Positions 1 to 64,000 of a stretch of 64,000 nucleotides of DNA are shown piece by piece (the first letter of the stretch is position 1; each line of letters opens with the position of its first letter). The notes under the pieces were generated by a model, which was not told the DNA's origin, did not search any database, and was given only the letters and a program-made list of their open reading frames with translations. The DNA is from Chloroflexota bacterium (lineage in GTDB: Bacteria; Chloroflexota; Anaerolineae; Anaerolineales; Villigracilaceae), in contig JACRBI010000040.1 in NCBI GenBank assembly GCA_016234495.1, forward strand, positions 62,001 through 126,000, written 5' to 3'. A program made the translations under genes and the position numbers.

Positions 1-2260
1 GACCGGTCCAGCCGAGGACAGTTTGCAGCCCTGTGAACATGGAGATTCGTCCGTAGGCAGAGTAGCCGCCTCCCACCGCTTCGGCGATGATGCCATCCGG
101 GACGGTGCGCAGGAATTCGACTGCGGCGGCTTCATCGGGGTTTTCGCGGATGATGCGGTCGAAGTCGTCGAGGGTGAATCCGCCGAAGGGTTTGAAACTG
201 TTCGTCTTTGTGACCACGCCAAAAACGGGGAATAACAAGCCTGAAAAAATGACAAGCCCGATCAATACGCGGAAGATGGTGTTCGTCGCGCCGCGCAGAT
301 TTTGCAAAAGCACGCTCACGCCAAATGCGGCGGCGAGACTCCATAACATCCATGCCTGATAGTAGAACTTGAAGACCGTGTTGATCCGATAGAAGAACTG
401 GTCACGCAGGTAAACGAACTCCGGGACGAGGACTAGAATCGCGCCGAGGGCGAGAAGGAGGAGAACAAATTGATAGACGGTGGACGGTGGACGGTGGACG
501 ATTTCGGTCTGCGGTCCACCGTCTACATCGTGCCCGAAGGGTATGGTCGATGATTTTGGAAATAAAAATGCCAGCGCGGGAATCAAGACCGCCAGCAGTG
601 TGGCGAGGCTTCCGATATAAGTTAATCTGCGCAGGGTTGTCGCGCCGATGAATTGGGCGGCGGTCATGCCTTGTGATTGCAGGAAACCTGTCACGAAATC
701 TTTTTCGACTAAAGAGCCGATCAAGCCGAGTGAAAGGGTGAAAAGCAAAAGAAGAATAGTAAAACCAAGCCCGAGGGAAAAGCCAATCTTCCAATTCAAA
801 GGGATTTTTTCACCGCGCCATAAATAGATGAGATATGCGAAGATGGGAATCAACAGTGTGCCCCACATCACCCACAAATGCACGCCGCGTGTGGGATACA
901 TGAAGTTCGGCAAAATCCCGCCGGCCTGCGACGAGAAGCCGAGGTAGAACGGAAAATACATCAGAATGGATACAGCCCCGAGCGGCAGACCAAGCCGCAG
1001 GGCGTCCTCGAGGCGCAGCCAGTTCCAGCCGTCTTCTGCTGCGCGCCAGAAAACATATGATCCAACGATCAAGGCCGCCGCGACGAGGATGTCCCACGTA
1101 TTGAGGAAAGCCAGTCCGCCAATGACCAGCGCGGAGAACAAGAAGCCGGGCAGGTTGATATGCTGTTTTGCTCCAAGCAAATTGATCGTTCCGCGAAAGC
1201 CGCCAAAGAAGAGGTTCATGGCGGCAGCGATGGCGAGCAGACTGAAAGGAATCGCCAGCACATGCGGATGCAAGTCACCGAGCAGAAAGGAAAAGAATGG
1301 GAACTCGTCAATGACATCGCCGGTCCAGGCGCCGATCATGTTGTAATCTTGAATGATGCGCGAAGAACGCCACCACCACAGATAGCGGTCGAGCGGCGGC
1401 CAGTGGAATGGGAGCGCCGGCACCTCGGAAAGTTCGCGCATATCCAGCCATAACCAGAAACGGCTCGAATATTCACCCGTAGCTGGATTCTGTGCCCAGA
1501 ATAATCCGCGCTGATGGAGGATCTCGAGCAGCGCGCCGAAGTTTCCCATCAGCAATAAAAAGAGGGGAGCAAGAAAAGCAAGACCGTGGACGGCAGACGA
1601 TGGACGATGGACCGTATCGTCTACGGTCTGCGGTCTATGGTCCGTTTTCGAAAGCAGGTTATACAAAATGCCGTACGAACCGATCGCGCCGAGGGCAAAG
1701 ATGAGCGCGGTCATCAGGTTGTGCGCCATGCTGCCGGGAATATCTGAGACGCGCGCGAGCATGGCTGTCATCACATAGCCAAAGTAATAATATGAAATGG
1801 CATAGCCCGAAAGCCACGGGTCTTGCGGAGGGAAAGTCGGTGAACGCAGTATGCCGTTGATGAACGCCAACTCCATGGGCTTTTCGGTGCTGTACAGTTC
1901 CGGGTTGGCCGAGCGGACAAAAGCCATGAAGGCAAAAGCGATAAAAAATAAAATTTCAGTCGTGAGGAGGAGGGGGAGATTGGAGCGTAAAAAATTTACG
2001 ATTGACGATTTTTGATTTACGATTACCCAAGCGCTTAATCCGATGAGCAGCGCGAGAGCAAGTAATATCCCGCCCATGTCGTTTTGCGCGATGCCAAGCG
2101 AGGCCAGCAGCCAGAAGACATAGCCCCAGATCAACAGCCCTGCGGCGCGTGAGAGGGTGTAGCCCCGGTCTGCGAGCGCGGGGAAAAGAAAATACGCCAG
2201 CGGAAAGGTCAGCCAGCCGAGCATACTTACAATAAAGTACCAGGAGATGAATGCGATCAT
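1..2260 (-). CDS. DUF2298 (Chlor_Arch_YYY) multi-spanning membrane protein, C-terminus cut by window edge
   Basis: An open frame begins at an ATG at 2260 (residues MIAFISWYFI) and runs off the left edge with no stop, giving 753 codons. The translation has many hydrophobic helices and family landmarks: an N-terminal paired helix region, a GYAISYYYFGYV segment, a DLHPHV segment, and near the edge GRISMFTGLQTVLGW, which matches SRITTYTGLPDVVGW in the larger neighbour at 3296-8233. DUF2298 proteins are polytopic, probably glycosyltransferase-like envelope proteins of undemonstrated reaction. Three low-complexity in-frame segments (about residues 78-92, 206-227 and 579-596) are encoded by dispersed repeats at 1987-2027, 1582-1643 and 474-525. 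No clear ribosome binding site precedes the ATG. The missing end should hold only a few dozen residues. Confidence 0.88.
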   Translation of the reverse strand, partial: MIAFISWYFIVSMLGWLTFPLAYFLFPALADRGYTLSRAAGLLIWGYVFWLLASLGIAQNDMGGILLALALLIGLSAWVIVNQKSSIVNFLRSNLPLLLTTEILFFIAFAFMAFVRSANPELYSTEKPMELAFINGILRSPTFPPQDPWLSGYAISYYYFGYVMTAMLARVSDIPGSMAHNLMTALIFALGAIGSYGILYNLLSKTDHRPQTVDDTVHRPSSAVHGLAFLAPLFLLLMGNFGALLEILHQRGLFWAQNPATGEYSSRFWLWLDMRELSEVPALPFHWPPLDRYLWWWRSSRIIQDYNMIGAWTGDVIDEFPFFSFLLGDLHPHVLAIPFSLLAIAAAMNLFFGGFRGTINLLGAKQHINLPGFLFSALVIGGLAFLNTWDILVAAALIVGSYVFWRAAEDGWNWLRLEDALRLGLPLGAVSILMYFPFYLGFSSQAGGILPNFMYPTRGVHLWVMWGTLLIPIFAYLIYLWRGEKIPLNWKIGFSLGLGFTILLLLFTLSLGLIGSLVEKDFVTGFLQSQGMTAAQFIGATTLRRLTYIGSLATLLAVLIPALAFLFPKSSTIPFGHDVDGGPQTEIVHRPPSTVYQFVLLLLALGAILVLVPEFVYLRDQFFYRINTVFKFYYQAWMLWSLAAAFGVSVLLQNLRGATNTIFRVLIGLVIFSGLLFPVFGVVTKTNSFKPFGGFTLDDFDRIIRENPDEAAAVEFLRTVPDGIIAEAVGGGYSAYGRISMFTGLQTVLGWTG
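474..525. repeat. Family A dispersed repeat, in frame in DUF2298 gene
   Basis: Short GACGGTG-type words repeat in tandem and are then answered by their complement, making an imperfect inverted repeat. The copy is read through in frame as a hydrophilic segment around PQTEIVHRPPSTVY, between membrane segments. Confidence 0.8.
1582..1643. repeat. Family A dispersed repeat, in frame in DUF2298 gene
   Basis: Same word family as the copies at 474, 5053, 7365 and 21879 (GTGGACGG, GATGGACG, then complementary GTCTACGG and GGTCTATGG). It is translated as a segment around HRPQTVDDTVHRPSSAV inside an otherwise hydrophobic protein. Confidence 0.8.
1987..2027. repeat. Family A-like AT-rich repeat, in frame in DUF2298 gene
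   Basis: TTTACGATTGACGATT and GATTTACGATTA words repeat within 40 bases. They are translated in frame around NQKSSIVNFLRS after an early membrane helix. Confidence 0.6.
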
Positions 2261-2269
2261 GGGGGTCCA

Positions 2270-2318
2270 GTGAATAGTAATCAGTAATCAGTAATCAGTG
2301 AACAGTAATCAGTAGTCA
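2270..2318. repeat. Tandem AGTAATC-type heptamer-like repeat
   Basis: AGTAATC/AGTGAAC words are repeated about seven times between the DUF2298 start and the end of the GNAT gene. No gene is seen here. It resembles the short tandem repeats known in Anaerolineae and some cyanobacteria. Confidence 0.85.
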
Positions 2319-2327
2319 GAAGGCGGG

Positions 2328-2942
2328 TTAGGATAATTGTTTGACCATGCGGTGATAGCCGAGGTTTTTATTTTGATCGTTCACGGTTTCAACGATCTCA
2401 TAACCGGTCCGCTGATAGAGGCGGAGCGCATTTACGTTGCTCAAGCCAACAATGAGCGAGCACTGGCAAAGGCTGCCAGCCTTTGCCAGCTTCTCGGCAT
2501 AATCAAGCAGCTGCGAGCCGACGCCCTGTCCTTGCGCGGCGGGAAGAATGCCCAGGTTGCTGATGTAATATTCGTCGCGCGCAGCTTCAATGCCGCCGGG
2601 CAATTGAATTCCGCGCAGCATGAAGTTGAGCGCGCGTTTGAAACCCATCACCGGAAAAAAGTGACGGAAAGATTCAATGTTCAAGCGGACAAGCTGCGCG
2701 CCGGAATACGAAAAAAGCATTCCACGCGGCTGCCCGTCCAACTCGGCGACAACCGATTGTTTATAACCGAATCGTCCGGCATTCCGTTTGAACAAGCCTT
2801 CGATCACGGAACGAAATACCTGTTCGCCATGCCCAAACAGGTGATCTGCCAGCCCGCCCATCGACAGGGAAAAGACTTGTGCGGCAAGCGGCGCGTCACT
2901 GGCAAGCGCCGGGCGAATGCGGATGCTGGCTGATGCGGGCAT
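2328..2942 (-). CDS. GNAT family N-acetyltransferase
   Basis: A 204-residue protein with a GNAT (acyl-CoA N-acyltransferase) layout. It opens with IRIRPALASDAPLAAQVF, the usual first strand and helix. The acyl-CoA binding loop is near residues 130-140 (AQGQGVGSQLLDYAEKLAKA, the Q/R-x-x-G-x-G/A motif), followed by ALRLYQRTGYEIV, the typical closing strand-helix. The acceptor cannot be told. It lies 6 bases after the DUF952 gene, probably in the same transcript. No good Shine-Dalgarno was seen before the ATG, consistent with translational coupling. Confidence 0.85.
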   Translation of the reverse strand: MPASASIRIRPALASDAPLAAQVFSLSMGGLADHLFGHGEQVFRSVIEGLFKRNAGRFGYKQSVVAELDGQPRGMLFSYSGAQLVRLNIESFRHFFPVMGFKRALNFMLRGIQLPGGIEAARDEYYISNLGILPAAQGQGVGSQLLDYAEKLAKAGSLCQCSLIVGLSNVNALRLYQRTGYEIVETVNDQNKNLGYHRMVKQLS

Positions 2943-2948
2943 TGAATT

Positions 2949-3299
2949 CTACGGGTAGGTAAATGCCCCAGAGGCAGAGTCAGGCACAAAGTCCAGCACC
3001 GATGCGACTGCGGTTAAGTTGATCGCGCCAAAGATGTGCGGAAACGAATCGGATTCGGAAATGCCCGGGGCAGGAGGTCCAGCAGGCGGTTCCCACTTTA
3101 ACTCGGGCTTGAGTCTTGCTTCGTCGATATGGAGCAGCACGAGATCAGTCCGCCCGCGATAGAAGGCGTTGGCCACATGCGCCACCTGCTTTTCAGTGGA
3201 GCAATGGATGAAGCCTTCAGTTTGCAAACTTGGCGCGGTGTATTCGCCGCGTGTTTGCGCGTCGTTCCATTCGGCGCGCGATGTGATGTGCAGAATCAT
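2949..3299 (-). CDS. DUF952 domain-containing protein
   Basis: A 116-residue protein matching the DUF952 pattern: ILHITSRAEWNDA at the start, GFIHCSTEKQV near residue 30, then LVLLHIDEARL and FPHIFGAINLTAV. The family is small, cytoplasmic and of unknown biochemical function. Its ATG overlaps the stop of the large DUF2298 gene by four bases (ATGA at 3296-3299), so the two are almost certainly translated from one message. Confidence 0.88.
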   Translation of the reverse strand: MILHITSRAEWNDAQTRGEYTAPSLQTEGFIHCSTEKQVAHVANAFYRGRTDLVLLHIDEARLKPELKWEPPAGPPAPGISESDSFPHIFGAINLTAVASVLDFVPDSASGAFTYP

Positions 3300-6200
3300 G
3301 GCAACACCTCATAAAGGATCGTATCGCCGTGGCGGAAAATTTCCCTCCAGAGGATGCCGTTTAATTCATTAAATTTCAGCAACCCATCGGGGACGGCCGG
3401 GTCTAGCGATGTGTATTTCGCATATTCCAACTGCCCGAGGATAATATAACTGACATTGTATCTGCGGAGGAAGCCCGCTGCTGCGTCTTTATCCGGGGTG
3501 CGATAGAAGGCATCGACTTCGATGCCGTGCTGGATGATCTGATTCGACTCCAGGACGCGCTGCTGCTGTTGATGCCACTGCCAGCCGACAACATCCGGCA
3601 GGCCGGTGTAAGTGGTGATGCGCGAGTGCCACCTGTATTGTTCGCCAGCCGAGGCGGCTTCGACGATGACCGGCGAACCTTGAATATTTTCCTGCATCCA
3701 GCGGATCAGGTAATAATCCTCGTTCAAGGAGAAGTCGCGCCCGTAATCGGCGTACGCGGAATCTTTCATAAACTCCATACTGTCGAGCGTGCGCGGCGCG
3801 GAGAGAGTCATGCGGTCGTTGATCTTGTCGGAGGTTGCCGTGAGCGTGAACAGCAGTGAGCCGATGACCAGCACATAAATCCCAACCTGATAGATCGTGC
3901 GCCAGCGCATCCGCCAGAAGGGGACAACGTTCAACAGCCAGCCGAAAGCCGCCGCCGCGCTGACGGCCAGCAGCATCCATGCCTGTAAATATAATTTGAA
4001 GACCGTGTTCATGCGGCCAATGTCGCCGACCAGCACAACGACTTCGACTGCAAGAGTCAGCACAAGCGCAGTGCCGATCATCATTAATACACCGCGTTTG
4101 ACATCGGACATGCCCGGGCGCAGGAGAAGAATCCCTGCCCAGGCGGCCAGCGGCAGCGCCAGCCAGCCAACGCGGACTCCTTCCACTGCGAAGTAGGCCA
4201 GCAAAGCGATGACCACCGCCAACCCGATTTCGATCAGCAGCGAATATTTCCGCAACCCATCGAGGTGCGAAACCGGCGTGGACGCCATCCACTCGCGGGT
4301 CTCCCAGACAAGCCAGGCGGCGATGATAAAGAGGAACAATCCCCATTGCGTGAGATACGAAGACATCGGCGTGTGCGACCCCTGCCAGGGGTCCACTGCG
4401 CCATAACCGAGGCTGTACCAATATGTGAACGGTGAATACAGGAGCGCGCCAAGCACATACAATAAAATAACAGCGCCCAAAGCCGCCAGCGCATTTCCAA
4501 ACCGATGCGGTAGATTGAACCGACCCTTCCATTCAAAATTGCGATACAAGGTATAAGCCACCGCCAGCGCGGCCAGTGGGAAGTAGGTGTACAAATCCCA
4601 TGTATTCGTGGGCTTGAGCGCGCCGACCATCAACGCGCCGATGCCAAATGCGGCGAACCATTCTGCGCGGCTCATCTGCGCCCGCGATTTTATGAAAGAC
4701 ACAGCCCAGGCAATGATGAACAACGTGATCGGCATGACGAGCATGTGCGCGTGCATGTCGCTGTACAGGAAAGTGAATAAAGGAAATTCCGTGATCGGCT
4801 CCACGTCGCCCGGCGCGGGGATGACACGGCTCGGGAACCAGTACCAGTCTCCGCGGCCGATGGGCAGCTGCATCCCGCCGAACGACATGAACAAGCCCTT
4901 GATGGCGAGCCCCCACTTTTGCAGGATGTGCGCATCGGCTGGAACAATTTGATCCGGCGCGGCGATCCGCTGTAATGTATTGAAGATGAGTTTCACCGTC
5001 CCAAGGTTGCCCAGCAAAAGGGTCAGGAAAGATGCGGCGAGGCCGGAGACAAGACGACCATCGACCGTCGACGGTTGACCATTATCGTCCACGGTCTGTC
5101 GTCCATTGTCAACTAAATTCCATCCAACCGCAAACGCGCCCACCGCGATCAGCGCAAACCATGTCGGCAGAATCAGGTTGTAGGCAATCGAAGGCACGAT
5201 ACCAAGCAGTTTCACTGGCGTACCCGCCAGCACAAAACCGTAATAGTAATAATTGATATAACCGCCCGCGAACCACGGGTCATACGGCGGGAAACTCTCG
5301 CTCTTCAACACGGCGTTGAAATACGAAAAGTCCATTGGCCGCTCGCCGCCCTTTGCGGGATGCCACAGGTCCGGGTTGCCGAGCCGAATCAGCAGATCGA
5401 TCAGGAAGAAGACGAGAAATAGAATCTCCACCGCGACGAAGAATCTGCGGTTTGAATTCCACTCCGCTTTGAACTGTTCTCTGCGGATCATCCACAAGCC
5501 GATACCTGCCGCAGCGATAAAGACAGCCACCACGCTGATGGTGACTCGCGTAAACGGCACGCCGACCGAACCGCCCATCCACGAAACCCAAGCCAGCAAA
5601 ACCAATCCCAGAATGCGGCCCAGCGGATACGCATATTGACCAAGCGCGGGCAGAGCCAACCTCGCCAGCGGATACGCCGCAAGCCCGAGGATAAAAATAA
5701 ACGCGTACCAGACCACAACTCCAACGAATGGATATTTATTTTGAATCCAGTCGTAATTGAATAATTGAGACCATGTGCCGCCGGCGCGCTGTTGGGCAAG
5801 GCGCGTATCGGGGAGCATCAAATCTTTGTAATCAGCAGCCTGCTTCGGGATGAGATGAACGACGTTCGTCAAATCCACAGAGCTGAGCCGCGCAAAGACT
5901 TTTGCCGCGTCATAATCTGCCGTCTTCTTGAAGATCAACACTTTGGGATGATCGTAAAACGTGAAGGCTTCTTCCGCGGCCTGATCGTTGATCACCAGCG
6001 GGCCAAGCGCCGGATACGATTCAAAGACCGCCGCCAGCTCAAAGCCAAGATCGCCTTGATATTGCCCGGGCTGGGCGGTTCGATAACATTTGATGATGTC
6101 TTCGCTATCGGGGCAGCCAAGCAGGTCGCGGTAATATTTTGTGGTGAGCGGATATCGCTCCGGCAGGCGCGTGATCTGCGCGTACTGGTGATTGGTCGGG

Positions 6201-8233
6201 ATGAAAATATAATCGGCCTGATTCAGCGTATCCATGAAGCGGGTCAGCTTGTCTGTGTTGTCGTCCCAATAGACCTGCAAATTCAAATCGCCGCGGTACA
6301 TTCCGCCGAAGGGATCATATCCATCAACGCGGAAGGGCAGCCCCCAGTCATAATCTGTTTCGTTGGCAAAGGACGCGCCGCTCAAGGTCAGCGTTTCGCC
6401 AAGGGTTTCGATGTTCATCGCAATCGGCAATCCCGCAGTAACCGCGAATGGCTTGTCGAAAACAAAGGTCAGGGATGAACCGCGCGGGTCGTTCGAGGCC
6501 GTTGAGTCAAGCACAGCGGATGCGCCCGCAAGAATATTGCCGGGGTCATTCTCCGCAGCAAGCGACAGCAAAATTGTCACAGGGGATGCGGATGTTTCCA
6601 GCGCGTGGGCAAAGGTCATGCCGGTCAACAAGCCGTCACGGTTGGGGACAATGATCGTCGAGTATGGCACGCCCGCTTGAACATATCCGCCGGTTGGGAA
6701 GGTCAGCGGCTGGTTGTAGGTGCTGCCATCTTCGGTTTGCATTTGAAGGTTGATCGGCCCCGGCACGTTCTCGTAGATCCAGCGTGAGGCGGCCATGCGG
6801 GTTTCGTCACGCAGGTAAATGCTTTGGAAGGCAAAGGCCCAGATGGCGGTGAGGGCAAGGACAATTGCGCCAGCCATTCCCAACGCGTAATTTAAAATTC
6901 TGAATTTTGAATTCTGAATTCTGAATTCAAACACCACCCATGCCGCCATCATCGCCAGCAATGGATAGACCGGCAGTTGATAGCGCATGGTCGGGTTGAA
7001 TTGCATGGATTGCCAGCCGAAGTAGAACGCAGTCCAGCCCCACAGCAAAAGATGACGATATTCGCCTTTGAGGATTCTCCAGCCCATGAACAGGAATCCC
7101 GCCCAGGCAAGAATGCCAAGCGGAAGCCCAAGCCCCCAAACGGTCAGGTTGGCGAACGAATACAAATGCGTGCGCCGCGCCCATTGCAAATTCCACGGCA
7201 GGTCGGCTTCACCGGTAGCTTGAAGGCGCTGCTCGCTGATATTCGCAACCCACTGTGGATTAAGTCCCAGCCCGTCGAAGGCGTATGGCTGGAAGATGCG
7301 GAAGGAAACGATCGTTGCCAATCCGCCGGCGATTAAAAACAAAGTGATCAGTAACCAGTAATCCGAGACGGTTGACCGTTGACCATTGACCGTTACCTCT
7401 TTCCCATTCTGTCGTCCGCGGTCCACGGTCAAATAGCGGACGGCGAACGCGCCCGGCAGGGCAAACGCCAAGGCAGCCGCGTTGATCTTTGAGGCCATCG
7501 CCATGCCCAACGCAATTCCAAAGCCGATGCTCAGCCAGAAGAGCGGAGAGCGCAGGGAAATAGTAACTAGAGATTTGGGATTAGGCCGGTCTTCCAATTC
7601 GCCTACTTCCTGATTCCTAATTCCTAATTTCTTGTAACTTACAATCCCCACCGCAAAATACAAAGCCAGGAACATGAACACATTGGCAAACAGGTCAGAG
7701 GTGAAGAAATGCGACTGCTGGATCTGCATGACAGCCAGCGAAGAGAATGCCGCCGCGATCAACCCGACCCCCTGCCCGTATAATTTCGAAACGATCAGGT
7801 AGAGCAGGACGATCGTGAACAGGTCAGCCAGCGCTGAGAATTGACGCGCAAAGAATTTCGAATTGCCGATATCCTCGTTGTGCGAGAACTCAAGCGCAAC
7901 GCGCACAATCGTCATCGGCAGGTTGCCATACGGAAAGAAACTTGTCCCGCGGTTATACGGGTTGAGCGTGGAAGTTGACGAATCGAAGTACTCTCCCAAC
8001 GTCAGCCAGCGCTGTTGCTCCGGCGGGCAGGCTTCCACCGGGATGGACATGTCAATGCAGGTGTGGGCGCGCAGGTTATCCAGCCAGCCCATCATGGCCA
8101 GTTCATCCGGGTGCTGGTGATACCCCTCACCCCACTTGACCCCGCTCAAACGCAAATATCCCGCCAGCAGCAGTACAAGTATGAAAAGCAGATCGTACAT
8201 CCACGCGCGTTTTTCGATTTTTGAATTTTGCAT
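3296..8233 (-). CDS. Giant membrane protein: GT39-like N-terminal half fused to DUF2298 C-terminal half
   Basis: A 1645-residue polytopic protein. The N-terminal half (about 1-560) resembles the GT39/PMT class of dolichyl/polyprenyl-phosphate sugar transferases: an acidic loop after the first helix (GEGYHQHPDE), repeated helices and a periplasmic segment. The C-terminal half (about 880-1645) is a DUF2298 module with GGYINYYYYGFVLAG, SDMHAHM and SRITTYTGLPDVVGW, paralogous to the gene at 1-2260. Its role is probably envelope glycan transfer, which is inference. Four dispersed-repeat segments are read in frame (about residues 199-223, 268-290, 435-449 and 1042-1061), all in loops. It starts an apparent operon with DUF952, GNAT and the second DUF2298 gene. 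Confidence 0.85.
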   Translation of the reverse strand: MQNSKIEKRAWMYDLLFILVLLLAGYLRLSGVKWGEGYHQHPDELAMMGWLDNLRAHTCIDMSIPVEACPPEQQRWLTLGEYFDSSTSTLNPYNRGTSFFPYGNLPMTIVRVALEFSHNEDIGNSKFFARQFSALADLFTIVLLYLIVSKLYGQGVGLIAAAFSSLAVMQIQQSHFFTSDLFANVFMFLALYFAVGIVSYKKLGIRNQEVGELEDRPNPKSLVTISLRSPLFWLSIGFGIALGMAMASKINAAALAFALPGAFAVRYLTVDRGRQNGKEVTVNGQRSTVSDYWLLITLFLIAGGLATIVSFRIFQPYAFDGLGLNPQWVANISEQRLQATGEADLPWNLQWARRTHLYSFANLTVWGLGLPLGILAWAGFLFMGWRILKGEYRHLLLWGWTAFYFGWQSMQFNPTMRYQLPVYPLLAMMAAWVVFEFRIQNSKFRILNYALGMAGAIVLALTAIWAFAFQSIYLRDETRMAASRWIYENVPGPINLQMQTEDGSTYNQPLTFPTGGYVQAGVPYSTIIVPNRDGLLTGMTFAHALETSASPVTILLSLAAENDPGNILAGASAVLDSTASNDPRGSSLTFVFDKPFAVTAGLPIAMNIETLGETLTLSGASFANETDYDWGLPFRVDGYDPFGGMYRGDLNLQVYWDDNTDKLTRFMDTLNQADYIFIPTNHQYAQITRLPERYPLTTKYYRDLLGCPDSEDIIKCYRTAQPGQYQGDLGFELAAVFESYPALGPLVINDQAAEEAFTFYDHPKVLIFKKTADYDAAKVFARLSSVDLTNVVHLIPKQAADYKDLMLPDTRLAQQRAGGTWSQLFNYDWIQNKYPFVGVVVWYAFIFILGLAAYPLARLALPALGQYAYPLGRILGLVLLAWVSWMGGSVGVPFTRVTISVVAVFIAAAGIGLWMIRREQFKAEWNSNRRFFVAVEILFLVFFLIDLLIRLGNPDLWHPAKGGERPMDFSYFNAVLKSESFPPYDPWFAGGYINYYYYGFVLAGTPVKLLGIVPSIAYNLILPTWFALIAVGAFAVGWNLVDNGRQTVDDNGQPSTVDGRLVSGLAASFLTLLLGNLGTVKLIFNTLQRIAAPDQIVPADAHILQKWGLAIKGLFMSFGGMQLPIGRGDWYWFPSRVIPAPGDVEPITEFPLFTFLYSDMHAHMLVMPITLFIIAWAVSFIKSRAQMSRAEWFAAFGIGALMVGALKPTNTWDLYTYFPLAALAVAYTLYRNFEWKGRFNLPHRFGNALAALGAVILLYVLGALLYSPFTYWYSLGYGAVDPWQGSHTPMSSYLTQWGLFLFIIAAWLVWETREWMASTPVSHLDGLRKYSLLIEIGLAVVIALLAYFAVEGVRVGWLALPLAAWAGILLLRPGMSDVKRGVLMMIGTALVLTLAVEVVVLVGDIGRMNTVFKLYLQAWMLLAVSAAAAFGWLLNVVPFWRMRWRTIYQVGIYVLVIGSLLFTLTATSDKINDRMTLSAPRTLDSMEFMKDSAYADYGRDFSLNEDYYLIRWMQENIQGSPVIVEAASAGEQYRWHSRITTYTGLPDVVGWQWHQQQQRVLESNQIIQHGIEVDAFYRTPDKDAAAGFLRRYNVSYIILGQLEYAKYTSLDPAVPDGLLKFNELNGILWREIFRHGDTILYEVLP
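5053..5110. repeat. Family A repeat, in frame in giant DUF2298 gene
   Basis: GACCATCGACCGTCGACGG words face GTCCACGGTC and GTCCATTGTC on the other side, giving an imperfect palindrome. It is translated as a segment around NGRQTVDDNGQPSTVDGRL. Confidence 0.85.
6889..6930. repeat. GAATTCTGAATT-type tandem repeat, in frame
   Basis: AAATTCTG/AATTCTG words repeat five to six times, translated as FEFRIQNSKFRILN near residues 435-449 of the giant protein. The gene's own N-terminus (QNSKIEK) has similar wording. Confidence 0.75.
7365..7432. repeat. Family A repeat, in frame in giant DUF2298 gene
   Basis: GGTTGACCGTTGACCATTG words are followed by the complementary GTCCGCGGTCCACGGTC. It is translated around DRGRQNGKEVTVNGQRSTV near residues 268-290. 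Confidence 0.8.
7566..7638. repeat. TTCCTAATTCCTAATT-type repeat, in frame
   Basis: TGATTCCTAA/TTCCTAATTT words pair with TAACTAGAGATTTGGGATTAG upstream. It is translated around KKLGIRNQEVGELEDRPNPK in a loop near residues 199-223. Confidence 0.7.
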
Positions 8234-8248
8234 ATTATTCCGATTTGT

Positions 8249-8326
8249 ACACGGACTTCACGGACAACACGGAATTTTTTATAGGTCTATCCGTGCGCAT
8301 CAGTGAAATCCGTGTCATCCGTGTTC
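8249..8326. repeat. Family D intergenic inverted repeat (CACGGA / TCCGTG words)
   Basis: Three CACGGA words spaced by about nine bases are answered by four TCCGTG words after an AT-rich centre, giving a long imperfect stem. It fills most of the 132-base gap between the GT39-like gene and the giant DUF2298 gene. Similar architecture occurs at 51111-51185 and 51774-51865. Confidence 0.85.
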
Positions 8327-8365
8327 GAAAGGGGCTTTAACTAACAGCCTCTGTCAGGTCTAAAA

Positions 8366-10516
8366 TTATTTTTCCACGTTCAAAATAAAAAAGTCCTTGC
8401 CCTCAAGCGGCGAAGTATAGCGGGTCAGCACGCCATCCGGGTAGAGTTCTTTAAGAGCCTTCTCAGTTTCCAGATCATCGTAGCGGAAAATAAACATCTT
8501 CGGCGCGGGCACATTCAGCGTGTCGGAAAAATTCTCAGGCCAGAGCGCAAAATCGCGGTTCGGCACACCCGCCCACACGCCGGGCAAACGCGTATCCACC
8601 CAATACGGGAACGGCACGATCCAGACCGAATCCGTCTGCCCATATTTATCCTCGAAGTCGCTGATGTACCTGCCCATGTCCGAGGTATTCCACGCGCCAG
8701 CCCTGAATTCTTTATCGAACTTATTGAAGACGATATCGAAATTTTGAAAAGCGGATGCGGCGAACAGGATACCGGTCAACCCATAGGCGATATAGTTCCG
8801 CTTCCCGCTTCGCGCCACGCCGATACCTGTCACCAGCCCTTCGAGCGCCATAGCGCTGACGAGGATTGCCGCCACCGCTCCGCCACCCGCGCGGTTCAGC
8901 GCGGGATTTTCGCCCGGAAAAGCCAGCGACAAAATGGACGGCATGAGCAGCACGGGAATGGAAACCAACAGCAGCATGTCGCGCCAGTCGCGTCCGCGAA
9001 CATAACGCGCGATGAGCAGGATGATGCCGATCACGAACAATGCGCCGGTCACCACATCCAACGCGGGGCGGTGAGGCAATGAATTTACCCAAATCTCACC
9101 ATCGTCCCAGTTGAACATCAACAGGCCGCGATACAAATTGGAGAGGAATATCTGCCAGGCCGGGCCGGGCAGGGCTGTTTCGGCTGAGGTCAAACGGCTC
9201 ATGGCGCGGTAGCCGAACATGTCTGGATTCGCAATCCAATATCGCAGAAGAGGAATGAAGACAAAGAGCGAGGTCATCACAATGATGGCGAGCCAGCCGA
9301 AGGCTTGTCTGCTGTTCTCTTTTGAGCGGTTATGCAGCAGGAAGATAATGAAGGCCGTCACCACAAGGATGGGCATGATGCGGAAAGGACTGTACCCATG
9401 CAGGCCGAGTCCGAGGAAAATGCCGGAGAGAATGAAATCGTTTCGGTTGCGAGTGCGCAGGCCGCGGGTCAGGTAAAGAAGCGTAGGCGCAACGAAGAGC
9501 GGATACAAGGGGAAGCGTAGTCCAACGCGCGAGATCACGTTCGGCCAGTAGGCGATCCCAAACAGGAAAAGCGCGAAGAGTCCGACGCGTTCATTTCCGT
9601 ATTCTTTTCCGAGCAGGTAAATGTAGGGCAGAGTCAAAATGCCGAGCAGCGCCGTACCAAGTTTGAGGCTCAAATAGGAAAGCCCCGTGCCGAAGACATT
9701 CGCGACCAACAGCGTCCAGTACATTTGAATGGCTTCGCGGCCGGTGTTGCGCGGGAAGAACACGCTGTAATCGCCCTGCGAAACTTCGTACACGTCGAGG
9801 ATTTTTTCGGCGTGGTCGCTGAACGGTTCGACGGGTACAGATTGGGTGCGATAGAGTCGGAAGAACAGCGCAATGCCAAAGACCGCGATGACCAGCACAT
9901 TCCACAGGATTTTTTTTCTTTTTATTTCTGTGTTTGATTCTTCCTTTGCAGTTGTTGGTTGTTTCAGCCATAACGCAAAGGGAAGAGCGGCAAGCGAAGA
10001 AACCCAAAGCGTGACATTAAGAGCGGTGAATTTTCCGTCCGCAAAAAAACCAAATGCAGATAACGCCAGCACAATGGAAAAGAGGAATGGAACAATGCGT
10101 GTGTTAAGTGAGTCGGGAGTTTGCTTGAAAAGCGGAAGCGTCGGCAAATGCCATTCATCTTTGACGTATGCCCAGGCGACAAATCCCAGCGCGAAGATGT
10201 ATAACGCGGCTCCGATGTTCGCCTGACGGTTGGGCGGCTCAAGCAATAATTGCGCGGTCAGCGCGATGAAGAGCGCCAGCACCGAGCGCCACGGAAAGTA
10301 GGAAGCGCGGGCGGGTTCTTCGGGACTTGATTCTTTATCCACATGCAGCGCAACTTCATCTGCGAGGGATTGATTCAATTCAGCGCGGCGGCGCGCATCC
10401 CACAAGGTGCGGATGAAGCTGAAGAACGAAGCCGGGCTTTTAGTGACAGCCTTGAACAGGTCAAGCACGGTGGGTTCGGAGTTTTGCGAATCGGGAATTT
10501 GGGAATCGTTGCTCAT
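8366..10516 (-). CDS. GT39-like polytopic glycosyltransferase family protein
   Basis: A 716-residue membrane protein. After a soluble N-terminal 70 residues come about a dozen hydrophobic helices. A periplasmic loop has EPFSDHAEKILDV followed by FFPRNTGREAIQMYW, the acidic and R-x-E pattern seen in Chloroflexota PMT_2/ArnT-like sugar transferases, then TLPYIYLLGKEYGNERVG, the usual post-loop helix. The likely job is moving a sugar from a polyprenyl-phosphate carrier to an envelope acceptor; donor and acceptor are unknown. It lies 13 bases after the stop of a methyltransferase gene on the same strand, so it probably shares that message. Confidence 0.78.
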   Translation of the reverse strand: MSNDSQIPDSQNSEPTVLDLFKAVTKSPASFFSFIRTLWDARRRAELNQSLADEVALHVDKESSPEEPARASYFPWRSVLALFIALTAQLLLEPPNRQANIGAALYIFALGFVAWAYVKDEWHLPTLPLFKQTPDSLNTRIVPFLFSIVLALSAFGFFADGKFTALNVTLWVSSLAALPFALWLKQPTTAKEESNTEIKRKKILWNVLVIAVFGIALFFRLYRTQSVPVEPFSDHAEKILDVYEVSQGDYSVFFPRNTGREAIQMYWTLLVANVFGTGLSYLSLKLGTALLGILTLPYIYLLGKEYGNERVGLFALFLFGIAYWPNVISRVGLRFPLYPLFVAPTLLYLTRGLRTRNRNDFILSGIFLGLGLHGYSPFRIMPILVVTAFIIFLLHNRSKENSRQAFGWLAIIVMTSLFVFIPLLRYWIANPDMFGYRAMSRLTSAETALPGPAWQIFLSNLYRGLLMFNWDDGEIWVNSLPHRPALDVVTGALFVIGIILLIARYVRGRDWRDMLLLVSIPVLLMPSILSLAFPGENPALNRAGGGAVAAILVSAMALEGLVTGIGVARSGKRNYIAYGLTGILFAASAFQNFDIVFNKFDKEFRAGAWNTSDMGRYISDFEDKYGQTDSVWIVPFPYWVDTRLPGVWAGVPNRDFALWPENFSDTLNVPAPKMFIFRYDDLETEKALKELYPDGVLTRYTSPLEGKDFFILNVEK

Positions 10517-10529
10517 TCAACAATGCTCT

Positions 10530-11243
10530 TTATTTCTTTTTTGCGATCACCAGAATGCTCTCGCCCCATGTCATCGGCAGAAAGATAATCCCTGTAATGG
10601 CTTGAATCCCGCCGAGCGAGCCGAAGAATAATTTTTGAATCTGTTTCGGCACAAAGCGGATGTAGGGCACATCCCAGAAGCCGTCTGAAAAAACACGCTT
10701 GAGCTCAAAGCCTGCGGACTGAATCAACGCCAGCCATTCCTGCGGCTGTTTCAGCGAGATATGCGTCGGGTCCTGATAGCCGATCCACTTGTCACCTTTC
10801 CACGGCTTGAGCAATGATCCGAGATTCGGCGTGGCAAGGATCAGCGTGCCATCCTTTTCGGTGATACGTCCAATTTCATTGAGCGCCTTTTCCGGGTCCC
10901 GCAAATGCTCCACGATATGTTTGATGATGACCACGTTGAAGGAGTTATCGCTAAAGGGCAATTCCTGCGCGGATGCGGTTTGCAGGGCTGACTGTTGAAC
11001 AACGGATTTGGATTGTTTCACTGCCCAATGATTCAGGTCAATTCCCACCGTTTCAAACGTGTCTTCGAGCTGGGCCACCAAATGCCCCATGCCTGATCCC
11101 ACCTCAAGCAGACGCGCTCCGCGCCTGCCGTGTCGCCGCGCCAGCATGGCAAAGAATCGATTCGACCACCAATACATGCTGTATTTGGCGAAGGTGATAT
11201 TGGCGTAGGTGTGCGTGGAGAAATATTTTTCGTCGAAGGACAT
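10530..11243 (-). CDS. Class I SAM-dependent methyltransferase
   Basis: A 237-residue protein with a Rossmann methyltransferase core: motif I LLEVGSGMGHLVAQLE (about residues 45-60), an acidic end to strand beta 2 (TVGIDLNHWAV), motif around LPFSDNSFNVVIIKHIVEHL and post-motif DGTLILATPNLGS. The substrate is unknown; position among glycosyltransferases suggests modification of a glycan or its lipid carrier (inference). No Shine-Dalgarno is evident, and a family A repeat lies just upstream. Confidence 0.85.
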   Translation of the reverse strand: MSFDEKYFSTHTYANITFAKYSMYWWSNRFFAMLARRHGRRGARLLEVGSGMGHLVAQLEDTFETVGIDLNHWAVKQSKSVVQQSALQTASAQELPFSDNSFNVVIIKHIVEHLRDPEKALNEIGRITEKDGTLILATPNLGSLLKPWKGDKWIGYQDPTHISLKQPQEWLALIQSAGFELKRVFSDGFWDVPYIRFVPKQIQKLFFGSLGGIQAITGIIFLPMTWGESILVIAKKK

Positions 11244-11255
11244 GGGTTGTTGGGC

Positions 11256-11305
11256 AATTGACGATGGACGGTAACAGCACGGTCAGCGGTTTACCGTCTA
11301 CGATC
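11256..11305. repeat. Family A repeat between two methyltransferase genes
   Basis: TTGACGATGGACGG words face TTACCGTCTACGATC across a short centre, an imperfect inverted repeat. It occupies nearly all of the intergenic gap and overlaps the last codons of the upstream gene. Confidence 0.75.
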
Positions 11306-12092
11306 TCTTTTTGGCTATATAAAACGTAAACGTCCCATTTGCAATCGGCTCCGGCGATGCGTACTTTTTTACAAAGTTCTTCGTGAGAGCCAGATTCCAT
11401 GCGCTGCGCGAGATGATCCACTTGCCTGTGAGTATCCGCGCAACGACCGACGGGACGCCGAAATAATGTCCCCATTCTAACACGCGCATCGCGGAGGGTG
11501 AAAAATAATGCCACCAACGCTCGAGCTTGAATCCCGCGCGTTCGAGGCGTTGCTCCCAAACATCGGGTTCGTCTGCATGAGACACGCGCGAAATCCTGCG
11601 GAACCATTCGGTGTAGCCTTTGCCCAAAACCTTTGAAATGGACAGTTCGCTCAAGTAGCGCGTGTTCGGCACGCAGAAATAAAAAGGCGCATTGGGTTTT
11701 AACACCCGCGCTGTTTCCGCCAGCACATCGTCAATGTGCGGGATGTGCTCCAGCACCGAGTTGCTGAATCCGCTGGAGAAATGATTGGAAGGAAAAGGCG
11801 TCCGCGCACCGTCAGCTTCCACCAATGATTTGTACGCGCCAAATTTCTTCGCTTCGTGGATGGGACCATGCCACGGGTCGAGTCCCACGTCGAGTTTTTG
11901 ATCGAAGGTCAGGGATGCAAAATGACCATCGCCGCAGCCCACATCATAGACCGGCGCGGGCAGGGGCAGGTCCTGGTAATATCCGCTTTCTATCGCGCGC
12001 AAAAATGCGCGGAAGTAAGGCAGGTCACGCAGCTGCAAAAACAGAAAATCTTTTGCTTGACGCTTGACGCTTGACGGTTGACGATTGCTCAT
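11298..12092 (-). CDS. Class I SAM-dependent methyltransferase with repeat-encoded N-terminus
   Basis: A 264-residue protein with motif I VYDVGCGDGHFASL (about residues 48-61), VGLDPWHG, then FSSGFSNSVLEHIPHIDDV and LKPNAPFYFCVPN, typical of Methyltransf_11-type enzymes. Substrate unknown. The ATG overlaps the stop of the GT4 gene (12089-12092), indicating coupled translation. Residues 2-12 (SNRQPSSVKRQ) are encoded by a GCTTGAC-type tandem repeat, so the native start may have been modified by repeat insertion. Confidence 0.85.
   Translation of the reverse strand: MSNRQPSSVKRQAKDFLFLQLRDLPYFRAFLRAIESGYYQDLPLPAPVYDVGCGDGHFASLTFDQKLDVGLDPWHGPIHEAKKFGAYKSLVEADGARTPFPSNHFSSGFSNSVLEHIPHIDDVLAETARVLKPNAPFYFCVPNTRYLSELSISKVLGKGYTEWFRRISRVSHADEPDVWEQRLERAGFKLERWWHYFSPSAMRVLEWGHYFGVPSVVARILTGKWIISRSAWNLALTKNFVKKYASPEPIANGTFTFYIAKKRS
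12056..12086. repeat. Tandem TTGACGC/TTGACGG repeat forming a gene's first codons
   Basis: Four TTGACG(C/G/A) words lie in a row. In the minus-strand frame they encode the first residues of the methyltransferase at 11298-12092. Confidence 0.75.
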
Positions 12093-13246
12093 CGTTTCAT
12101 CAGCCTTTGAAACAACTTCTCGTATTCCTGTGCGACTGAATCGGGGTCATAGGATTTCCTGATCGATTCAACGTCACCGCGATATTTTGGCGGATCACCC
12201 AATACGCCGAGAATTGATTCTGCCAAAGAAGCAGAATCTCCAATTTGAGAGACGACTCCCATCCCATGCATCTGGACAGGTCTGCGCACCCCGGGCAATG
12301 CCGATGGCACGCTCGGCACGCCGTTCATCATTGCTTCGATCTGCACAAGGCCGAAGGCCTCAGTCGAGTTGAGAGAAGGCACGGTCAGCACGTCGAGGTT
12401 TGGATAAAACGCCGCCATTTGAACGGGGTCAAGGTTGCCGAGGAAAGTCCAATGTCCCTGCTGTTCATATTCGTGGATGCGCGGCATGAGCCGGTCTGAA
12501 TAGGCCTGTTCGCCCATCACGTTTTGATACGTCCCCGCAAACAACACTTGCGCCTTCGGATATTTTTTCAGGATGGCCGGAAGCGCGTCGAGCAAAACTT
12601 CCACGCCTTTTTCAGCGGCGAGACGGGCGGCCATGCCGATGACCGGCTTGCGTTCATCAATGTGATGTTCGCGCGCGAAGGCAGAAACAGCCCCGGGCGC
12701 AGGGTCAGGCAATTCGACCGGAGGCAGGATCGGGGTCAGTTTTGATGCGTAGCGCGAGAGGTAGGGCGAGTTGTCGGCGTAGTCCTGTGTATAAGTCACG
12801 ATATGATTCGCGAGGCGTCCCGCCATATTGTTTTGAAAATCCACCACAGCATTGACCAGGCGATTGAACCAGGTGCGCGTGAGGAACAGGTCGCAATGAT
12901 AGGTGAGCACGGCAGGCTTGCCAAAGAGCCGCGCGCGCAAGGCAACGCCGGGGGCGTCGAACTGCGGCAGGTGAAGTTGAACGACGTCATGCTGCGCGAC
13001 AAGTTTCGTGGCGACAAAACCAAATGTCGGCGCAATGACTCCCTTGCTGACGCGCGCCGCCACCGGGATGCGAATGACCTTCACGCCGTCCATCGTCTCT
13101 TCGCGCGGCAGGGACGGGTCGTACTGCGTGGTCATCACAGTCACTTGATGCCCGCGCCTGGCGAAGGCGCGCGCGAGACGCTCGGCGTAAATGGTCAGCC
13201 CGCTGGTATGCGGACGGTAATAAGTGAGGACGGTTAAAATTTTCAT
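12089..13246 (-). CDS. GT4 family glycosyltransferase
   Basis: A 385-residue GT-B protein. The N-terminal domain begins KILTVLTYYRPHTSGLTIYAERLARAFARRGH, with the donor-side glycine loop PHTSGL. The C-terminal domain has the E-x7-E motif in STEAFGLVQIEAM (about residues 295-307), which binds the nucleotide-sugar diphosphate. It probably adds a sugar to a lipid-linked intermediate at the cytoplasmic face. A TATAAT at 13258-13263 lies only 11 bases upstream of the ATG, so the transcript may be leaderless or nearly so. Confidence 0.88.
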   Translation of the reverse strand: MKILTVLTYYRPHTSGLTIYAERLARAFARRGHQVTVMTTQYDPSLPREETMDGVKVIRIPVAARVSKGVIAPTFGFVATKLVAQHDVVQLHLPQFDAPGVALRARLFGKPAVLTYHCDLFLTRTWFNRLVNAVVDFQNNMAGRLANHIVTYTQDYADNSPYLSRYASKLTPILPPVELPDPAPGAVSAFAREHHIDERKPVIGMAARLAAEKGVEVLLDALPAILKKYPKAQVLFAGTYQNVMGEQAYSDRLMPRIHEYEQQGHWTFLGNLDPVQMAAFYPNLDVLTVPSLNSTEAFGLVQIEAMMNGVPSVPSALPGVRRPVQMHGMGVVSQIGDSASLAESILGVLGDPPKYRGDVESIRKSYDPDSVAQEYEKLFQRLMKR

Positions 13247-13257
13247 AAAGCGAGAGG

Positions 13258-13263
13258 ATTATA
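13258..13263 (-). promoter_or_regulatory. Consensus -10 element, probable leaderless start for the GT4 gene
   Basis: The minus strand reads TATAAT, then 11 bases, then the ATG at 13246. No matching -35 is obvious and no Shine-Dalgarno lies between. Transcription would begin within a few bases of the start codon. Confidence 0.5.
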
Positions 13264-13350
13264 CCCCACGAAAACCCGGCCTTTTTACGGCTACTTTGTG
13301 GTTTAATAGGGCGCAATCGGCTGGAAAATAAATCATCAAAAGGAAAACAT

Positions 13351-13764
13351 ATGGCACCAAAAACTACAAATCAACCAAAAGTAGAAAGTGAAGCCTCTGC
13401 GGCGGCGGCAAACTGGAATTTTCTTTTTAAGTGGCTCTTTATCCTCGGCGGACTGACCGCCGGCGTGCTGAATGCGCTGATCGTAAATGAAGTCATCACT
13501 GTTGACGATCAGTATTCATATATCGTATCGGCGTTGATGGTCGTCGGCATCCTTGTCGGAATTTTCTACTTTGATTCAGACGACCTGATCAACATCGGGC
13601 TGCGCTTCATGATCTTCGGCGCTGCGGCAAATTCGATCAACGGCCTCTACAAGATCGGTGTTTATCTTGCGCCGTTCTTCATGGGCTTCGCTTATTATCT
13701 CGGCCCGATCGTTCTGACATTGGTCGTGGTTTATTTTGTGAAGAAATATATTTTGAATAAGTAG
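13351..13764 (+). CDS. Small four-helix membrane protein of unknown function
   Basis: A 137-residue protein that I do not recognise. A charged Gly-poor N-terminus of about 25 residues is followed by four hydrophobic stretches (about 28-47, 55-72, 82-98 and 103-132), ending in the basic tail KKYILNK. AAAAGGAAAAC upstream supplies a Shine-Dalgarno. It is transcribed away from the GT4 gene and closed by a strong bidirectional terminator. Its isolation on the plus strand says nothing firm about its job. Confidence 0.75.
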   Translation: MAPKTTNQPKVESEASAAAANWNFLFKWLFILGGLTAGVLNALIVNEVITVDDQYSYIVSALMVVGILVGIFYFDSDDLINIGLRFMIFGAAANSINGLYKIGVYLAPFFMGFAYYLGPIVLTLVVVYFVKKYILNK

Positions 13765-13783
13765 GGGCAACGCAGATGCAAAA

Positions 13784-13815
13784 AGAACCGCCATGAAATC
13801 ATGGCGGTTCTTTTT
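13784..13815. terminator. Bidirectional intrinsic terminator
   Basis: A 12-base-pair perfect stem (AGAACCGCCATG and its complement) with a four-base loop is flanked by T runs on both strands. It separates the convergent 137-residue membrane protein gene and the epimerase gene. Confidence 0.92.
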
Positions 13816-13817
13816 GT

Positions 13818-14840
13818 TTAAAACAGTTTCTGGTTTTCCCGCACCCACTCGAACAATTTCTGCACGCCTTCCTCCACATTGATATTTGGATTCCAGCCCA
13901 ATTCCTTTTCGGCCTTGGAAATATCAGCATAGAAGACTCTCTGGTCGCCGGGGCGCCAGTCGCCGCGCGCCACTTCGATGGGTTCGCCAATCAATCGCTC
14001 CAGCTTCGGGCCGAACTCCGCCCAGATCGACATCACGTTATCGGGTCCGCCGCCCATGTTGTAGACCTGTCCCGCTGCCACGTCTATTTTTTCAACCGCG
14101 AGGTCATAGGCATTCAGAAGATCATCCACATATAAAATATCGCGCACCTGCTTGCCGTCACCGTAGATGGTGATGCCGCGCCGCATGACAGCCGCAATGA
14201 TGAACCACGCCACCCAGCCCTGATCTTCAATGCCAAATTGACGCGGGCCATAAATGCAGGACTGACGAAAGACGACAGATCGCAGTCCATACATCCGCGC
14301 ATAATCGCGGACATATTGATCGCCCGTCCCTTTTGAGCAGCCGTACGGTGAATGGAAATCCAAGGGCTGAGTTTCGGGGCAGCCGTTGATCAAATCTTTA
14401 TATCGCCAGCGCGTGGGTTCCTCGAACAGTTCCACATCGTCCATGCCGCCGTACACTTTGTTGGTGGATGCGTAAATGAAAATCGGATTTCTGCCGGAGA
14501 GGCGCGCCGCCTCCAAAACATTGAACGTGCCCAGCGCATTGGATTCAAAATCATCTCTTGGATTTATTACGGATGTCGTCACTGCGACCTGACCGGCCAG
14601 ATGCACGATCACATCCGCGCCCTGGGCTGATTCAGCGATTCTTTCGGCATCGCGCACATCCCCGACAACCACGTCCAAGGCAGCCTCGCCGAATTCCTGC
14701 TTCAACCATTCAAGGTTGCGCGGAGCGCCGGCGCGCGCAAAGTTGTCATAGATGGTGACCTGCTCACCGCGTTGGAGCAGGCGGTGGACATAGTTCGAAC
14801 CAATAAACCCCGCCCCGCCGGTGATTAGATATTTTTTCAT
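13818..14840 (-). CDS. NAD-dependent sugar epimerase/dehydratase (CDP-paratose 2-epimerase-like SDR)
   Basis: Chosen start is the ATG at 14840 (MKKYLITGG), preceded by GGGAG five bases upstream; an in-frame TTG at 14852 is less likely. The 340-residue protein has the extended-SDR glycine motif TGGAGFIG at the start, STNKVYGG around residue 125, and Tyr-x3-Lys catalysis in SPYGCSKGTGDQY. RQSCIYGPRQFGIEDQGWV and GDGKQVRDILYVDDL match the CDP-paratose 2-epimerase/RfbE-like branch closely. It probably makes a nucleotide sugar used by the glycosyltransferases nearby. Exact substrate unproven. Confidence 0.85.
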   Translation of the reverse strand: MKKYLITGGAGFIGSNYVHRLLQRGEQVTIYDNFARAGAPRNLEWLKQEFGEAALDVVVGDVRDAERIAESAQGADVIVHLAGQVAVTTSVINPRDDFESNALGTFNVLEAARLSGRNPIFIYASTNKVYGGMDDVELFEEPTRWRYKDLINGCPETQPLDFHSPYGCSKGTGDQYVRDYARMYGLRSVVFRQSCIYGPRQFGIEDQGWVAWFIIAAVMRRGITIYGDGKQVRDILYVDDLLNAYDLAVEKIDVAAGQVYNMGGGPDNVMSIWAEFGPKLERLIGEPIEVARGDWRPGDQRVFYADISKAEKELGWNPNINVEEGVQKLFEWVRENQKLF

Positions 14841-14862
14841 CCACTCTCCCAATGCAGCGACA

Positions 14863-15858
14863 TTAATGTCGCTCTACTTTCCTGAAATTCAAAATCTGCT
14901 GGTATACACCGGAAAGCGTCTGCCCTTCGCGCATGAGACCAATGCCGCCGAGGATGCCGCTGTTGAGATAGTTGTACAGGCGCATGGTCAACGCCGCCGC
15001 AAGCGCGGTGGATTGCTGGTCTTTGGCGAACAATACCAAAGCGGCGCTGACTGCCCCTTCAACGGTACCCACCCCGCCCGGCAGAGCGGGAATCGCTCCG
15101 CCAAATGCCGCCGCGCCCAGCACAAAGAGAGTCCAGACCGGCTGCGCCTGCGGGAAAAATGCCAGGATGATCAGGTAATAAGCAGCCAGCGCGATCGCCC
15201 AATCGAGAGTCATCCAAAAAAGGAAGCGCAGAAAAAGCCAGCCGTCGGTGAGCACGCCCAGCCCTTGAAAAAATGATTCGAGGAAACTGCCGCCAAACTT
15301 TTGCAGGGACGGCCAGCGCGCGCTGAGTTTGTGGAATAAGTCCAGCGCCCATTGATTGTTGCGCGCCAGCACGTACATCATGACCAGGCCGAAGACAACA
15401 ACGCCGCCAACGATGTAACCGATGCGTTCAGAGCCTTGCGCGCCGACCACGAACGGCAAAGCCGCCAGTAATAGCGCGGCGGAAAAAGCCAAATCCACGA
15501 CGCGTTCGATAATGATGGTGGGGATGATCTCGCCGAATTGCATCCCCGATTTTCGGCTGAGCAAAAACGCGCGTCCGATCTCACCAAGGCGGAAGGGTAA
15601 AAAGGCATTGAGCAGATAGCCTTCGCTCGCGGCGAAGAGGACATCCATATATTTGGGTTTGTCGCGCAGCAATGTCTGCCAGACTTTTGCGCGGCCGAAC
15701 ATCCACACAAAGGACAGCACTGCCGCCCCGGCTAGAATCGGATAATTGGCCGTGCGGATCGCGTCCCACATTTTGCCGAAGTCAACGAAATATAAAATGG
15801 CGGCGATCAGCGCAATGCTGATGAGCGTGCCGGGCAGCCAGCGTTTGATATCTTTCAT
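14863..15858 (-). CDS. UPF0104/lysylphosphatidylglycerol-synthase-TM family membrane protein
   Basis: A 331-residue polytopic protein with eight or so hydrophobic helices. Landmarks are FRLGEIGRAFLLSRKSGM (about 97-115), the conserved PxRxGExxRA loop of the family, and ALPGGVGTVEGAVSAAL (about 256-272), the glycine-rich C-terminal signature. Relatives are the flippase-like membrane half of MprF and stand-alone proteins suggested to move lipids. Here it sits between lepA and the sugar epimerase, consistent with a role in moving or modifying envelope lipids, which is inference. Confidence 0.85.
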   Translation of the reverse strand: MKDIKRWLPGTLISIALIAAILYFVDFGKMWDAIRTANYPILAGAAVLSFVWMFGRAKVWQTLLRDKPKYMDVLFAASEGYLLNAFLPFRLGEIGRAFLLSRKSGMQFGEIIPTIIIERVVDLAFSAALLLAALPFVVGAQGSERIGYIVGGVVVFGLVMMYVLARNNQWALDLFHKLSARWPSLQKFGGSFLESFFQGLGVLTDGWLFLRFLFWMTLDWAIALAAYYLIILAFFPQAQPVWTLFVLGAAAFGGAIPALPGGVGTVEGAVSAALVLFAKDQQSTALAAALTMRLYNYLNSGILGGIGLMREGQTLSGVYQQILNFRKVERH

Positions 15859-15879
15859 TTATTTTTTCACCGCATGCAA

Positions 15880-15910
15880 TTGCAGGGGCGGAGTGACCCC
15901 GCCCCTGCAA
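15880..15910. repeat. Perfect 12-bp-stem palindrome downstream of lepA
   Basis: TTGCAGGGGCGG and its exact complement enclose a seven-base loop. It lies between lepA and the UPF0104 gene. There is no T run on the minus strand, so it is better read as a REP-like element or mRNA-stabilising hairpin than as a classical terminator. Confidence 0.75.
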
Positions 15911-15912
15911 AA

Positions 15913-17712
15913 TTAATCATCATCCAGTTTCAAGACAGCCATGAAGGCATCCTGCGGAATTTCGACACTGCCGACCATCTTCATGCGCTTCTTGCCCTTC
16001 TTCTGTTTCTCGAGCAATTTCTTCTTGCGGGAAATGTCGCCGCCGTAGCATTTGGCGAGCACATCCTTGCGCGTGGCTTTGACGTTTGCGCGGCTGATGA
16101 TACGTCCGCCGGAAGCAGCTTGCACAGCCACATCAAACAACTGGCGCGGAATCAAATCCTTGAGCTTGGTGATGAGGCGCTGTCCCTTGTGGAACGCATC
16201 CTTCTCATGGACGATGGCCGCCAGCGCATCGACCGGTTCGCCGTTGACGAGAATTTCCAGCTTCTGCAATTTGTCGGCGCGATATTCGAGGAATTGATAA
16301 TCGAGCGAGGCATAGCCTTTGGTGCGTGACTTCAATGAATCGAAGAAGTCAATAATAATTTCAGAAAGCGGAATTTCAAAATCCAACTGCACGCGATGTG
16401 GCGCGGGATATTCCTGCTGTTTAAAAATTCCGCGACGCTTGGTGACCAGTTCCATGATGGGGCCATAATAATCAGTGGGCGTGATGATCTCGATGTTCAT
16501 CCACGGTTCGCGGACTTCAACGATCTTGCTTGGGTCGGGCAACTCGGCGGGAGAGTCAACAGTGATGACTTTATCGCCGATCATCAATACTTCGTATTCC
16601 ACAGAAGGCGCGGTGAACAAAACATCCAGATCATATTCGCGTTCGATGCGCTCCTGAATAATTTCCATGTGGAACAAGCCGAGGAAACCCGCGCGGAAAC
16701 CAAATCCCAGCGCCTGCGAAGTTTCAGGTTGGAAAGTTAATGAGGCGTCGTTGAGTTGCAGTTTATCAAGTGACTCACGCAGCGTGGTGTAATCATCCGC
16801 TTCGACGGGGTAGATGCCCGCAAAGACCATCGGCTTGGGGACATGGTAACCGGGCAAAGGTTCATCCGCAGGCGCGGATGCGAGCGTGATCGTATCGCCT
16901 ACGCGGCATTCATGCACGGTCTTGAATCCAGTGGCGATGTAACCCACTTCGCCGGAGCCGAGCATGTCCACGGGCTGCATCTTCGGCACAAAGATACCGA
17001 TTTCAACCGGACGCAAATCCAGTTTGGTGGCGAGCATTCTCAACACATCAGTGGATTTGATCTTGCCTTCCATGATGCGGACGTACGCGATCACGCCTTT
17101 ATATGAATCATAATGCGCGTCGAAGATCAGCGCACGGACGGGCTTGTCATCCACATCTTTTGGAGAAGGCACACGCTGGACGATCGCTTCGAGGATATTC
17201 TCGATGTTGATTCCCTCTTTGGCGGAGACGCGCAGAACCGCGTCGGGATCGACCCCGAGCAGGGAGCCGACATCTTCGGCCACTTCGTCGGGACGGGCCG
17301 AGGGGAGGTCAATTTTGTTGATCACAGGAACAATTGTCAGGTCGGCATCGAGCGCCTGATAAAGATTCGCCAAAGTCTGGGCTTCGATGCCCTGAGTCGC
17401 ATCCACTACAAGGATCGCGCCTTCACAGGCTTTCAACGCGCGGCTGACTTCGTAGCCGAAGTCCACGTGCCCGGGCGTGTCGATCAAATTCATCTCGTAG
17501 CGTTGATTGTCCTGCGCGGTGTAATACATGCGCACAGCCGAGGACTTGATGGTGACTCCCTTTTCGCGTTCAAGGTCCATCGAGTCAAGCGCCTGCTCGG
17601 TCATGTCGCGCTCAGAGATGGCGCCTGTCAATTGAAGCAGTCGGTCTGCCAGCGTGGATTTGCCATGGTCTACATGGGCGATGATACAGAAGTTGCGGAT
17701 GTGGTCAGTCAT
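15913..17712 (-). CDS. lepA: Elongation factor 4 (LepA)
   Basis: Start taken at the ATG at 17712 (MTDHIRNFCIIAHVDHGKS); the longer frame to 17766 crosses a dispersed repeat. The 599 residues equal the usual length. G1 AHVDHGKST, G3 DTPGH and G4 NKID are present, followed by domains II-III and the LepA C-terminal domain ending GKKRMKMVGSVEIPQDAF. EF4 is a ribosome-associated GTPase implicated in back-translocation or 30S biogenesis. No Shine-Dalgarno is visible; a TATACT lies at 17727-17732, 14 bases upstream, hinting at a very short leader. Confidence 0.97.
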   Translation of the reverse strand: MTDHIRNFCIIAHVDHGKSTLADRLLQLTGAISERDMTEQALDSMDLEREKGVTIKSSAVRMYYTAQDNQRYEMNLIDTPGHVDFGYEVSRALKACEGAILVVDATQGIEAQTLANLYQALDADLTIVPVINKIDLPSARPDEVAEDVGSLLGVDPDAVLRVSAKEGINIENILEAIVQRVPSPKDVDDKPVRALIFDAHYDSYKGVIAYVRIMEGKIKSTDVLRMLATKLDLRPVEIGIFVPKMQPVDMLGSGEVGYIATGFKTVHECRVGDTITLASAPADEPLPGYHVPKPMVFAGIYPVEADDYTTLRESLDKLQLNDASLTFQPETSQALGFGFRAGFLGLFHMEIIQERIEREYDLDVLFTAPSVEYEVLMIGDKVITVDSPAELPDPSKIVEVREPWMNIEIITPTDYYGPIMELVTKRRGIFKQQEYPAPHRVQLDFEIPLSEIIIDFFDSLKSRTKGYASLDYQFLEYRADKLQKLEILVNGEPVDALAAIVHEKDAFHKGQRLITKLKDLIPRQLFDVAVQAASGGRIISRANVKATRKDVLAKCYGGDISRKKKLLEKQKKGKKRMKMVGSVEIPQDAFMAVLKLDDD

Positions 17713-17741
17713 AGTTTGCGGGCGAGAGTATAACGCATTTT

Positions 17742-17770
17742 TTACCACGAAGACACGAAGGGGCACGAAG
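17742..17770. repeat. ACCACGAAGACACGAAG word repeat upstream of lepA
   Basis: The words ACGAAG/CACGAAG repeat four times. Similar intergenic repeats are frequent in Anaerolineae. It overlaps the spurious N-terminal extension of the lepA frame. Confidence 0.7.
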
Positions 17771-17780
17771 ATTTTTAATG

Positions 17781-17847
17781 AGTGTCAAAGTGTCAGGTGT
17801 CGGAGTGTCCGCTGCAACTTGAAACTCTCGACACAATTGACACCTGA
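17781..17847. repeat. AGTGTC/GTGTCAGG inverted word repeat
   Basis: Four GTGTC-type words are followed by GACAC and TTGACACC words in the complementary sense. It sits between lepA and the divergent sigma factor gene. Confidence 0.75.
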
Positions 17848-17885
17848 TGCTTTTCCAAAAGTGAAGGTTTTCGCCCCGGGCTGTG

Positions 17886-17891
17886 TCTAAT
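17886..17891 (+). promoter_or_regulatory. Putative -10 element of the ECF sigma operon
   Basis: TCTAAT ends eight bases before the ATG at 17900. About 17 bases upstream is a GAAGGTTTT stretch that could serve as an ECF-type -35. No Shine-Dalgarno precedes the ATG, so a leaderless message is possible. Confidence 0.35.
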
Positions 17892-17899
17892 CCAGTAGA

Positions 17900-18451
17900 A
17901 TGACCGTCATGGACAGTTACTGGCTTGAACAATGCCGGGAGGGAGATTCACTCGCCATCGAAAAAATGGTGCATACCTATCAAAGGGATGTGTACCGGCT
18001 GGCGCTCTCCATTCTCGAAGACCCCGACGAAGCGGAAGACGGCACGCAGGAAACCTTCCTGGCCGCTTTACGCGCCCTCTCGTCGTTCCGCGAGGATGCG
18101 GCGTTCAAGACCTGGCTGTTCAGCATCACCATCAATGTCTGCCGTTCCCGTTTACAGCGCGGAAAAAACCGCAGCCGCTTGCAACAGATTCTGCAGAGTC
18201 TGTTTCACCTGCGCGGCGAGGTGGAGCATCCCGAGTCAACGGCGATGCAGAATCAGGCGGATGCAGAACTCTGGAATGCGATTCGAACTCTCGATGAAAA
18301 GCACCGCATCCCGCTTGTGATGCGCTACTATCATGACCTGCCGATAGCTGACATTGCCGCGATGCTGAACCTCCCACCCGGAACAGTCCACTCCCGCCTG
18401 AACCATGCGCGCGAAAAATTACGCGCCCTCCTGAAGGAAGAGCCAAGATGA
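17900..18451 (+). CDS. ECF-type RNA polymerase sigma factor
   Basis: A 183-residue sigma-70 family protein with only regions 2 and 4. Region 2 includes YRLALSILEDPDEAEDGTQETFLAALRAL (about 30-60), the core-binding and -10 recognition part. Region 4 includes HRIPLVMRYYHDLPIADIAAMLNLPPGTVHSRLNHAREKLR (about 134-175), the -35 helix-turn-helix. It overlaps the next gene by four bases (ATGA), the normal arrangement for an ECF sigma and its anti-sigma. The signal it answers is unknown; the partner's extracytoplasmic propeller suggests an envelope cue. Confidence 0.93.
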   Translation: MTVMDSYWLEQCREGDSLAIEKMVHTYQRDVYRLALSILEDPDEAEDGTQETFLAALRALSSFREDAAFKTWLFSITINVCRSRLQRGKNRSRLQQILQSLFHLRGEVEHPESTAMQNQADAELWNAIRTLDEKHRIPLVMRYYHDLPIADIAAMLNLPPGTVHSRLNHAREKLRALLKEEPR

Positions 18452-20010
18452 CAGGGATCAACCACAAACAAGCCCAGCGTTATCTGCGCGCCGCCGCCGA
18501 CGGATTGCTGCGCGAAAATCAGCGCGCCTTGCTCGACGCGCACCTGCGTGAATGCGGCTCCTGCCGCGCCGAAGCGGAGGAACTGAGCGCACTCGAAGCG
18601 CGTTTGAAGAAAAACTTTCAGGCAAGATGGGATGCAAATGACGGTCCTTCCAAAAATGTGATGACAACCATTCAATCACGCTCACGGAGGATCATGATGA
18701 CGAACCGAATCAATACCACACTGAAAACTGCTGCCGGCCTAGCGGCATTGCTTTTGCTGACAGTTTTGCTCAACTCCCTGCTGGGACGATTCCGCAGTTC
18801 AGCCGTACCCGGTGGCGCAACTCAAACGAACGAAGCAACCCAATCCACACAGGCAGAGAGGCTGATTGCCTACGTTTCGGTGGGGGATGGCGGGAACTAT
18901 GAAATTTTCACGATGAAAGCCGATGGCAGTGAAATGAAGAACCTGACAAACAATCCCGCCACCGATGATTCTCCCGCCTGGTCACCGGACGGGACGCGCA
19001 TCGCATTCGTCAGCGACCGCGACGGCGGCAGGGAAATCTACCTCATGAATGCGGATGGAAGCAGCGTAAGAAAGTTGACCGATTCATCCACCTTCAACGA
19101 CCACTTCACCTGGTCGCCAGATGGAACAAAAATAGTCTATTTCTCGGTTGAGGACTATCTTTTCGACGATGGCAACCTCATGATCATGAACGCGGACGGA
19201 AGCAACAAGACGCCCCTGACATCCGAGCCTGGAAAATATAAATTCCTTTCATGGTCGCCCGATGGGCAGCACATTGTTTTTCAAAGTTCCGACAGCGGGG
19301 AAGGTAAAGTCACTCACTTGTTCGTTGCCAATCTCAACGGAGGAGGAGCCGTTATTGACGGGCCTTTCTTCGAAGGCGATGCCGGCAGGCAGCACCAGCA
19401 AGTCTACTGGAAAACACCAACCCAGTTTGTCACCATTAGTTCGAACTTTGAACAAACAACATGGGGAAAATGGAACATTACAAGGTTTTTCACGGATGGA
19501 GATAATAGCCGTTACAACGGCTCCAACCCCATACTTGTAACATCCGAAAACCCCATCTTTGCCATCTTTGAAAACACCTACGTGACGCTGGAACAAGGTT
19601 CACTGGCGTGGTTCTCCTACGAAGGCGCGCCCATCCCTTACTCACCCTGGAAAATGGATTCCACCTGCGAGGATAAAGTGACCTTCGATCTTCAAAAAGC
19701 GCCGGATGGCAAACATGGCTTCGTCAGTGTTTACTGCGAAGGCGGATCATCGTCCCTGTTCCTTATAAATTCCGATGGCACTGAAATCAAACAACTCGGC
19801 GCGACGCTGGACAATGTAACCCCGCTTCCCTTCCCTGCATTGTCGCCCGATGGAAAACAACTCCTTCTCGCGCTTACGGACCAACGGAAAGTCGAGTATT
19901 ATCGTGTGGACATCGAAAAAATGCTGAGCGACCCATCCGCACAGCCAGTCCAATTAACGACAGACGGAGCAGCATACAAATATGGCGCTGTCTGGCAGCC
20001 ACAACCTTAA
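18448..20010 (+). CDS. Transmembrane zinc-finger anti-sigma factor fused to TolB-like beta-propeller
   Basis: A 520-residue protein. Residues 1-60 form a zf-HC2/ZAS anti-sigma domain with His32, Cys36 and Cys39 in AHLRECGSCR. One membrane helix (about 92-112) follows, then a periplasmic part with repeated PD40/WD40-like blades: NYEIFTMKADGSE, SPAWSPDGTRIAFVSDRD, REIYLMNADGS, FTWSPDGTKIVYFS. The arrangement predicts that the cytoplasmic zinc domain holds the upstream sigma factor and the propeller senses something outside. Start ATG overlaps the sigma stop and has GAAGGAAGAG upstream. Ends before a bidirectional terminator. Confidence 0.9.
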   Translation: MTGINHKQAQRYLRAAADGLLRENQRALLDAHLRECGSCRAEAEELSALEARLKKNFQARWDANDGPSKNVMTTIQSRSRRIMMTNRINTTLKTAAGLAALLLLTVLLNSLLGRFRSSAVPGGATQTNEATQSTQAERLIAYVSVGDGGNYEIFTMKADGSEMKNLTNNPATDDSPAWSPDGTRIAFVSDRDGGREIYLMNADGSSVRKLTDSSTFNDHFTWSPDGTKIVYFSVEDYLFDDGNLMIMNADGSNKTPLTSEPGKYKFLSWSPDGQHIVFQSSDSGEGKVTHLFVANLNGGGAVIDGPFFEGDAGRQHQQVYWKTPTQFVTISSNFEQTTWGKWNITRFFTDGDNSRYNGSNPILVTSENPIFAIFENTYVTLEQGSLAWFSYEGAPIPYSPWKMDSTCEDKVTFDLQKAPDGKHGFVSVYCEGGSSSLFLINSDGTEIKQLGATLDNVTPLPFPALSPDGKQLLLALTDQRKVEYYRVDIEKMLSDPSAQPVQLTTDGAAYKYGAVWQPQP

Positions 20011-20026
20011 TTGCTCCAACTAAATA

Positions 20027-20060
20027 AAGAGACCATTGCCTCAAAGCGATGGTCTCTTTT
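20027..20060. terminator. Bidirectional intrinsic terminator
   Basis: AAGAGACCAT pairs with ATGGTCTCTT around a short loop, with a T run on each strand. It separates the anti-sigma gene from the convergent PH-domain gene. Confidence 0.88.
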
Positions 20061-20090
20061 CGTTTTGGAAGTTCGAGAACGCTTCACAAA

Positions 20091-20717
20091 TCACATCTTC
20101 GCCAGCAGTTCCTTCTTCTTTGCCTTGAATTCTTCCTCGGTCACGATGCCTTTCTTGCGCAATTCCTCCAGCGCGTCGATCAGCGCAGGGATGCTGTCGG
20201 GGCGCGGATTGTGACCGCGGGAGCCTGTCCCTTCGTAGCCGAGTTTTTCCTTGGCGTTTAGCATCGCGGTCTTGAATTTGACCGGGTTTCCAATGCGCTT
20301 GAACATGTTGACGCCGATCTCGCTGGCGGTCAGGATCTCGACATCGCCGTAGTCAAACAACCTGCCAAAGAAAGACTGGGTCATCTTGATGTCGGTGACT
20401 TTTTCCAGCGACGAATCGATCACATTTTTGTTGATCACGCCGGAGATTTGGATGACGCGGCGGTTGGTGACGATATATTGGTGGCTGTTCCAGTTCATAA
20501 TATCCCACGCCATAATGCCAAGCGGAATCAGCGCGAGCAGAAAGCCAAATGCCGCCACCGGATTGGATAATGTCATGGCAATGAATGCCGCGATCACGAT
20601 CAGCGTCACGACGATCTCCGCAATGATCGAACTGAACAGCACAAATCCATGCTGGCGTGTGACCAGGATAATGCGCTCGTTCTCGCCCAGCATGTTTTCA
20701 ATGTAAGATTTCGCCAT
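20091..20717 (-). CDS. bPH_2 membrane protein with C-terminal SHOCT domain
   Basis: A 208-residue protein. Two hydrophobic helices (about 24-47 and 50-70) precede a bacterial PH domain (DUF304/bPH_2) with NSHQYIVTNRRVIQISGVINKNVIDSSLEKVTDIKM. The last 35 residues, IPALIDALEELRKKGIVTEEEFKAKKKELL, are a SHOCT oligomerisation module. Such proteins are small inner-membrane proteins of uncertain function. GGAGATGAAAC before the ATG provides a Shine-Dalgarno. Confidence 0.9.
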   Translation of the reverse strand: MAKSYIENMLGENERIILVTRQHGFVLFSSIIAEIVVTLIVIAAFIAMTLSNPVAAFGFLLALIPLGIMAWDIMNWNSHQYIVTNRRVIQISGVINKNVIDSSLEKVTDIKMTQSFFGRLFDYGDVEILTASEIGVNMFKRIGNPVKFKTAMLNAKEKLGYEGTGSRGHNPRPDSIPALIDALEELRKKGIVTEEEFKAKKKELLAKM

Positions 20718-20764
20718 GTTTCATCTCCTCGAGAAAATCAGGATACGCGGTATTGTACTCTTAA

Positions 20765-20797
20765 ATAAAAGAGTGACAGCCTTACAACTGTCACTCT
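20765..20797 (-). terminator. Intrinsic terminator after the YgiT gene
   Basis: AGAGTGACAG pairs with CTGTCACTCT around an eight-base loop; on the minus strand it is followed by TTTATTTAAG. It lies 35 bases downstream of the YgiT stop. Confidence 0.8.
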
Positions 20798-20831
20798 ACG
20801 CCTCTATTTCATCAAGTTTCCAAGGCAGCAT

Positions 20832-21080
20832 CTAAAATGCATACACAGGCACAACAACCTTGCGGTCAGCAGTTCTGCGCCCGTGAATATTTTCCTCGAC
20901 AATTTTCAAGACGTTTGCGGCAAAATAACGCGTGCCGCATTCGAGGCATACACCAGCGGGGACATTTTCAATCAACACGTATTCACCTTTGACTTTGCGA
21001 TACAAAGTCACGCGTTTCTCAACGATGCGACCATCGCAATACTCGCAGGTTTCATCTCGCCAAAAGTTTGTGGTTTCCAT
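20832..21080 (-). CDS. YgiT-type zinc finger protein (MqsA N-terminal-like)
   Basis: An 82-residue protein with two CxxC pairs, CEYCDG (Cys13 and Cys16) and CLECG, arranged like the zinc-binding N-domain of MqsA/YgiT antitoxins. It lacks the DNA-binding helix-turn-helix C-domain of full MqsA. It follows the DUF4258 gene by four bases, the usual order for DUF4258-YgiT pairs on Chloroflexota and cyanobacterial chromosomes. It likely neutralised that partner; the partner appears damaged here. Confidence 0.87.
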   Translation of the reverse strand: METTNFWRDETCEYCDGRIVEKRVTLYRKVKGEYVLIENVPAGVCLECGTRYFAANVLKIVEENIHGRRTADRKVVVPVYAF

Positions 21081-21084
21081 AAGT

Positions 21085-21276
21085 TTATTCTTTATCTTCG
21101 TAAACGGTAATCACACGAACCTTGCCGCCTTTTGTAAAGCGGCAAACGGCTCCAATTACACGTCCATCCAAAGCCTTGCCGATGATTTCAAATTTTTGTT
21201 CTTTGGGCCAGTTCTTTCTAATCTTGCCTGTCAAAATACCATTCTCAACATCGTGGATATTAAATTTATCCTGCAT
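21085..21276 (-). CDS. DUF4258 protein, C-terminal part, probably frameshifted
   Basis: The 63-residue frame gives FNIHDVENGILTGKIRKNW, then ALDGRVIGAVCRF and KVRVITVYEDKE, the C-terminal two-thirds of a DUF4258 RelE-like domain. The family's N-terminal helix ending in HA is missing. It is found immediately upstream in another frame (21266-21337: GTG start, AAGGA upstream, ending LYYLTEHAG and a stop). The two halves overlap at 21266-21276 in different frames. Either this ATG is a real internal start or the gene has suffered a small deletion. DUF4258 proteins are putative mRNA-interferase toxins. Confidence 0.65.
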   Translation of the reverse strand: MQDKFNIHDVENGILTGKIRKNWPKEQKFEIIGKALDGRVIGAVCRFTKGGKVRVITVYEDKE

Positions 21277-21337
21277 GTTCGGTCAGATAATAAAGACCAT
21301 TGCGAACCAAAGATTGGACTTCAGAGATTCTGCTCAC
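21266..21337 (-). pseudogene. Out-of-frame N-terminal piece of the DUF4258 gene
   Basis: A GTG at 21337 with AAGGA seven bases before it starts SRISEVQSLVRNGLYYLTEHAG and meets TAA at 21266-21268. The segment SLVRNGLYYLTEHA is what the family shows before the DVENGIL helix. That helix appears in the shifted frame of 21085-21276, so this is the displaced start of the same gene. Confidence 0.6.
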
Positions 21338-21382
21338 CTTGAATTCCTTGCTGCTATTATAGCAAACAAATTCATCGGCTAG

Positions 21383-21415
21383 AAAAGACCTCCAAGCACA
21401 AACTCGGAGGTCTTT
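21383..21415 (-). terminator. Intrinsic terminator after acnA
   Basis: AAAGACCTCC pairs with GGAGGTCTTT around a 12-base loop, followed on the minus strand by TTTTCT. It begins 23 bases after the acnA stop. The stem wording resembles the hairpin at 48493-48522. Confidence 0.8.
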
Positions 21416-21437
21416 CAACCATCTTTACCAATAACTT

Positions 21438-24233
21438 TTACTTCACCAAATTCCGCAGCACCGTATGCAGGATTCCGCCGTTGCGATAGTAGTTCACTTC
21501 AACGGACGTATTCAACAACACCGTGACTTTGAACTCAACAACCTCACCGCCTGATTTCTTCGCCCTGACCGTGACCTCGCTTTGCGGCTTGATCTCATCA
21601 TTCAGCCCCTCGATGGTAAAGGCTTCGCTTCCATCCAGACCGAGGGATTCGGCGCTTTGCCCGGCGGTGAATCTCAACGGAAGCACGCCCATACCGACCA
21701 AATTCGAGCGATGGATGCGCTCGAACGACTCAGCAATGACCGCCTTCACGCCCTGCAACATCGGTCCCTTCGCGGCCCAATCACGGCTGGAGCCGGTGCC
21801 ATATTCCTTGCCCGCGAGAACAATGGATGCAACACCCGCTTCCTTGTATTTCATCGCTGCATCGAAGATGGACATAACTTGACCATTGACGATAGACGGT
21901 TGACTGTCGTCCACCGTCCGTTGTCCATCGTCAAAGAATTTTGTCCAATTGCCTTCCTTCGGCGCAACCATCACATTCTTCAAGCGGATATTCGCAAACG
22001 TGCCGCGAGCCATTACCAAATCGTTGCCGCGGCGCGTACCGTATTGATTAAAGTCTTTCGGCTGAACGCCGCGCTCCTGCAAAAATTTCCCGGCGGGTGA
22101 ATCTGCGGCAATATTGCCTGCGGGAGAAATATGATCGGTGGTGATCGAGTCGCCAAACAAGCCGAGCACGCGCGCATCCTGAATCGGCTGAATGGACGGC
22201 ACATCCAACGTCAAAGTCTGGAAGTACGGCGGGTGATGGATATATGTCGAGTCATCGTTCCACTCGAACAGGTCGCCTTCCTTGACCTTGATCTCCTTCC
22301 ACATATCGGAACCGGAGAACACGTCTGCATATTTGGATTTGAACATCTCAGCGCGGACATGAGCCTCGATCGCATCGCTGACTTCCTGTTGGCTGGGCCA
22401 CAGATCTTTGAGATATACAGGCTGATTGTTTTTGTCTGTGCCAAGCGGCTCGTTGACAAGGTCAATATCTACGGTGCCGGCCAGCGCATACGCGACAACC
22501 AATGGCGGCGATGCAAGGTAGTTTGCCTTCACAAGTGGATGCACGCGGCCTTCAAAGTTGCGATTGCCGGAGATGACCGCCGATGCAACCAGGTCGCCGC
22601 CGGTGACAGCCTTGGCAACTTCACCGGGCAACGGACCGGAGTTCCCGATACAAGTTGTGCAGCCATAGGCGATGACATTGAACCCGAGTTTGGAAAGCGG
22701 TTCAATCAAGCCTGCGCTCTTGAGATATTCAGTCACAACCAGTGAGCCGGGCGCAAGTGAAGTCTTCACATACGGCTTGACATTCAAGCCTTTTTCAACC
22801 GCCTTCTTCGCCACGAGTCCGGCCGCGATCAACACGGACGGATTGCTTGTATTCGTGCAGGAGGTAATGGCGGCGATCACAACCGCGCCATGTTTCATTT
22901 TTTGTGAACCGCCGTTGGTACCAAAGACGGCTTCGCGATTTAACGCATCACCGGAAAGCTCGTAGCCGCGATCCTTGATCGGGGCGGACAATGCCTTTCG
23001 GAATGTATCCTGCATATCGGTCAGCGCGACGCGGTCTTGTGGTCGCTTGGGGCCTGCCAGTGACGGCACAACAGATGCAAGGTCAAGCTCAAGCGTGTCG
23101 GTAAATTCTGGTTCAGGAGAATTCGCATCGCGGAAGAGTCCCTGCGCGCGCATGTATGCTTCAGTGCGGGCAACCGTCTCTTCGGAGCGACCAGTCAGAC
23201 GCATGTAGCGAAGCGTCTCTTCATCCACAGGAAAATATCCCATCGTGGCGCCATATTCGGGAGCCATGTTCGCAATCGTGGCGCGATCCGTCAACGACAT
23301 ATTGTTGAGACCTTCGCCGAAGAACTCGACGAACTTATCCACCACGCCCTTCTTGCGCAGCATTTGAGTGACGGTGAGAACGAGGTCGGTGGCTGTGACT
23401 CCTTCGTTGAGTTTGCCGTACAGTTTGAAACCGATCACATCCGGCAGGAGCATATCCATCGGCTGACCGAGCATGACGGCTTCGGCTTCGATGCCGCCCA
23501 CGCCCCAACCGACAACGCCGAGGCCATTGATCATGGTGGTGTGTGAGTCAGTGCCGACGACGGTGTCGGGGAATAAGACCCTAAAGGTCTCCGAGACCTT
23601 TAGGGTTTCTTCCTTTGTCATCACAACTTCGGCGAGATTTTCAAGGTTCACCTGATGCACAATACCGGTCATCGGCGGAACAACTCGGAAATTACTGAAC
23701 GCCTTCTGTCCCCACTTCAAAAATTCGTAGCGTTCGCGGTTGCGCTGGAATTCAAGTTCGGTGTTGCGATTAAGCGAATCGGCGGTGGCGAAGAAATCAA
23801 TCTGCACCGAGTGGTCAATGACCAAATCAACCGGCACGAGCGGATTAATTTTCTTCGGGTCGCCACCCAAACGGGCGACAGCGGAACGCATCGAGGCGAG
23901 GTCAACCACAGCGGGTACGCCGGTAAAATCCTGCATGACCACGCGGCCGGGCAGGAAGGGAATTCCAGGGCGCCCCCCACCTGCACCTCCCCCATTTCCT
24001 GCGGAAATGGGGGAGGACGGGAGGGGGCGCCACGCGGCGATGTTCTTCACATCGGCTTGCGTGATCTCGTTGTCATTGCATTGACGGAGTGCGGCTTCCA
24101 GAACGATGCGGATCGAGTAGGGCAGTTTGCTGAGTTTGGTCAGCCCGGCCTTCTCCAGCGCATCGAGCCGGTATATGACGTATTCCTTATTCCCCACTTT
24201 CAATATGTCACGGGAATTAAAAAAATCTTGCAT
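21438..24233 (-). CDS. acnA: Aconitate hydratase A with three repeat-encoded insertions
   Basis: A 931-residue aconitase, slightly longer than the usual 890-910. It converts citrate to isocitrate in the TCA cycle with a 4Fe-4S cluster. The cluster cysteines are in SCTNTSNP (near 459) and CTTCIGNSG (near 524 and 527). [36 protein letters not shown] and [17 protein letters not shown] are conserved blocks. Three segments have no family counterpart and coincide with DNA repeats: about 68-89 (GC palindrome), 210-219 (KVSETFRV, palindrome) and 767-786 (family A words). A strong AAAGGAG Shine-Dalgarno precedes the ATG, and the leader can fold over it. Confidence 0.97.
21879..21933. repeat. Family A repeat, in frame in acnA
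   Basis: TTGACCATTGACGATAGACGG words face GTCCACCGTCCG and GTCCATCGTC. It is translated as a segment around [19 protein letters not shown] in the swivelling C-terminal domain region. Confidence 0.85.
23578..23606. repeat. Family C palindrome, in frame in acnA
   Basis: ACCCTAAAGGTCTC and its complement form a near-perfect 29-base palindrome. It is translated as [10 protein letters not shown] between the metal-site region and the conserved [10 protein letters not shown] block. Confidence 0.85.
23969..24031. repeat. Family B GC-rich palindrome, in frame in acnA
   Basis: An outer GGCGCCCCC/GGGGGCGCC and an inner CCCCCATTTCC/GGAAATGGGGG form a 63-base (21-codon) inverted repeat. It is read in frame as a Gly/Pro/Ser-rich segment before [11 protein letters not shown]. 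Related copies sit in secA and dnaE. Confidence 0.88.
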
Positions 24234-24239
24234 GGGGTA

Positions 24240-24325
24240 CTCCTTTGGTATGAGGTTTTGTGCTGCAAGTTAATTTTGCAGCACGCTCACACCACAATTA
24301 CGAAGAACACAAAGGAGCGCCTTTG
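24240..24325 (-). promoter_or_regulatory. acnA leader with sequestor/anti-sequestor pairing around the Shine-Dalgarno
   Basis: In mRNA order: CAAAGG, a four-base loop CGCT, CCTTTG (24325-24310, a six-pair hairpin); a nine-pair hairpin GTGCTGCAA/TTGCAGCAC with seven-base loop (24284-24260); then the Shine-Dalgarno CAAAGGAG (24247-24240). CTCCTTTG in the first hairpin (24317-24310) is an exact eight-base complement of that Shine-Dalgarno. The two pairings are mutually exclusive and the middle hairpin brings them close. The regulatory role is inference. Confidence 0.45.
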
Positions 24326-24396
24326 ATATCCTTGCAGCGTGTGGTGGGGTTTACATTGCTTTGTCATTGCTGTGCAACGACATGAAGTTTACAACT

Positions 24397-25434
24397 TCAA
24401 TTCTGCTCGAGAGATACAGTCAGTTTCTCTTTTTCTGCTTCAGGCAAAAACGCCGCCTGCGCCGCACGGATCACTGTTTCTTTGAGCGCGTCCATTGGCA
24501 CATGAAGTTTTTCGTGGATGTGCTGGTATTCATGAGACAGTGTAATTCTCGAGACACTTGGGTCATCGGTATTGACTGTGACGTTCAAACCGGCTTCCAT
24601 CATGCGCGGCAGTGGATGTTCAGCCAGCGAGCGCACCACGCCGGATTGATAATTGCTCGTCACGCACACTTCAAAAGTAATTCCGCGCTCTTTTGCAAGC
24701 GCAGCGATATTTTCGCGCTCTGCGTCAAGCACGCGCACGCCATGACCAATGCGCTCGGCGCCGAGGTTCTCGATCGCGTCGCGGACGTTCTCCGCCGGTC
24801 CCCACTCGCCGGCATGGATGGTGATGCGCAGGCCGGCCTGCTTCGCTTCGCGGAAAATCCCATGGAACGGATCGGAGGGAAATTCGGCCTCGTTACCCGC
24901 CAGATCAATTCCAACCAGCCCGTCCTTGATGCGTTCCGCAGCCAGCCAGGCCACCTGCTCGGCAAGTTCGGGGCTTTCGTGGCGGTTGACCGAAGCGATC
25001 AGCCCGACTTTGATGTTATTTTTCTGCGCGGCTTCCTGCGCGCTGACCAGCACCCAGTCCATCACATCGTTCAGCGGAAAACCTTCCGCGCGGCTGAGCG
25101 CCACGGGCGTAAAGCGCAGTTCGAGGTAGCGAATGTTATCGGAAGCCGCATCCTCCACCGCTTCGCGTGTGACGCGGTGAATTACATCGGGAGATTTATA
25201 AAAGAGTCGCAGCGTTTTGAATTTATCGAGGAAGTTACTGAAGGTCATCGGGTCCTGATCCTGCACCTGCACCAATCCGCTCAAGTTAAATAAACTTGCT
25301 GGAACCGTGACCCCATGCTGGCGCGCAATATCCAGCATGGTCGTCAGGCGCAGAGACCCTTCAAGGTGGCGGTGTAACTCCACCTTTGGAAGAGAAAAAT
25401 ATTGATTCAACGGGATGGTCTTGTTGAGTAACAA
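24397..25434 (-). CDS. add: Adenosine deaminase
   Basis: A 345-residue TIM-barrel deaminase converting adenosine to inosine in purine salvage. Zinc ligands and catalytic residues are visible: His21 and His23 in ELHRHLEGS, HAGEWG with the catalytic Glu (about residue 200), GHGVR, and NTDDPSVS with the metal Asp. The start is TTG at 25434, preceded by AGAGG at seven bases; no in-frame ATG lies upstream and the next is inside the domain. It is upstream of acnA on the same strand, but the 163-base gap carries acnA's own leader. Confidence 0.95.
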   Translation of the reverse strand: MLLNKTIPLNQYFSLPKVELHRHLEGSLRLTTMLDIARQHGVTVPASLFNLSGLVQVQDQDPMTFSNFLDKFKTLRLFYKSPDVIHRVTREAVEDAASDNIRYLELRFTPVALSRAEGFPLNDVMDWVLVSAQEAAQKNNIKVGLIASVNRHESPELAEQVAWLAAERIKDGLVGIDLAGNEAEFPSDPFHGIFREAKQAGLRITIHAGEWGPAENVRDAIENLGAERIGHGVRVLDAERENIAALAKERGITFEVCVTSNYQSGVVRSLAEHPLPRMMEAGLNVTVNTDDPSVSRITLSHEYQHIHEKLHVPMDALKETVIRAAQAAFLPEAEKEKLTVSLEQN

Positions 25435-25475
25435 TCAGCCTCTAAAGGTTGGTGACAGCAGTTCTCCATATTAGA

Positions 25476-25600
25476 ATGTCGCTGCGAGGCGCTTTCCCTG
25501 GCACCGCCCGCCAGGGCAGGTGTGTTTTTGCCGAAGCAGTCTTTTATCTACAGGGGATTGCTTCGGCGGGAAGAACAAGAACCCTCCTCGCAACGACATG
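25476..25600. repeat. Family E element (GTCGCTGCGAGG ... CCTCGCAACGAC)
   Basis: ATGTCGCTGCGAGG at one end is answered by CCTCGCAACGACAT at the other, with an internal GAAGCAGTC/GATTGCTTCGG part and a CCTGGC/GCCAGG hairpin. It fills the gap between secA's end and add. A second copy is at 44130-44218. Confidence 0.8.
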
Positions 25601-25615
25601 ATGAGAATCGCTGAC

Positions 25616-28600
25616 TTAGTGGCGCTTCCTTTTTTTCTTATTGCCGGCAATATTCACTGCCGTCTCGCTTGGCGCGGTCACTTCACTTTCAGAAGTCTCG
25701 ATTGCATTGATTTCCACGCGCCGTGGCCGCGCCGCAAACGCGCGCCCGATCACCAGTCCGCGCACTTCCTCAAGCAATTGCTGGAACATCTCAGACGCAC
25801 GGCCTTTGTATTGTACCAGCGGGTCACGTTGGGCGTAAGCTTCGAGGCCGATGGACACGCGCAGCGCCTCAACCTTCGTCAGATATTCGACCCATAACTC
25901 ACTGAATGCGCTCAGCAATAAATGACGATGGACTTCATTGAGGACATATTTACCAATCGACTCGACCAAAACCGCGCGGTCTGACTCTCCGAGGGCTGAT
26001 GCAGTCTCGTTGAGCCGACTCTCCCCGAAAGCGATGCGCGCCGCCGGGCCGAAGTCCGCAAGTTTATTGGCGTTCTGGCTCAAGCGGGCGAACTCGCTCT
26101 GCCCCCAGGTGGCGCGCAGAGTCTCTTCAGCCAACTCGAGGTGCGCCATCACTTCTTCATCAATATCCTGCGCTTCGCGCCCATCCAGCAATTGCGCGGC
26201 GAGGAAGATATAGCTAAAACGCATGTAAATCTGTTTGACCTGCTTGTGCGTCCGTTGGTCGAACGACGCGCGCGCGCCCTGGGCCAGAGTCAACAACACA
26301 CGCAATTTTGATTCGTCCGTGTCCAGCGCATTATGCTGGAGCAAAACATCCATATCGCGTTCGATCTGGGCGTTAAGCCGTTCGCGCTTGCGGACGAGTC
26401 CCTCTCGTGCGGTCTTTAAGATCACTTCATCCAGCTCATCCCAATCGGCAGGCAGCGGATTCGGCCACGGAAGCTGCTCGCCTACGCGGTTCTGCACCGC
26501 ACCGATCAAACGCGCGGCATTGAGCAAGGTCATCTGCTGTGAGACCAGTTCCTGAATGTCTTCCTTTGCGCTCTCGGGGTCCTCTGCCAGTGCGCGGTTG
26601 ATGTCGTTATTAAATCGCAGCTGCAAATGCACCAGCGAGTTAACCTCTTCCAGTATTTTCTGCGGACGCGGCCGCTCCGCGCCTTCAAGATCGCGCAAGC
26701 CCTGGAAATACGCGTCGAGGGCGTCTTCGCGTTCGGCGGTCTGCGCTTCAAAAGATTCGCGTGTTTTCTCCACCAGAGATTCGATGGCGCGCGAAACATG
26801 CGCCTGCTCGGCTTCGATGGCGCGGGAGATAAGGTCTAAGGTCGAAAGTCGAAGGTCACCTGTAATTTGATTAAGAATTAACTTGAACCCATACGATGGG
26901 AATAATCCAGCCGCCGCATCAAACGCGGGCTGCACCTGCTCGAGCCATGCGATCAATTTCCACGGACCTTCCTCGTCGGCAAGGCCGATTTCCACGCGCT
27001 TGGTGACTTCGTTTTGCAGCATGTCGGCCACATCTTCGCTCAGGTCTTCCTTCTGGAAGATGAGGTCGCGCTGGCCATAGATCTGTGTGCGCTGTTTGTT
27101 GAGCACATCGTCATATTCAAGCAAATGCTTGCGGACGTCGAAGTTCGCGCCTTCGACGCGGGTCTGCGAGCTTTCGATGATGTTGCTCACCACGCGCACT
27201 TCCAAAGGAAGCGAGTCGTCCACTTTGAGGCGTTCCATCAACCCGCTGACCTGTTCGCCGCCGAAGAGGCGCATCAGGTCGTCTTGCAGGGAAAGGTAAA
27301 AGCGCGAGGAACCCGGGTCGCCCTGACGGGCGGAACGTCCGCGCAGCTGGTTGTCAATGCGGCGTGCTTCATGCCGCTCCGAGCCAATGACGTGCAATCC
27401 GCCCAGTTCTTTGACTCTTTCCATATCCTCGAAATATTGCAGGAAGAGTTTTACTTCAGCCTCGTAAATGCCAAAGTTGACAGGATCAACTTTCAGCAGG
27501 GCCTGACGGCGCTCTTCGAGAGTCATGTCAAACGGGTCGGTGTATCCTGCCTTTCGAAGCACGCGATTCGCAGCCGAGATGACTTCCTCCGCCACTTCGC
27601 CGCCGAGTTTAATATCCACGCCGCGCCCGGCCATGTTGGTGGCGATGGTTACCGCGCCGAACGCGCCTGCGCCCGCGATGATCTGTGACTCTTCGGTGTG
27701 CTTGCGCGCGTTCAAAACGAGATGGGATACGCCGCCCTGTACCACCGCCTTCAAGCGGTTCTTTGCCGTATCCGGCAGGCGCAGAATTCCCAGCAGTGTA
27801 TTTAAATTATTATCATCGTCAAGGCTGATGTTGTTCGAGCCGAACGGCGCGATAAATTTTCGCAGCGCGTCGGGGGTGATTTTTTCAAGCGGCTCGTTGA
27901 ACGGCGAAAGCTCGGGAATGAGACGGCCGTCTTCTTCGCGGTTGGTGGATTTGATAAAAGCGTCGCGGACGAGAGTCAGTTGCAGCAACCGACGAACAGG
28001 CTCGGCCTTGAGTCGACCCGATAATCGGTCGGACGATTCGACCGAGGTGGTGCCGACCAGCATCGGTTTGCCGAGCGCGTTGTAGCGGATGATCTCTGTC
28101 GCAATGGCGCGCAGTTTGGCTTCGACCGTGCGATAGATCACATCGGGATAATCTTTTCTTTTATAGAACAACGGCGTGGTTTCGCCGGCGCGCGCAAAAT
28201 ATGAATAGGCATAGCCTTCGTCGTCTTTGGTTTTGACCTCGGTCAACGAGGCGCCTTTGCCGTAGGATTGATATTCCAAATTCGGCGGGACCGGCGAGAC
28301 ATCGAGTTTATAAATTTTATTAAACTCTTCGGCTTCGGTCAGCGCTGTGCCGGTCATACCCGCCAGCTTTTGATACATGCGGAAATAATTTTGCAGGGTG
28401 ATGGTGGCGTAGGTCACGTTCTCCGGCTCGACCTTCACACCCTCTTTGGCTTCCACCGCCTGATGCAAGCCGTCGCTCCAGCGGCGGCCCGGCATTTGCC
28501 GCCCCGTGAATTCATCCACGATGACGACCTTGCCGCCCTGCACCAGATATTCCTTGTTGCGGATGAAGAGGAATTGCGCGCGCAACGCCTGTTCGAGGTA

Positions 28601-29650
28601 GCCTGTCAGTCGCGCCTGTTCGGGAGTGAGATCTTCGGGTCTATCTGGATCGAGGAGTGGAGTGCCCAAAATAGATTCGACGTGGCTGATGCCGACTTCG
28701 GTCAACGATACGCCGCGATTCTTTTCATCCACCTCATAGTCTTCAGAGCGGAGCTGCTTCACGACCTGCGCCATCTTGCCGTACCATTCAAGGTCGCCCG
28801 AAGCAGGCCCGGAGATGATGAGCGGCGTGCGCGCTTCGTCGATCAAGACGTTGTCGACTTCATCGACGATGGCGTAATAATGTCCGCGCTGCACGCGCTG
28901 ATCGAGGCGCATGGCCATGTTGTCACGCAGATAATCGAAACCGAATTCGGAGTTCGTGCCGTAGGTGACATCTGCGCGGTAGGCTTCGACGCGCTCCACC
29001 AACCGCAGGTGATGCTGATCCTCGTGCGGCGACTCGCGTTCGAAATCCACCATGAAGGCTTTCTTGCCGTTCTCGGTGGCGGCGGCCATTTGCAGAACAC
29101 CGACCGAAAGCCCGAGAGCGTGGAAGATGGGCGCCATCCAGCGCGCATCGCGCCGCGCAAGGTAATCGTTGACCGTGATGAGATGCACGCCGCGCCCGGT
29201 CAGCGCGTTGAGATAAACGGGCATGGTCGAGACGAGGGTCTTGCCTTCGCCGGTGCGCATCTCCGCGATCTGGCCGCGGTGCAGCGCCGCGCCGCCGATG
29301 ATCTGCACATCGTAATGGCGCAAACCGATCGTGCGCTTGGACGCCTCGCGCACGGCGGCAAACGCCTCGGGCATGACCTCGTCCAATGCATCCTGTTCGA
29401 ACTTTTGGCGTTCATCGTCATGACCACCACCTTCTCCCCCCATTTTCCCCAAAAATGGGGGGAATGCAGAGGGGGGTATGGCCCGCGCTATGCGCGCCTT
29501 GAATTCAACCGTTTTGGCACGCAGGGCTTCGTCGCTTAAGGACTCGTACTCCGCCTCGAGCGCATTGACCCTTACTACCAGGTCGGCAAATTGATCCACT
29601 GTCTTTTTTGTGGGGTCGCCACTGAATAATTTTACAAAGTTTTTTAGCAT
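25616..29650 (-). CDS. secA: Preprotein translocase ATPase SecA, unusually long
   Basis: A 1344-residue SecA, against about 850-1000 in most bacteria. It drives protein export through SecYEG. Walker A is MRTGEGKT (131-138); TNSEFGFDYLRDN, IVDEVDNVLIDEARTPLIISG and GGLHVIGSERHEARRIDNQLRGR are the DEAD-motor and conserved NBD2 blocks. The extra length is in the helical C-terminal third. There is no SEC-C zinc tail; the protein ends in basic KKKRKRH. Two repeat segments are in frame: about 58-74 (GC palindrome) and 931-940 (GGTCGAAAG words). An extended -10 and AGGGAA upstream support the start. Confidence 0.96.
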   Translation of the reverse strand: MLKNFVKLFSGDPTKKTVDQFADLVVRVNALEAEYESLSDEALRAKTVEFKARIARAIPPSAFPPFLGKMGGEGGGHDDERQKFEQDALDEVMPEAFAAVREASKRTIGLRHYDVQIIGGAALHRGQIAEMRTGEGKTLVSTMPVYLNALTGRGVHLITVNDYLARRDARWMAPIFHALGLSVGVLQMAAATENGKKAFMVDFERESPHEDQHHLRLVERVEAYRADVTYGTNSEFGFDYLRDNMAMRLDQRVQRGHYYAIVDEVDNVLIDEARTPLIISGPASGDLEWYGKMAQVVKQLRSEDYEVDEKNRGVSLTEVGISHVESILGTPLLDPDRPEDLTPEQARLTGYLEQALRAQFLFIRNKEYLVQGGKVVIVDEFTGRQMPGRRWSDGLHQAVEAKEGVKVEPENVTYATITLQNYFRMYQKLAGMTGTALTEAEEFNKIYKLDVSPVPPNLEYQSYGKGASLTEVKTKDDEGYAYSYFARAGETTPLFYKRKDYPDVIYRTVEAKLRAIATEIIRYNALGKPMLVGTTSVESSDRLSGRLKAEPVRRLLQLTLVRDAFIKSTNREEDGRLIPELSPFNEPLEKITPDALRKFIAPFGSNNISLDDDNNLNTLLGILRLPDTAKNRLKAVVQGGVSHLVLNARKHTEESQIIAGAGAFGAVTIATNMAGRGVDIKLGGEVAEEVISAANRVLRKAGYTDPFDMTLEERRQALLKVDPVNFGIYEAEVKLFLQYFEDMERVKELGGLHVIGSERHEARRIDNQLRGRSARQGDPGSSRFYLSLQDDLMRLFGGEQVSGLMERLKVDDSLPLEVRVVSNIIESSQTRVEGANFDVRKHLLEYDDVLNKQRTQIYGQRDLIFQKEDLSEDVADMLQNEVTKRVEIGLADEEGPWKLIAWLEQVQPAFDAAAGLFPSYGFKLILNQITGDLRLSTLDLISRAIEAEQAHVSRAIESLVEKTRESFEAQTAEREDALDAYFQGLRDLEGAERPRPQKILEEVNSLVHLQLRFNNDINRALAEDPESAKEDIQELVSQQMTLLNAARLIGAVQNRVGEQLPWPNPLPADWDELDEVILKTAREGLVRKRERLNAQIERDMDVLLQHNALDTDESKLRVLLTLAQGARASFDQRTHKQVKQIYMRFSYIFLAAQLLDGREAQDIDEEVMAHLELAEETLRATWGQSEFARLSQNANKLADFGPAARIAFGESRLNETASALGESDRAVLVESIGKYVLNEVHRHLLLSAFSELWVEYLTKVEALRVSIGLEAYAQRDPLVQYKGRASEMFQQLLEEVRGLVIGRAFAARPRRVEINAIETSESEVTAPSETAVNIAGNKKKRKRH
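26831..26860. repeat. Tandem AAGGTC(T/G) words, in frame in secA
   Basis: TAAGGTCTAAGGTCGAAAGTCGAAGGTC-type words (four copies of the GTC core) are translated within TGDLRLSTLDLIS in the C-terminal helical region. Confidence 0.55.
29429..29477. repeat. Family B GC-rich palindrome, in frame in secA
   Basis: CCCCCCATTTT and AAAATGGGGGG surround a CCCC centre, with outer ACCTTCT/AGAGGGGGGT parts. Translated as a PPFLGKMGGEGGG-like segment near residues 58-74, where other SecA proteins have none. Confidence 0.88.
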
Positions 29651-29671
29651 AAGTTCCCTTTCAAGGAAGGG

Positions 29672-29680
29672 ATTATAGCA
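29672..29680 (-). promoter_or_regulatory. Extended -10 promoter of secA
   Basis: The minus strand reads TGCTATAAT, an extended -10, 22 bases before the secA ATG. No convincing -35 is seen, which fits an extended -10 promoter. Confidence 0.6.
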
Positions 29681-29769
29681 TCGTGATGTTGCGCGGGGGA
29701 TTTGAGTTTTATTAATGTTTGAGGGGGAGAATTACTCCTCCCATATTACAAGAAAACCAATAAAACAAC

Positions 29770-29793
29770 ACACGCCGAGTTGTCTCGGCGTGT
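29770..29793 (-). terminator. Intrinsic terminator after the HD-GYP gene
   Basis: ACACGCCGAG pairs perfectly with CTCGGCGTGT around TTGT. On the minus strand it is followed by TTGTTTTATT. It closes the operon ending at 29865. A weaker GGGAG hairpin is at 29722-29742. Confidence 0.8.
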
Positions 29794-29864
29794 ATAAAAG
29801 GCCCCTCCCCCGGCCCTATCGGTTATCCCCTCAGAACCACCGACAAGGAAATTGGAAAAATAAG

Positions 29865-31367
29865 TTATTCGGCGATCATGCTTGCAAACTCGGTCACTAC
29901 ATTCGGGTCAAAGTGAATGCCGGAGTTGGTGAAGATATATTCAAGCGTGTCCATTTTCGACCAGGCGGAGCGGTATGGGCGGTCGGCGGTCAACGCATCA
30001 TAGACATCCGCAACGGAGAAGATGCGCGCCGCCAGCGGAATGGCTTCGCCCGCGAGCCCATCCGGGTAGCCGCTCCCATCCCATTTTTCGTGGTGCGAAC
30101 GGGGGATGTGCATGGCCGGCGCAAGATATGAGATCGGCTCAAGCAATTCAACGGCGATCACAGGATGACGGCGCATGATATCCCATTCATCATCGGTCAA
30201 CGGCCCGGGCTTGAAGAGGATTTCGTCCGGTATGGCTACCTTGCCAATATCGTGCAGCGCTCCGCCGCGCTGAATGTGGATTATTTCAGATTCCGGAATG
30301 CCCATGCGGCGGGCAAGCTTCATGCTCATTTCGGTCACGCGGCGGGTATGGTCTTCTGTATCCCGATCACGAAAGTCCAGCGCCCGCGACCAGCCTTCGA
30401 TGGTCTTGTCATAGGCGAGCGTCAGGTCGCTGTTTGTGCGTTGCAACTCCTTGAACATCACGGCGCTGTCAATTGCAATCGCAGCCTGACCCGCGAGGGT
30501 TTCAAGGAAATTCACCCACTCCACATCCGCTGAAAGAAGCGTGCGGTGGAACACCTCCATCACGCCCAACGGATTCCCTTTCGCGAAGAGCGGCACGGCA
30601 TAATAGTCAATAAAATTCTCAGCGCCGAAATGCGGCGAGCGCAAAAAGCCCAGTTGATTAAACTGCAGGTCGGTGACATGCACAACTCTGCGCTCAGAGA
30701 CTGCCACCCCGGCATAACCTCCGCCAATTGGGAGGGAGGTATGCTTCAGCGCGGTGGTGTAAAATCCAACTCCCGCGGCATGTTCAAGGTGCTGGTTGCC
30801 CCTGTTTAGTAATAAGATGGATGCCGCGTCAACATTCAACTGCGCGCGGACGTGGTCGAGGATCGCGGAGAGTGTGTCGCCAAGGTCAACATTGGTTGTT
30901 ATCGCCAGGTCAATTGCGCGTAACGCGGCAAGTTGCTGCAACTGGCGTTCATTTTTTATTTCCGATAGTTTGAATTTTGTAATGTCCCGTATACAGGTAA
31001 TGATCTGGCGGTTGGCAAGCGGAATAAGGCGCGCTTCATACCAGCCGACATTGAGATTCATGGAGAGGGAGTATTCGATCTGGGTCGCTTTCTTTCCAGA
31101 GCGCACATTGAAGAGGGCATCTGTATATTTTCTGCCAACTTTATAAGGGTATATCTCTTGAATTTTCCGCCCTAAAAATTTTGACGGCGAAAGATATAAA
31201 TGAGTGGAGTCGCCGGATTTGTAATCGAGTATTACTCCATCCTCATTCAGGATAAACAGCAAATCACCAAAGGCCTGAAATATCGCATCCAGTCTTTGGT
31301 CGGAATCAGGCAGGTTTTGCAGTGACATGTCAATAATCATATTTTCCGGATACAGGCGCGATAACAA
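29865..31367 (-). CDS. PAS-GAF-HD-GYP putative cyclic-di-GMP phosphodiesterase
   Basis: A 500-residue soluble sensor protein. Residues about 20-135 form a PAS domain (LDAIFQAFGDLLFILNEDGVILDY), 150-305 a GAF domain, and 325-500 an HD-GYP output domain. The metal motif GALHDIGKVAIPD, HHEKWDGSGYPDGL (the GYP signature) and DVYDALTADRPYR are intact, so cyclic-di-GMP hydrolysis is likely. Start is TTG at 31367 with AAGGAG six bases upstream, much better placed than later ATG codons. It is the last gene of the run from 32407 and ends before a strong terminator. Confidence 0.92.
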   Translation of the reverse strand: MLSRLYPENMIIDMSLQNLPDSDQRLDAIFQAFGDLLFILNEDGVILDYKSGDSTHLYLSPSKFLGRKIQEIYPYKVGRKYTDALFNVRSGKKATQIEYSLSMNLNVGWYEARLIPLANRQIITCIRDITKFKLSEIKNERQLQQLAALRAIDLAITTNVDLGDTLSAILDHVRAQLNVDAASILLLNRGNQHLEHAAGVGFYTTALKHTSLPIGGGYAGVAVSERRVVHVTDLQFNQLGFLRSPHFGAENFIDYYAVPLFAKGNPLGVMEVFHRTLLSADVEWVNFLETLAGQAAIAIDSAVMFKELQRTNSDLTLAYDKTIEGWSRALDFRDRDTEDHTRRVTEMSMKLARRMGIPESEIIHIQRGGALHDIGKVAIPDEILFKPGPLTDDEWDIMRRHPVIAVELLEPISYLAPAMHIPRSHHEKWDGSGYPDGLAGEAIPLAARIFSVADVYDALTADRPYRSAWSKMDTLEYIFTNSGIHFDPNVVTEFASMIAE

Positions 31368-31407
31368 TGATCACTCCTTGTCTACTCTGGCAGATCCCTT
31401 TTTGTTT

Positions 31408-31680
31408 TCAGCCTTGCAAGGCGCAGTTGACCTGTTTTGCGAGATCCGACAATGACCGGGCTCGAATGGAAACGATCAAATCCTGTTCCTCCCTGTTCAA
31501 CGGGAAGGTTTCTCCCAGGTAGCCATTTTGGAGGGCAACGCTCGGGTCGCGCAGCAGCGTGTCACGGAATTGCTGGTTGACGACTGCGGCAGCGAATAGG
31601 CGGCTTATACCGGAAGAAGTATTTAAACGGGAAGCGAGGTTTACCGAAAACGTTTTTTGACATTCAATTGAAGCTAACAT
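31408..31680 (-). CDS. 90-residue protein resembling RiPP leader-clan (NHLP/Os1348-like) peptides
   Basis: I cannot place it firmly. Residues 30-85 read FAAAVVNQQFRDTLLRDPSVALQNGYL, then LNREEQDLIVSIRARSLSDLAKQV. The FRxxLLxDPxxAL ... LxxEExxxLxxIxAxSLxxLA pattern is what small NHLP/Os1348-clan peptides show. It ends VNCALQG with no separate core rich in Cys, Ser or Thr. There is no modification enzyme nearby. Its start overlaps the DUF5317 gene by seven bases, and it is followed after 40 bases by the HD-GYP gene. It could equally be a small regulatory subunit. Confidence 0.6.
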   Translation of the reverse strand: MLASIECQKTFSVNLASRLNTSSGISRLFAAAVVNQQFRDTLLRDPSVALQNGYLGETFPLNREEQDLIVSIRARSLSDLAKQVNCALQG

Positions 31681-32264
31681 ATTTGCGTACCTCTATTCTG
31701 TATTTTTTCCGAGTGTGGCGGGCTGGCAAAGAGCCAGAAAACACCAAGGGCGATAAACACGTCGCCCAGGCTAAATGCTGCTTGATACGGGATCCAGCCC
31801 GGGAGCAGAAAGCGATCCGCCAGCCACTCGAAGCGGGTCCCCTGCGGGTGCAGGAGAATGTCTTTTGGGCCGATGCGGTCGCCGGGGCGGAGTTCCTGCA
31901 ATACATTTTCTGGGACCAAATTGCTTGCTGTCTGCGGGCTGACTGGCATGAAGCCGCCATTTGCGGTCATTACCGCCATATTTAGCGCAACTCCGCAAAT
32001 CAGGAGCGCCATGCCTGCAACCCGGCGGTTGATCAGGGCAAAAGCAAGCAGCAGAATTTGGGAAACGAGCAGGCTGGCGGCTGCCAGCCTATCGGATAGT
32101 AATGTGCGGGTGCCGGGCAGGTAGATAACGATCAGTTGCGGCAGGAAACCGATGAAGACCAGCCAAAGGTGCTTAAGTTCGGGCGCGCGGTAGGGTATAT
32201 TTTGCCAACGCGCCCAGCCAAAGCCAGCCAGCAGCCCAGCTGCGAGAGCGAACAGAAGGATCAT
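31674..32264 (-). CDS. DUF5317 membrane protein
   Basis: A 196-residue protein with five or six hydrophobic helices and the conserved NGGFMPVSP loop (about 110-118), followed by RIGPKDILLHPQGTRFEWLADRFLLPGW and SLGDVFIALGVFWL. This is the DUF5317 pattern, frequent in Actinobacteria, Firmicutes and Chloroflexota, of unknown function. Its ATG overlaps the stop of the 48-residue peptide gene (ATGA, 32261-32264), and its end overlaps the next gene, so all three are translationally coupled. Confidence 0.88.
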   Translation of the reverse strand: MILLFALAAGLLAGFGWARWQNIPYRAPELKHLWLVFIGFLPQLIVIYLPGTRTLLSDRLAAASLLVSQILLLAFALINRRVAGMALLICGVALNMAVMTANGGFMPVSPQTASNLVPENVLQELRPGDRIGPKDILLHPQGTRFEWLADRFLLPGWIPYQAAFSLGDVFIALGVFWLFASPPHSEKIQNRGTQIC

Positions 32265-32407
32265 CTAATCCCGACACCGCCGCCTTCAAGGGGGGCGCCG
32301 GTGCCAAGGACGAGCATGGCAAGCGACACGATGACAAGAATTAACTGGATGTGCTGGCGGTTGAGGTTGCGGGCGGACATGACGAGGAGAGCGAGTTTGT
32401 TTTTCAT
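32261..32407 (-). CDS. 48-residue single-pass membrane peptide
   Basis: This short gene runs from an ATG at 32407 to TGA at 32261-32263. It has a basic N-terminus (MKNKLALLVMSARNLNRQH), one hydrophobic helix (about 18-37) and a Gly-rich end GTGAPLEGGGVGIR. GGAAGGATCTTCTC precedes the ATG, a good Shine-Dalgarno. Four features support it as real: that ribosome site, the ATGA overlap with DUF5317, a -10 and direct-repeat promoter upstream, and the sensible topology. Possible roles are a secreted or membrane signal peptide or a small subunit of the DUF5317 protein. No homology is claimed. Confidence 0.75.
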   Translation of the reverse strand: MKNKLALLVMSARNLNRQHIQLILVIVSLAMLVLGTGAPLEGGGVGIR

Positions 32408-32450
32408 GAGAAGATCCTTCCTTTTTGGCTTAGGTTGAATTGTTGTTTAC

Positions 32451-32488
32451 AATATACAACCACCCAGGCTTCAAAACAGGCTTCAAAA
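32451..32488 (-). promoter_or_regulatory. SARP-type promoter: 12-base tandem direct repeat eight bases before a -10
   Basis: On the minus strand the 12-mer TTTTGAAGCCTG occurs twice in perfect tandem (32488-32477 and 32476-32465). Eight bases (GGTGGTTG) then separate it from TATATT (32456-32451). SARP/BTAD activators bind direct repeats of about one helical turn with the last repeat eight bases before the -10, so the spacing fits. The activator gene at 32631-35852 lies directly upstream. Confidence 0.6.
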
Positions 32489-32494
32489 TTAAAG

Positions 32495-32524
32495 AAAAAT
32501 CAACCTTTGAAAGGCTGATTTTTC
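32495..32524 (-). terminator. Probable terminator of the BTAD regulator gene
   Basis: AAAAATCAGCCTTT pairs with AAAGGTTGATTTTT on the minus strand with almost no loop, followed by CTTTAATTTT. It separates the regulator from the small-peptide operon, whose direct-repeat promoter starts seven bases later. Confidence 0.65.
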
Positions 32525-32630
32525 GGTACGGAGGTCAGTTTTGGCTTTTCTGCCCTGATTCGAGGGTTTTTCAGCCAAAAAACAGCATTTGGCGAAAGTC
32601 TTTTCTGTGGAAAACTTTCAAAAATGTAAG

Positions 32631-35600
32631 TTAGCGAGTCAGGCGGAGGTAAAGTTCTTCGATTTCCTTTGATGGGAGGAAGCCAAGCTGGCGAAGCATG
32701 ACCTCCTGGTATGTTTCGTAAGTCCGGATGATGGAAGCGCGGTCACCTATGCGATGATAAATTTGCATGGTCAGGCAGTAGGCTGCTTCATTTGCCGGCT
32801 CATGCTTCAAAACGCGCTGGCAGGTCGCAAGCGCCGGTTCTGGCAGGGCTTTTTTTAGAAAAAGTTCAGCTAGTGTGAGAAGAGCTGTGATGAATGCCTG
32901 ATGCAGGTGCTCACGCTCAAGCGTCGCCCAGTCGGCATGAATGTCTTCAAGGAAAGAACCTTTTACAAGTTCAACGGCTTTTTGATAATGCTCGATCTGC
33001 TCTTCAAGATTCGCGGTAGACTTGGCGCGGGCGAGGAACGATTCAAAAGCCTCGACATCATATTCAAAGTCGAGTGCGCGATTGAACCTATAGTAAATAT
33101 TTTCATAGGCGATCACTTCCTGCCCGACCGCCCTGCGCAAACGGTAGACATCATTCTTAAATCGCAATTTTATTTTCTGGGGCTCGTCAATCTCCGGCCA
33201 GAGCGTCAACCCAACCTGTTCTTTGGTGAGCGGTTTCTGACTCGTCAGAAAATAAAAGAACAGGTCACGCACAGACTGGGTCTGCCAGTCTGAATGAGTT
33301 AATGGTCTTCCACCCACAGTGACGGATACTTTCCCGAAGGCGTGTATGATCAGATGCGGATTGGGGATCTCTACAACATGTGACATGCGATGCAGCTGGC
33401 GCTTGAGCGCCGGCAATTTGGCAGCCATGCGCCCGGCGCGCGTCAGCAAGTCGCCAACCGCGCGCCCCACTTCGGCATCACGCTGCAAGCCGTTCATCCA
33501 AGTACGCGCCTGATGAGCAGCCACGAGTATGGATTCAGAAATCTGTCCGTGCCGGCCAGTAAGAGTATTTATTATTTTTCTGGCAGCCTCGTAGTAATTT
33601 GTTTGGTAATAAGCCGCTGCAAGCCAGACACGGCTGGCGTCACTTTCCATCTTGCGTCCATCCTCGGTGAAGCAATGCTCAGCCTCTTCCAATTCATCCA
33701 CCGCCCGAAGCGATTCTCCTTCCATAAGAGAGAGCCTTCCCCACCCGAGGTTAAGAAGACCATTCTCATACAACGAATCGCTTGATTGAATCCTGGCGGC
33801 GGCATCTTCCAACTTTTGGCGGGCGATCATACTGTTTTTTTGAAGCAAGGCAAGGCTGGCTTGCGCCGTGGTTAGATAAAAGAGAAGGAAACGATCATTC
33901 ATTCCCTGAACAATTTCCTGCGCATGTAGATAATTGCTTTGCGCCGCTAAAATGTCTTCCAACTCTGCGTACATATCTCCCAGCCCAATCGCAATGACAG
34001 CTTCCATCCGTGTATATCCGCTGCGTTGGGCACATACCATCCCTTCCTCATAAGCAAGAGATGCCTTCTCGTAATCTCCTTGAAAATGACGCAGAACACC
34101 CAGGTTATTTAATAAGTTGGCCTGCCAGGAGAGGTTCCCTTCCTTCCGCCAAATTTGAAGCGCCCTCTCATACGAAGCTCCGGCCTCTGCGTAATTTCCA
34201 AGCGCATTGTATATCATGCCGGTTTCCATCAGCAAGATCGGGATGCTGGAAGTATCGTTCAGACGGTAATAAAGATTTAGTGATTTTTCAAAAAAATCAA
34301 CGGCTTGCCGCGCCTGCCCCAATCGATAGAGCGCCAACCCCTTGACCCGCAGCGCTTCAGCATAAAGGGTTTGCAAATCATCCCTGGCTTCCGTCATCTC
34401 AATCACTTCGTTGGCATCCTGCAAAGACGCGGTGAAGTCCCCGATAAAACGATAGGCAACTCCACGCCGCGCCAGTGTCATTGCCAGGCCAGGCAAATTC
34501 TTATCGGAACGAAAAATATGCTCAGCCTGATCCAACAGACTCAGCCCTTCGCGCAGGTTTCCCTTCATATAAATGATCGCACCGCGAATTGAAAGCAAGC
34601 CCGGTCGAGTCCGCAGCATGGACGGAGGCAGGTCGCCCAGCCAGGATTCCAATGTGACAATGGCGCGTTTAAGCATGGAGGTGGAAGCCCGTTCGATCAT
34701 CTCCGCGAGAATTTCCCGGTCATTCAATTGCCTGTAAATATAGTAGGCTTTTTCCCACTCCTCCAAATTTTCAAAGGCCCGCCCCAAATTCATCAAAATA
34801 GGCTTGACCTCTGCCGGGTGTGCCTGCTCAAAGCGTGTCCGTAGAAAATCACGGAATAGATGATGATAGCGCATCCACCTACCGTCCGCGCCGACCGGCA
34901 GCACGAAGATATTGTTCTGGACCACTTCGCTGATCAGTCCCTGCCAATTCTGCGGTTCAACGTAAAGCGGAGCAAGCACAGCCTGACAGAGAGGCGCATC
35001 GAACTCGCCCAGCATGGATGTGCGCAAAAGGAATTCGCGCAAAGCCGGTGACTGACGATCCAGCACTTGTTGTCCGAGAAAGTCAGACAAGCCAACGCCG
35101 GTGCCTGTGGCAGGCTTTATGAATTCTGCCGATGCCCCCCCTACAGCAGAGAACTGCAGGCCAGTGATCCAGCCTTCTGTTTTTTCGATCATATTTTCGG
35201 CTTCTTCATCCGAAATTTGCAGGTTCTTGTTCTGGGCAAAAAACGCCTGGATCTCCTCAACATTAAATGCGAGGTCTGAAAACCCCAGGCCAGTGACCTG
35301 CTCGCGCGCCACCATCAAAGACAGGTCGGGCATGCTTGTCAGAATCCGTGAAGATATGATGATATGACAGTTCTCATCAACAAGTTGGATAAATCGATTT
35401 ACAAATGCAAGGATGGGTTGAACGTTTTCGACCAGATGAAAATCATCGAGCACAAGAATGAAATGTTCATGGATCTGCTCGTAGGTTTCGTTTACCAATG
35501 TGACCAGCATCCTCTCCACATCCTGCTCAAACGAGGTCAGGCTGGCAAGCATGGATGCCGACTTGCTGCCAAACTCCGGAAAGCGCTCCGTGATCGATGC

Positions 35601-35852
35601 GATCAAATATGCGATAAAGCGCTGAGGCTCGCGGTCCATTTCGTCGAGAGCCAGCCAGCAGCAGGGCAATTCACTTTGTTGGGCAAGGTCGATCAAGAGG
35701 GAAGTTTTTCCGTAACCAGCGGGAGCGGAAATGAACACCAGTTTCTTATCAAGAGAATCGAACAACAGGTCAAGCAGGCGCTTGCGTGTGACGTATCCGG
35801 CACGGCGTCGTGGAAGAACGATCTTTGTTTTACTTACAGGAATGGATGTCAT
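32631..35852 (-). CDS. MalT-like STAND ATPase regulator with C-terminal winged helix and BTAD domain
   Basis: Start placed at the ATG at 35852, which has TAAGGAAAAA before it (the frame extends eight codons further). The protein has 1073 residues. A STAND/NB-ARC ATPase has Walker A SAPAGYGKTSLL (about 42-53) and Walker B FILVLDDFHLV. A middle array of TPR-like repeats (about 400-780) follows. Instead of the LuxR helix-turn-helix of MalT, the C-terminus carries an OmpR-like winged helix (LWPEIDEPQKIKLRFKNDVY) and a BTAD helical domain, as in SARP activators, but at the opposite end from AfsR. The direct-repeat promoter just downstream is the obvious candidate target. Confidence 0.9.
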   Translation of the reverse strand: MTSIPVSKTKIVLPRRRAGYVTRKRLLDLLFDSLDKKLVFISAPAGYGKTSLLIDLAQQSELPCCWLALDEMDREPQRFIAYLIASITERFPEFGSKSASMLASLTSFEQDVERMLVTLVNETYEQIHEHFILVLDDFHLVENVQPILAFVNRFIQLVDENCHIIISSRILTSMPDLSLMVAREQVTGLGFSDLAFNVEEIQAFFAQNKNLQISDEEAENMIEKTEGWITGLQFSAVGGASAEFIKPATGTGVGLSDFLGQQVLDRQSPALREFLLRTSMLGEFDAPLCQAVLAPLYVEPQNWQGLISEVVQNNIFVLPVGADGRWMRYHHLFRDFLRTRFEQAHPAEVKPILMNLGRAFENLEEWEKAYYIYRQLNDREILAEMIERASTSMLKRAIVTLESWLGDLPPSMLRTRPGLLSIRGAIIYMKGNLREGLSLLDQAEHIFRSDKNLPGLAMTLARRGVAYRFIGDFTASLQDANEVIEMTEARDDLQTLYAEALRVKGLALYRLGQARQAVDFFEKSLNLYYRLNDTSSIPILLMETGMIYNALGNYAEAGASYERALQIWRKEGNLSWQANLLNNLGVLRHFQGDYEKASLAYEEGMVCAQRSGYTRMEAVIAIGLGDMYAELEDILAAQSNYLHAQEIVQGMNDRFLLFYLTTAQASLALLQKNSMIARQKLEDAAARIQSSDSLYENGLLNLGWGRLSLMEGESLRAVDELEEAEHCFTEDGRKMESDASRVWLAAAYYQTNYYEAARKIINTLTGRHGQISESILVAAHQARTWMNGLQRDAEVGRAVGDLLTRAGRMAAKLPALKRQLHRMSHVVEIPNPHLIIHAFGKVSVTVGGRPLTHSDWQTQSVRDLFFYFLTSQKPLTKEQVGLTLWPEIDEPQKIKLRFKNDVYRLRRAVGQEVIAYENIYYRFNRALDFEYDVEAFESFLARAKSTANLEEQIEHYQKAVELVKGSFLEDIHADWATLEREHLHQAFITALLTLAELFLKKALPEPALATCQRVLKHEPANEAAYCLTMQIYHRIGDRASIIRTYETYQEVMLRQLGFLPSKEIEELYLRLTR

Positions 35853-35981
35853 TTTTTCCTTAAAGCACGGATCCACGTAACCAAAAAAGAATTTTACAAC
35901 TCAAACTCCGCGGTTCAAATTTATATTTTATCGCTTTATTCATTTTTTAAGCCTGCCGTAGACTTTATAGTTGAACATGCG

Positions 35982-35990
35982 TGCTATAAT
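35982..35990 (+). promoter_or_regulatory. Extended -10 promoter of dnaE
   Basis: TGCTATAAT is an extended -10 located 95 bases before the dnaE ATG. A word-repeat region lies between it and the start codon and would form the 5' leader. Confidence 0.5.
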
Positions 35991-35995
35991 GTTTT

Positions 35996-36082
35996 TAGTC
36001 GGTTAGTCCCTTGTCATTCGTCTGATAGTCGGGCTGGCCGATTTGCCAACCAACAACCAACAGACTAGCAAACTAGAAGACC
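35996..36082. repeat. TAGTC/AACCAAC/ACTAG word repeat in the dnaE leader
   Basis: TTAGTCGGTTAGTC and GATAGTCGG words face CCAACCAACAACCAAC and GACTAGCAAACTAG, a degenerate inverted array directly upstream of dnaE. The wording resembles 45009-45104. The dnaE ribosome site (AGAAGA) falls at its end. Confidence 0.75.
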
Positions 36083-36085
36083 AAT

Positions 36086-39000
36086 ATGTCTTTCGCCCAC
36101 TTACACGTCCACACCGAATATTCCCTGTTAGACGGCTTCTCGAATATCTCGAAGCTGGTCAAACGCGTCAAAGAGATGAACATGGAATCGGTTGCCATCA
36201 CGGATCATGGCACGATGTTTGGGGTGATCGATTTTTACAAAGCGGCGAAAGCAGAGGGTGTCAAACCGATCATCGGACTCGAAGCTTACATGGCCGCGCG
36301 CACGATGAAGGATAAGGATTCAAAACTCGATCGCACTTCCTCGCACCTGCTCCTGCTTGCTGAAAATGAAACTGGCTATAAGAATCTACTCAAGATCGCA
36401 TCCGCCGCGCAGATGGACGGCTTTTATTATTATCCGCGCATCGACCATGACTTCCTTGCCTCACACGCGGAAGGATTGATCTGCACCTCGGGCTGCATGT
36501 CTGCGGAAATTCCGCGCGCGCTGTTAAATGAGAACCCCGCCGAAGCCGTAAAGAAATGGGATTGGTATTACGATGTCTTCGGCAAAGACAGGTTTTTTGT
36601 CGAACTGCAGCAGCACAATATCAAAGAGATCACGGACTTAAACAAGCAGCTCCTGAATTTAGGCGCGCGCTATTCGGCCAGATTCATCGCCACCAATGAC
36701 GTGCATTACATCAATCAGGAAGATGCGAAGCTGCAGGAAATTCTGCTCGCCATTCAAACGCAGACCGTGCTATCTGACCCAGACCGCATGAAGATGAGCG
36801 ACGACTCATACTATCTGCGCTCGCCGCTGGAGATGAGCAAGATCTTCTCCGAAGTCCCCGACGCATTGAGCAATACACTGCTCATCGCCGAACGCTGCAA
36901 TGTGGATCTGGGATTCAAAGGCTATCACCTGCCCGAGTTTGCCGTCCCTGAAGGGTACACGCCAGAATCCTATTTGCGCGCGCTGTGCCAGCAAGGGGCG
37001 CAGATAAAATTCAAAGGTGACGCAACCAGCTCAAAGGTACAGGAAAGACTCGAGTACGAATTAAGCGTCGTCCACGAAATGGGATTCGATGCCTACTTCC
37101 TGATCGTGTGGGACCTGTGCCGATTCGCCCGTGAAAATGGCATCTGGTACAACGCGCGCGGTTCGGCGGCTGGTTCGATCATCGCCTACACACTTGATAT
37201 CACACGGGTTGACCCGCTTGAGCACGCCCTCATCTTTGAGCGCTTCCTGAACCCGGGACGCATCTCGATGCCCGATATTGACCTCGACTTCCGCGACGAC
37301 CGCCGCTCAGAAATGCTCGAATACACCGCGCGCAAATACGGCGACGACAAGGTGGCGCAGATCATCACCTTCGGCACGATGGGATCGAAAGCCGCCCTGC
37401 GCGACGTGGCACGCGTGATGGAAATCCCATTGCCTGAAATTGACAAGGTTGCAAAACTTGTGCCATTCGTTTCAGGCCGCGCCACCACCATGAAGGACGC
37501 AATGGAAGTTGCGGAGTTCAAAAAGATTTACGATTCGCAGCCGCACATCCGCGAAGTGGTGGATATTGCCGCGCGCATGGAAGGCACTGTGCGCAATGCC
37601 GGCACGCACGCAGCCGGTGTGGTGATCTCGGACGAATCCATTCTCGAATATCTGCCGCTGCACCGCCCAACGTCCAACTCGGAAGAGACACCGATCAAAT
37701 CAGTGACCCAGTTTGAAATGGGCATTCTCGATTCGCTGGGCATGTTGAAGGTGGACTTCCTCGGCCTGATCACTCTGACCGTGATGGCGCGCGCCTGCGA
37801 CATGATCGAAAAACGTCACGGCATCAAGCTGGACCTGAATAATATTCCAATTGACGATCCGAAGTCTTTTGAGCTGATGGGCAACGGACATACCGCCGGC
37901 GTATTCCAGGTGGAAGGCGGCGGTATGACGCGCTGGCTTGTGCAGATGAAGCCCAAGAATCTCGATAACATCATTGCGATGGTCGCGTTGTACCGCCCGG
38001 GGCCGATGGCATTCATCCCCGATTACATCGCGCGGATGCATGGCGAAGCGGAAGTGGAATATCGCCACCCGGATATGGCTCCGATTTTCCAGGACACATA
38101 TGGCATTCCTGTTTATCAGGAACAGTTGATGCGCGCCGCTGTGGAACTGGCGGGCTACACTCCATCTGAATCAGATGAGCTTCGCAAGGCGATCTCCAAG
38201 AAGAAAAAAGAAGACATTGACAAGCACCGCGCCAAGTTCGTGAAGGGCGCAGTCGAAAAAGGCATGGATCAATCCACTGCCGACGCGATCTACATGGATT
38301 GGGAAGAGTTCGCGCGTTACGGTTTCAACAAGTGTTTGCCCGGCGACGTGGAAGTATTAGACGCATCCACAGGCCGCCTTGTAAAAGTTGAAGATTTATA
38401 TCGTGGGCTGGCGCATATCGAAGAAACTTTGTCGTGCGATATTCCCTCATTGAAATTAAAGAATCAACCGGTGACCAAAGTAATGGAAAACGGCATCAAA
38501 TCTGTTTTCCGCCTTACCACCGCGCTGGGACGCACCATCGAAGCGACTGGCAATCATCCCTTCTATACATACAACGGCTGGCGCAAGCTCGAAGACCTGC
38601 AACCTGATGAATTCATCGCCGTTCCACGAATTATTCCAGTGGAAGGACAGAAGGAATGGCCAAATCATGAAGTAATCGCGCTCGGTCATTTACTGGCCGA
38701 GGGGAATCTGTGCCACCCTCATTCTGTCTATTATTACAATCAGGATGAAGAACAAGTTAAAGATTTCATTCAAGCCGCCGAGGCGTTTAAAAATGTCAAA
38801 TGCACGACGGCCATGCACAAAGGCACTTATTCCATTTATGCCGCCCGCGTGGACAAACGCTTTGCGCCCGGCATTTTCACGTGGGCGGGGGAACTTGGCA
38901 TGTTGGGGACAAATGCGCGCACAAAGGAAATCCCTGCGCCGGTCTTTGAACTGACCAACCGCCAGATCGGGCTCATGATCAGCCGCATGTGGGACGGTGA

Positions 39001-41263
39001 TGGTCATGTTGATGTGCGCGGACGCAGTTTGTATTACGCCACTGCGTCACAACGCATGGCCCAACAACTCCAGCACTTGTTATTGCGGTTCGGCATTATC
39101 AGCCGTTTGCGGACTGTGGAATTCCCCTACAAGGAAGGCCGAATTGGATATCAGGTCTTCATCACAGGCCACGAAAACATCAACACCTTTAAGAGGCAGA
39201 TCGGATGTTATTCTGTCTGTCAGAAACGCAAACAAGCGCTTGATGAACTGACTGCAGCCATTCCCCCGCTTGCAGTTGGAACAAAAGACATAGTCCCGAC
39301 AGCTGTGAAGGAATATGTTCGTACAGCCAAGGATCAGTCAGGCCTGACGTGGAAGGAAATTTCAGCAAACACAGGCATTGCTCCGCGTGAATTTTCCCCC
39401 ACAAATTCCGCCGGCAAGGTTGGTTTCGGAAGAACCACCCTGCAAAGATTGGGCAATTACTTTGACGACCCCGACATCAAACGCTATGCCGAAAGCGACC
39501 TTTACTGGGACCGCATTGCATTCATCGAATATGTCGGCGAGAAACAAACATACGATCTTGAGATCGCCGAAACGCACAACTTTATTGCCAATGATATTCT
39601 TGTCCACAACAGCCACGCCGCCGATTATGGCGTCATTGCGGTTCAGACCGCGTATTTAAAATCAACATACACCGCCGAATACATGACGGCGCTGCTCTCC
39701 GCCTCTGCGGGGCAGACCGAAAAGGTGGCCTTCTATGTGGCGGATGCGCGTACGATGGGCGTGCCGGTACTCGCGCCAGATGTCAACTCGTCGGGCTGGG
39801 ATTTTGAAATCGAAGATATCGAAGGCAAACCATCCATCCGCTTTGGATTGGGCGCGATCAAGAACGTCAATCAAGGCGCAGTGGACGCGATCATCGCAGC
39901 GCGGCGCGAAAATAAATTCACAGACCTGAACGACTTCGCCCGCCGCGTTGACCTGCGCACCGTCGGCAAGCGCTCGCTGGAATGTCTGATCAAAGTCGGC
40001 GCGCTCGATCAATTCGGCAATCGCGCATCCATGCTTGCCGCACTCGACCGCATCATTGCCATCAGCAGCAACCACTTCCGCGCAGCCGACGCGGGGCAAA
40101 TGAGTCTCTTTGGCGCGGCGACCGGCATCGTCGAAGAGATCCACCTGCCCGAAGTCAAGAACGTGGACAAGCGCGAAATGCTCAACTGGGAGCGCGAACT
40201 CATCGGCCTGTACATCACCGATCATCCGCTCAACGAATACCAGGCCACGCTCGCGCAGATCGTCAGTTATTTCTCCGGGCAGCTGCCCGAAGCCACGCAC
40301 GAAGAAAAAGTGCGCGTGGCGGGGCTGGTCAATGTCGTCCGGCCATATACCACCAAGACCGGCAAAGGCATGGGCTTCGTCAGCATCGAGGATATTCAAG
40401 GCAACATCGAACTCGTGCTCTTCCCGAAAACATGGGACAAGTTCCGCGAGGTGCTTACCATCGGTCAGATCGTGATCGTCGAAGGCAAGGTGGATCTGGC
40501 AAACCTGCCGCCAAAAATTCTTGTGGATGTGATCAAGACTGAAATTAAAGTCACCTCAGCCGCGGATGAACTTCCAGAGATGCCGCCTGCGCCCTCGGAC
40601 GAACCCGCGCCGCTTCATTACAAATCGACAACTGCTCCTGCCCAAAAAGCGACTCAGCCCCCAAAGCAGAATCTAGCAAAAACCACCCCCCTTGCATCCC
40701 CCCAAATTCCCCGGGAATTTGGGGGGAGTGAGGGGGGTGACATGCCGCCCCCGCCGGATAACTTTCCCGACGGCTGGGACACGCAATGGCAGCCGTCTTT
40801 TGATGATGCCGCCATTGCATCCAAGCCTGCGCCGAAATTCAAGAAGGATGAGCCGATCACCCCGCCGCTGTTGACGCGCGCGGTGTCAGCGCTGGTTGAG
40901 GCCTTGCCCCATGTCGAAGCGGCAGAGCAGACAGAAGAACGCCGCGAAGCGGTCCTTCAATCCATGTATGTGCCGCTGGTGAAAGAGAACAAGGACAAGG
41001 AACATCCGCCCCGACAGTTGACTGTGACCCTGCGCTCGACCGGCGACCATGAACGCGACAAGCGCCGCATCCGCACATTGCACGGCAACCTCACGCGCTA
41101 TCACGGGCGCGATAAATTCAGTTTTCATATTTTTGAAAACAACAAAGGCTATCTGATAGATTTCCCCAATGACACCACGCGTATCTGCCCCGAGCTTTTG
41201 GATCAACTGAAAAAGGTGATCGGCGAGGAAACCTGGCGCGTGGAAGAGATCATGTTTCAGTAG
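36086..41263 (+). CDS. dnaE: DNA polymerase III alpha subunit (DnaE) carrying an intein
   Basis: A 1725-residue precursor; removal of the 426-residue intein leaves 1299, normal for DnaE1. It is the replicative polymerase catalytic subunit. The N-terminal PHP domain begins FAHLHVHTEYSLLDG, and catalytic aspartates lie in ISMPDIDLDFRDDRR near residue 396. GFNK at 746-749 runs into the intein and SHAADYGVIAVQTAYLK resumes after it. A C-terminal OB-fold is followed by a Pro-rich linker holding a GC palindrome segment (about 1533-1552). The gene is closed by a 40-base perfect palindrome with a T run. Confidence 0.96.
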   Translation: MSFAHLHVHTEYSLLDGFSNISKLVKRVKEMNMESVAITDHGTMFGVIDFYKAAKAEGVKPIIGLEAYMAARTMKDKDSKLDRTSSHLLLLAENETGYKNLLKIASAAQMDGFYYYPRIDHDFLASHAEGLICTSGCMSAEIPRALLNENPAEAVKKWDWYYDVFGKDRFFVELQQHNIKEITDLNKQLLNLGARYSARFIATNDVHYINQEDAKLQEILLAIQTQTVLSDPDRMKMSDDSYYLRSPLEMSKIFSEVPDALSNTLLIAERCNVDLGFKGYHLPEFAVPEGYTPESYLRALCQQGAQIKFKGDATSSKVQERLEYELSVVHEMGFDAYFLIVWDLCRFARENGIWYNARGSAAGSIIAYTLDITRVDPLEHALIFERFLNPGRISMPDIDLDFRDDRRSEMLEYTARKYGDDKVAQIITFGTMGSKAALRDVARVMEIPLPEIDKVAKLVPFVSGRATTMKDAMEVAEFKKIYDSQPHIREVVDIAARMEGTVRNAGTHAAGVVISDESILEYLPLHRPTSNSEETPIKSVTQFEMGILDSLGMLKVDFLGLITLTVMARACDMIEKRHGIKLDLNNIPIDDPKSFELMGNGHTAGVFQVEGGGMTRWLVQMKPKNLDNIIAMVALYRPGPMAFIPDYIARMHGEAEVEYRHPDMAPIFQDTYGIPVYQEQLMRAAVELAGYTPSESDELRKAISKKKKEDIDKHRAKFVKGAVEKGMDQSTADAIYMDWEEFARYGFNKCLPGDVEVLDASTGRLVKVEDLYRGLAHIEETLSCDIPSLKLKNQPVTKVMENGIKSVFRLTTALGRTIEATGNHPFYTYNGWRKLEDLQPDEFIAVPRIIPVEGQKEWPNHEVIALGHLLAEGNLCHPHSVYYYNQDEEQVKDFIQAAEAFKNVKCTTAMHKGTYSIYAARVDKRFAPGIFTWAGELGMLGTNARTKEIPAPVFELTNRQIGLMISRMWDGDGHVDVRGRSLYYATASQRMAQQLQHLLLRFGIISRLRTVEFPYKEGRIGYQVFITGHENINTFKRQIGCYSVCQKRKQALDELTAAIPPLAVGTKDIVPTAVKEYVRTAKDQSGLTWKEISANTGIAPREFSPTNSAGKVGFGRTTLQRLGNYFDDPDIKRYAESDLYWDRIAFIEYVGEKQTYDLEIAETHNFIANDILVHNSHAADYGVIAVQTAYLKSTYTAEYMTALLSASAGQTEKVAFYVADARTMGVPVLAPDVNSSGWDFEIEDIEGKPSIRFGLGAIKNVNQGAVDAIIAARRENKFTDLNDFARRVDLRTVGKRSLECLIKVGALDQFGNRASMLAALDRIIAISSNHFRAADAGQMSLFGAATGIVEEIHLPEVKNVDKREMLNWERELIGLYITDHPLNEYQATLAQIVSYFSGQLPEATHEEKVRVAGLVNVVRPYTTKTGKGMGFVSIEDIQGNIELVLFPKTWDKFREVLTIGQIVIVEGKVDLANLPPKILVDVIKTEIKVTSAADELPEMPPAPSDEPAPLHYKSTTAPAQKATQPPKQNLAKTTPLASPQIPREFGGSEGGDMPPPPDNFPDGWDTQWQPSFDDAAIASKPAPKFKKDEPITPPLLTRAVSALVEALPHVEAAEQTEERREAVLQSMYVPLVKENKDKEHPPRQLTVTLRSTGDHERDKRRIRTLHGNLTRYHGRDKFSFHIFENNKGYLIDFPNDTTRICPELLDQLKKVIGEETWRVEEIMFQ
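38333..39610 (+). mobile_element. Full-length LAGLIDADG intein in DnaE
   Basis: 426 codons (precursor residues 750-1175), exactly in frame. It starts with Cys (CLPGDVEVLDASTGRLV, block A). Block B has EATGNHPFYTYNGW (TxxH-like, with the conserved His). Two endonuclease motifs are LGHLLAEG and LMISRMWDGDGH with acidic residues retained. Block F/G ends YDLEIAETHNFIANDILVHN, and the extein resumes with Ser. All residues for class 1 splicing are present, so splicing and homing may both be functional. The insertion site FNK/SHA differs from the cyanobacterial split DnaE site, which is just before CFNK. Confidence 0.95.
40684..40739. repeat. Family B GC-rich palindrome, in frame in dnaE
   Basis: CACCCCCC ... 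CCCCCCAAATTCCC and GGGAATTTGGGGGG ... GGGGGGTG make a 56-base nested inverted repeat. It is translated around ASPQIPREFGGSEGGDM in the C-terminal linker. Confidence 0.9.
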
Positions 41264-41270
41264 GAACAGA

Positions 41271-41320
41271 AGCGACAGTCACCGACTCCGCGGAGTCGGT
41301 GACTGTCGCTTTTAATTTTT
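41271..41320 (+). terminator. Terminator of dnaE: 40-base perfect palindrome with T run
   Basis: Positions 41271-41310 are a perfect inverted repeat of two 20-base arms (AGCGACAGTCACCGACTCCG and its complement) with no spacer, followed by TTTTAATTTTTT. It starts eight bases after the dnaE stop. Confidence 0.92.
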
Positions 41321-41362
41321 TGAAATACACTTCCAAATGCTATAAGTTTAAGGAGCCAACCC

Positions 41363-42145
41363 ATGAAACTCGAAACCATCACCCGCACACCCAAGACTCA
41401 ATCACACAAGACTCCCCTGCTCTTCATCCACGGGATGTGGCACGGCGCGTGGTGCTGGGACGAGTTCTTCCTGCCATACTTTGCGGAGCAGGGCTACACC
41501 GCCACGGCAGTAAGCCTGCGCGGACATGCCGGCAGTGAGGGGAAGATTCGCGGAAACACGATTGCAAATTATGTCAGCGACGTGGAGCAGATTGCGAAAA
41601 CGTTCGACACGCCGCCGGTGCTGATCGGCCATTCGATGGGAGGATTCCTGACACAGAAATATCTTGAAACGCACACTGCGCCCGCCGCTGTTTTGATGGC
41701 GTCCAACCCGTATTTTGGGCTATGGCCGACCTTGTTCCGATTGACAATGCAGCGCCCGTTGGTGTTGTTGAAGGTAATGGGACAGTTGCGTTTGTATCCT
41801 GTCGTGGAAACACCCGAAGCCGCGCGTTGGTCCATGTTTTCGAAGGATATGCCCGAGGAACAGGTGGTGAAATATCATGCAAAACTGAACGATGAATCAT
41901 TCCGCATGTTCATTGACCTGCTGGGATTAAATCTCGCGCACCCGAAGAAAGTGAAGACGCCGCTGCTGATCCTCGGCGCGGAACACGACAACGCCATTTC
42001 AGCGGATCAAGTCCACGCAACGGCGCGGGCGTACGGAGTCAACGCGGAGATCTTCCCGAACATGGCACACGACATGATGCTGGAAGCAAATTGGGAATCA
42101 GTCGCTGATCGCATCTTGAGTTGGTTAAAGGAAAAAGGAATCTAA
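41363..42145 (+). CDS. Alpha/beta-fold hydrolase
   Basis: A 260-residue serine hydrolase. LLFIHGMWHGAWCWDEFF carries the oxyanion HG motif (about 22-24), GHSMGG the nucleophile Ser (about 94), LLILGAEHDNAIS the acid, and NMAHDMMLE the catalytic His (about 237). The substrate is not evident. AAGGAG precedes the ATG. Its stop is directly followed by the ATG of the next hydrolase gene, so the two form an operon. Confidence 0.92.
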   Translation: MKLETITRTPKTQSHKTPLLFIHGMWHGAWCWDEFFLPYFAEQGYTATAVSLRGHAGSEGKIRGNTIANYVSDVEQIAKTFDTPPVLIGHSMGGFLTQKYLETHTAPAAVLMASNPYFGLWPTLFRLTMQRPLVLLKVMGQLRLYPVVETPEAARWSMFSKDMPEEQVVKYHAKLNDESFRMFIDLLGLNLAHPKKVKTPLLILGAEHDNAISADQVHATARAYGVNAEIFPNMAHDMMLEANWESVADRILSWLKEKGI

Positions 42146-44122
42146 ATGAAAAAAATATTTATCGGTTTTGCCGCACTGTTATTCCTTGCGCAGGCTTGCG
42201 CGTCTCCCACGCCCGAGCCTATCCCCACCGTTTTACCAGTGCCAACCATCAGCGTAACCGAAGCCCCGGTCACGGAACCAGTTCCCGGCCTCGAAGGACT
42301 CGGTGGGGAGCCATGTCCAGAAAGTGACTTCACCTGCGTCACGCTCACCGTCCCGCTCAATCATTTTGACTCCAGCGACCCGCGCACGACGGATGTTGTT
42401 TTTGCGATCCTGCCGGCGACGGGCGAACGCAAAGGCATGTTTGTGACAGCCACTGGCGGACCCGGCTCGGCAGGCCTTGCCAGCGCGGATGATTACACGG
42501 CGGCATTTGACGCCTCGATCCCCGAGCATTTTGACATTGTCTTTTTCGACCAGCGCGGCGTGGGGCAATCCGGCGGATTGCAGTGCGCGGACGCGGCGGC
42601 CGCTTTTTATCGTAGAGATTGGAGCGCAAGCACGCCCGAAGAGGAAGCCGCGATGCTGGACTCGGCGCGCACATTTTCAAGTGAGTGTGTGGCTGAAATG
42701 GGCAGCCCTGAAATACTGCCCTACCTCGGCACCGACCAGAGCGTGGAAGATTTGGAATCTTTCAGGCAGGCGATGGGCGATGAAAAGCTCTGGCTGTACG
42801 GCGAAAGTTACGGCACGCAATATGCCCAGACCTACGCGGCGGCGCATCCTGACCATGTGGCAGGATTGATCTTGGATGGCACAGTAGATTTGACTCTTTC
42901 AAGTCAGGAATATTATGTCGGGCAGACGAATGCCTTCAGCGACGTTTTACAGCTCACGCTCGAAGCCTGCAATGCGGATGACTTCTGCGCCGAGTCGATG
43001 GGCGGCGGTGACGCGGTCGCGGCGTACGATAAGCTGGCCGCGCTCCTCAAGCAAGGTCCACAGCCTTTTGATTTCCCACTGCCCTCGGGCGGAACCGCCC
43101 GCCGCGCGTTCAACTTCTCTGATCTTGAATATACCGCAATAAGCTACCTGTATTCAGAATCATCGCGAATGCTTTTTCTGCGCGCGCTGGCAGCCTACTC
43201 GCGCAGCAAAGACCTTGTCCCCCTGGCACGCACGCTGTACGACTCGCTGGCGCTCGACCCTGAAACTCTGGACGCAATCCCCGACCCGAGTTATTCAGAC
43301 GCCATCTACTACAGCGTGGAATGTCAGGACTATGGTTTCTTCAGCGGCACACCCGAAGAACGCGCCGAAGCCTGGCTGCGCGCCGGCGATGAAATTGACG
43401 CAGCCGTCCCGTATTTCTCATCGATCTTTTATGGCGACCTGCCGTGCGCCTTCTGGCCGGACGCCCGCGCCGATAATACTCGTCCCGCACCGTTAACCGC
43501 CGAAGGAATCCCCACGCTTGTGCTCGGCGCAATCGCCGACCCCGCCACGCCGGTCTCGAACGGGCAGGATGTATTCAGCCGCCTCGCCGACGGCTATCTC
43601 GTCACGCAGGACGGCGGTCCGCATATCATCTATGGGCGCGGCGTTGCGTGCATTGACGATCTCGTTACGAATTTTTTGGTGAACGATGAAATGCCTGCAA
43701 GCCGTGAGACCACCTGCGAAGGCTCGGTGACGAATGATTTCGTTCCACTCGCACCGCTCGAAGCGGCACACTTCGCCGATCTGCTCGACGCATTTGTTTC
43801 TGTGGACAACGAAATTTATTATCTCCCCGAATATTATTATTGGGATTTGGAAACGCCCACATCAGTCGGATGCCCCTTCGGCGGCGAATTATCATTTGAA
43901 GCGACGGACAGCGGCGATTCAATTCAACTCGATGCCTGCTCCTTCACGAAAGGCTTTTCTCTCACCGGCAGCGGATCCACCAACTACGACGAAGGCACGT
44001 TCAGCCTCGAAGTAAATGTCAGCGGGCTGAAAGACGGCTCGCTGACCTACACCCGCGACAGCGAAGGCGCGCTGCACGTCACCGGCACATACGGCGGCGA
44101 GGCTGTTGATCTTTCGGAGTAA
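42146..44122 (+). CDS. Secreted lipoprotein alpha/beta hydrolase, TAP-like/S33 family
   Basis: A 658-residue predicted lipoprotein: a signal peptide with lipobox LAQAC (Cys about 20), then a Pro/Thr linker. The hydrolase part has TATGGPGSAG (HGGPG-like oxyanion loop), FDIVFFDQRGVGQSGG and the nucleophile elbow LYGESYGTQYA (Ser about 222). A TAP-like C-terminal region carries IPTLVLGAIADPATPVSNGQ and the His in GGPHIIYGR. It is similar to tripeptidyl-aminopeptidase/proline iminopeptidase-like enzymes, probably an extracytoplasmic peptidase. The last 120 residues form an extra beta-rich domain. AAAAAGGAATC within the previous gene is its ribosome site. Confidence 0.88.
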   Translation: MKKIFIGFAALLFLAQACASPTPEPIPTVLPVPTISVTEAPVTEPVPGLEGLGGEPCPESDFTCVTLTVPLNHFDSSDPRTTDVVFAILPATGERKGMFVTATGGPGSAGLASADDYTAAFDASIPEHFDIVFFDQRGVGQSGGLQCADAAAAFYRRDWSASTPEEEAAMLDSARTFSSECVAEMGSPEILPYLGTDQSVEDLESFRQAMGDEKLWLYGESYGTQYAQTYAAAHPDHVAGLILDGTVDLTLSSQEYYVGQTNAFSDVLQLTLEACNADDFCAESMGGGDAVAAYDKLAALLKQGPQPFDFPLPSGGTARRAFNFSDLEYTAISYLYSESSRMLFLRALAAYSRSKDLVPLARTLYDSLALDPETLDAIPDPSYSDAIYYSVECQDYGFFSGTPEERAEAWLRAGDEIDAAVPYFSSIFYGDLPCAFWPDARADNTRPAPLTAEGIPTLVLGAIADPATPVSNGQDVFSRLADGYLVTQDGGPHIIYGRGVACIDDLVTNFLVNDEMPASRETTCEGSVTNDFVPLAPLEAAHFADLLDAFVSVDNEIYYLPEYYYWDLETPTSVGCPFGGELSFEATDSGDSIQLDACSFTKGFSLTGSGSTNYDEGTFSLEVNVSGLKDGSLTYTRDSEGALHVTGTYGGEAVDLSE

Positions 44123-44129
44123 ATTTCTT

Positions 44130-44218
44130 ACGACATTGCGAGGGCGTTAGCCCAAAGCAATCTCCTCCGAGTGTTGGGGATTGCTTCGTCGTCGCTTCGC
44201 GGCTCCTCGCAATGACAT
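44130..44218. repeat. Family E element (GACATTGCGAGG ... CCTCGCAATGAC)
   Basis: GACATTGCGAGG faces CCTCGCAATGTC-like sequence, with AAGCAATCTCC and GGGATTGCTTC arms inside. It fills the convergent gap between the TAP-like hydrolase and the AAC(3)-like gene. Same layout as 25476-25600. Confidence 0.85.
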
Positions 44219-44222
44219 CAGG

Positions 44223-45005
44223 TTACGACCACCTGACCGCAGTACACCGTTCGCAATCCTGTCTTTGGCAGAGCAATGCGAACGGATTTTCTTTAATTTG
44301 CTCCCCCACCACTTTGATCAAACTTTTGAGATGAATCGCCTGCACGAGCGCATTCCCAATTTCCACGCGGCGCGTGTATTTCTCCAAGGCTGGCGTAATG
44401 GCATTGAAACCGTCCGAGTCGCCGGGGAAGCCGGGACATTCCACCACTTTGTCCGGGGTCAGCGCCCAGCGGATGAATTGCATCCGTCCCGCAAGTTTCT
44501 CGGCGTAATGAATACTCGTGTTGACGGTGTGATCCACTCCCAGCAGCAGCACCCAGCCGTCCTGTTCCGCCAGCGACCCGATCGGCGCCAGCGGATCATA
44601 AATCCTCTGGCTGTTGAGGATCGCATCCGCGTGGATGCCTGCAAAAGATTGAATGGGATGCGAGGAGCGTTTCGCTTTCGGATGTTTGCGAAGTGTCTCC
44701 GCCAGCATGCCCATCATTTTGTCCGCGGGCATATCGGGGTGAAATGCTTCGGCCATTTTGTTCAGGTCCGTTTCGCTGCCGTAGATCATTCCATTTTTGG
44801 GCGGTCCAGTTTGCGGGTTGAGCATGGATTTGTAGGTAAAAGTTGGCATGATGATTCCTCGCACAGAATCCTGCAACGCGCTGAGCATCGTCTCTGCGCC
44901 GCCCTCGATGTGTCCGAATGCTTTCAGCGAGGCATGCGCGATGACAAGTTGCTTCGATAACTGAAGTTTTTCGAGCCCGGATTTAATTTCAGAAATAGAG
45001 GTCAT
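44223..45005 (-). CDS. AAC(3)-family N-acetyltransferase
   Basis: Start placed at the ATG at 45005 (MTSISEIKSGLEKL). The frame continues 20 codons upstream only through a word repeat and begins there at a TTG. The 260 residues carry Antibiotic_NAT landmarks: VIAHASLKAFGHIEGGAETM near the N-terminus, IIMPTFTYKS, and WVLLLGVDHTVNTSIHYAEKL with the catalytic-region His/Asp. The family includes aminoglycoside 3-N-acetyltransferases and many chromosomal relatives acting on other amines. Resistance should not be assumed. The C-terminus has CQRQDCERC, a cysteine-rich tail that may bind metal. Confidence 0.85.
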   Translation of the reverse strand: MTSISEIKSGLEKLQLSKQLVIAHASLKAFGHIEGGAETMLSALQDSVRGIIMPTFTYKSMLNPQTGPPKNGMIYGSETDLNKMAEAFHPDMPADKMMGMLAETLRKHPKAKRSSHPIQSFAGIHADAILNSQRIYDPLAPIGSLAEQDGWVLLLGVDHTVNTSIHYAEKLAGRMQFIRWALTPDKVVECPGFPGDSDGFNAITPALEKYTRRVEIGNALVQAIHLKSLIKVVGEQIKENPFALLCQRQDCERCTAVRWS

Positions 45006-45008
45006 GGG

Positions 45009-45104
45009 TTTGTCGAATGGTCGGATGGTCGAATAGTCAGGTAGTCTGCTGGCCGCATTTGACAAACGACTAACTGACCAGCTGACTAAGTGACTACATA
45101 ACTA
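45009..45104. repeat. GTCGAATGGTCGGATGGTC word-repeat array with inverted arm
   Basis: Words of the form (G)GTCGNATGGTC and AGTCAGGTAGTC, then GACTAACTGACCAGCTGACT in the complementary sense. It occupies the gap between the AAC(3)-like gene and the enoyl-CoA hydratase stop. Confidence 0.85.
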
Positions 45105-45875
45105 CCTCCCCTTCCAATTCGGCTTGCGTTTTTCGATGAAGGCTTTCATGCCTTCCTTTTGATCTTCCGTGGAAAACAGCGGATAGAAATTCCGCTTCTC
45201 GGCTTTCAGACCTTCTGTGAGCGTGGTCTCGAACGCGGCATTGACCGCATCCTTCGCCATGCGGACGGCTAGCGGCGCGCGCGCTGCGATCTCTTCCGCG
45301 AAGGCCACGGCCGCATCGAGATATCCATCCACAGGCACAACGCGATTTGCCAACCCGAATTGCAGCGCCTCGGCGGCGGTCAGCGTGCGGTTGTTGATGA
45401 CCATTTCCATGGCGAGGTTTTTTCCGAGCAGGCGCGCGAGGCGCTGAGTCCCGCCTGCGCCGGGGATCACGCCGATGGTGATTTCAGGCTGGCCGAACTT
45501 CGCTGATTCAGAGGCGATGATCATGTCACATGAAATGGCAAATTCACAGCCGCCGCCCAGCGCCCAGCCTGAAACAGCCGCGATCACAACTTTCTTGATG
45601 CCGCGGATGCGGTCCCATTTTTCCACGCGGCCCTGACCGATCATTTCAAATGGAGAAGCATAGGCCATTTCTTTTATGTCCGCGCCGGCGGCGAAAGCTT
45701 TTTCGTTGCCGGTCACAATCATCGCGCCGATATTTTCATCCGCATCAAAGGCTTCGAGCGCGTCGAATAGCTCGGTCAACATGGTGGAATTGAAAGCGTT
45801 CATTGCCTGTGGACGATTGAGCGTGACAATGCCCACGCGCCGGCGAATTTCTGTCAGGATGGTTGTGTAGGTCAT
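45102..45875 (-). CDS. Enoyl-CoA hydratase/isomerase family protein
   Basis: Start placed at the ATG at 45875 (MTYTTILTEIRRR) with GGAGTC before it. A 257-residue crotonase-fold enzyme. The oxyanion hole is in AFAAGADIKEM (about 61-71) and VSGWALGGGCEFA (about 97-109). Catalytic-position acids lie in FGQPEITIGVIPGAGGTQRL (about 128-147), matching the Glu pair of true enoyl-CoA hydratases. It probably hydrates trans-2-enoyl-CoA in beta-oxidation. A MaoC-type hydratase occurs further along the window, but not in the same operon. Confidence 0.93.
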   Translation of the reverse strand: MTYTTILTEIRRRVGIVTLNRPQAMNAFNSTMLTELFDALEAFDADENIGAMIVTGNEKAFAAGADIKEMAYASPFEMIGQGRVEKWDRIRGIKKVVIAAVSGWALGGGCEFAISCDMIIASESAKFGQPEITIGVIPGAGGTQRLARLLGKNLAMEMVINNRTLTAAEALQFGLANRVVPVDGYLDAAVAFAEEIAARAPLAVRMAKDAVNAAFETTLTEGLKAEKRNFYPLFSTEDQKEGMKAFIEKRKPNWKGR

Positions 45876-45924
45876 GCAAGACTCCTTTTTGTACTTTTTT
45901 TCTCTACCGTACAAAACCCAGGCG

Positions 45925-46006
45925 GGACGCAGATAAACGCTGATTTCGCTGATAAAAAAGAATTAAATCTGCGTTTTCTGCGCGCGAAGCGATCAGCGTC
46001 CTGATT
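45925..46006. repeat. GACGCAGATAAACGCTGATTT-type inverted repeat
   Basis: GACGCAGATAAACGCTGAT is answered by ATCTGCGTTTTCTGCGCG and GATCAGCGTCC. It is a common intergenic repeat type in environmental Anaerolineae. It lies between divergent genes and may include their promoters. Confidence 0.85.
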
Positions 46007-46101
46007 CTAAAATGAACGGCAGAGATTTTTTCGATTCTACACGAGAAATGGAATTATGCTACCATTGCCATCATCATTATCATGAGGAGAAAAAACATAA
46101 C

Positions 46102-46500
46102 ATGGACATTCTATTAATTGCTCACTCCCACCTGCGCTGGCTGGTCGTCATCGCGGCGGTGATTGCCATCCTCAAATTTGCGCTGGGCTGGCTGCGCGGC
46201 GGCGCCTTCAAGGGCATGGATCGCGGCCTCTCTGCCGCTTTCAGCGGACTGGTGGATTTGCAAGCCGCGCTTGGGCTTATCTACCTGATTTGGGACGGCG
46301 TGGCAAAGACAGGCTTCCCCATGTTCCGCATCGAACATGCCGTGACGATGATCTTTGCCGCATTCGTCGGTCACCTTCCTGCACGCTGGAAAAATGCCGA
46401 TGACAAGACCCGCTTCCGCAATTCGCTGATCATTGTGACTGATGTGCTGATCATCATCTTTGTCGGGGTGGCGAGACTGCCGGACGGCTGGAGCAGGTAA
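46102..46500 (+). CDS. Four-helix membrane protein with conserved histidines (cytochrome b-like hypothetical)
   Basis: Start placed at the ATG at 46102, with GAGGAG 12 bases upstream; the 30 residues before it (Cys/His-rich, including YHCHHHYH) are probably not translated. The 132-residue product has four hydrophobic helices and histidines at AHSHLRW (helix 1), RIEHAVTM (helix 3) and VGHLP. Similar small proteins are labelled cytochrome B in some databases because of the LHSxLRW motif. Haem binding is possible but unproven. Confidence 0.7.
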   Translation: MDILLIAHSHLRWLVVIAAVIAILKFALGWLRGGAFKGMDRGLSAAFSGLVDLQAALGLIYLIWDGVAKTGFPMFRIEHAVTMIFAAFVGHLPARWKNADDKTRFRNSLIIVTDVLIIIFVGVARLPDGWSR

Positions 46501-46650
46501 CAGTTAAAGTCCAGACCGTGTTGAAGCGCCGATAAAACCAGCGGAGCAATGACTCAAATCACACACAACTCAAAATCCTTCTCACATTATATTAATTCAT
46601 GATAAACTACCTTACCGTTCAGGCTGGACGCTGACTTAATTGGAGAAGAG

Positions 46651-46968
46651 ATGGAAAACAAGTTATATGTAGGCAACCTGCCCTACGCCGCCAGCGAAGA
46701 GGATATCAAGGCCCACTTCAGCAAGGCTGGCACTGTCACTTCCGTTGCGCTCATCGTAGATCGCGCAACCAACCGCGCAAAAGGCTTCGGCTTTGTGGAA
46801 ATGTCTTCAGCCGAAGAAGCCCAGAAGGCCATCAACATGTTCAATGGACAGGATTTTATGGGGCGGGCCATTACCGTCAACGTTGCCCGTCCACGCGAAG
46901 ACAAACCCCGCAATTTCGGCGATAGGAATCGTGATCGCAATGGCGGCGGTGGACGGAACCGCTACTAG
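46651..46968 (+). CDS. RRM-type RNA-binding protein
   Basis: A 105-residue protein with one RNA recognition motif: RNP2 KLYVGNLPY (4-12) and RNP1 RAKGFGFVEM (about 43-52), each with the aromatic residues that stack on RNA. A short tail, NRDRNGGGGRNRY, is Arg/Gly-rich. This layout is that of the bacterial/cyanobacterial Rbp family, often cold-induced RNA chaperones. TGGAGAAGAG sits directly before the ATG. A bidirectional terminator follows. The gene is monocistronic. Confidence 0.95.
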   Translation: MENKLYVGNLPYAASEEDIKAHFSKAGTVTSVALIVDRATNRAKGFGFVEMSSAEEAQKAINMFNGQDFMGRAITVNVARPREDKPRNFGDRNRDRNGGGGRNRY

Positions 46969-47001
46969 AAAAAATCCCAGCCCTGAACTTGAATGAAAAT
47001 T

Positions 47002-47027
47002 AACAGCCCCGCTGATGCGGGGCTGTT
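47002..47027. terminator. Intrinsic terminator between convergent RRM and S41 genes
   Basis: AACAGCCCCGC pairs perfectly with GCGGGGCTGTT around TGAT, followed on the plus strand by ATTGTTTT and on the minus strand by AATTTTCATT. Confidence 0.88.
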
Positions 47028-47055
47028 ATTGTTTTAATCATTCCGGCTGTGCTGG

Positions 47056-48444
47056 CTAATGCCCAAGCAAGCTCAGCGCCGCAACTATGGCCGGGTCATT
47101 TTCGAAGGTGAATGTGTCCCAATCGGCGTGGGCTTCCACATCTGTGACGATGCCGGTCTCTTCCCAATTGGCATGGGATACGGCAGGGTTGAATGTTTCA
47201 GCGGCGATCCAAATTCTCGAACCATCATCGAAATCATAACCATGCAGTGTTTCCACATTTCCCAAACTGGTCTGGCCGACAATTTTTGCGCGCCCGGAAT
47301 CCTTGAGGATGCCCGAAAATATTTCGCCGAAGCTGGCAGTATCTTCGCTGACGAGCACGATCAAAGGCACATCCTGCGAGTTGTGGATCGAATTCGGGTT
47401 GATCACAAATGGGCGCGCATCTTCGCGGCTGACAAATTCGCCGAGCGTGCCTGCGGTAAAGAATTCCATGATCGGCTCAACCACGTCACTGCTGCCTCCG
47501 CCGTTCATGCGGTTGTCGAGGATCAATCCATCCAGCGGACCGAAACTATTTAACGCGTCCTCAATTTGCTGCGGAAGGGTGCGGTCAAAAAAAGAGGGGA
47601 TGAAAATGTAACCGACACGCGAACCATCCGTCGTTGGGACAAGACGCGCATCGATCAATGAGGGGCCTTGAATGCGTTCGCGGACAAGCATCACATCCCG
47701 CGGCTCCTGCCCCGGTGATTTGACAGTCAGCACTGTGGACGAGCATTCCGGTCCGCGCGCCAGGTGGCTGTAGACTTCTCCATTTTCAATGATGGGTTTT
47801 CCGTCGATTGCAAGGATGGCATCGTGCGTTTTCAGGCCGCCATGTTCAGCAGGCGAATTTGGAAAAACGGAGATCAGCGTGACCTGTTCCTTGTCCATTT
47901 GGGGCAGGAGAAAAACGCCCACGCCGACAAACTCGTTATTGCCCGACAACTCTGCTTCATCGCCAGCCACATCCACCGGCGACAAAAAGGAGGAATGTTC
48001 ATCGCCAAGTTCCGTGATCATTTCAGACATCGTGAAGTAAAACTCTTCCGTGGTCAGCCCCGCGCTGATCTCTGCCTGATATTTTGAAACGACCGCAGGC
48101 CAGTCAATTCCATTGAAGTCCGGATAGACATAAACGCGTTCGATCACGTCCACGGTTTGGTCAAAGACTTGCTGTTGAAGCGCCCGGGAGATCTCAGGAT
48201 TCCCTTCGGTCTGAGGCGTGGGTTGAGCCAGCGCCGTGGCCGGGGATATCGTCGCGAGCGGGACATTCTCACAAATAGGCGGGACATACGCCGGAGATAA
48301 CGGCTCGGGCGTGACCGTCGGGGTGGTGGTTAGCGTTACAGTCGGCGGGGGTGTCGCTGTTGGCGGGATCACCAGGCTGGTCACATAATTGCAAGCCAGC
48401 ATGGATGCGATCAGGAAAGCATAGGTTATCCATTTAAGTTTCAT
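47056..48444 (-). CDS. S41-family tail-specific protease-like lipoprotein with Asn at the usual Lys position
   Basis: A 462-residue predicted lipoprotein: signal peptide with lipobox SMLAC (Cys18) and a Pro/Thr linker to about 55. A PDZ domain (FPNSPAEHGGLKTHDAILAIDGKPI) precedes the S41 protease core with LDGLILDNRMNGGGSSDVV. Ser371 in SEDTASFGE is the nucleophile. In CtpA/Prc the catalytic Lys follows 25 residues later in TFGKG; here that position is Asn396 in SLGNVE. The protein could use another base or be inactive. AGAGG lies before the ATG. Confidence 0.88.
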   Translation of the reverse strand: MKLKWITYAFLIASMLACNYVTSLVIPPTATPPPTVTLTTTPTVTPEPLSPAYVPPICENVPLATISPATALAQPTPQTEGNPEISRALQQQVFDQTVDVIERVYVYPDFNGIDWPAVVSKYQAEISAGLTTEEFYFTMSEMITELGDEHSSFLSPVDVAGDEAELSGNNEFVGVGVFLLPQMDKEQVTLISVFPNSPAEHGGLKTHDAILAIDGKPIIENGEVYSHLARGPECSSTVLTVKSPGQEPRDVMLVRERIQGPSLIDARLVPTTDGSRVGYIFIPSFFDRTLPQQIEDALNSFGPLDGLILDNRMNGGGSSDVVEPIMEFFTAGTLGEFVSREDARPFVINPNSIHNSQDVPLIVLVSEDTASFGEIFSGILKDSGRAKIVGQTSLGNVETLHGYDFDDGSRIWIAAETFNPAVSHANWEETGIVTDVEAHADWDTFTFENDPAIVAALSLLGH

Positions 48445-48492
48445 GACACATTACCTCTCAAGTGAAGAAGGGGACACTATACGATAAACCCA

Positions 48493-48522
48493 AACCTCCG
48501 AGGCTTTGAAGACCTCGGAGGT
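48493..48522 (-). terminator. Hairpin after gyrA (family C-like, terminator or repeat)
   Basis: AACCTCCGAGG pairs with CCTCGGAGGTT around a short centre. The T run is good on the plus strand and weak on the minus strand. It lies 14 bases past the gyrA stop and resembles the stem at 21383-21415, so it may be a repeat reused as a terminator. Confidence 0.6.
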
Positions 48523-48535
48523 TTTTGGCGCAAAT

Positions 48536-51094
48536 CTATTTCTTCTTTTTCTTCACAGCTTTTTTTGCTGCAACTTTCTTCGCGGGTTTCGCTGCTTTTT
48601 CTTTCTTCTTTCCTTCTTTCTTTTCTTCCTTCACCACTTTGACAAATCTTTCCACAGTCCAGGCCACAATTACAGAAGTAACAGCCTCGCCCGGCTTCAC
48701 TTCCACAATGGCATCGCCCTTGGTTGCGGCGCGTTTGCGGATTCCAGCCGCATCCAGCCGCGCGGACTTGGGCGCGCCCTTGCTGGTGTGGATGGTGGCA
48801 ATGTGATTCGGTTTGCCCGAAGCCACACCCGCGATCGTGACCTTCTTTTGCAGCGGCCATGCGACCACTCCCTTGCCGTACCGTCCCTGCGTTGGGAACT
48901 CCTTTTCGGCGACGCGCTTGGCCTTGCCGTCAGATGTCATCAGCAGGATTTCACCTTCGGCGGGCAGGATTTCCGCGCCAACCAATTCATCTTTGTCGTC
49001 CAGTTTGATTCCGTTCACACCCGCAGCGACGAGTCCCATCGGGCGCACGTCATCTTCCTTGAAGCGGATCGCCATACCCTGTGAGGTGACCAGCAGAATA
49101 TCCTTTTTCGCCCCGTCAGTTAACCCCACCCAGCCGAGCCTGTCGCCTTCGTTGACTCGCGCCAGCGCAAACGTCTGCGCCGAGGGGCCGGGCAATTCGG
49201 TGACGAGACTCTTCTTGACCAGGCCAAAGCGCGAGACCGTGATGACACAAGTCTCGGGCGCGAATTCAGAGCGTTTGGCAGGCAGGGAAAATAAAGCTGC
49301 CAGTGTATCTTCTTCGGTCAGCGGCGACGCTTTGAAATATGGAACACCGTCAGATAAATGTCCGTTCGCGCCGATCTCTGGCAGGGTGTGCAATGCGATT
49401 GCAGCCGCCTTGCCATTTTCCGCAACCAGATAAAGCGTGTCAGTTGATGAGGCTCTGACGAGGAAATGCGGCGCTTCATTCCCCGATGGGCGCGGCGCTT
49501 TGTCTTCATGTGTGCGGGCGATGATGCCATCTGCGGTGACACCGATCCAGACAGTCTGCTCGGTGATCAAGTCAGTGGCGACCAATGACCTGACGCCTTT
49601 GCCGCTCTTCTTGAGGTTCACAATTTGAGTGCGGCGTCTGTCACCATAAGCGGCTTTCACGCGCAGCAATTCATCCGATACCACGCCGCGCATCAACTTC
49701 GGAGATTTCAACAGCGTGGTTAAATCTTTGATAATCCCAGCGACTTCTTTATATTCAGTTTCGATCTTCTTGCGTTCGAGCGCAGCCAGACGGCGCAATT
49801 GCATGTCGAGGATCGCGTTGGCCTGCAACTCGGTCAGCTTGTAACGCTTCATCAGTTTTTGCCGGGCAGTCTCAACGTCCGGCGCTGACCGAATGATGTT
49901 AATGATCTCATCCAAATTCTTTAATGCGATCAAATATCCTTCGAGGATATGCGCGCGGGCTTTGGCTTTTTCCAGATCAAATTCAGCGCGGCGTTTGATG
50001 ATCGTTAAGCGATGTTCAACATAAACGCGCAATGCCTGCTTCAAAGTTAATGTGCGCGGCTCGCCATCGACCAATGCCAGCAAGTTGATACCGAATGTAG
50101 TTTGCATGGGTGTGCGTTTATAGAGTTCGCGCAGCACAGATTCAGGTTCGGCATTCTTTGTCATCTCAAGCACGATGCGCATACCTTGACGATCTGACTC
50201 ATCGCGCAAGTCGGACAGCCCTTCGAGATGCCCATCGCGCGCAAGCTCGGCAATGCGCTCGATCAAACTGGACTTGTTGACCTGATACGGTAATTCTGTG
50301 ACAATGATTCGGCTTTTGCCTCTTTCCATCTCCTCGATGTGCGCCTTGGCCTGCACAGTGACTCGTCCGCGCCCCGAACCATACGCAGACTCAATATCCT
50401 CTTCGCCTTTTTCCTGAATGATAATTCCGCCCGTCGGAAAATCAGGTCCCTGCACAAACTCCATCAATTGCTCAACATCGATATCGTCGAGCTTGTCCCA
50501 CTTCTCGATCATGTACACCAGCGCGTCCACGATCTCGCCAAGGTTATGCGGCGGGATGGACGTTGCCATACCGACGGCGATACCTGTTGCGCCGTTCACC
50601 AGTAAATTCGGGATCGCAGAGGGAAGAACGCCCGGCTCTTCGAGTGTGTCATCAAAGTTCGGAACAAAGTCAACTGTTTCTTTGTTGAGATCAAATAATA
50701 TATCAAGCGCGGCAGAAGTAAGCCTTGCCTCGGTATAACGCATCGCGGCTGGCGGGTCGCCGTCTACGGAACCGAAATTTCCCTGACCATCCACGAGCAA
50801 CGTCCGCATGGAGAAATCCTGCGCCATGCGCGCCATCGCTTCGTAGACCGCCGAGTCGCCATGCGGGTGATATTTACCGAGTACTTCACCGACGATACGA
50901 GCGGACTTCTTATAAGCCGTATCCGCGCGGATGCCCATGTCGTACATCGAGTAAAGGATGCGCCTCTGCACTGGCTTAAGTCCGTCACGCGCATCAGGCA
51001 GCGCGCGCGAGACAATGACGCTCATCGCATAATCGAGATAGGATTGCTGCATTTCACTGTCAATGTCTATTTTTCTAACGATACCGAGTTCCAT
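48536..51094 (-). CDS. gyrA: DNA gyrase subunit A with lysine-rich tail
   Basis: Start placed at the ATG at 51094 ([12 protein letters not shown]), with GGGAG five bases upstream; the longer frame crosses a repeat. An 852-residue type IIA topoisomerase subunit. The catalytic Tyr is Tyr120 in [13 protein letters not shown], and the quinolone pocket [10 protein letters not shown] has Ser81 and Glu85. The C-terminal beta-pinwheel includes [14 protein letters not shown], a degenerate GyrA box, favouring gyrase over ParC, though this is not certain. The last 30 residues are almost only Lys, Ala and Glu and extend past the pinwheel. Confidence 0.92.
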
Positions 51095-51110
51095 AGTTGC
51101 TCCCAAAGAA

Positions 51111-51185
51111 TTCACCACAGAGAACACGGAGTTCACGGAGAAAACAAAAAAGATTCTTTGTGTTCTCTGTGTGCTCCGTGGTGAA
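51111..51185. repeat. Family D intergenic inverted repeat (TTCACCACAGAGAACACGGAG type)
   Basis: TTCACCACAGAGAACACGGAG is answered by CTCTGTGTGCTCCGTGGTGAA across an A-rich centre. It sits in the divergent gap upstream of gyrA, 17 bases from the ATG, and so is part of its leader or promoter. Confidence 0.88.
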
Positions 51186-51318
51186 AAGTTGTTCTATTTT
51201 TGGGCTTATCTTACGGGGAAAGAGAAAAGGCGTCAAGTGCGGCGACTCTCTCACCTTTCAGGCGCTGGATTTGAATATTTAAAGGCAGTAAAATCACCCA
51301 AAAACATAGAGGTGACTT

Positions 51319-51729
51319 ATGAAGCTTAATACTGTAAAGGAAGTCTGGGTCGCTCGTCTTATCGCATGGGTAGTGATCACCGCTCTTTCATGCGGGATCA
51401 TCTTTGCGACAACATTTATGATTGGGCCGTCGCTGTTTGCCATCCCCAATTTGAACGACAGAATCGCAATGGCAGTATTCTGCCCCGGCGCTGAGTCATC
51501 GTCCACTCAGGAAGGCGCATCCACACCGACCACGAGCGACCCCAATGGCACACGTGGACATACCGTGGAGATCACCTGTTATTTCGCGGATGGCAGCACG
51601 AAGATCATCCGCAATGAACAATTCGCGCTGGCATCCATCGGCGGCATGTTTGGCATTGGAGGGCTGATCGGAATTTTTATTTCTGCCCTGCTTTTCCTTT
51701 TACCGTTTTTTCTAATTCGAAAGAAATAG
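51319..51729 (+). CDS. Two-helix membrane protein of unknown function
   Basis: A 136-residue protein I do not recognise. A membrane helix at about 11-36 is followed by an extracytoplasmic loop of about 60 residues with two cysteines (FCPGAE and ITCYFADG) that could form a disulphide. A second long helix (about 103-131) ends in RKK. GAGGTGACTT precedes the ATG. It is alone on the plus strand between two repeats. Confidence 0.72.
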   Translation: MKLNTVKEVWVARLIAWVVITALSCGIIFATTFMIGPSLFAIPNLNDRIAMAVFCPGAESSSTQEGASTPTTSDPNGTRGHTVEITCYFADGSTKIIRNEQFALASIGGMFGIGGLIGIFISALLFLLPFFLIRKK

Positions 51730-51773
51730 GAAAAACAACTCACTCGTCTTTGATGGTGTTATTTGTTTTTTTT

Positions 51774-51865
51774 CACCACAGGGATCACAGAGTCCACAAA
51801 GAAAAACCTCTTCCCGCAGGGACTGCGCCAAATTTTTCTGTGATCTCCGTGCGCTCAGTGGTGAT
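51774..51865. repeat. Family D intergenic inverted repeat (TCACCACAGGGATCACAGAG type)
   Basis: TCACCACAGGGATCACAGAGTCCAC is answered by CTGTGATCTCCGTGCGCTCAGTGGTGA. It has the same ends as 51111-51185 with a different middle. It is in a convergent gap, so it is not simply a promoter. Confidence 0.85.
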
Positions 51866-51917
51866 GCAGGTCTTGCCCCACATAATCCCAAAGAACCGGG
51901 ATAATAAGGGTGTAAAA

Positions 51918-51948
51918 AGATGGACAGGCTTTAGGCCTGTCCATCTTT
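51918..51948. terminator. Bidirectional intrinsic terminator
   Basis: AAGATGGACAGGC pairs with GCCTGTCCATCTT around a short loop, with TTTTG following on the plus strand and TTTTTACACC on the minus strand. It separates the two-helix membrane protein gene and the first SH3b lipoprotein gene. Confidence 0.88.
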
Positions 51949-51951
51949 TGT

Positions 51952-52935
51952 TTACGGCTTGAAGTTGAAACTTTTCGTGACGCACAATCCCTTTTGCCCG
52001 ATGTCTGAACATAAAGTGATCGTCACACGGGTATTATGTCCCGCTGGGTTATAGGTGAATGCAGGCGCGCTGAGTATGAAGGTTTCGCCGACGCCAAGAA
52101 CATCTTTTGTGGTGGTCTTCAGGCATCCGTCAACGTCCTTAAACCCGTCTGCAAGATTCTCAACCACCACATCCGTGACTTTATCTTTCAACGTAATTTT
52201 GACCGACTTGAACGGAGTCGAGCCGGTATTCTTCACCTGCACCTCCCCCCACCAGGTGGATGCGCAGGTATCCATCCCCGCATATTCAGCCTTGAAATCC
52301 GGTGACAGCGTCGGCGTGATGGTTGGCAGAGGAGTCAGGGTGGCGGTTGGAGTGGGTGGCGGCGTGAAAACCGGTAAAAGCATGTACGGCCCCAGCACAG
52401 TCGCGTACTCGCCCCACACCCAGCAAAAGTCCGAGGGGATATCCGGGTTGCGGATGTACCAGTAATTGCCCAACGAGTTGCGGGCGTACGCTCTGGCGGT
52501 CTCACCGACCAGTAAAGCGCCGACCATCGGGTAAACCTTGCCCGGACCGGTGCGGCAGTTGGTCGCCACAGATACGGTTATCAGGGTGAACTCCGTCGTG
52601 GGCGAAAAAAACGGGGTTGGCGTGAACGTCAGGGTAACCGTAATGGTTCCTTGAGGCGTGATTGTTTCCGTCAGCGTGCTGGTGGGGGATGGCGTATCGG
52701 TTGGAGGTTCAGGCGTGAAGGACGGCGACATCGTCGGGGATGCCTCCAGCGTGGGTTCCAATGTAGGCGAGAATAATATCTGCGGCGCATTTTGCGTCAG
52801 CCCGGCAATCACGGTCTGAGCGGCTGATGTGCTGATGGCGCTTTCGTCCGGTATGGAAATGGCTGGCACGGCGCAGGCGAGGCTGGCGACCAGCAATGCC
52901 GCCAGCGGCAAATAAACCCGATTAATATGTGACAT
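51952..52935 (-). CDS. SH3b-domain lipoprotein, paralogue 1
   Basis: A 327-residue predicted lipoprotein with lipobox ASLAC (Cys21). A long Pro/Ser/Thr linker (about 55-115) follows. A bacterial SH3 domain has VATNCRTGPGKVYPMVGALLVGE and WYIRNPD ... FCWVWGEYATV. After a second Pro/Thr linker comes a C-terminal domain (about 210-327) with TCASTWWGEVQVKNTGS and DGCLKTTTKDVLGVGETFILSAPAF. SH3b domains usually hold cell-wall material or proteins. The gene at 53863-54720 has the same layout. GAAGGGA before the ATG is the ribosome site. Confidence 0.87.
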   Translation of the reverse strand: MSHINRVYLPLAALLVASLACAVPAISIPDESAISTSAAQTVIAGLTQNAPQILFSPTLEPTLEASPTMSPSFTPEPPTDTPSPTSTLTETITPQGTITVTLTFTPTPFFSPTTEFTLITVSVATNCRTGPGKVYPMVGALLVGETARAYARNSLGNYWYIRNPDIPSDFCWVWGEYATVLGPYMLLPVFTPPPTPTATLTPLPTITPTLSPDFKAEYAGMDTCASTWWGEVQVKNTGSTPFKSVKITLKDKVTDVVVENLADGFKDVDGCLKTTTKDVLGVGETFILSAPAFTYNPAGHNTRVTITLCSDIGQKGLCVTKSFNFKP

Positions 52936-53018
52936 GATTTTTTCCCTTCATCAAATTGCGAGACTTTCGCTGTTATCCAATTTTGGACAAGGTTGTTTAA
53001 TAAGACGGAAACAGCCTG

Positions 53019-53831
53019 TTACTTGTTCCAGATCAACCAGCCTTTGGTCAGCCATTTTTTGTGCGTATCTATTTTATACCCCTTTGCCGCGAGATTCTCT
53101 GCCGCAGCCACAAACCATTGTTTTGTTCCAAACACCTTTGCCGGGGACGTTTCAGCGGCGGAGCGCTTCCAGGCTTCGATAAAATCATAAATTGGCTCGC
53201 CCTGAATTACATGATGAATATGATTTTTGGGCAGTACCGCCTGAAAATCCGTGATGTCAAACCCGGTGCGAAAGTTGGTACTGAAGACCAGCGCCTCAAA
53301 AATCCAGCCGTTCTCTTTTTTTCGGGCCAGGTTCGCCACCCAAAGACTGCCAAACGGATTCGATGTGCCTTCGATCATCAATCCGCCGGGCAGGACGTAT
53401 TGCGCGATTTGTTCGTATGCGGGAGCAAAATCTTTTTCTTCATATTGACGCAGGACATTAAAAGCGCGGATCAACCTGACCGATTCAGCTGGTTGCAAAG
53501 GCAAGTTGAATCCGCCCAGCCGAAAGTGGGTGATCCCGTCAGCATGAGGTAACGCCGCGTCCACACGATCCTTGTCAATTTCCACGCCGAGAATCGGGAG
53601 GTTTGGATTCACAAGCCTGAAACGCGCGGCGCTTTCGAGCGTGGTGCGCGCGTCAAAGCCATAGCCAAGATCAACAAATAAAGAACGCTGAAACAGCCCG
53701 TCGGTACGGGTCAGAAGCGATGGCTCATAGAGCAGGATAAAGTTATCGACACGGCGAAGCCGGTTGGTGGCAGTCTTCCCGCGGGTGGGCAATCCGATCG
53801 GCTTCTTTGAAACGATGTTACGCGCAGGCAT
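53019..53831 (-). CDS. Class I SAM-dependent methyltransferase-like protein
   Basis: A 270-residue protein. LFVDLGYGFDARTTLESAARF (about 50-70) is a recognisable but unusual motif I (DLGYG rather than DxGxG), followed by PILGVEIDKDRVDAA, the acidic strand beta 2 end. The middle has LIRAFNVLRQYEEKDFAPAYEQI and LPGGLMIEGTSNPFGS. The C-terminal third is not diagnostic. The substrate is unknown. It lies between the two paralogous SH3b lipoproteins, all on the minus strand, with 31- and 83-base gaps. Confidence 0.75.
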   Translation of the reverse strand: MPARNIVSKKPIGLPTRGKTATNRLRRVDNFILLYEPSLLTRTDGLFQRSLFVDLGYGFDARTTLESAARFRLVNPNLPILGVEIDKDRVDAALPHADGITHFRLGGFNLPLQPAESVRLIRAFNVLRQYEEKDFAPAYEQIAQYVLPGGLMIEGTSNPFGSLWVANLARKKENGWIFEALVFSTNFRTGFDITDFQAVLPKNHIHHVIQGEPIYDFIEAWKRSAAETSPAKVFGTKQWFVAAAENLAAKGYKIDTHKKWLTKGWLIWNK

Positions 53832-53862
53832 TTGACAGCGATCTCGCGGCGGCGGTCTTGAG

Positions 53863-54720
53863 TTATGGTTTGAATTCGATATTTTTCACGCTGCACTGTC
53901 CGCCGAGGCTGTCATCAGTGCAAAGCGTGATGGTGGCTTTGACGACATGCCCGGTGGGGTCTGCAACAAAAGCCGGGGAGCTGACAGTGAAGACTTCGCC
54001 GGGGTCAAATTTGGAAATGTTGCTGGTCGAGAGGCAGCCGTCGTTATTGGTGAATTCTTCGCTCGAACTGTTGAGGGTGACGCCGGTGACCGTGTCTTTG
54101 ACTGAAATGGAGATGGATTTAAAGGCGGTGGTGCCGATATTTTTCATGTTGATCTCCACCCACCATCCAACACACGAATCCAATCCTGCATAACTGATCT
54201 CATAACTTGGCGCAGAAGTGGGCGAAGGCGGCGGGGTGAACATGGCTACGCTGCCGAGGTTCCCGCCTGTTGCGTAAAATCCCCACATCCAGCAGAATAC
54301 AGTCTGGTTGTTTGGGCTGCGCACGTACCAGTATTCGCCGCTAGAATTCTTGCCCAAGACTTCAATGGTTTGCCCCGGATTAAAAGTATCTATCAGGTCA
54401 TAGCTTTTGCCGGGGCCGGTGCGGCAGTTGGTAGCCACTGAAACGGTGATGTATGAAAAGGATGGGGTTGATGTCACTGCGGGGGGCAGCGTGGCGGCAG
54501 GCGTCGATGTTAATGTCGGCGCGAGCGTGAGTGTGGCTGGCACGGTCATAACAGGCATGTCCGTGGCTGGATTTTGAGCGGCTGCCGCAGTGACTGTCAG
54601 CTGCGCGGCTGCGAGCGGGTCAATCTGCGCCGGCAGTTCCGTCCCCGCGCTGGGAAGGTTGCAGGCTTGCATGAGCATCACGCCGATGACGATCATCAGA
54701 AAAGATTTATGTTTTAACAT
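53863..54720 (-). CDS. SH3b-domain lipoprotein, paralogue 2
   Basis: A 285-residue predicted lipoprotein with lipobox LMQAC (Cys20). It has the same layout as 51952-52935: Pro/Thr linker (about 50-85), SH3b domain VSVATNCRTGPGKSYDLIDTFNPGQ with YWYVRSPN ... FCWMWGFYATG, second linker, and C-terminal domain SYAGLDSCVGWWVEINMKNIG with DGCLSTSNISKFDPGEVF and HVVKATITLCTDD. Four shared cysteines in the last domain suggest conserved disulphides. AGAGGA lies three bases before the ATG. Confidence 0.88.
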   Translation of the reverse strand: MLKHKSFLMIVIGVMLMQACNLPSAGTELPAQIDPLAAAQLTVTAAAAQNPATDMPVMTVPATLTLAPTLTSTPAATLPPAVTSTPSFSYITVSVATNCRTGPGKSYDLIDTFNPGQTIEVLGKNSSGEYWYVRSPNNQTVFCWMWGFYATGGNLGSVAMFTPPPSPTSAPSYEISYAGLDSCVGWWVEINMKNIGTTAFKSISISVKDTVTGVTLNSSSEEFTNNDGCLSTSNISKFDPGEVFTVSSPAFVADPTGHVVKATITLCTDDSLGGQCSVKNIEFKP

Positions 54721-54770
54721 GGTTCCTCTTATGGGTTGAGGCAGAGTCAGATGTTTTTGATTATAAAATA

Positions 54771-54799
54771 AAAGAGCGACCTTTGAAGGGTCGCTCTTT
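54771..54799 (-). terminator. Intrinsic terminator after rpoC
   Basis: AAAGAGCGACC pairs with GGTCGCTCTTT around TTTGAAG-like loop bases, followed on the minus strand by TATTTTATAA. It begins 12 bases after the rpoC stop. Confidence 0.88.
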
Positions 54800-54810
54800 G
54801 TTATTGTGTT

Positions 54811-57800
54811 TTAGTTGCTTCCAATATCCGGCAGGTTGGACCATTGAGTGGCGTTGTGGGCTGCTTCAGTATCTGCAAAACGCCCGTGGATGAAGCCTGT
54901 CCCGGCCGGGATGAGCTTGCCGATGATCACATTTTCCTTCAGGCCAAAGAGCGGGTCGGTGGTGGAACCGATGGCTGCGCTTGCCAGCACTTTGATGGTG
55001 TGCTGGAACGAAGAAGCGGAGAGGAACGAGTCGGTGCTGAGCGAGGCTTTCGTCACACCGAGCAGAACTTCCTGGAAGCGCGCCGCAGTCTTGCCATCGG
55101 CAAGCAATGCTTCGTTGATCTTGCGGATCTCGAGGCGGTCGACTGCATCACCGGGCAGGTACTTGGTGTCGCCGGGGCGTGTGACCTGCACCTTGCTCAA
55201 CATCTTGCGGATGATGACCTCGAAATGTTTATCGTGGATGTTCTGACCTTGCGAGCGATAGACTTTCTGCACCTCGGTCATGAGATACATCTGGCAGGCG
55301 TCGCGTCCCTGGATCTTGAGAATGCGGTGCGGGTTGCGCGAGCCTTCGGTCAACGGCTGGCCGGCTTCAATATGGTCGCCGTCCCTGACAAGCAGGCGTG
55401 AGGTGTTTGGAATTTCCTCAATGGCTTCTTCACGCTGTTCGTATGAGACGATGATCTTACGGTCTTTCTTTTCCACGGCAACGCGCCCGGCGTGCTGCGC
55501 TGTGATGGTGGCCTTCTCCTTGGTGGCAAGGATGTCGCCAGCCTGCACCACAGCCTCGTCCTTTACGGCAAACTTCCATTCTTCAGGAAGGGCGTATTCA
55601 TCATGGATCATTTCCGCGTGCTCAATATGCGCCTCACGCACATCGGTGTATTTCTCAGATTGTACGATGCGCACCACGCCGCTGATTTCGGCCACCTTCG
55701 CTTCGCCCTTCGGCATTTTGCGGGCTTCAAACAATTCTTCCACGCGCGGCAAACCTGTTGTGATGTCTGCTGCGCCCTGTGAAGCCACACCGCCGGTATG
55801 GAAGGTGCGGAGGGTTAATTGTGTGCCAGGTTCGCCGATGGACTGAGCCGCCACGATACCCACCGCAGCGCCAAGTTCAACGGTCTCGCCGCGCCCAAGG
55901 TCAATGCCATAGCATTTGGAACAAATGCCATGTGACAGTTCACAGGTCATGGGTGAACGGACCTTTACTTTCGTCACACCGGCGTTGGTGATCTTGCGCG
56001 CCAGGTCGTGCGTGAATACATCGTTGTAGTCTGCCAGCACTTCGCCGGTCTTTGGATCAAGCACTCTTTCGGCGGCAAGGCGGCTGTAAATACGGCTCGT
56101 CAAAGACTGGCCGGCAACATCGTCCGATTTATCGATCAGCAAACCTTCGTGCGTACCGCAGTCATATTCATTGATGATGATGTCCTGGGCAATGTCCACG
56201 AGACGGCGTGTGAGGTAACCCGCATCAGCCGTACGGAGGGCTGTATCGGCGAGACCTTTACGAGCGCCGTGCGTTGAGATGAAGTATTCCTGCGCTGTGA
56301 GTCCTTCGCGGAAGTTGGAGCGGATCGGCATTGGAATGATGCGTCCCGAAGGATCAGCCATCAAACCGCGCATACCCGCCAACTGCGAGATGGTCGAGAA
56401 ACCGCCTTTTGTCGCGCCGGATGTTGCCATCGTGGAAAGATTCCCATCCGGGTCCATGTGCTTTCTGACCGCGACGCCGACCTTTTCAGTAGTCTCCTGC
56501 CAGATCTGGATCTCGCGCTCGTTCTTTTCCTGCTCGGTCAGCAGACCGCGGCGGAAGTCACGCTGAACCACCTCGACGGATTTCAGCGCATCATCAATGA
56601 TGGGCTTGCGTTCCGGCGGAATGGAAATATCAGCAACCGCCAGCGTGGTGCCGGAGATCGTTGCAAATGTAAAGCCGATATGTTTGATGGCATCAGCCAC
56701 ATCGGTCGTGACTTCCTGGCCGCAAAGCTCATACACTTCGGCGATCAAATCTTTCACGCCGCCTTTGTCGAGTTTGTCGTTGACGAACTGCACCTGTTCG
56801 GGCAAAACGCGGTTGAACAACACACGCCCCACGGTCGTATCGAGGACGCGGGTTTCAGCTTCGGGCAGGCGATCTCCCTTGTCGTCGTACCAGGTCTTCG
56901 CGCGGAACTTGATCTCGCTATGAACTTCTACCTGCCCCAAAGCGTAGGCGAGTTCCACTTCATCCATATCACCAAAGGCGCGGCCATCGCCTTTATGCAC
57001 GGCCTTTTTCTCCATGGTCAGGTAATACACACCAAGCACCATGTCTTTGGATGGGGAAATGATCGGCTCGCCATCGGCGGGTTTGAGCAGATTCTTGGAG
57101 GCAAGCATCAACTCGCGCGCCTCACCAACAGCTTTTTGCGAAAGCGGAACATGCACCGCCATCTGGTCGCCGTCGAAGTCCGCGTTGAAGGCGGTCGTGA
57201 CGAGCGGATGTAATTGAATGGCGGAGCCTTCGATCAGGATCGGCTCGAACGCCTGAATGCCGAGGCGGTGCAGAGTGGGCGCGCGATTCAACATGACGGG
57301 ACGGTCGCCGATCACGCCTTCGAGCGCTTCCCAGACCTCGGGACGGTTGCGCTCGATCAAGCGGCGCGCACCTTTAACATTCGCCGCGTAATTGTTTTGC
57401 ACGAGGCGGGCAATTACAAACGGACGATAGAGTTCAAGCGCCATGCTCTTGGGCAAACCGCATTGATTCAATTTCAACTGCGGGCCAACCACGATCACAG
57501 AACGACCGGAGTAATCCACGCGTTTGCCGAGCAGGTTACGGCGGAAGCGACCCTTCTTGCCTTTCAGCATATCGCTCAAGGATTTCAGTTCGCGGCGTCC
57601 GCGGCGTGACAATGCCTTACCGCGCTGGCTGTTGTCGATGAGGCTGTCAACAGCCTCCTGCAACATGCGCTTCTCATTGCGGATGATGACATCCGGTGCG
57701 CCGAGTTCGAGCAGTCTTTTCAAACGGTTGTTGCGGTTGATCACGCGGCGATAAAGATCATTAAGATCGGATGTCGCAAAACGTCCGCCGTCCAACTGCA

Positions 57801-59058
57801 CCATCGGGCGCAGGTCGGGAGGAATGACGGGCAGCACGGTCAGGATCATCCAAGCCGGGCTGTTGCCGGAGCGGCGGAAAGCTTCCACCACCTTCAAACG
57901 GGTTGTGGATTTCTTGCGCTTCTGCTTGCTTTTGGTGGTGCGGACTTCGTGCCAGAGTTCTTCTGAAAGTTTATCGAGATCAAGACGTTCGAGAATGTCG
58001 AAGAAAGCCTCGGCGCCCATGTCGGCGCGGAAGACCTGCCCCCAACGCTGCTTGAGTTCACGATAGCGAATTTCGCTGAGGAATGTAAAGGGGCGAAGTT
58101 CCAACAATTCATCGCGCAGGCGCGAGGAGTTGTTCGATGACGCGGAGGTTTCATTTTCCAATTCGCCGCGCAAGGCTTCCATTTCCTGATCTGCCTGGGC
58201 TTTGATCGTGGCAGACTGGGTCTTTATTTCCTCAATCTCGCGGTTCTTCTTGTCATTCGACTCGCTCTCAAGAGTTTCCAGTTTCTTCGCAACGCTCTTT
58301 TGAACATGCGTGATGTGTTTGCTGTTGACCTTGTCGCCGGCATCAAGAATCTTCTCGCCGGTTAATTCAAAGATGATGGTCTTGTGGGCAGCCTCACCCA
58401 TTTGATCTTGAAGCTGCTTCTCAAGTCTCTGGCCTTCTTTGGTGATGGGCTCCATCTGCTCGGCAATTTGCTCGTCGTAGCTCTGCTGGAGCGCAGCCTG
58501 TTTTTGTTTAAGGTCGGAAATCTTATGGTCGCGCTTCTGCTTGATATCTGCGATCTTGGCGTTTACGCCGGCTGCCTGCTCACGCTCAGAGACGGAAATT
58601 TCATCTTCCAAACGCTGCAAGGCTTTCTTGCGCGCGTCTTCATCCACATAGGAAACAATATATTGAGCGAAGTACAACACACGGTCCAGGTTGCGGCGCG
58701 AGACATCAAGCAGCATCCCCATCTGAGACGGGATGCGGCGGGTATACCAGATGTGCGCAACAGGTGTGGCAAGCGTGATGTGCCCCATGCGTTCGCGGCG
58801 CACCGCGGAGCGGGTTACTTCAACGCCGCATTTATCGCAGGTGATGCCTTTGTAACGCGGGTTCTTATATTTGCCGCAATAGCATTGCCAGTCGCGGGTG
58901 GGTCCAAAAATGGCTTCACAAAATAACCCGTCTTTCTCTGGCCGCAGGCGGCGATAGTTAATTGTTTCGGGTTTGAGAACCTCACCATACGACCAAGACA
59001 AAATTGTCTGCGGCGAGGCCAGGCTGATACGGAGTGCGGTCAGTCCCTTAGTTTCCAC
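54811..59058 (-). CDS. rpoC: RNA polymerase subunit beta-prime
   Basis: A 1415-residue catalytic subunit. The N-terminal zinc ribbon is [19 protein letters not shown] (near residue 60). The Mg-binding [12 protein letters not shown] lies near 622-630. The second zinc site uses Cys residues near 967 and in [13 protein letters not shown] near 1045. A long charged coiled-coil insert occupies about residues 135-330 ahead of the clamp/rudder region. Start is GTG at 59058 with GAGGAGAG upstream. rpoB is not upstream; a class A PBP gene is, and rpoC has its own near-consensus promoter and a structured 130-base leader. Confidence 0.98.
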
Positions 59059-59125
59059 TGGGTACTCTCCTCAAAAAAAAGTTTTCGGCTCGAACATCCT
59101 CTGCTTAACGCAGAGACAAACAAAG

Positions 59126-59160
59126 GCAAGCGCTTCGAGACTATTTCTGGAAGCGCTTGC
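59126..59160 (-). promoter_or_regulatory. Leader hairpin with attenuator-like layout upstream of rpoC
   Basis: On the minus strand GCAAGCGCTTC pairs perfectly with GAAGCGCTTGC around a 13-base loop, followed by CTTTGTTTGTCT. It lies downstream of the rpoC promoter and 68 bases before the GTG, so it is within the leader. A second small hairpin, CTCTGCGTTAAGCAGAG, follows it. Confidence 0.6.
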
Positions 59161-59194
59161 TTTTGCTGCTCGGTTTTTATATTCAACGGGGGTG

Positions 59195-59223
59195 ATTATA
59201 TGCACACAGGGGATGCGCGTCAA
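59195..59223 (-). promoter_or_regulatory. Sigma-70-type promoter of rpoC
   Basis: The minus strand reads TTGACG (59223-59218), a 17-base spacer, then TATAAT (59200-59195). This is one mismatch from consensus with ideal spacing. The expected start gives a leader of about 130 bases before the GTG at 59058. Confidence 0.8.
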
Positions 59224-59344
59224 GGGTCTTAATAGTGAAGAGTCATCGACTTTAAAGCTGATTCAGCGCTTCTTTCGACATTTTGACCTGCTTCGGTCTC
59301 CTCGAACAGTTTCCCAGCGGACGACGCTGCCCTCCTGTCAAAAG

Positions 59345-62300
59345 TTACGGCGAAGCCAGCGTCGGCGTTTCGGTGGGTGTCTCAGTCGGGGCGAGAGTCG
59401 GGGAGGGAGTCTCCGTAGGGGTTGAAGTGGCGGGCGGAGTATCTGTCGGCGTGGCGGGCGGCGGGGTGGGGGTAGGCAGGCTCAAGTTAAGAGAGACGCG
59501 CTTTTCCACATCCGCGTTATCGCCGGTCAAAGTTAATCTCAAAGTGACGACTCCGTTCGAAATGCTGGATACGTCCCATGTGTAAAGCGTGCCGTCTTTG
59601 ACAGGGTTGCTGCTTTCAGCCAGCACAGACCATGAGCCGGGGTCTGCGCCCTGACCATATTCCAGCACCCATTTTTTGAATCCGCTGTCGGCGGCGGCGG
59701 AGCCCTTGATCTCCAAAGTTGCAGAATTAACAGCCTGCCCGTCGCTCAGTTTGATCTCGATGATGGGCTGCGGGTCGCCGGCGCGGCATTCGCGCTCGGG
59801 CGCATAAACAGGCTTGCGCGGCAGGCCGTGGTCTTCCAGCCAGAAGCGTCCGTCTTCAGTACCAAACCAGTCGCGCCCCCATTTATCGGTAACGTTCATA
59901 ACGATCTGGTCGTCGCTTGGACCTTTGCACGCATCCGATGCTTCGAGACCGGTCCACAGGTCAATTTTGACGCGGCGTGCGAGGTCTTTGCCGGGCGGCA
60001 AGGGAAGCTGGTCTGCCGCAAACACCTCGGAGTATTCTGAATCACAAGCATTGGACGGTTCAGTGCCTGAGATTCTGCACACGATTTTATCCACAATATT
60101 TTGAGGGCGGCTGAAAGGAGTCGGCGCGCCGTTGGTCAGGTACGGCACGGCAAACTCCATGAACTGCCCCCAAATGGGGCCCGCGCCATGCGACCCGGAG
60201 GTATTGACCATGGGTGTGTAATCTGCATTGCCGACCCACACGCCGGTGACGAGGTCTGGGTTGTAGCCCATTGTCCAGTTATCGCGAATGTCGTTGGTGG
60301 TGCCTGTCTTTGCGGCCACAGGGAAGGACAAGAAAAGCGCCGAGTGCCGCCCGAAAGTAAATGAGCGCGCTTCATTATCCGAAAGAATGGACGAGATGAG
60401 ATAAGCGTGTTCGGGGCGAATCACCTGCTCACCCGGTTGAGGCTTGTATTCATCAATGATGTTGCCGGCAAAATCTGTGATCTTAAGGATGGCAACCGGC
60501 GGCACACGCAGACCGCTATTGGCAAAGACCGAATATGCGGAGGTCATATCGATCAGGCTGACATCGCCGCCGCCCAGTGTGAGGGAGAGTCCGTAGTCGT
60601 CACGCGTCAGGGATGTGATGCCAAGCCTTTCAGCCATGGCGATCATGCCGTCTTTATTGGGCGTATTCGGGTCATCATAAATGCCGACAAATTCAAGCGC
60701 CTTAACGGCCGGGATGTTGAACGAGTTTGCCAGTGCGAGGCGCAGGGTCAACGGGCCGTGGAATGTCCCATCATAGTTTCGAGGTTCATACGGCGGATTC
60801 GCTCCATCGGGGAATTGAGTCGGCACATCCCAGATCAATGTGGACGGAGTCCAGCCTTTTTCAAAAGCAGCGACATATGTGATCGGCTTTATGGATGAAC
60901 CCGGCTGGCGCGTTGGACTGGTGGACATGTTGATCTGCCCGGCAATTGCTTCGTTGTTGAAATCGGGCGAGCCGACCATTGCCAGTATTTCGCCGGTGGA
61001 TGGACGAATGGAAACGAGCGCTCCGTTATGGGCATTGCTGTCGACCATGGCTGACACCTGCTCGGTCACAAGCTGCTGAGCCTTGTCCTGCAAAACAGGG
61101 TCAAGCGTGGTGTAAACCACAAAACCGGAACGATAAATGGTTTGCGCGTCATATTTTTCTTCCAATTGCGAGCGGACAAAATTTACCCAGTGCGGATATT
61201 TCGAATCAAACGCCAGCGGGCGGAAGGCATAGACCTTCATTTCGTTTGCGGCCTGGGTTGCGACAACCGGGTCAACACAGACCGGCGTGTCGCTGTTGCT
61301 GACCCTGATGCAGCTCTGCACATTGCTCAGGTCGAACATCAGCACCAGCACCTGCTGCTGGCGGATCAGGGTCGGATCCGGGTTTGTGTAAATATCATAC
61401 ACAGCCGGCGACTGCGGCAGCCCGGCAAGAAAGGCGGCTTCACCCAGCGTGAGGTCTTTTGCCGATTTACCGAAATAAGTCTCAGCGGCGGCCTGCGCGC
61501 CATAGGCCAGGTTGCCATAATAAATTTCGTTGAGATAAAGTTCGATGATCTCATCCTTGGTGTAGCGGCGTGTGATTTCCGCCGCAAGAATGATCTCGCG
61601 CGCCTTGCGCGTCACTGTGCGTTGAATGCGTTCTTCGGGAGAGAGCAAAAGCGCGCGTGCCAACTGCTGGGTGATGGTGGAAGCGCCTCCGCCCTGCCCG
61701 CCGGTGACGTAGTTCTGCCACAAGGCGCGGACGATGGCAATCGGGTCAAAGCCCGGGTTGGTATAAAACTCCTTGTCTTCGGTTGCGATGGTGGCGGCGA
61801 TTAAATTCGGGGAAATGTTTTCGAGTGGGATATAGTTACGCCGCCCGGCAGTCGGGTCAAGCAGTTCGTACAACAATTGTCCGTTGCGGTCTAAAATGCG
61901 CGTGGTCTGAAATTGCGAGGCGCGGTCGCGCAAACCGCTGACATCCGGCAGTGTGCTGGCGATGGTGTAATACTTGTAAACAAAATACGACCCGGCCAAC
62001 AAACCAATAGCGACGATGATAAAGGCGATTGCGATCAATCCGCGCAGGAAGCAGCCCATGCCGCCGCGAAATATTTTTTTGACGGGAGGTTTGGTTACCG
62101 GCTTTGAAATCCTTGTTTGCTGCGGCGGGACCTGCCTTGAGGTCGGCTCGTAGGCGGCGCGTGTGACGCGCGTGCCTTCCACGTCAATTTCATTCACGCG
62201 GCGCGGCAGGGGCATGTTGTCTTTGTCGAGGGCGGGGCGAATGATTGGAGGTGTCGAACCCTTCGTCGGCGGAGTCGGAGGCGCGGGTTTATATTCGCCC

Positions 62301-62359
62301 TGAGTCTCCTCCTCAGATTTTATAATTCGGCGTATTCGGTCGTTGTCATCGTCGCTCAT
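59345..62359 (-). CDS. Class A penicillin-binding protein (PBP1A-type)
   Basis: Start placed at the ATG at 62359 (MSDDDNDRIRR); the frame extends to a TTG at 62380. The 1004-residue bifunctional peptidoglycan synthase has a basic Pro-rich cytoplasmic tail, a membrane helix (about 105-130) and a GT51 transglycosylase (EDKEFYTNPGFDP, GASTITQQLARALLL). The transpeptidase has nucleophile SSIKP in TRQPGSSIKPITYVAAFEKG and KTG in AAKTGTTNDIRDNW. The C-terminus has an Ig-like region, then a Pro/Thr tail likely spanning the wall. A family A repeat lies immediately upstream. Confidence 0.95.
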   Translation of the reverse strand: MSDDDNDRIRRIIKSEEETQGEYKPAPPTPPTKGSTPPIIRPALDKDNMPLPRRVNEIDVEGTRVTRAAYEPTSRQVPPQQTRISKPVTKPPVKKIFRGGMGCFLRGLIAIAFIIVAIGLLAGSYFVYKYYTIASTLPDVSGLRDRASQFQTTRILDRNGQLLYELLDPTAGRRNYIPLENISPNLIAATIATEDKEFYTNPGFDPIAIVRALWQNYVTGGQGGGASTITQQLARALLLSPEERIQRTVTRKAREIILAAEITRRYTKDEIIELYLNEIYYGNLAYGAQAAAETYFGKSAKDLTLGEAAFLAGLPQSPAVYDIYTNPDPTLIRQQQVLVLMFDLSNVQSCIRVSNSDTPVCVDPVVATQAANEMKVYAFRPLAFDSKYPHWVNFVRSQLEEKYDAQTIYRSGFVVYTTLDPVLQDKAQQLVTEQVSAMVDSNAHNGALVSIRPSTGEILAMVGSPDFNNEAIAGQINMSTSPTRQPGSSIKPITYVAAFEKGWTPSTLIWDVPTQFPDGANPPYEPRNYDGTFHGPLTLRLALANSFNIPAVKALEFVGIYDDPNTPNKDGMIAMAERLGITSLTRDDYGLSLTLGGGDVSLIDMTSAYSVFANSGLRVPPVAILKITDFAGNIIDEYKPQPGEQVIRPEHAYLISSILSDNEARSFTFGRHSALFLSFPVAAKTGTTNDIRDNWTMGYNPDLVTGVWVGNADYTPMVNTSGSHGAGPIWGQFMEFAVPYLTNGAPTPFSRPQNIVDKIVCRISGTEPSNACDSEYSEVFAADQLPLPPGKDLARRVKIDLWTGLEASDACKGPSDDQIVMNVTDKWGRDWFGTEDGRFWLEDHGLPRKPVYAPERECRAGDPQPIIEIKLSDGQAVNSATLEIKGSAAADSGFKKWVLEYGQGADPGSWSVLAESSNPVKDGTLYTWDVSSISNGVVTLRLTLTGDNADVEKRVSLNLSLPTPTPPPATPTDTPPATSTPTETPSPTLAPTETPTETPTLASP

Positions 62360-62374
62360 GGATTTCTCGCAAAT

Positions 62375-62428
62375 CTCCAATTACGAATTACCAGTTACGT
62401 AATCAGTAATTGGTAATTCGTAATTTTT
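62375..62428. repeat. AATTACGAATTACC inverted word repeat
   Basis: CCAATTACGAATTACCAGTTACGTAAT is answered by ATTGGTAATTCGTAATT, a near-perfect palindrome. It lies between the MaoC stop and the PBP start and must contain or border the PBP ribosome site. Confidence 0.88.
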
Positions 62429-62877
62429 TACTTCGGCTTGCTCAATACCAGCAGATTCAAGCTTCCGCGCTGACAGGCTTCATCGGTTTGATTTTTTACG
62501 GTGACCGCCGCTGTGATCGAGCCGCCGCCGATGCGCGGCAGGGACTTGGTTTCGGTGACGTTCAACTCGGCTGAGATCGTGTCGCCGATGAAGAAGGGTT
62601 TGACGAACTTCCACTCGTTGATCTCGCGGAAGGCAAGCACGGTGCCTTCGAGGAATCCCGTCCGCATGATCAGGCCGGTTGCGATGGACAAGCCCAAAAG
62701 TCCGTGTGCGATGCGCTGCCCAAATTGAGTTTTACTCGCGAAGGCCGCATCGGTGTGGATTTGGTTGAAGTCGCCTGTCAGCCCGGCGAAGTCGAAAATA
62801 TCACCCTCGCTGATCGTGCGCCCGACAGTGGTCACTTTTTGACCGACAAAAAATTCCTCGAAATAAAGTCCAGCCAT
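62428..62877 (-). CDS. MaoC-family (R)-hydratase-like dehydratase
   Basis: A 149-residue single hot-dog domain protein. The hydratase 2 signature is complete: FAGLTGDFNQIHTDAAFA (Asp and His catalytic pair at about 35 and 40) followed by RIAHGLLGLSIATGL. Family members hydrate enoyl-CoA to (R)-3-hydroxyacyl-CoA or related substrates. GAGGAGACTAACA precedes the ATG. It is followed by the PBP gene with only a repeat between; they may be co-transcribed without being functionally linked. Confidence 0.9.
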   Translation of the reverse strand: MAGLYFEEFFVGQKVTTVGRTISEGDIFDFAGLTGDFNQIHTDAAFASKTQFGQRIAHGLLGLSIATGLIMRTGFLEGTVLAFREINEWKFVKPFFIGDTISAELNVTETKSLPRIGGGSITAAVTVKNQTDEACQRGSLNLLVLSKPK

Positions 62878-62896
62878 TGTTAGTCTCCTCGTCTGT

Positions 62897-62969
62897 GTTA
62901 GCGTTTAGCGGTTAGCCATTAGCTTCAAACCTGCAACCTTCAACTTGTCAACTTTCAAACCTTCAAGCC
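62897..62969. repeat. GCGTTTAGCGGTTAGCCATTAG / TTCAACTTTCAAACC word array
   Basis: TTAGCG(T/G)TTAG-type words are followed by CAAACCTGCAACCTTCAACTT words. It fills most of the divergent gap between the MaoC gene and the gene at 63019 and ends just before that gene's -35. Confidence 0.8.
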
Positions 62970-62982
62970 AAATTATACCCGT

Positions 62983-63011
62983 TTGACCTTCCGCGCTTTC
63001 GCCCGTACAAT
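62983..63011 (+). promoter_or_regulatory. Sigma-70-type promoter giving a leaderless message
   Basis: TTGACC (62983-62988), a 17-base spacer, then TACAAT (63006-63011). Only seven bases separate TACAAT from the ATG at 63019, so the transcript should start at or next to the start codon. No Shine-Dalgarno is present. Confidence 0.7.
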
Positions 63012-63018
63012 ATGCGCC

Positions 63019-64000
63019 ATGCGCGATTGGTCTTTAAGCTCCGGCGACCCGCTCTACCTTTCTCTGGCGGCGGATGCCCGTCTGTGTAAGCCGGATTACG
63101 TCAACGACCATATCTGGGAGGTGGAACTGGGCGCGGCAGACCCGGAGCGCTCCGCTGTTTTGCTCAACACCACTTTCGGCCTGCGCGCGCGATCCATGCG
63201 CATTTTCCTGCGCTTCACAGAAAACAACACATCCGTCACAGACCCAAACACCTTCGCCGGCAAACCGTCACTGCGGCGGTATTACCCAAACTTCCTGACT
63301 CTCGATTTTGTTCCGCTCGAAGCCCTGAACGTCACGGCCGAATTCTGGGTTCCCGAATCCCACGCCGTCGCGGGGCGGGTCATGCTCACCAACAAAAGCA
63401 ACGCCATCCGCCAGATCAAACTGGAAGTCTGCGCCGCGCTTGCGCCGCTCGACGGTCAATCCATCATCCCGACTCAACAACAACTTGTAAATATTCTGGC
63501 AGGACAAACCGGCGGAATCGCGCCCGTCATCTTTATGACTGGCGGCCCAAAACACGGACCTGGCCCGCACACATCGCTCCTGCTGGACCTGGAGCTTGGT
63601 CCCGGCTCGACCAGGCAGATCACCTTTGCTGAAGCCGCGCTGGATACCGTCGCCGCCTCGTTTGACCTGGCGCGCCGCAGCGCCGCCCGCTCGTGGGAAG
63701 CGGAACGCGCCCGCATCGAAATGCTCGACGCCTCGCAGGTGCTCGACATCCGCACCGGCGACAATGACTGGGACGCCGCGCTCGCCTTCAGCCAACAGGC
63801 CGCGCACGGATTATTCTTCAGCGGCAGCGAGCATTTGCCCGGCCCGTCCTTTGTCAATGCGCGCCACGTGGATAACGGCTTTTCGCGCAAGGGCGACGGC
63901 ACAGATTACGCGCCCTCCTGGAACGGACAAACCCCGTTGGATGCATATTACATCTCCAGCATTTTGCACGGCGCGCCGCAGGTGACGAAGAATCTCATCC
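63019..64000 (+). CDS. Probable carbohydrate-active enzyme, N-terminal part (window edge)
   Basis: An open frame from the ATG at 63019 runs off the right edge after 327 codons (MRDWSLSSGDPLYLSLAADARL at the start). The visible part has a beta-rich region (LNTTFGLRARSMRIFLRF, FLTLDFVPLEALNVTAEFWVPESHAVAGRVMLTNKS), then the start of a helical region (WDAALAFSQQAAHGLFF, SWNGQTPLDAYYISSIL). A beta-sandwich leading into an alpha/alpha toroid is typical of glycogen-debranching and related glycoside hydrolases. The catalytic part is outside the window, so this is a guess from layout. GC content is higher than neighbours. Confidence 0.6.
   Translation, partial: MRDWSLSSGDPLYLSLAADARLCKPDYVNDHIWEVELGAADPERSAVLLNTTFGLRARSMRIFLRFTENNTSVTDPNTFAGKPSLRRYYPNFLTLDFVPLEALNVTAEFWVPESHAVAGRVMLTNKSNAIRQIKLEVCAALAPLDGQSIIPTQQQLVNILAGQTGGIAPVIFMTGGPKHGPGPHTSLLLDLELGPGSTRQITFAEAALDTVAASFDLARRSAARSWEAERARIEMLDASQVLDIRTGDNDWDAALAFSQQAAHGLFFSGSEHLPGPSFVNARHVDNGFSRKGDGTDYAPSWNGQTPLDAYYISSILHGAPQVTKNLI

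Follow-up and report, generated by a model that had tools for sequence, protein, structure and literature searches.

The window analyzed here, a stretch of 64,000 nucleotides from a member of the Chloroflexota, contains a group of five genes on the minus strand (Table 1). A gene for a STAND-TPR-BTAD activator is followed by genes encoding a 48-aa peptide, a DUF5317 protein, an Os1348/NHLP-like protein of 90 aa, and a PAS-GAF-HD-GYP protein. The peptide gene overlaps the DUF5317 gene by 4 bases, which in turn overlaps the gene for the 90-aa protein by 7 bases; all five positions and both overlaps are as given in an earlier, sequence-only reading of this DNA. This gene order recurred in 23 of 24 relatives and, as judged by sequence comparison, the locus is a conserved system.

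Table 1. Genes and promoter elements of the locus, with positions in the window
Feature	Position	Strand	Basis
Activator: MalT-like STAND ATPase, TPR region, C-terminal winged-helix and BTAD (SARP) half	32631..35852	-	ORF calls, Pfam/NCBIfam
Inverted repeat AAAAATCAGCC..GGTTGATTTTT, 3' of activator gene	32495..32523	-	By eye
Operator: TTTTGAAGCCTG twice as a direct repeat, period 12	32465..32488	-	Sequence, relatives' upstream regions
Likely -10 TATATT, 8 bp 3' of second repeat	32451..32456	-	Sequence, spacing in relatives
48-aa micropeptide with a basic N-terminus, one helix (3-36), GTGAP, and the tail LEGGGVGIR	32261..32407	-	ORF, alignments, Ka/Ks, AF2
DUF5317 (PF17248) with five long helices, predicted and taken as TM, and a conserved loop (102-165)	31674..32264	-	Pfam, alignment, AF2
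Os1348/NHLP-clan-like 90-aa protein	31408..31680	-	NCBIfam, alignment
PAS-GAF-HD-GYP protein, HDIGK and HHEKWDGSGYP motifs (TTG 31367 or ATG 31340)	29865..31367	-	ORF, Pfam

The best start of the activator gene is the ATG at 35852, which is preceded by AAGGA; the frame is open from a GTG at 35876. The activator was present in all 24 relatives, and a Pfam scan returned TPR as well as a BTAD match (E 7.1e-18). The protein has the winged helix and BTAD domain of a SARP/AfsR-type activator, the winged helix being without a separate Pfam hit. When the C-terminal 252 aa were compared to known structures, residues 56-250 of this piece aligned to the AfsR structure 8hvr with an E-value of 0.0018, a score matched by that of a TPR protein (0.0017), and 8k60/8jke followed at 0.023. 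No receptor of the Rap, Rgg, NprR, PlcR, or PrgX families was found in Pfam and NCBIfam scans of the locus, which returned MalT-like STAND, TPR, and BTAD domains instead.

A SARP-style promoter had been proposed between the activator gene and the operon, and tandem TTTTGAAGCCTG repeats, a gap of 8 bp, and TATATT were indeed found there. In SARP target promoters, as described in PMC10936776, tandem repeats with a period of 11 or 22 end 8 bp from the -10. The repeats found here likewise end 8 bp from the -10, with a period of 12 rather than 11 or 22. The operator pattern that was searched occurs without mismatch only once in the 4.1-Mb genome. Of 65 peptide genes, 57% had an upstream repeat with a 12-bp period (at least 8 of 9 matches), compared to 2.4% of 495 control starts; for periods of 10-13, the counts were 43 of the 65 and 32 of the 495. 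The control starts are those of genes of at least 150 aa in the same loci, with module genes left in. Similarly, TAnnnT was located exactly 8 bp past the AAGCC-type repeat in 29 of 32 peptide upstream regions, compared to 2.6% in shuffles, and one locus (L305) contained five tandem peptide copies with their own repeats at each. From these upstream regions, SARP control of the operon appears highly probable. The inverted repeat listed in Table 1 looks like the terminator of the activator gene. By eye, hairpin-like stretches were seen in many relatives.

The 48-aa peptide matched no family in Pfam or NCBIfam. Members of its family share a basic N-terminus, one TM helix, a small-Gly-Ala-Pro site, and a short tail, and they are under purifying selection, with a median Ka/Ks of 0.29 over 292 pairs. 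The KINRQHIQ block before the helix and the GAP site are about equally constrained (pN/pS 0.19 and 0.21, respectively); the tail, at 0.62, is not constrained like either of them. The 32 peptides of the window's type that were aligned contain no cysteine. Of the 76 peptides, alignments A1 and A4 use 32 and 54, respectively. Since the G[AS]P motif was part of how peptides were picked for the motif counts and for A4, its invariance in those sets is not evidence; later profile searches were free of this rule, using profiles built from motif-picked peptides.

The DUF5317 protein matched its Pfam family with 122.1 bits (E 2.5e-35), against a curated cut-off of 25, and is the only match in the genome. 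In alignment A2, which leaves out 19 of 133 non-redundant references, the invariant residues are G91, N95, G104, M106, P107, D150, G167, D168, and G174; there is no cysteine or histidine among them, and no catalytic motif was evident. By the positive-inside rule of thumb, the loop residues are on the outer side. An AF2 model was obtained with a pLDDT of 92.9, for which a Foldseek search against the PDB gave a best E-value of 2.2; a second look at the 65 chains returned by Foldseek gave Z-scores of at most 5.2 over 74 residues and no recognizable fold. Among the long DUF5317 frames, 8 were scanned, and in 3 of them an MFS_3 domain was fused to DUF5317. The domain was detected in 119 of 400 Chloroflexota genomes, as well as in Thermotoga maritima and Thermus composti, which served as named controls; a tblastn search of plasmids with one DUF5317 sequence (L191) returned no match.

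The sequence-only reading had proposed to check whether the peptide and the BTAD regulator co-occur with DUF5317 across the Chloroflexota, and they do. With misses counted, 5 duplicates removed, and the short loci L001-L031 and L056-L084 outside the count, there were 140 distinct DUF5317 loci; the regulator was found immediately upstream in 72 of them, leaving about half of the loci without it at that position. A motif peptide was encoded in 65 of 73 regulator loci, a set from a slightly looser script that includes L134 in error, compared to 7 of the 67 other DUF5317 loci. At the level of genomes, a match to the peptide profile (E ≤2e-5) was found in 55 of 60 genomes with DUF5317. This figure is partly circular, as some of these genomes had contributed to the profile (A4), and in two of the 55 genomes (G074 and G139) only the middle of the profile is matched, their peptide being of the second type described below. 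The corresponding figure of 0 of 139 genomes without DUF5317, where absence was determined with a single-sequence search, is unaffected by this circularity. Within the same family, matches (E ≤2.6e-12) were found in 35 of 37 genomes with DUF5317, with a contig end (L309) accounting for one of the two misses, and in 0 of 63 without; because the genomes are related, Fisher values for the co-occurrence are too strong.

Relatives with unlinked genes had been named beforehand as evidence against a shared system. Such relatives exist (G028, G062, and G590), yet they still contain the peptide and DUF5317 within one genome, which supports the link between the two. Where HD-GYP was missing from a locus, 6 histidine kinases and 2 response regulators were found among 10 downstream genes scanned. 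The peptide and DUF5317 are thus, by gene content, a more constant pair than the regulator and HD-GYP. We consider it very likely that the peptide and DUF5317 work as partners. Equal co-occurrence would be expected from an immunity gene, and the small hydrophobic peptide, its tandem copies, and the exporter fusions could also fit a membrane toxin or bacteriocin, with DUF5317 as the immunity or export protein; given the dedicated SARP-type regulator and the signaling outputs in many loci, this seems improbable. Beyond the module, the largest neighbor cluster merged DUF5317 with other proteins. The next cluster outside it was a family of about 1311 aa, encoded upstream on the opposite strand in 20 loci. 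The remaining clusters covered at most 14 loci each.

The 90-aa protein had been called leader-clan-like. It matched NF038399, the Os1348 family of the NHLP clan, with an E-value of 1.6e-6 and 28.1 bits, short of the 40-bit cut-off, and for this reason it is named only "NHLP-like" here. NF038399 was matched at E ≤0.01 by 71 of the 73 members of its alignment (A3 leaves out 3 of 75 references), a likeness that would suit a RiPP locus with this protein as the precursor. However, the leader-like domain runs to the end of the protein, the displayed rows (one in three of the alignment) showed no variable core, and no maturase stood out among the recurring neighbors, for which a minority of the clusters could be named. 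The RiPP reading, which we regard as barely credible, was set aside as the core was not visible, and the 90-aa protein looks like a conserved accessory instead. The last gene of the operon encodes PAS_4, GAF, and HD_5 domains, the latter at 9.7e-38. HD-GYP phosphodiesterases carry the signature HHExxDGxGYP, which is present here along with the HD motif, predicting phosphodiesterase activity.

In other parts of the phylum, the DUF5317 gene comes after HD-GYP, with a second family of tiny peptides encoded ahead of the two. Among 62 loci that lie outside the regulator context and have at least 1.5 kb of sequence upstream, 31 have HD-GYP directly 5' of DUF5317, the two overlapping in several cases. 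The second family was found in 24 of 33 HD-GYP-DUF5317 loci, compared to 30 of 670 control genes; one of these 24 ORFs (L183) looks wrong, and a better candidate exists there. No peptide was detected in the other 9 of the 33, nor in 27 of 34 DUF5317 loci fitting neither arrangement, some loci of both groups ending at contig ends. A [AGSVTC]xA motif followed by 4-7 residues closes 22 of the 24 second-family peptides; for other tiny TM ORFs, the count is 8 of 49. The ends of the second family appear signal-peptidase-like. They would suit cleavage by a general signal peptidase and, together with the close HD-GYP-DUF5317 arrangement, a DUF5317 that serves as the receptor for its own or a neighbor's peptide and relays to HD-GYP or a kinase, with general peptidases carrying out maturation. 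In the window's own branch, however, Pro directly follows Ala in the peptide. Pro after Ala disfavors type I signal peptidase, which is therefore disfavored as the cleaving enzyme here. As, in addition, the DUF5317-MFS fusions point to transport and operons may lose DUF5317 while HD-GYP stays, we think a receptor role quite unlikely.

Six operons without DUF5317 (L246, L301-L304, and L306) retain the genes for the peptide, the NHLP-like protein, and HD-GYP. The Gly-Ala before Pro is lost in them (QGP, TKAP, QGP, TKSP, NGP, and QKP), with one retaining the Ala (TKAP) and three a Gly. As these operons form one clade, they represent one event rather than six. One genome (G639) has both peptide forms, each fitting its own operon type. 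The retention of the peptide suggests that it may have a role that does not involve release. AcrZ and KdpF are examples of small proteins acting as subunits of membrane complexes, and the micropeptide could similarly be a membrane-resident subunit that packs on DUF5317 via its GxGA face and tunes a complex that senses the envelope and informs HD-GYP. The GxGA is equally possible as a helix-packing motif and was lost together with DUF5317, the KINRQHIQ block is under strong constraint, and AF2 predicts one long helix, albeit with low overall confidence (mean pLDDT 73). Against such a subunit stand the 4-7-residue tails after small-x-A in the second family, the tandem operator-peptide units, which suggest that the peptide by itself has a dose effect, and the MFS exporter fusions; on balance, we rate it as possible, though rather unlikely.

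The best explanation, which we favor tentatively, is a SARP-driven exported-peptide module, in which DUF5317 would mature or export the peptide. The activator would bind the tandem repeat, and the peptide, guided by its basic N-terminus, would insert into the membrane N-in, placing its tail outside, beside the conserved DUF5317 loop. DUF5317 would then recognize the small-Gly-Ala helix end and mature or export the tail as an oligopeptide signal. Upon accumulation, this signal might be read directly or via the PAS-GAF-HD-GYP protein, lowering c-di-GMP, and also via the TPR domain of the activator, switching the operon on in a positive feedback. Other lineages would have coupled the same pair of peptide and DUF5317 to histidine kinases, to response regulators, or to an HD-GYP, whether or not the activator is present. 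SARP control is the firmest of these steps, followed by the peptide and DUF5317 acting together, and then by an exported tail matured by DUF5317, to which we give slightly less than an even chance. Counting against this last step are the Pro after Ala in the window's branch, a DUF5317 with neither a recognizable fold nor an evident catalytic motif, the operons that retain a peptide while lacking DUF5317, the DUF5317 loci in which no peptide was detected, and a tail that is less constrained than the KINRQHIQ block. The signal-response module proposed earlier is partly supported, in the linkage of peptide, DUF5317, and SARP regulator; its signaling role is one that we infer.

Several known systems resemble parts of this module. 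The gene afsS is a small ORF beside afsR. According to PMC10936776, AfsR of Streptomyces is a large SARP with NOD and TPR domains, comparable to the STAND, TPR, and SARP domains found here, and a promoter that it targets directly has tandem repeats overlapping the -35, the last ending 8 bp from the -10. In contrast to AfsR, the SARP half is C-terminal here rather than N-terminal, and the repeat period differs, as noted above; the product of the small ORF, unlike AfsS, is a TM peptide with links to DUF5317 and HD-GYP. The receptors of RRNPP quorum sensing also contain TPRs. In these Firmicutes systems (PMC10075063, PMC9765709, and PMC11343458), as in our locus, a short export-type peptide and a regulator with TPRs are encoded side by side, and peptide copies are repeated, as whole genes here and inside the propeptide there. 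The gene arrangement and the small-x-A ends would fit a propeptide encoded beside its receptor, with export and cleavage being predicted; the STAND-SARP regulator, the DUF5317 partner, and the occurrence in Chloroflexota set this module apart. In AgrB-AgrD, a small precursor is encoded beside the polytopic membrane protein that processes it, and DUF5317 is a candidate for such a processor. The two differ in that there is no Cys or His among the DUF5317 invariants and no Cys in the 32 peptides. Finally, T. maritima reportedly (Johnson, 2005) uses a short peptide signal linked to exopolysaccharide, with a c-di-GMP-linked output. An exopolysaccharide-linked peptide signal of T. maritima is mentioned in PMC4187201. 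A short peptide and a c-di-GMP-linked output would be shared with the module described here, and T. maritima carries DUF5317.

Among open-access papers, a scope outside which most subscription journals fall, none was found that named DUF5317, nor any that joined SARP, Chloroflexi, and BTAD; Chloroflexi, quorum sensing, oligopeptide, and HD-GYP; or Chloroflexota, small peptide, and SARP. No open-access paper mentioned TM0504 together with Thermotoga maritima.

More speculatively, DUF5317 may represent a new class of membrane proteins that mature or export oligopeptide signals. Together with the two micropeptide families, it could make up a system for peptide signaling that feeds c-di-GMP, two-component, and SARP outputs and might be the first such system in Chloroflexota; the peptide signal of T. 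maritima may belong to it. Sludge, sediments, and the subsurface harbor abundant Chloroflexota, few of which are in laboratory culture. A peptide signal tied to c-di-GMP, if true, would offer a handle on their behavior, and DUF5317, a domain of unknown function, would become a testable peptide partner.

All five genes named in the sequence-only reading were found on the minus strand where it had placed them, and the 4- and 7-base gene overlaps that it described were borne out. The genome spans 4.1 Mb in 57 contigs. The module is flanked on one side by a DnaE-like gene, transcribed divergently, and on the other by a SecA-like gene; these two names come from reading the translation. By eye, the DnaE-like ORF seems to bear an intein, with the stretch from CLPGDVEVL to ETHNFIANDILVHN lying within the polymerase.

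Coordinates of the module genes, a neighboring ORF, and features at other DUF5317 or related loci (L numbers)
Feature	Location	Coordinates	Strand	Length
STAND-TPR-BTAD activator	window	32631-35852	minus	
Micropeptide	window	32261-32407	minus	48 aa
DUF5317	window	31674-32264	minus	
NHLP-like protein	window	31408-31680	minus	90 aa
PAS-GAF-HD-GYP protein	window	29865-31367	minus	
DnaE-like ORF	window	36086-41263	plus	1725 aa
DUF5317-MFS_3 "transmembrane secretion effector" fusion	L125	2274-4436		
DUF5317-MFS_3 "transmembrane secretion effector" fusion	L129	4594-6531		
DUF5317-MFS_3 "transmembrane secretion effector" fusion	L133	4630-6339		
Tandem peptide gene copies	L305	1297-2581		
Peptide-like ORF	L308	5292-5504		

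The activator, DUF5317, the NHLP-like protein, and a peptide upstream of DUF5317 were present in all 24 relatives compared, which were mostly labeled Anaerolineales or Chloroflexi. An HD-GYP gene followed in the same order in 23, the exception being locus L054, where the activator is 2.3 kb distant. Phylum-wide, the activator lies immediately upstream of DUF5317 on the same strand in 72 of 140 distinct DUF5317 loci, of which 65 contain an NHLP-like gene and 35 an HD-GYP gene downstream. Of 10 genes scanned downstream of the module in loci without that HD-GYP gene, 6 encode histidine kinases, 2 of these including a receiver domain; 2 encode response regulators, and the remaining two a Ham1 protein and a PucR-type regulator. 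The output slot is therefore variable, with its signaling character mostly retained.

Spread over 72 of the 140 DUF5317 loci were 76 peptides of one plan: a basic N-terminus, a single transmembrane stretch, a small-Gly-Ala-Pro motif, and a short, often glycine-rich tail. The motif peptide was found in 65 of 73 activator loci (a number that wrongly includes L134, as no minimum distance was set in the filter) versus 7 of 67 other DUF5317 loci; the peptide of L087, which carries GAL, escaped the pattern. Substitution rates (pN 0.30, pS 0.67) and the Ka/Ks ratio, whose median across 292 pairs is 0.29, support a coding ORF. Its slowest-evolving parts are the pre-helix block KINRQHIQ (pN/pS 0.19) and GAP (0.21), while the tail reaches 0.62. 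Locus L308 contains a peptide-like ORF with GVP in place of GAP; the other module profiles had no match in the 10 kb of sequence covered there.

Peptide and DUF5317 also co-occur across genomes (G numbers). In a class survey of 199 genomes, 60 of which carried DUF5317 by single-sequence search, the peptide profile A4, built partly from the same genomes, matched at E <=2e-5 in 55 of these 60 versus 0 of 139 others. The misses were G022, G090, G120, G150, and G184; in G074 and G139, second-type peptides matched the profile middle only. Weaker matches in DUF5317-less genomes fell in frames of at least 191 aa. In a family survey of 100 genomes, the peptide profile A1 matched at E 2.6e-12 or better in 35 of 37 DUF5317 genomes, the misses being G596 (contig end at the DUF5317 gene) and G644 (partial DUF5317 match). 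Seven of the 63 family genomes without DUF5317 gave weaker matches (best 3.2e-8), of which 2 lay in frames 139 and 548 aa long (G591 and G592), whereas 5 were true peptide relatives (G130, G307, G404, G579, and G593). These 5, and a second operon of G639, have the activator, NHLP-like, and HD-GYP genes and no DUF5317. None of the 5 retains the Gly-Ala pair ahead of the proline (QGP, QGP, TKAP, TKSP, and NGP), nor does the G639 operon, which reads QKP; G639 carries both operon types, each with the matching peptide. The DUF5317-less operons form one clade in the activator tree (support 100/100), and the Gly-Ala loss is therefore counted as a single event. In G028, G062, and G590, the activator, a GAP peptide, and the NHLP-like gene occupy a site without DUF5317, which lies elsewhere in the genome. 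In G001, G006, G040, G072, and G113, peptide and DUF5317 are on separate contigs, which fragmented assembly could explain. Overall, these comparisons argue that the peptide and DUF5317 belong together.

A second peptide family emerged at loci with another gene order: in 33, an HD-GYP gene is immediately upstream of DUF5317 with no activator between; in 8 of these, a BTAD regulator stands farther upstream, before the HD-GYP gene. A tiny transmembrane ORF, filtered solely on size, hydrophobicity, a tail length of 2-17, and a basic residue, directly preceded the HD-GYP gene in 24 of the 33 loci versus 30 of 670 control genes. A small-x-Ala motif with a 4-7 residue end characterized 22 of these 24 ORFs versus 8 of 49 other tiny transmembrane ORFs at the same loci, with tails such as PTKWN, QGKWH, TAKWH, SFKGW, and TLKPY. 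Small-x-Ala before the cleavage site is the signal peptidase rule, and these ORFs have signal-peptide anatomy, with a predicted mature product that is very short. ORFs of 26-33 aa starting MKW or VKW and ending in KW plus one or two residues lie directly upstream of the HD-GYP gene at L121, L144, L197, L198, L199, L200, L202, and L203. Among 8 long DUF5317 frames scanned, 3 were fused to an MFS_3 exporter domain, and 5 had DUF5317 as sole domain match. All 3 fusions stand behind an HD-GYP gene, those of L125 and L129 also with a BTAD regulator farther upstream. The tiny ORF is present at L129 and L133; none was found at L125.

The AlphaFold2 model of DUF5317 is confident (pLDDT 92.9), with helices at 2-20, 34-48, 58-78, 85-101, and 166-180; compared with the PDB, no fold stood out. 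Loop 102-165 is rich in conserved residues (NGGxMP, D150, and S165), with G167 and D168 just after it. Basic residues in the short loops, a rule of thumb for orientation, would put this loop outside, where the peptide tail is also predicted to lie.

A tandem direct repeat precedes the peptide genes. Its commonest period, 12, was found in 57% of 65 regions versus 2.4% of 495 controls; periods 10-13 combined gave 43 of 65 versus 32 of 495. The repeat reads TTTTGAAGCCTG in the relatives of the window and is quite unlike this in other loci: TCTGTCCCCACC (L091), GAGACTCTTTAG (L096), and TCGTAAGCACTT (L102). Among the 32 regions with AAGCC-type repeats, 29 had TAnnnT exactly 8 bp past the repeat, versus 2.6% in shuffles. 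SARP repeats are spaced 11 or 22 bp, the last one 8 bp from the -10 (PMC10936776), and a unit of 10 bp is among those used by PimR (PMC5930380). The window operator is the single mismatch-free site in its genome, with 4 further sites at three mismatches; a reversed control pattern gave 4 matches. At L305, the peptide gene stands in 5 tandem copies, every one with repeats and a -10-like box of its own; the tails are identical in 4 copies and different in one. The activator probably binds these tandem repeats.

Given the observed gene set, operator layout, and co-occurrence, the most likely mechanism is as follows. As a STAND protein, of a type that in other cases (MalT, GutR) responds to an inducer (PMC10936776), the activator would switch on the peptide, DUF5317, and their partners. 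The peptide would enter the membrane with its tail outside; its small-Gly-Ala end would be met by DUF5317, which may cleave and so mature the peptide, or export it. As the peptide builds up, it would be received by the activator, DUF5317, or the PAS-GAF-HD-GYP protein, a putative c-di-GMP hydrolase.

DUF5317 was named nowhere in the open-access literature searched, which also contained no paper joining SARP with Chloroflexi and BTAD or with Chloroflexota and small peptides, or Chloroflexi with quorum sensing, oligopeptides, and HD-GYP; Anaerolineae, quorum sensing, and c-di-GMP do occur together in one paper. Among the matches listed, the RRNPP literature concerned Firmicutes/Bacillota, judging by titles and abstract openings. 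Peptide signaling is already known, and this module would add a variant of it whose membrane partner is also new. Should DUF5317 turn out to be the maturation factor, the module would count as a new class.
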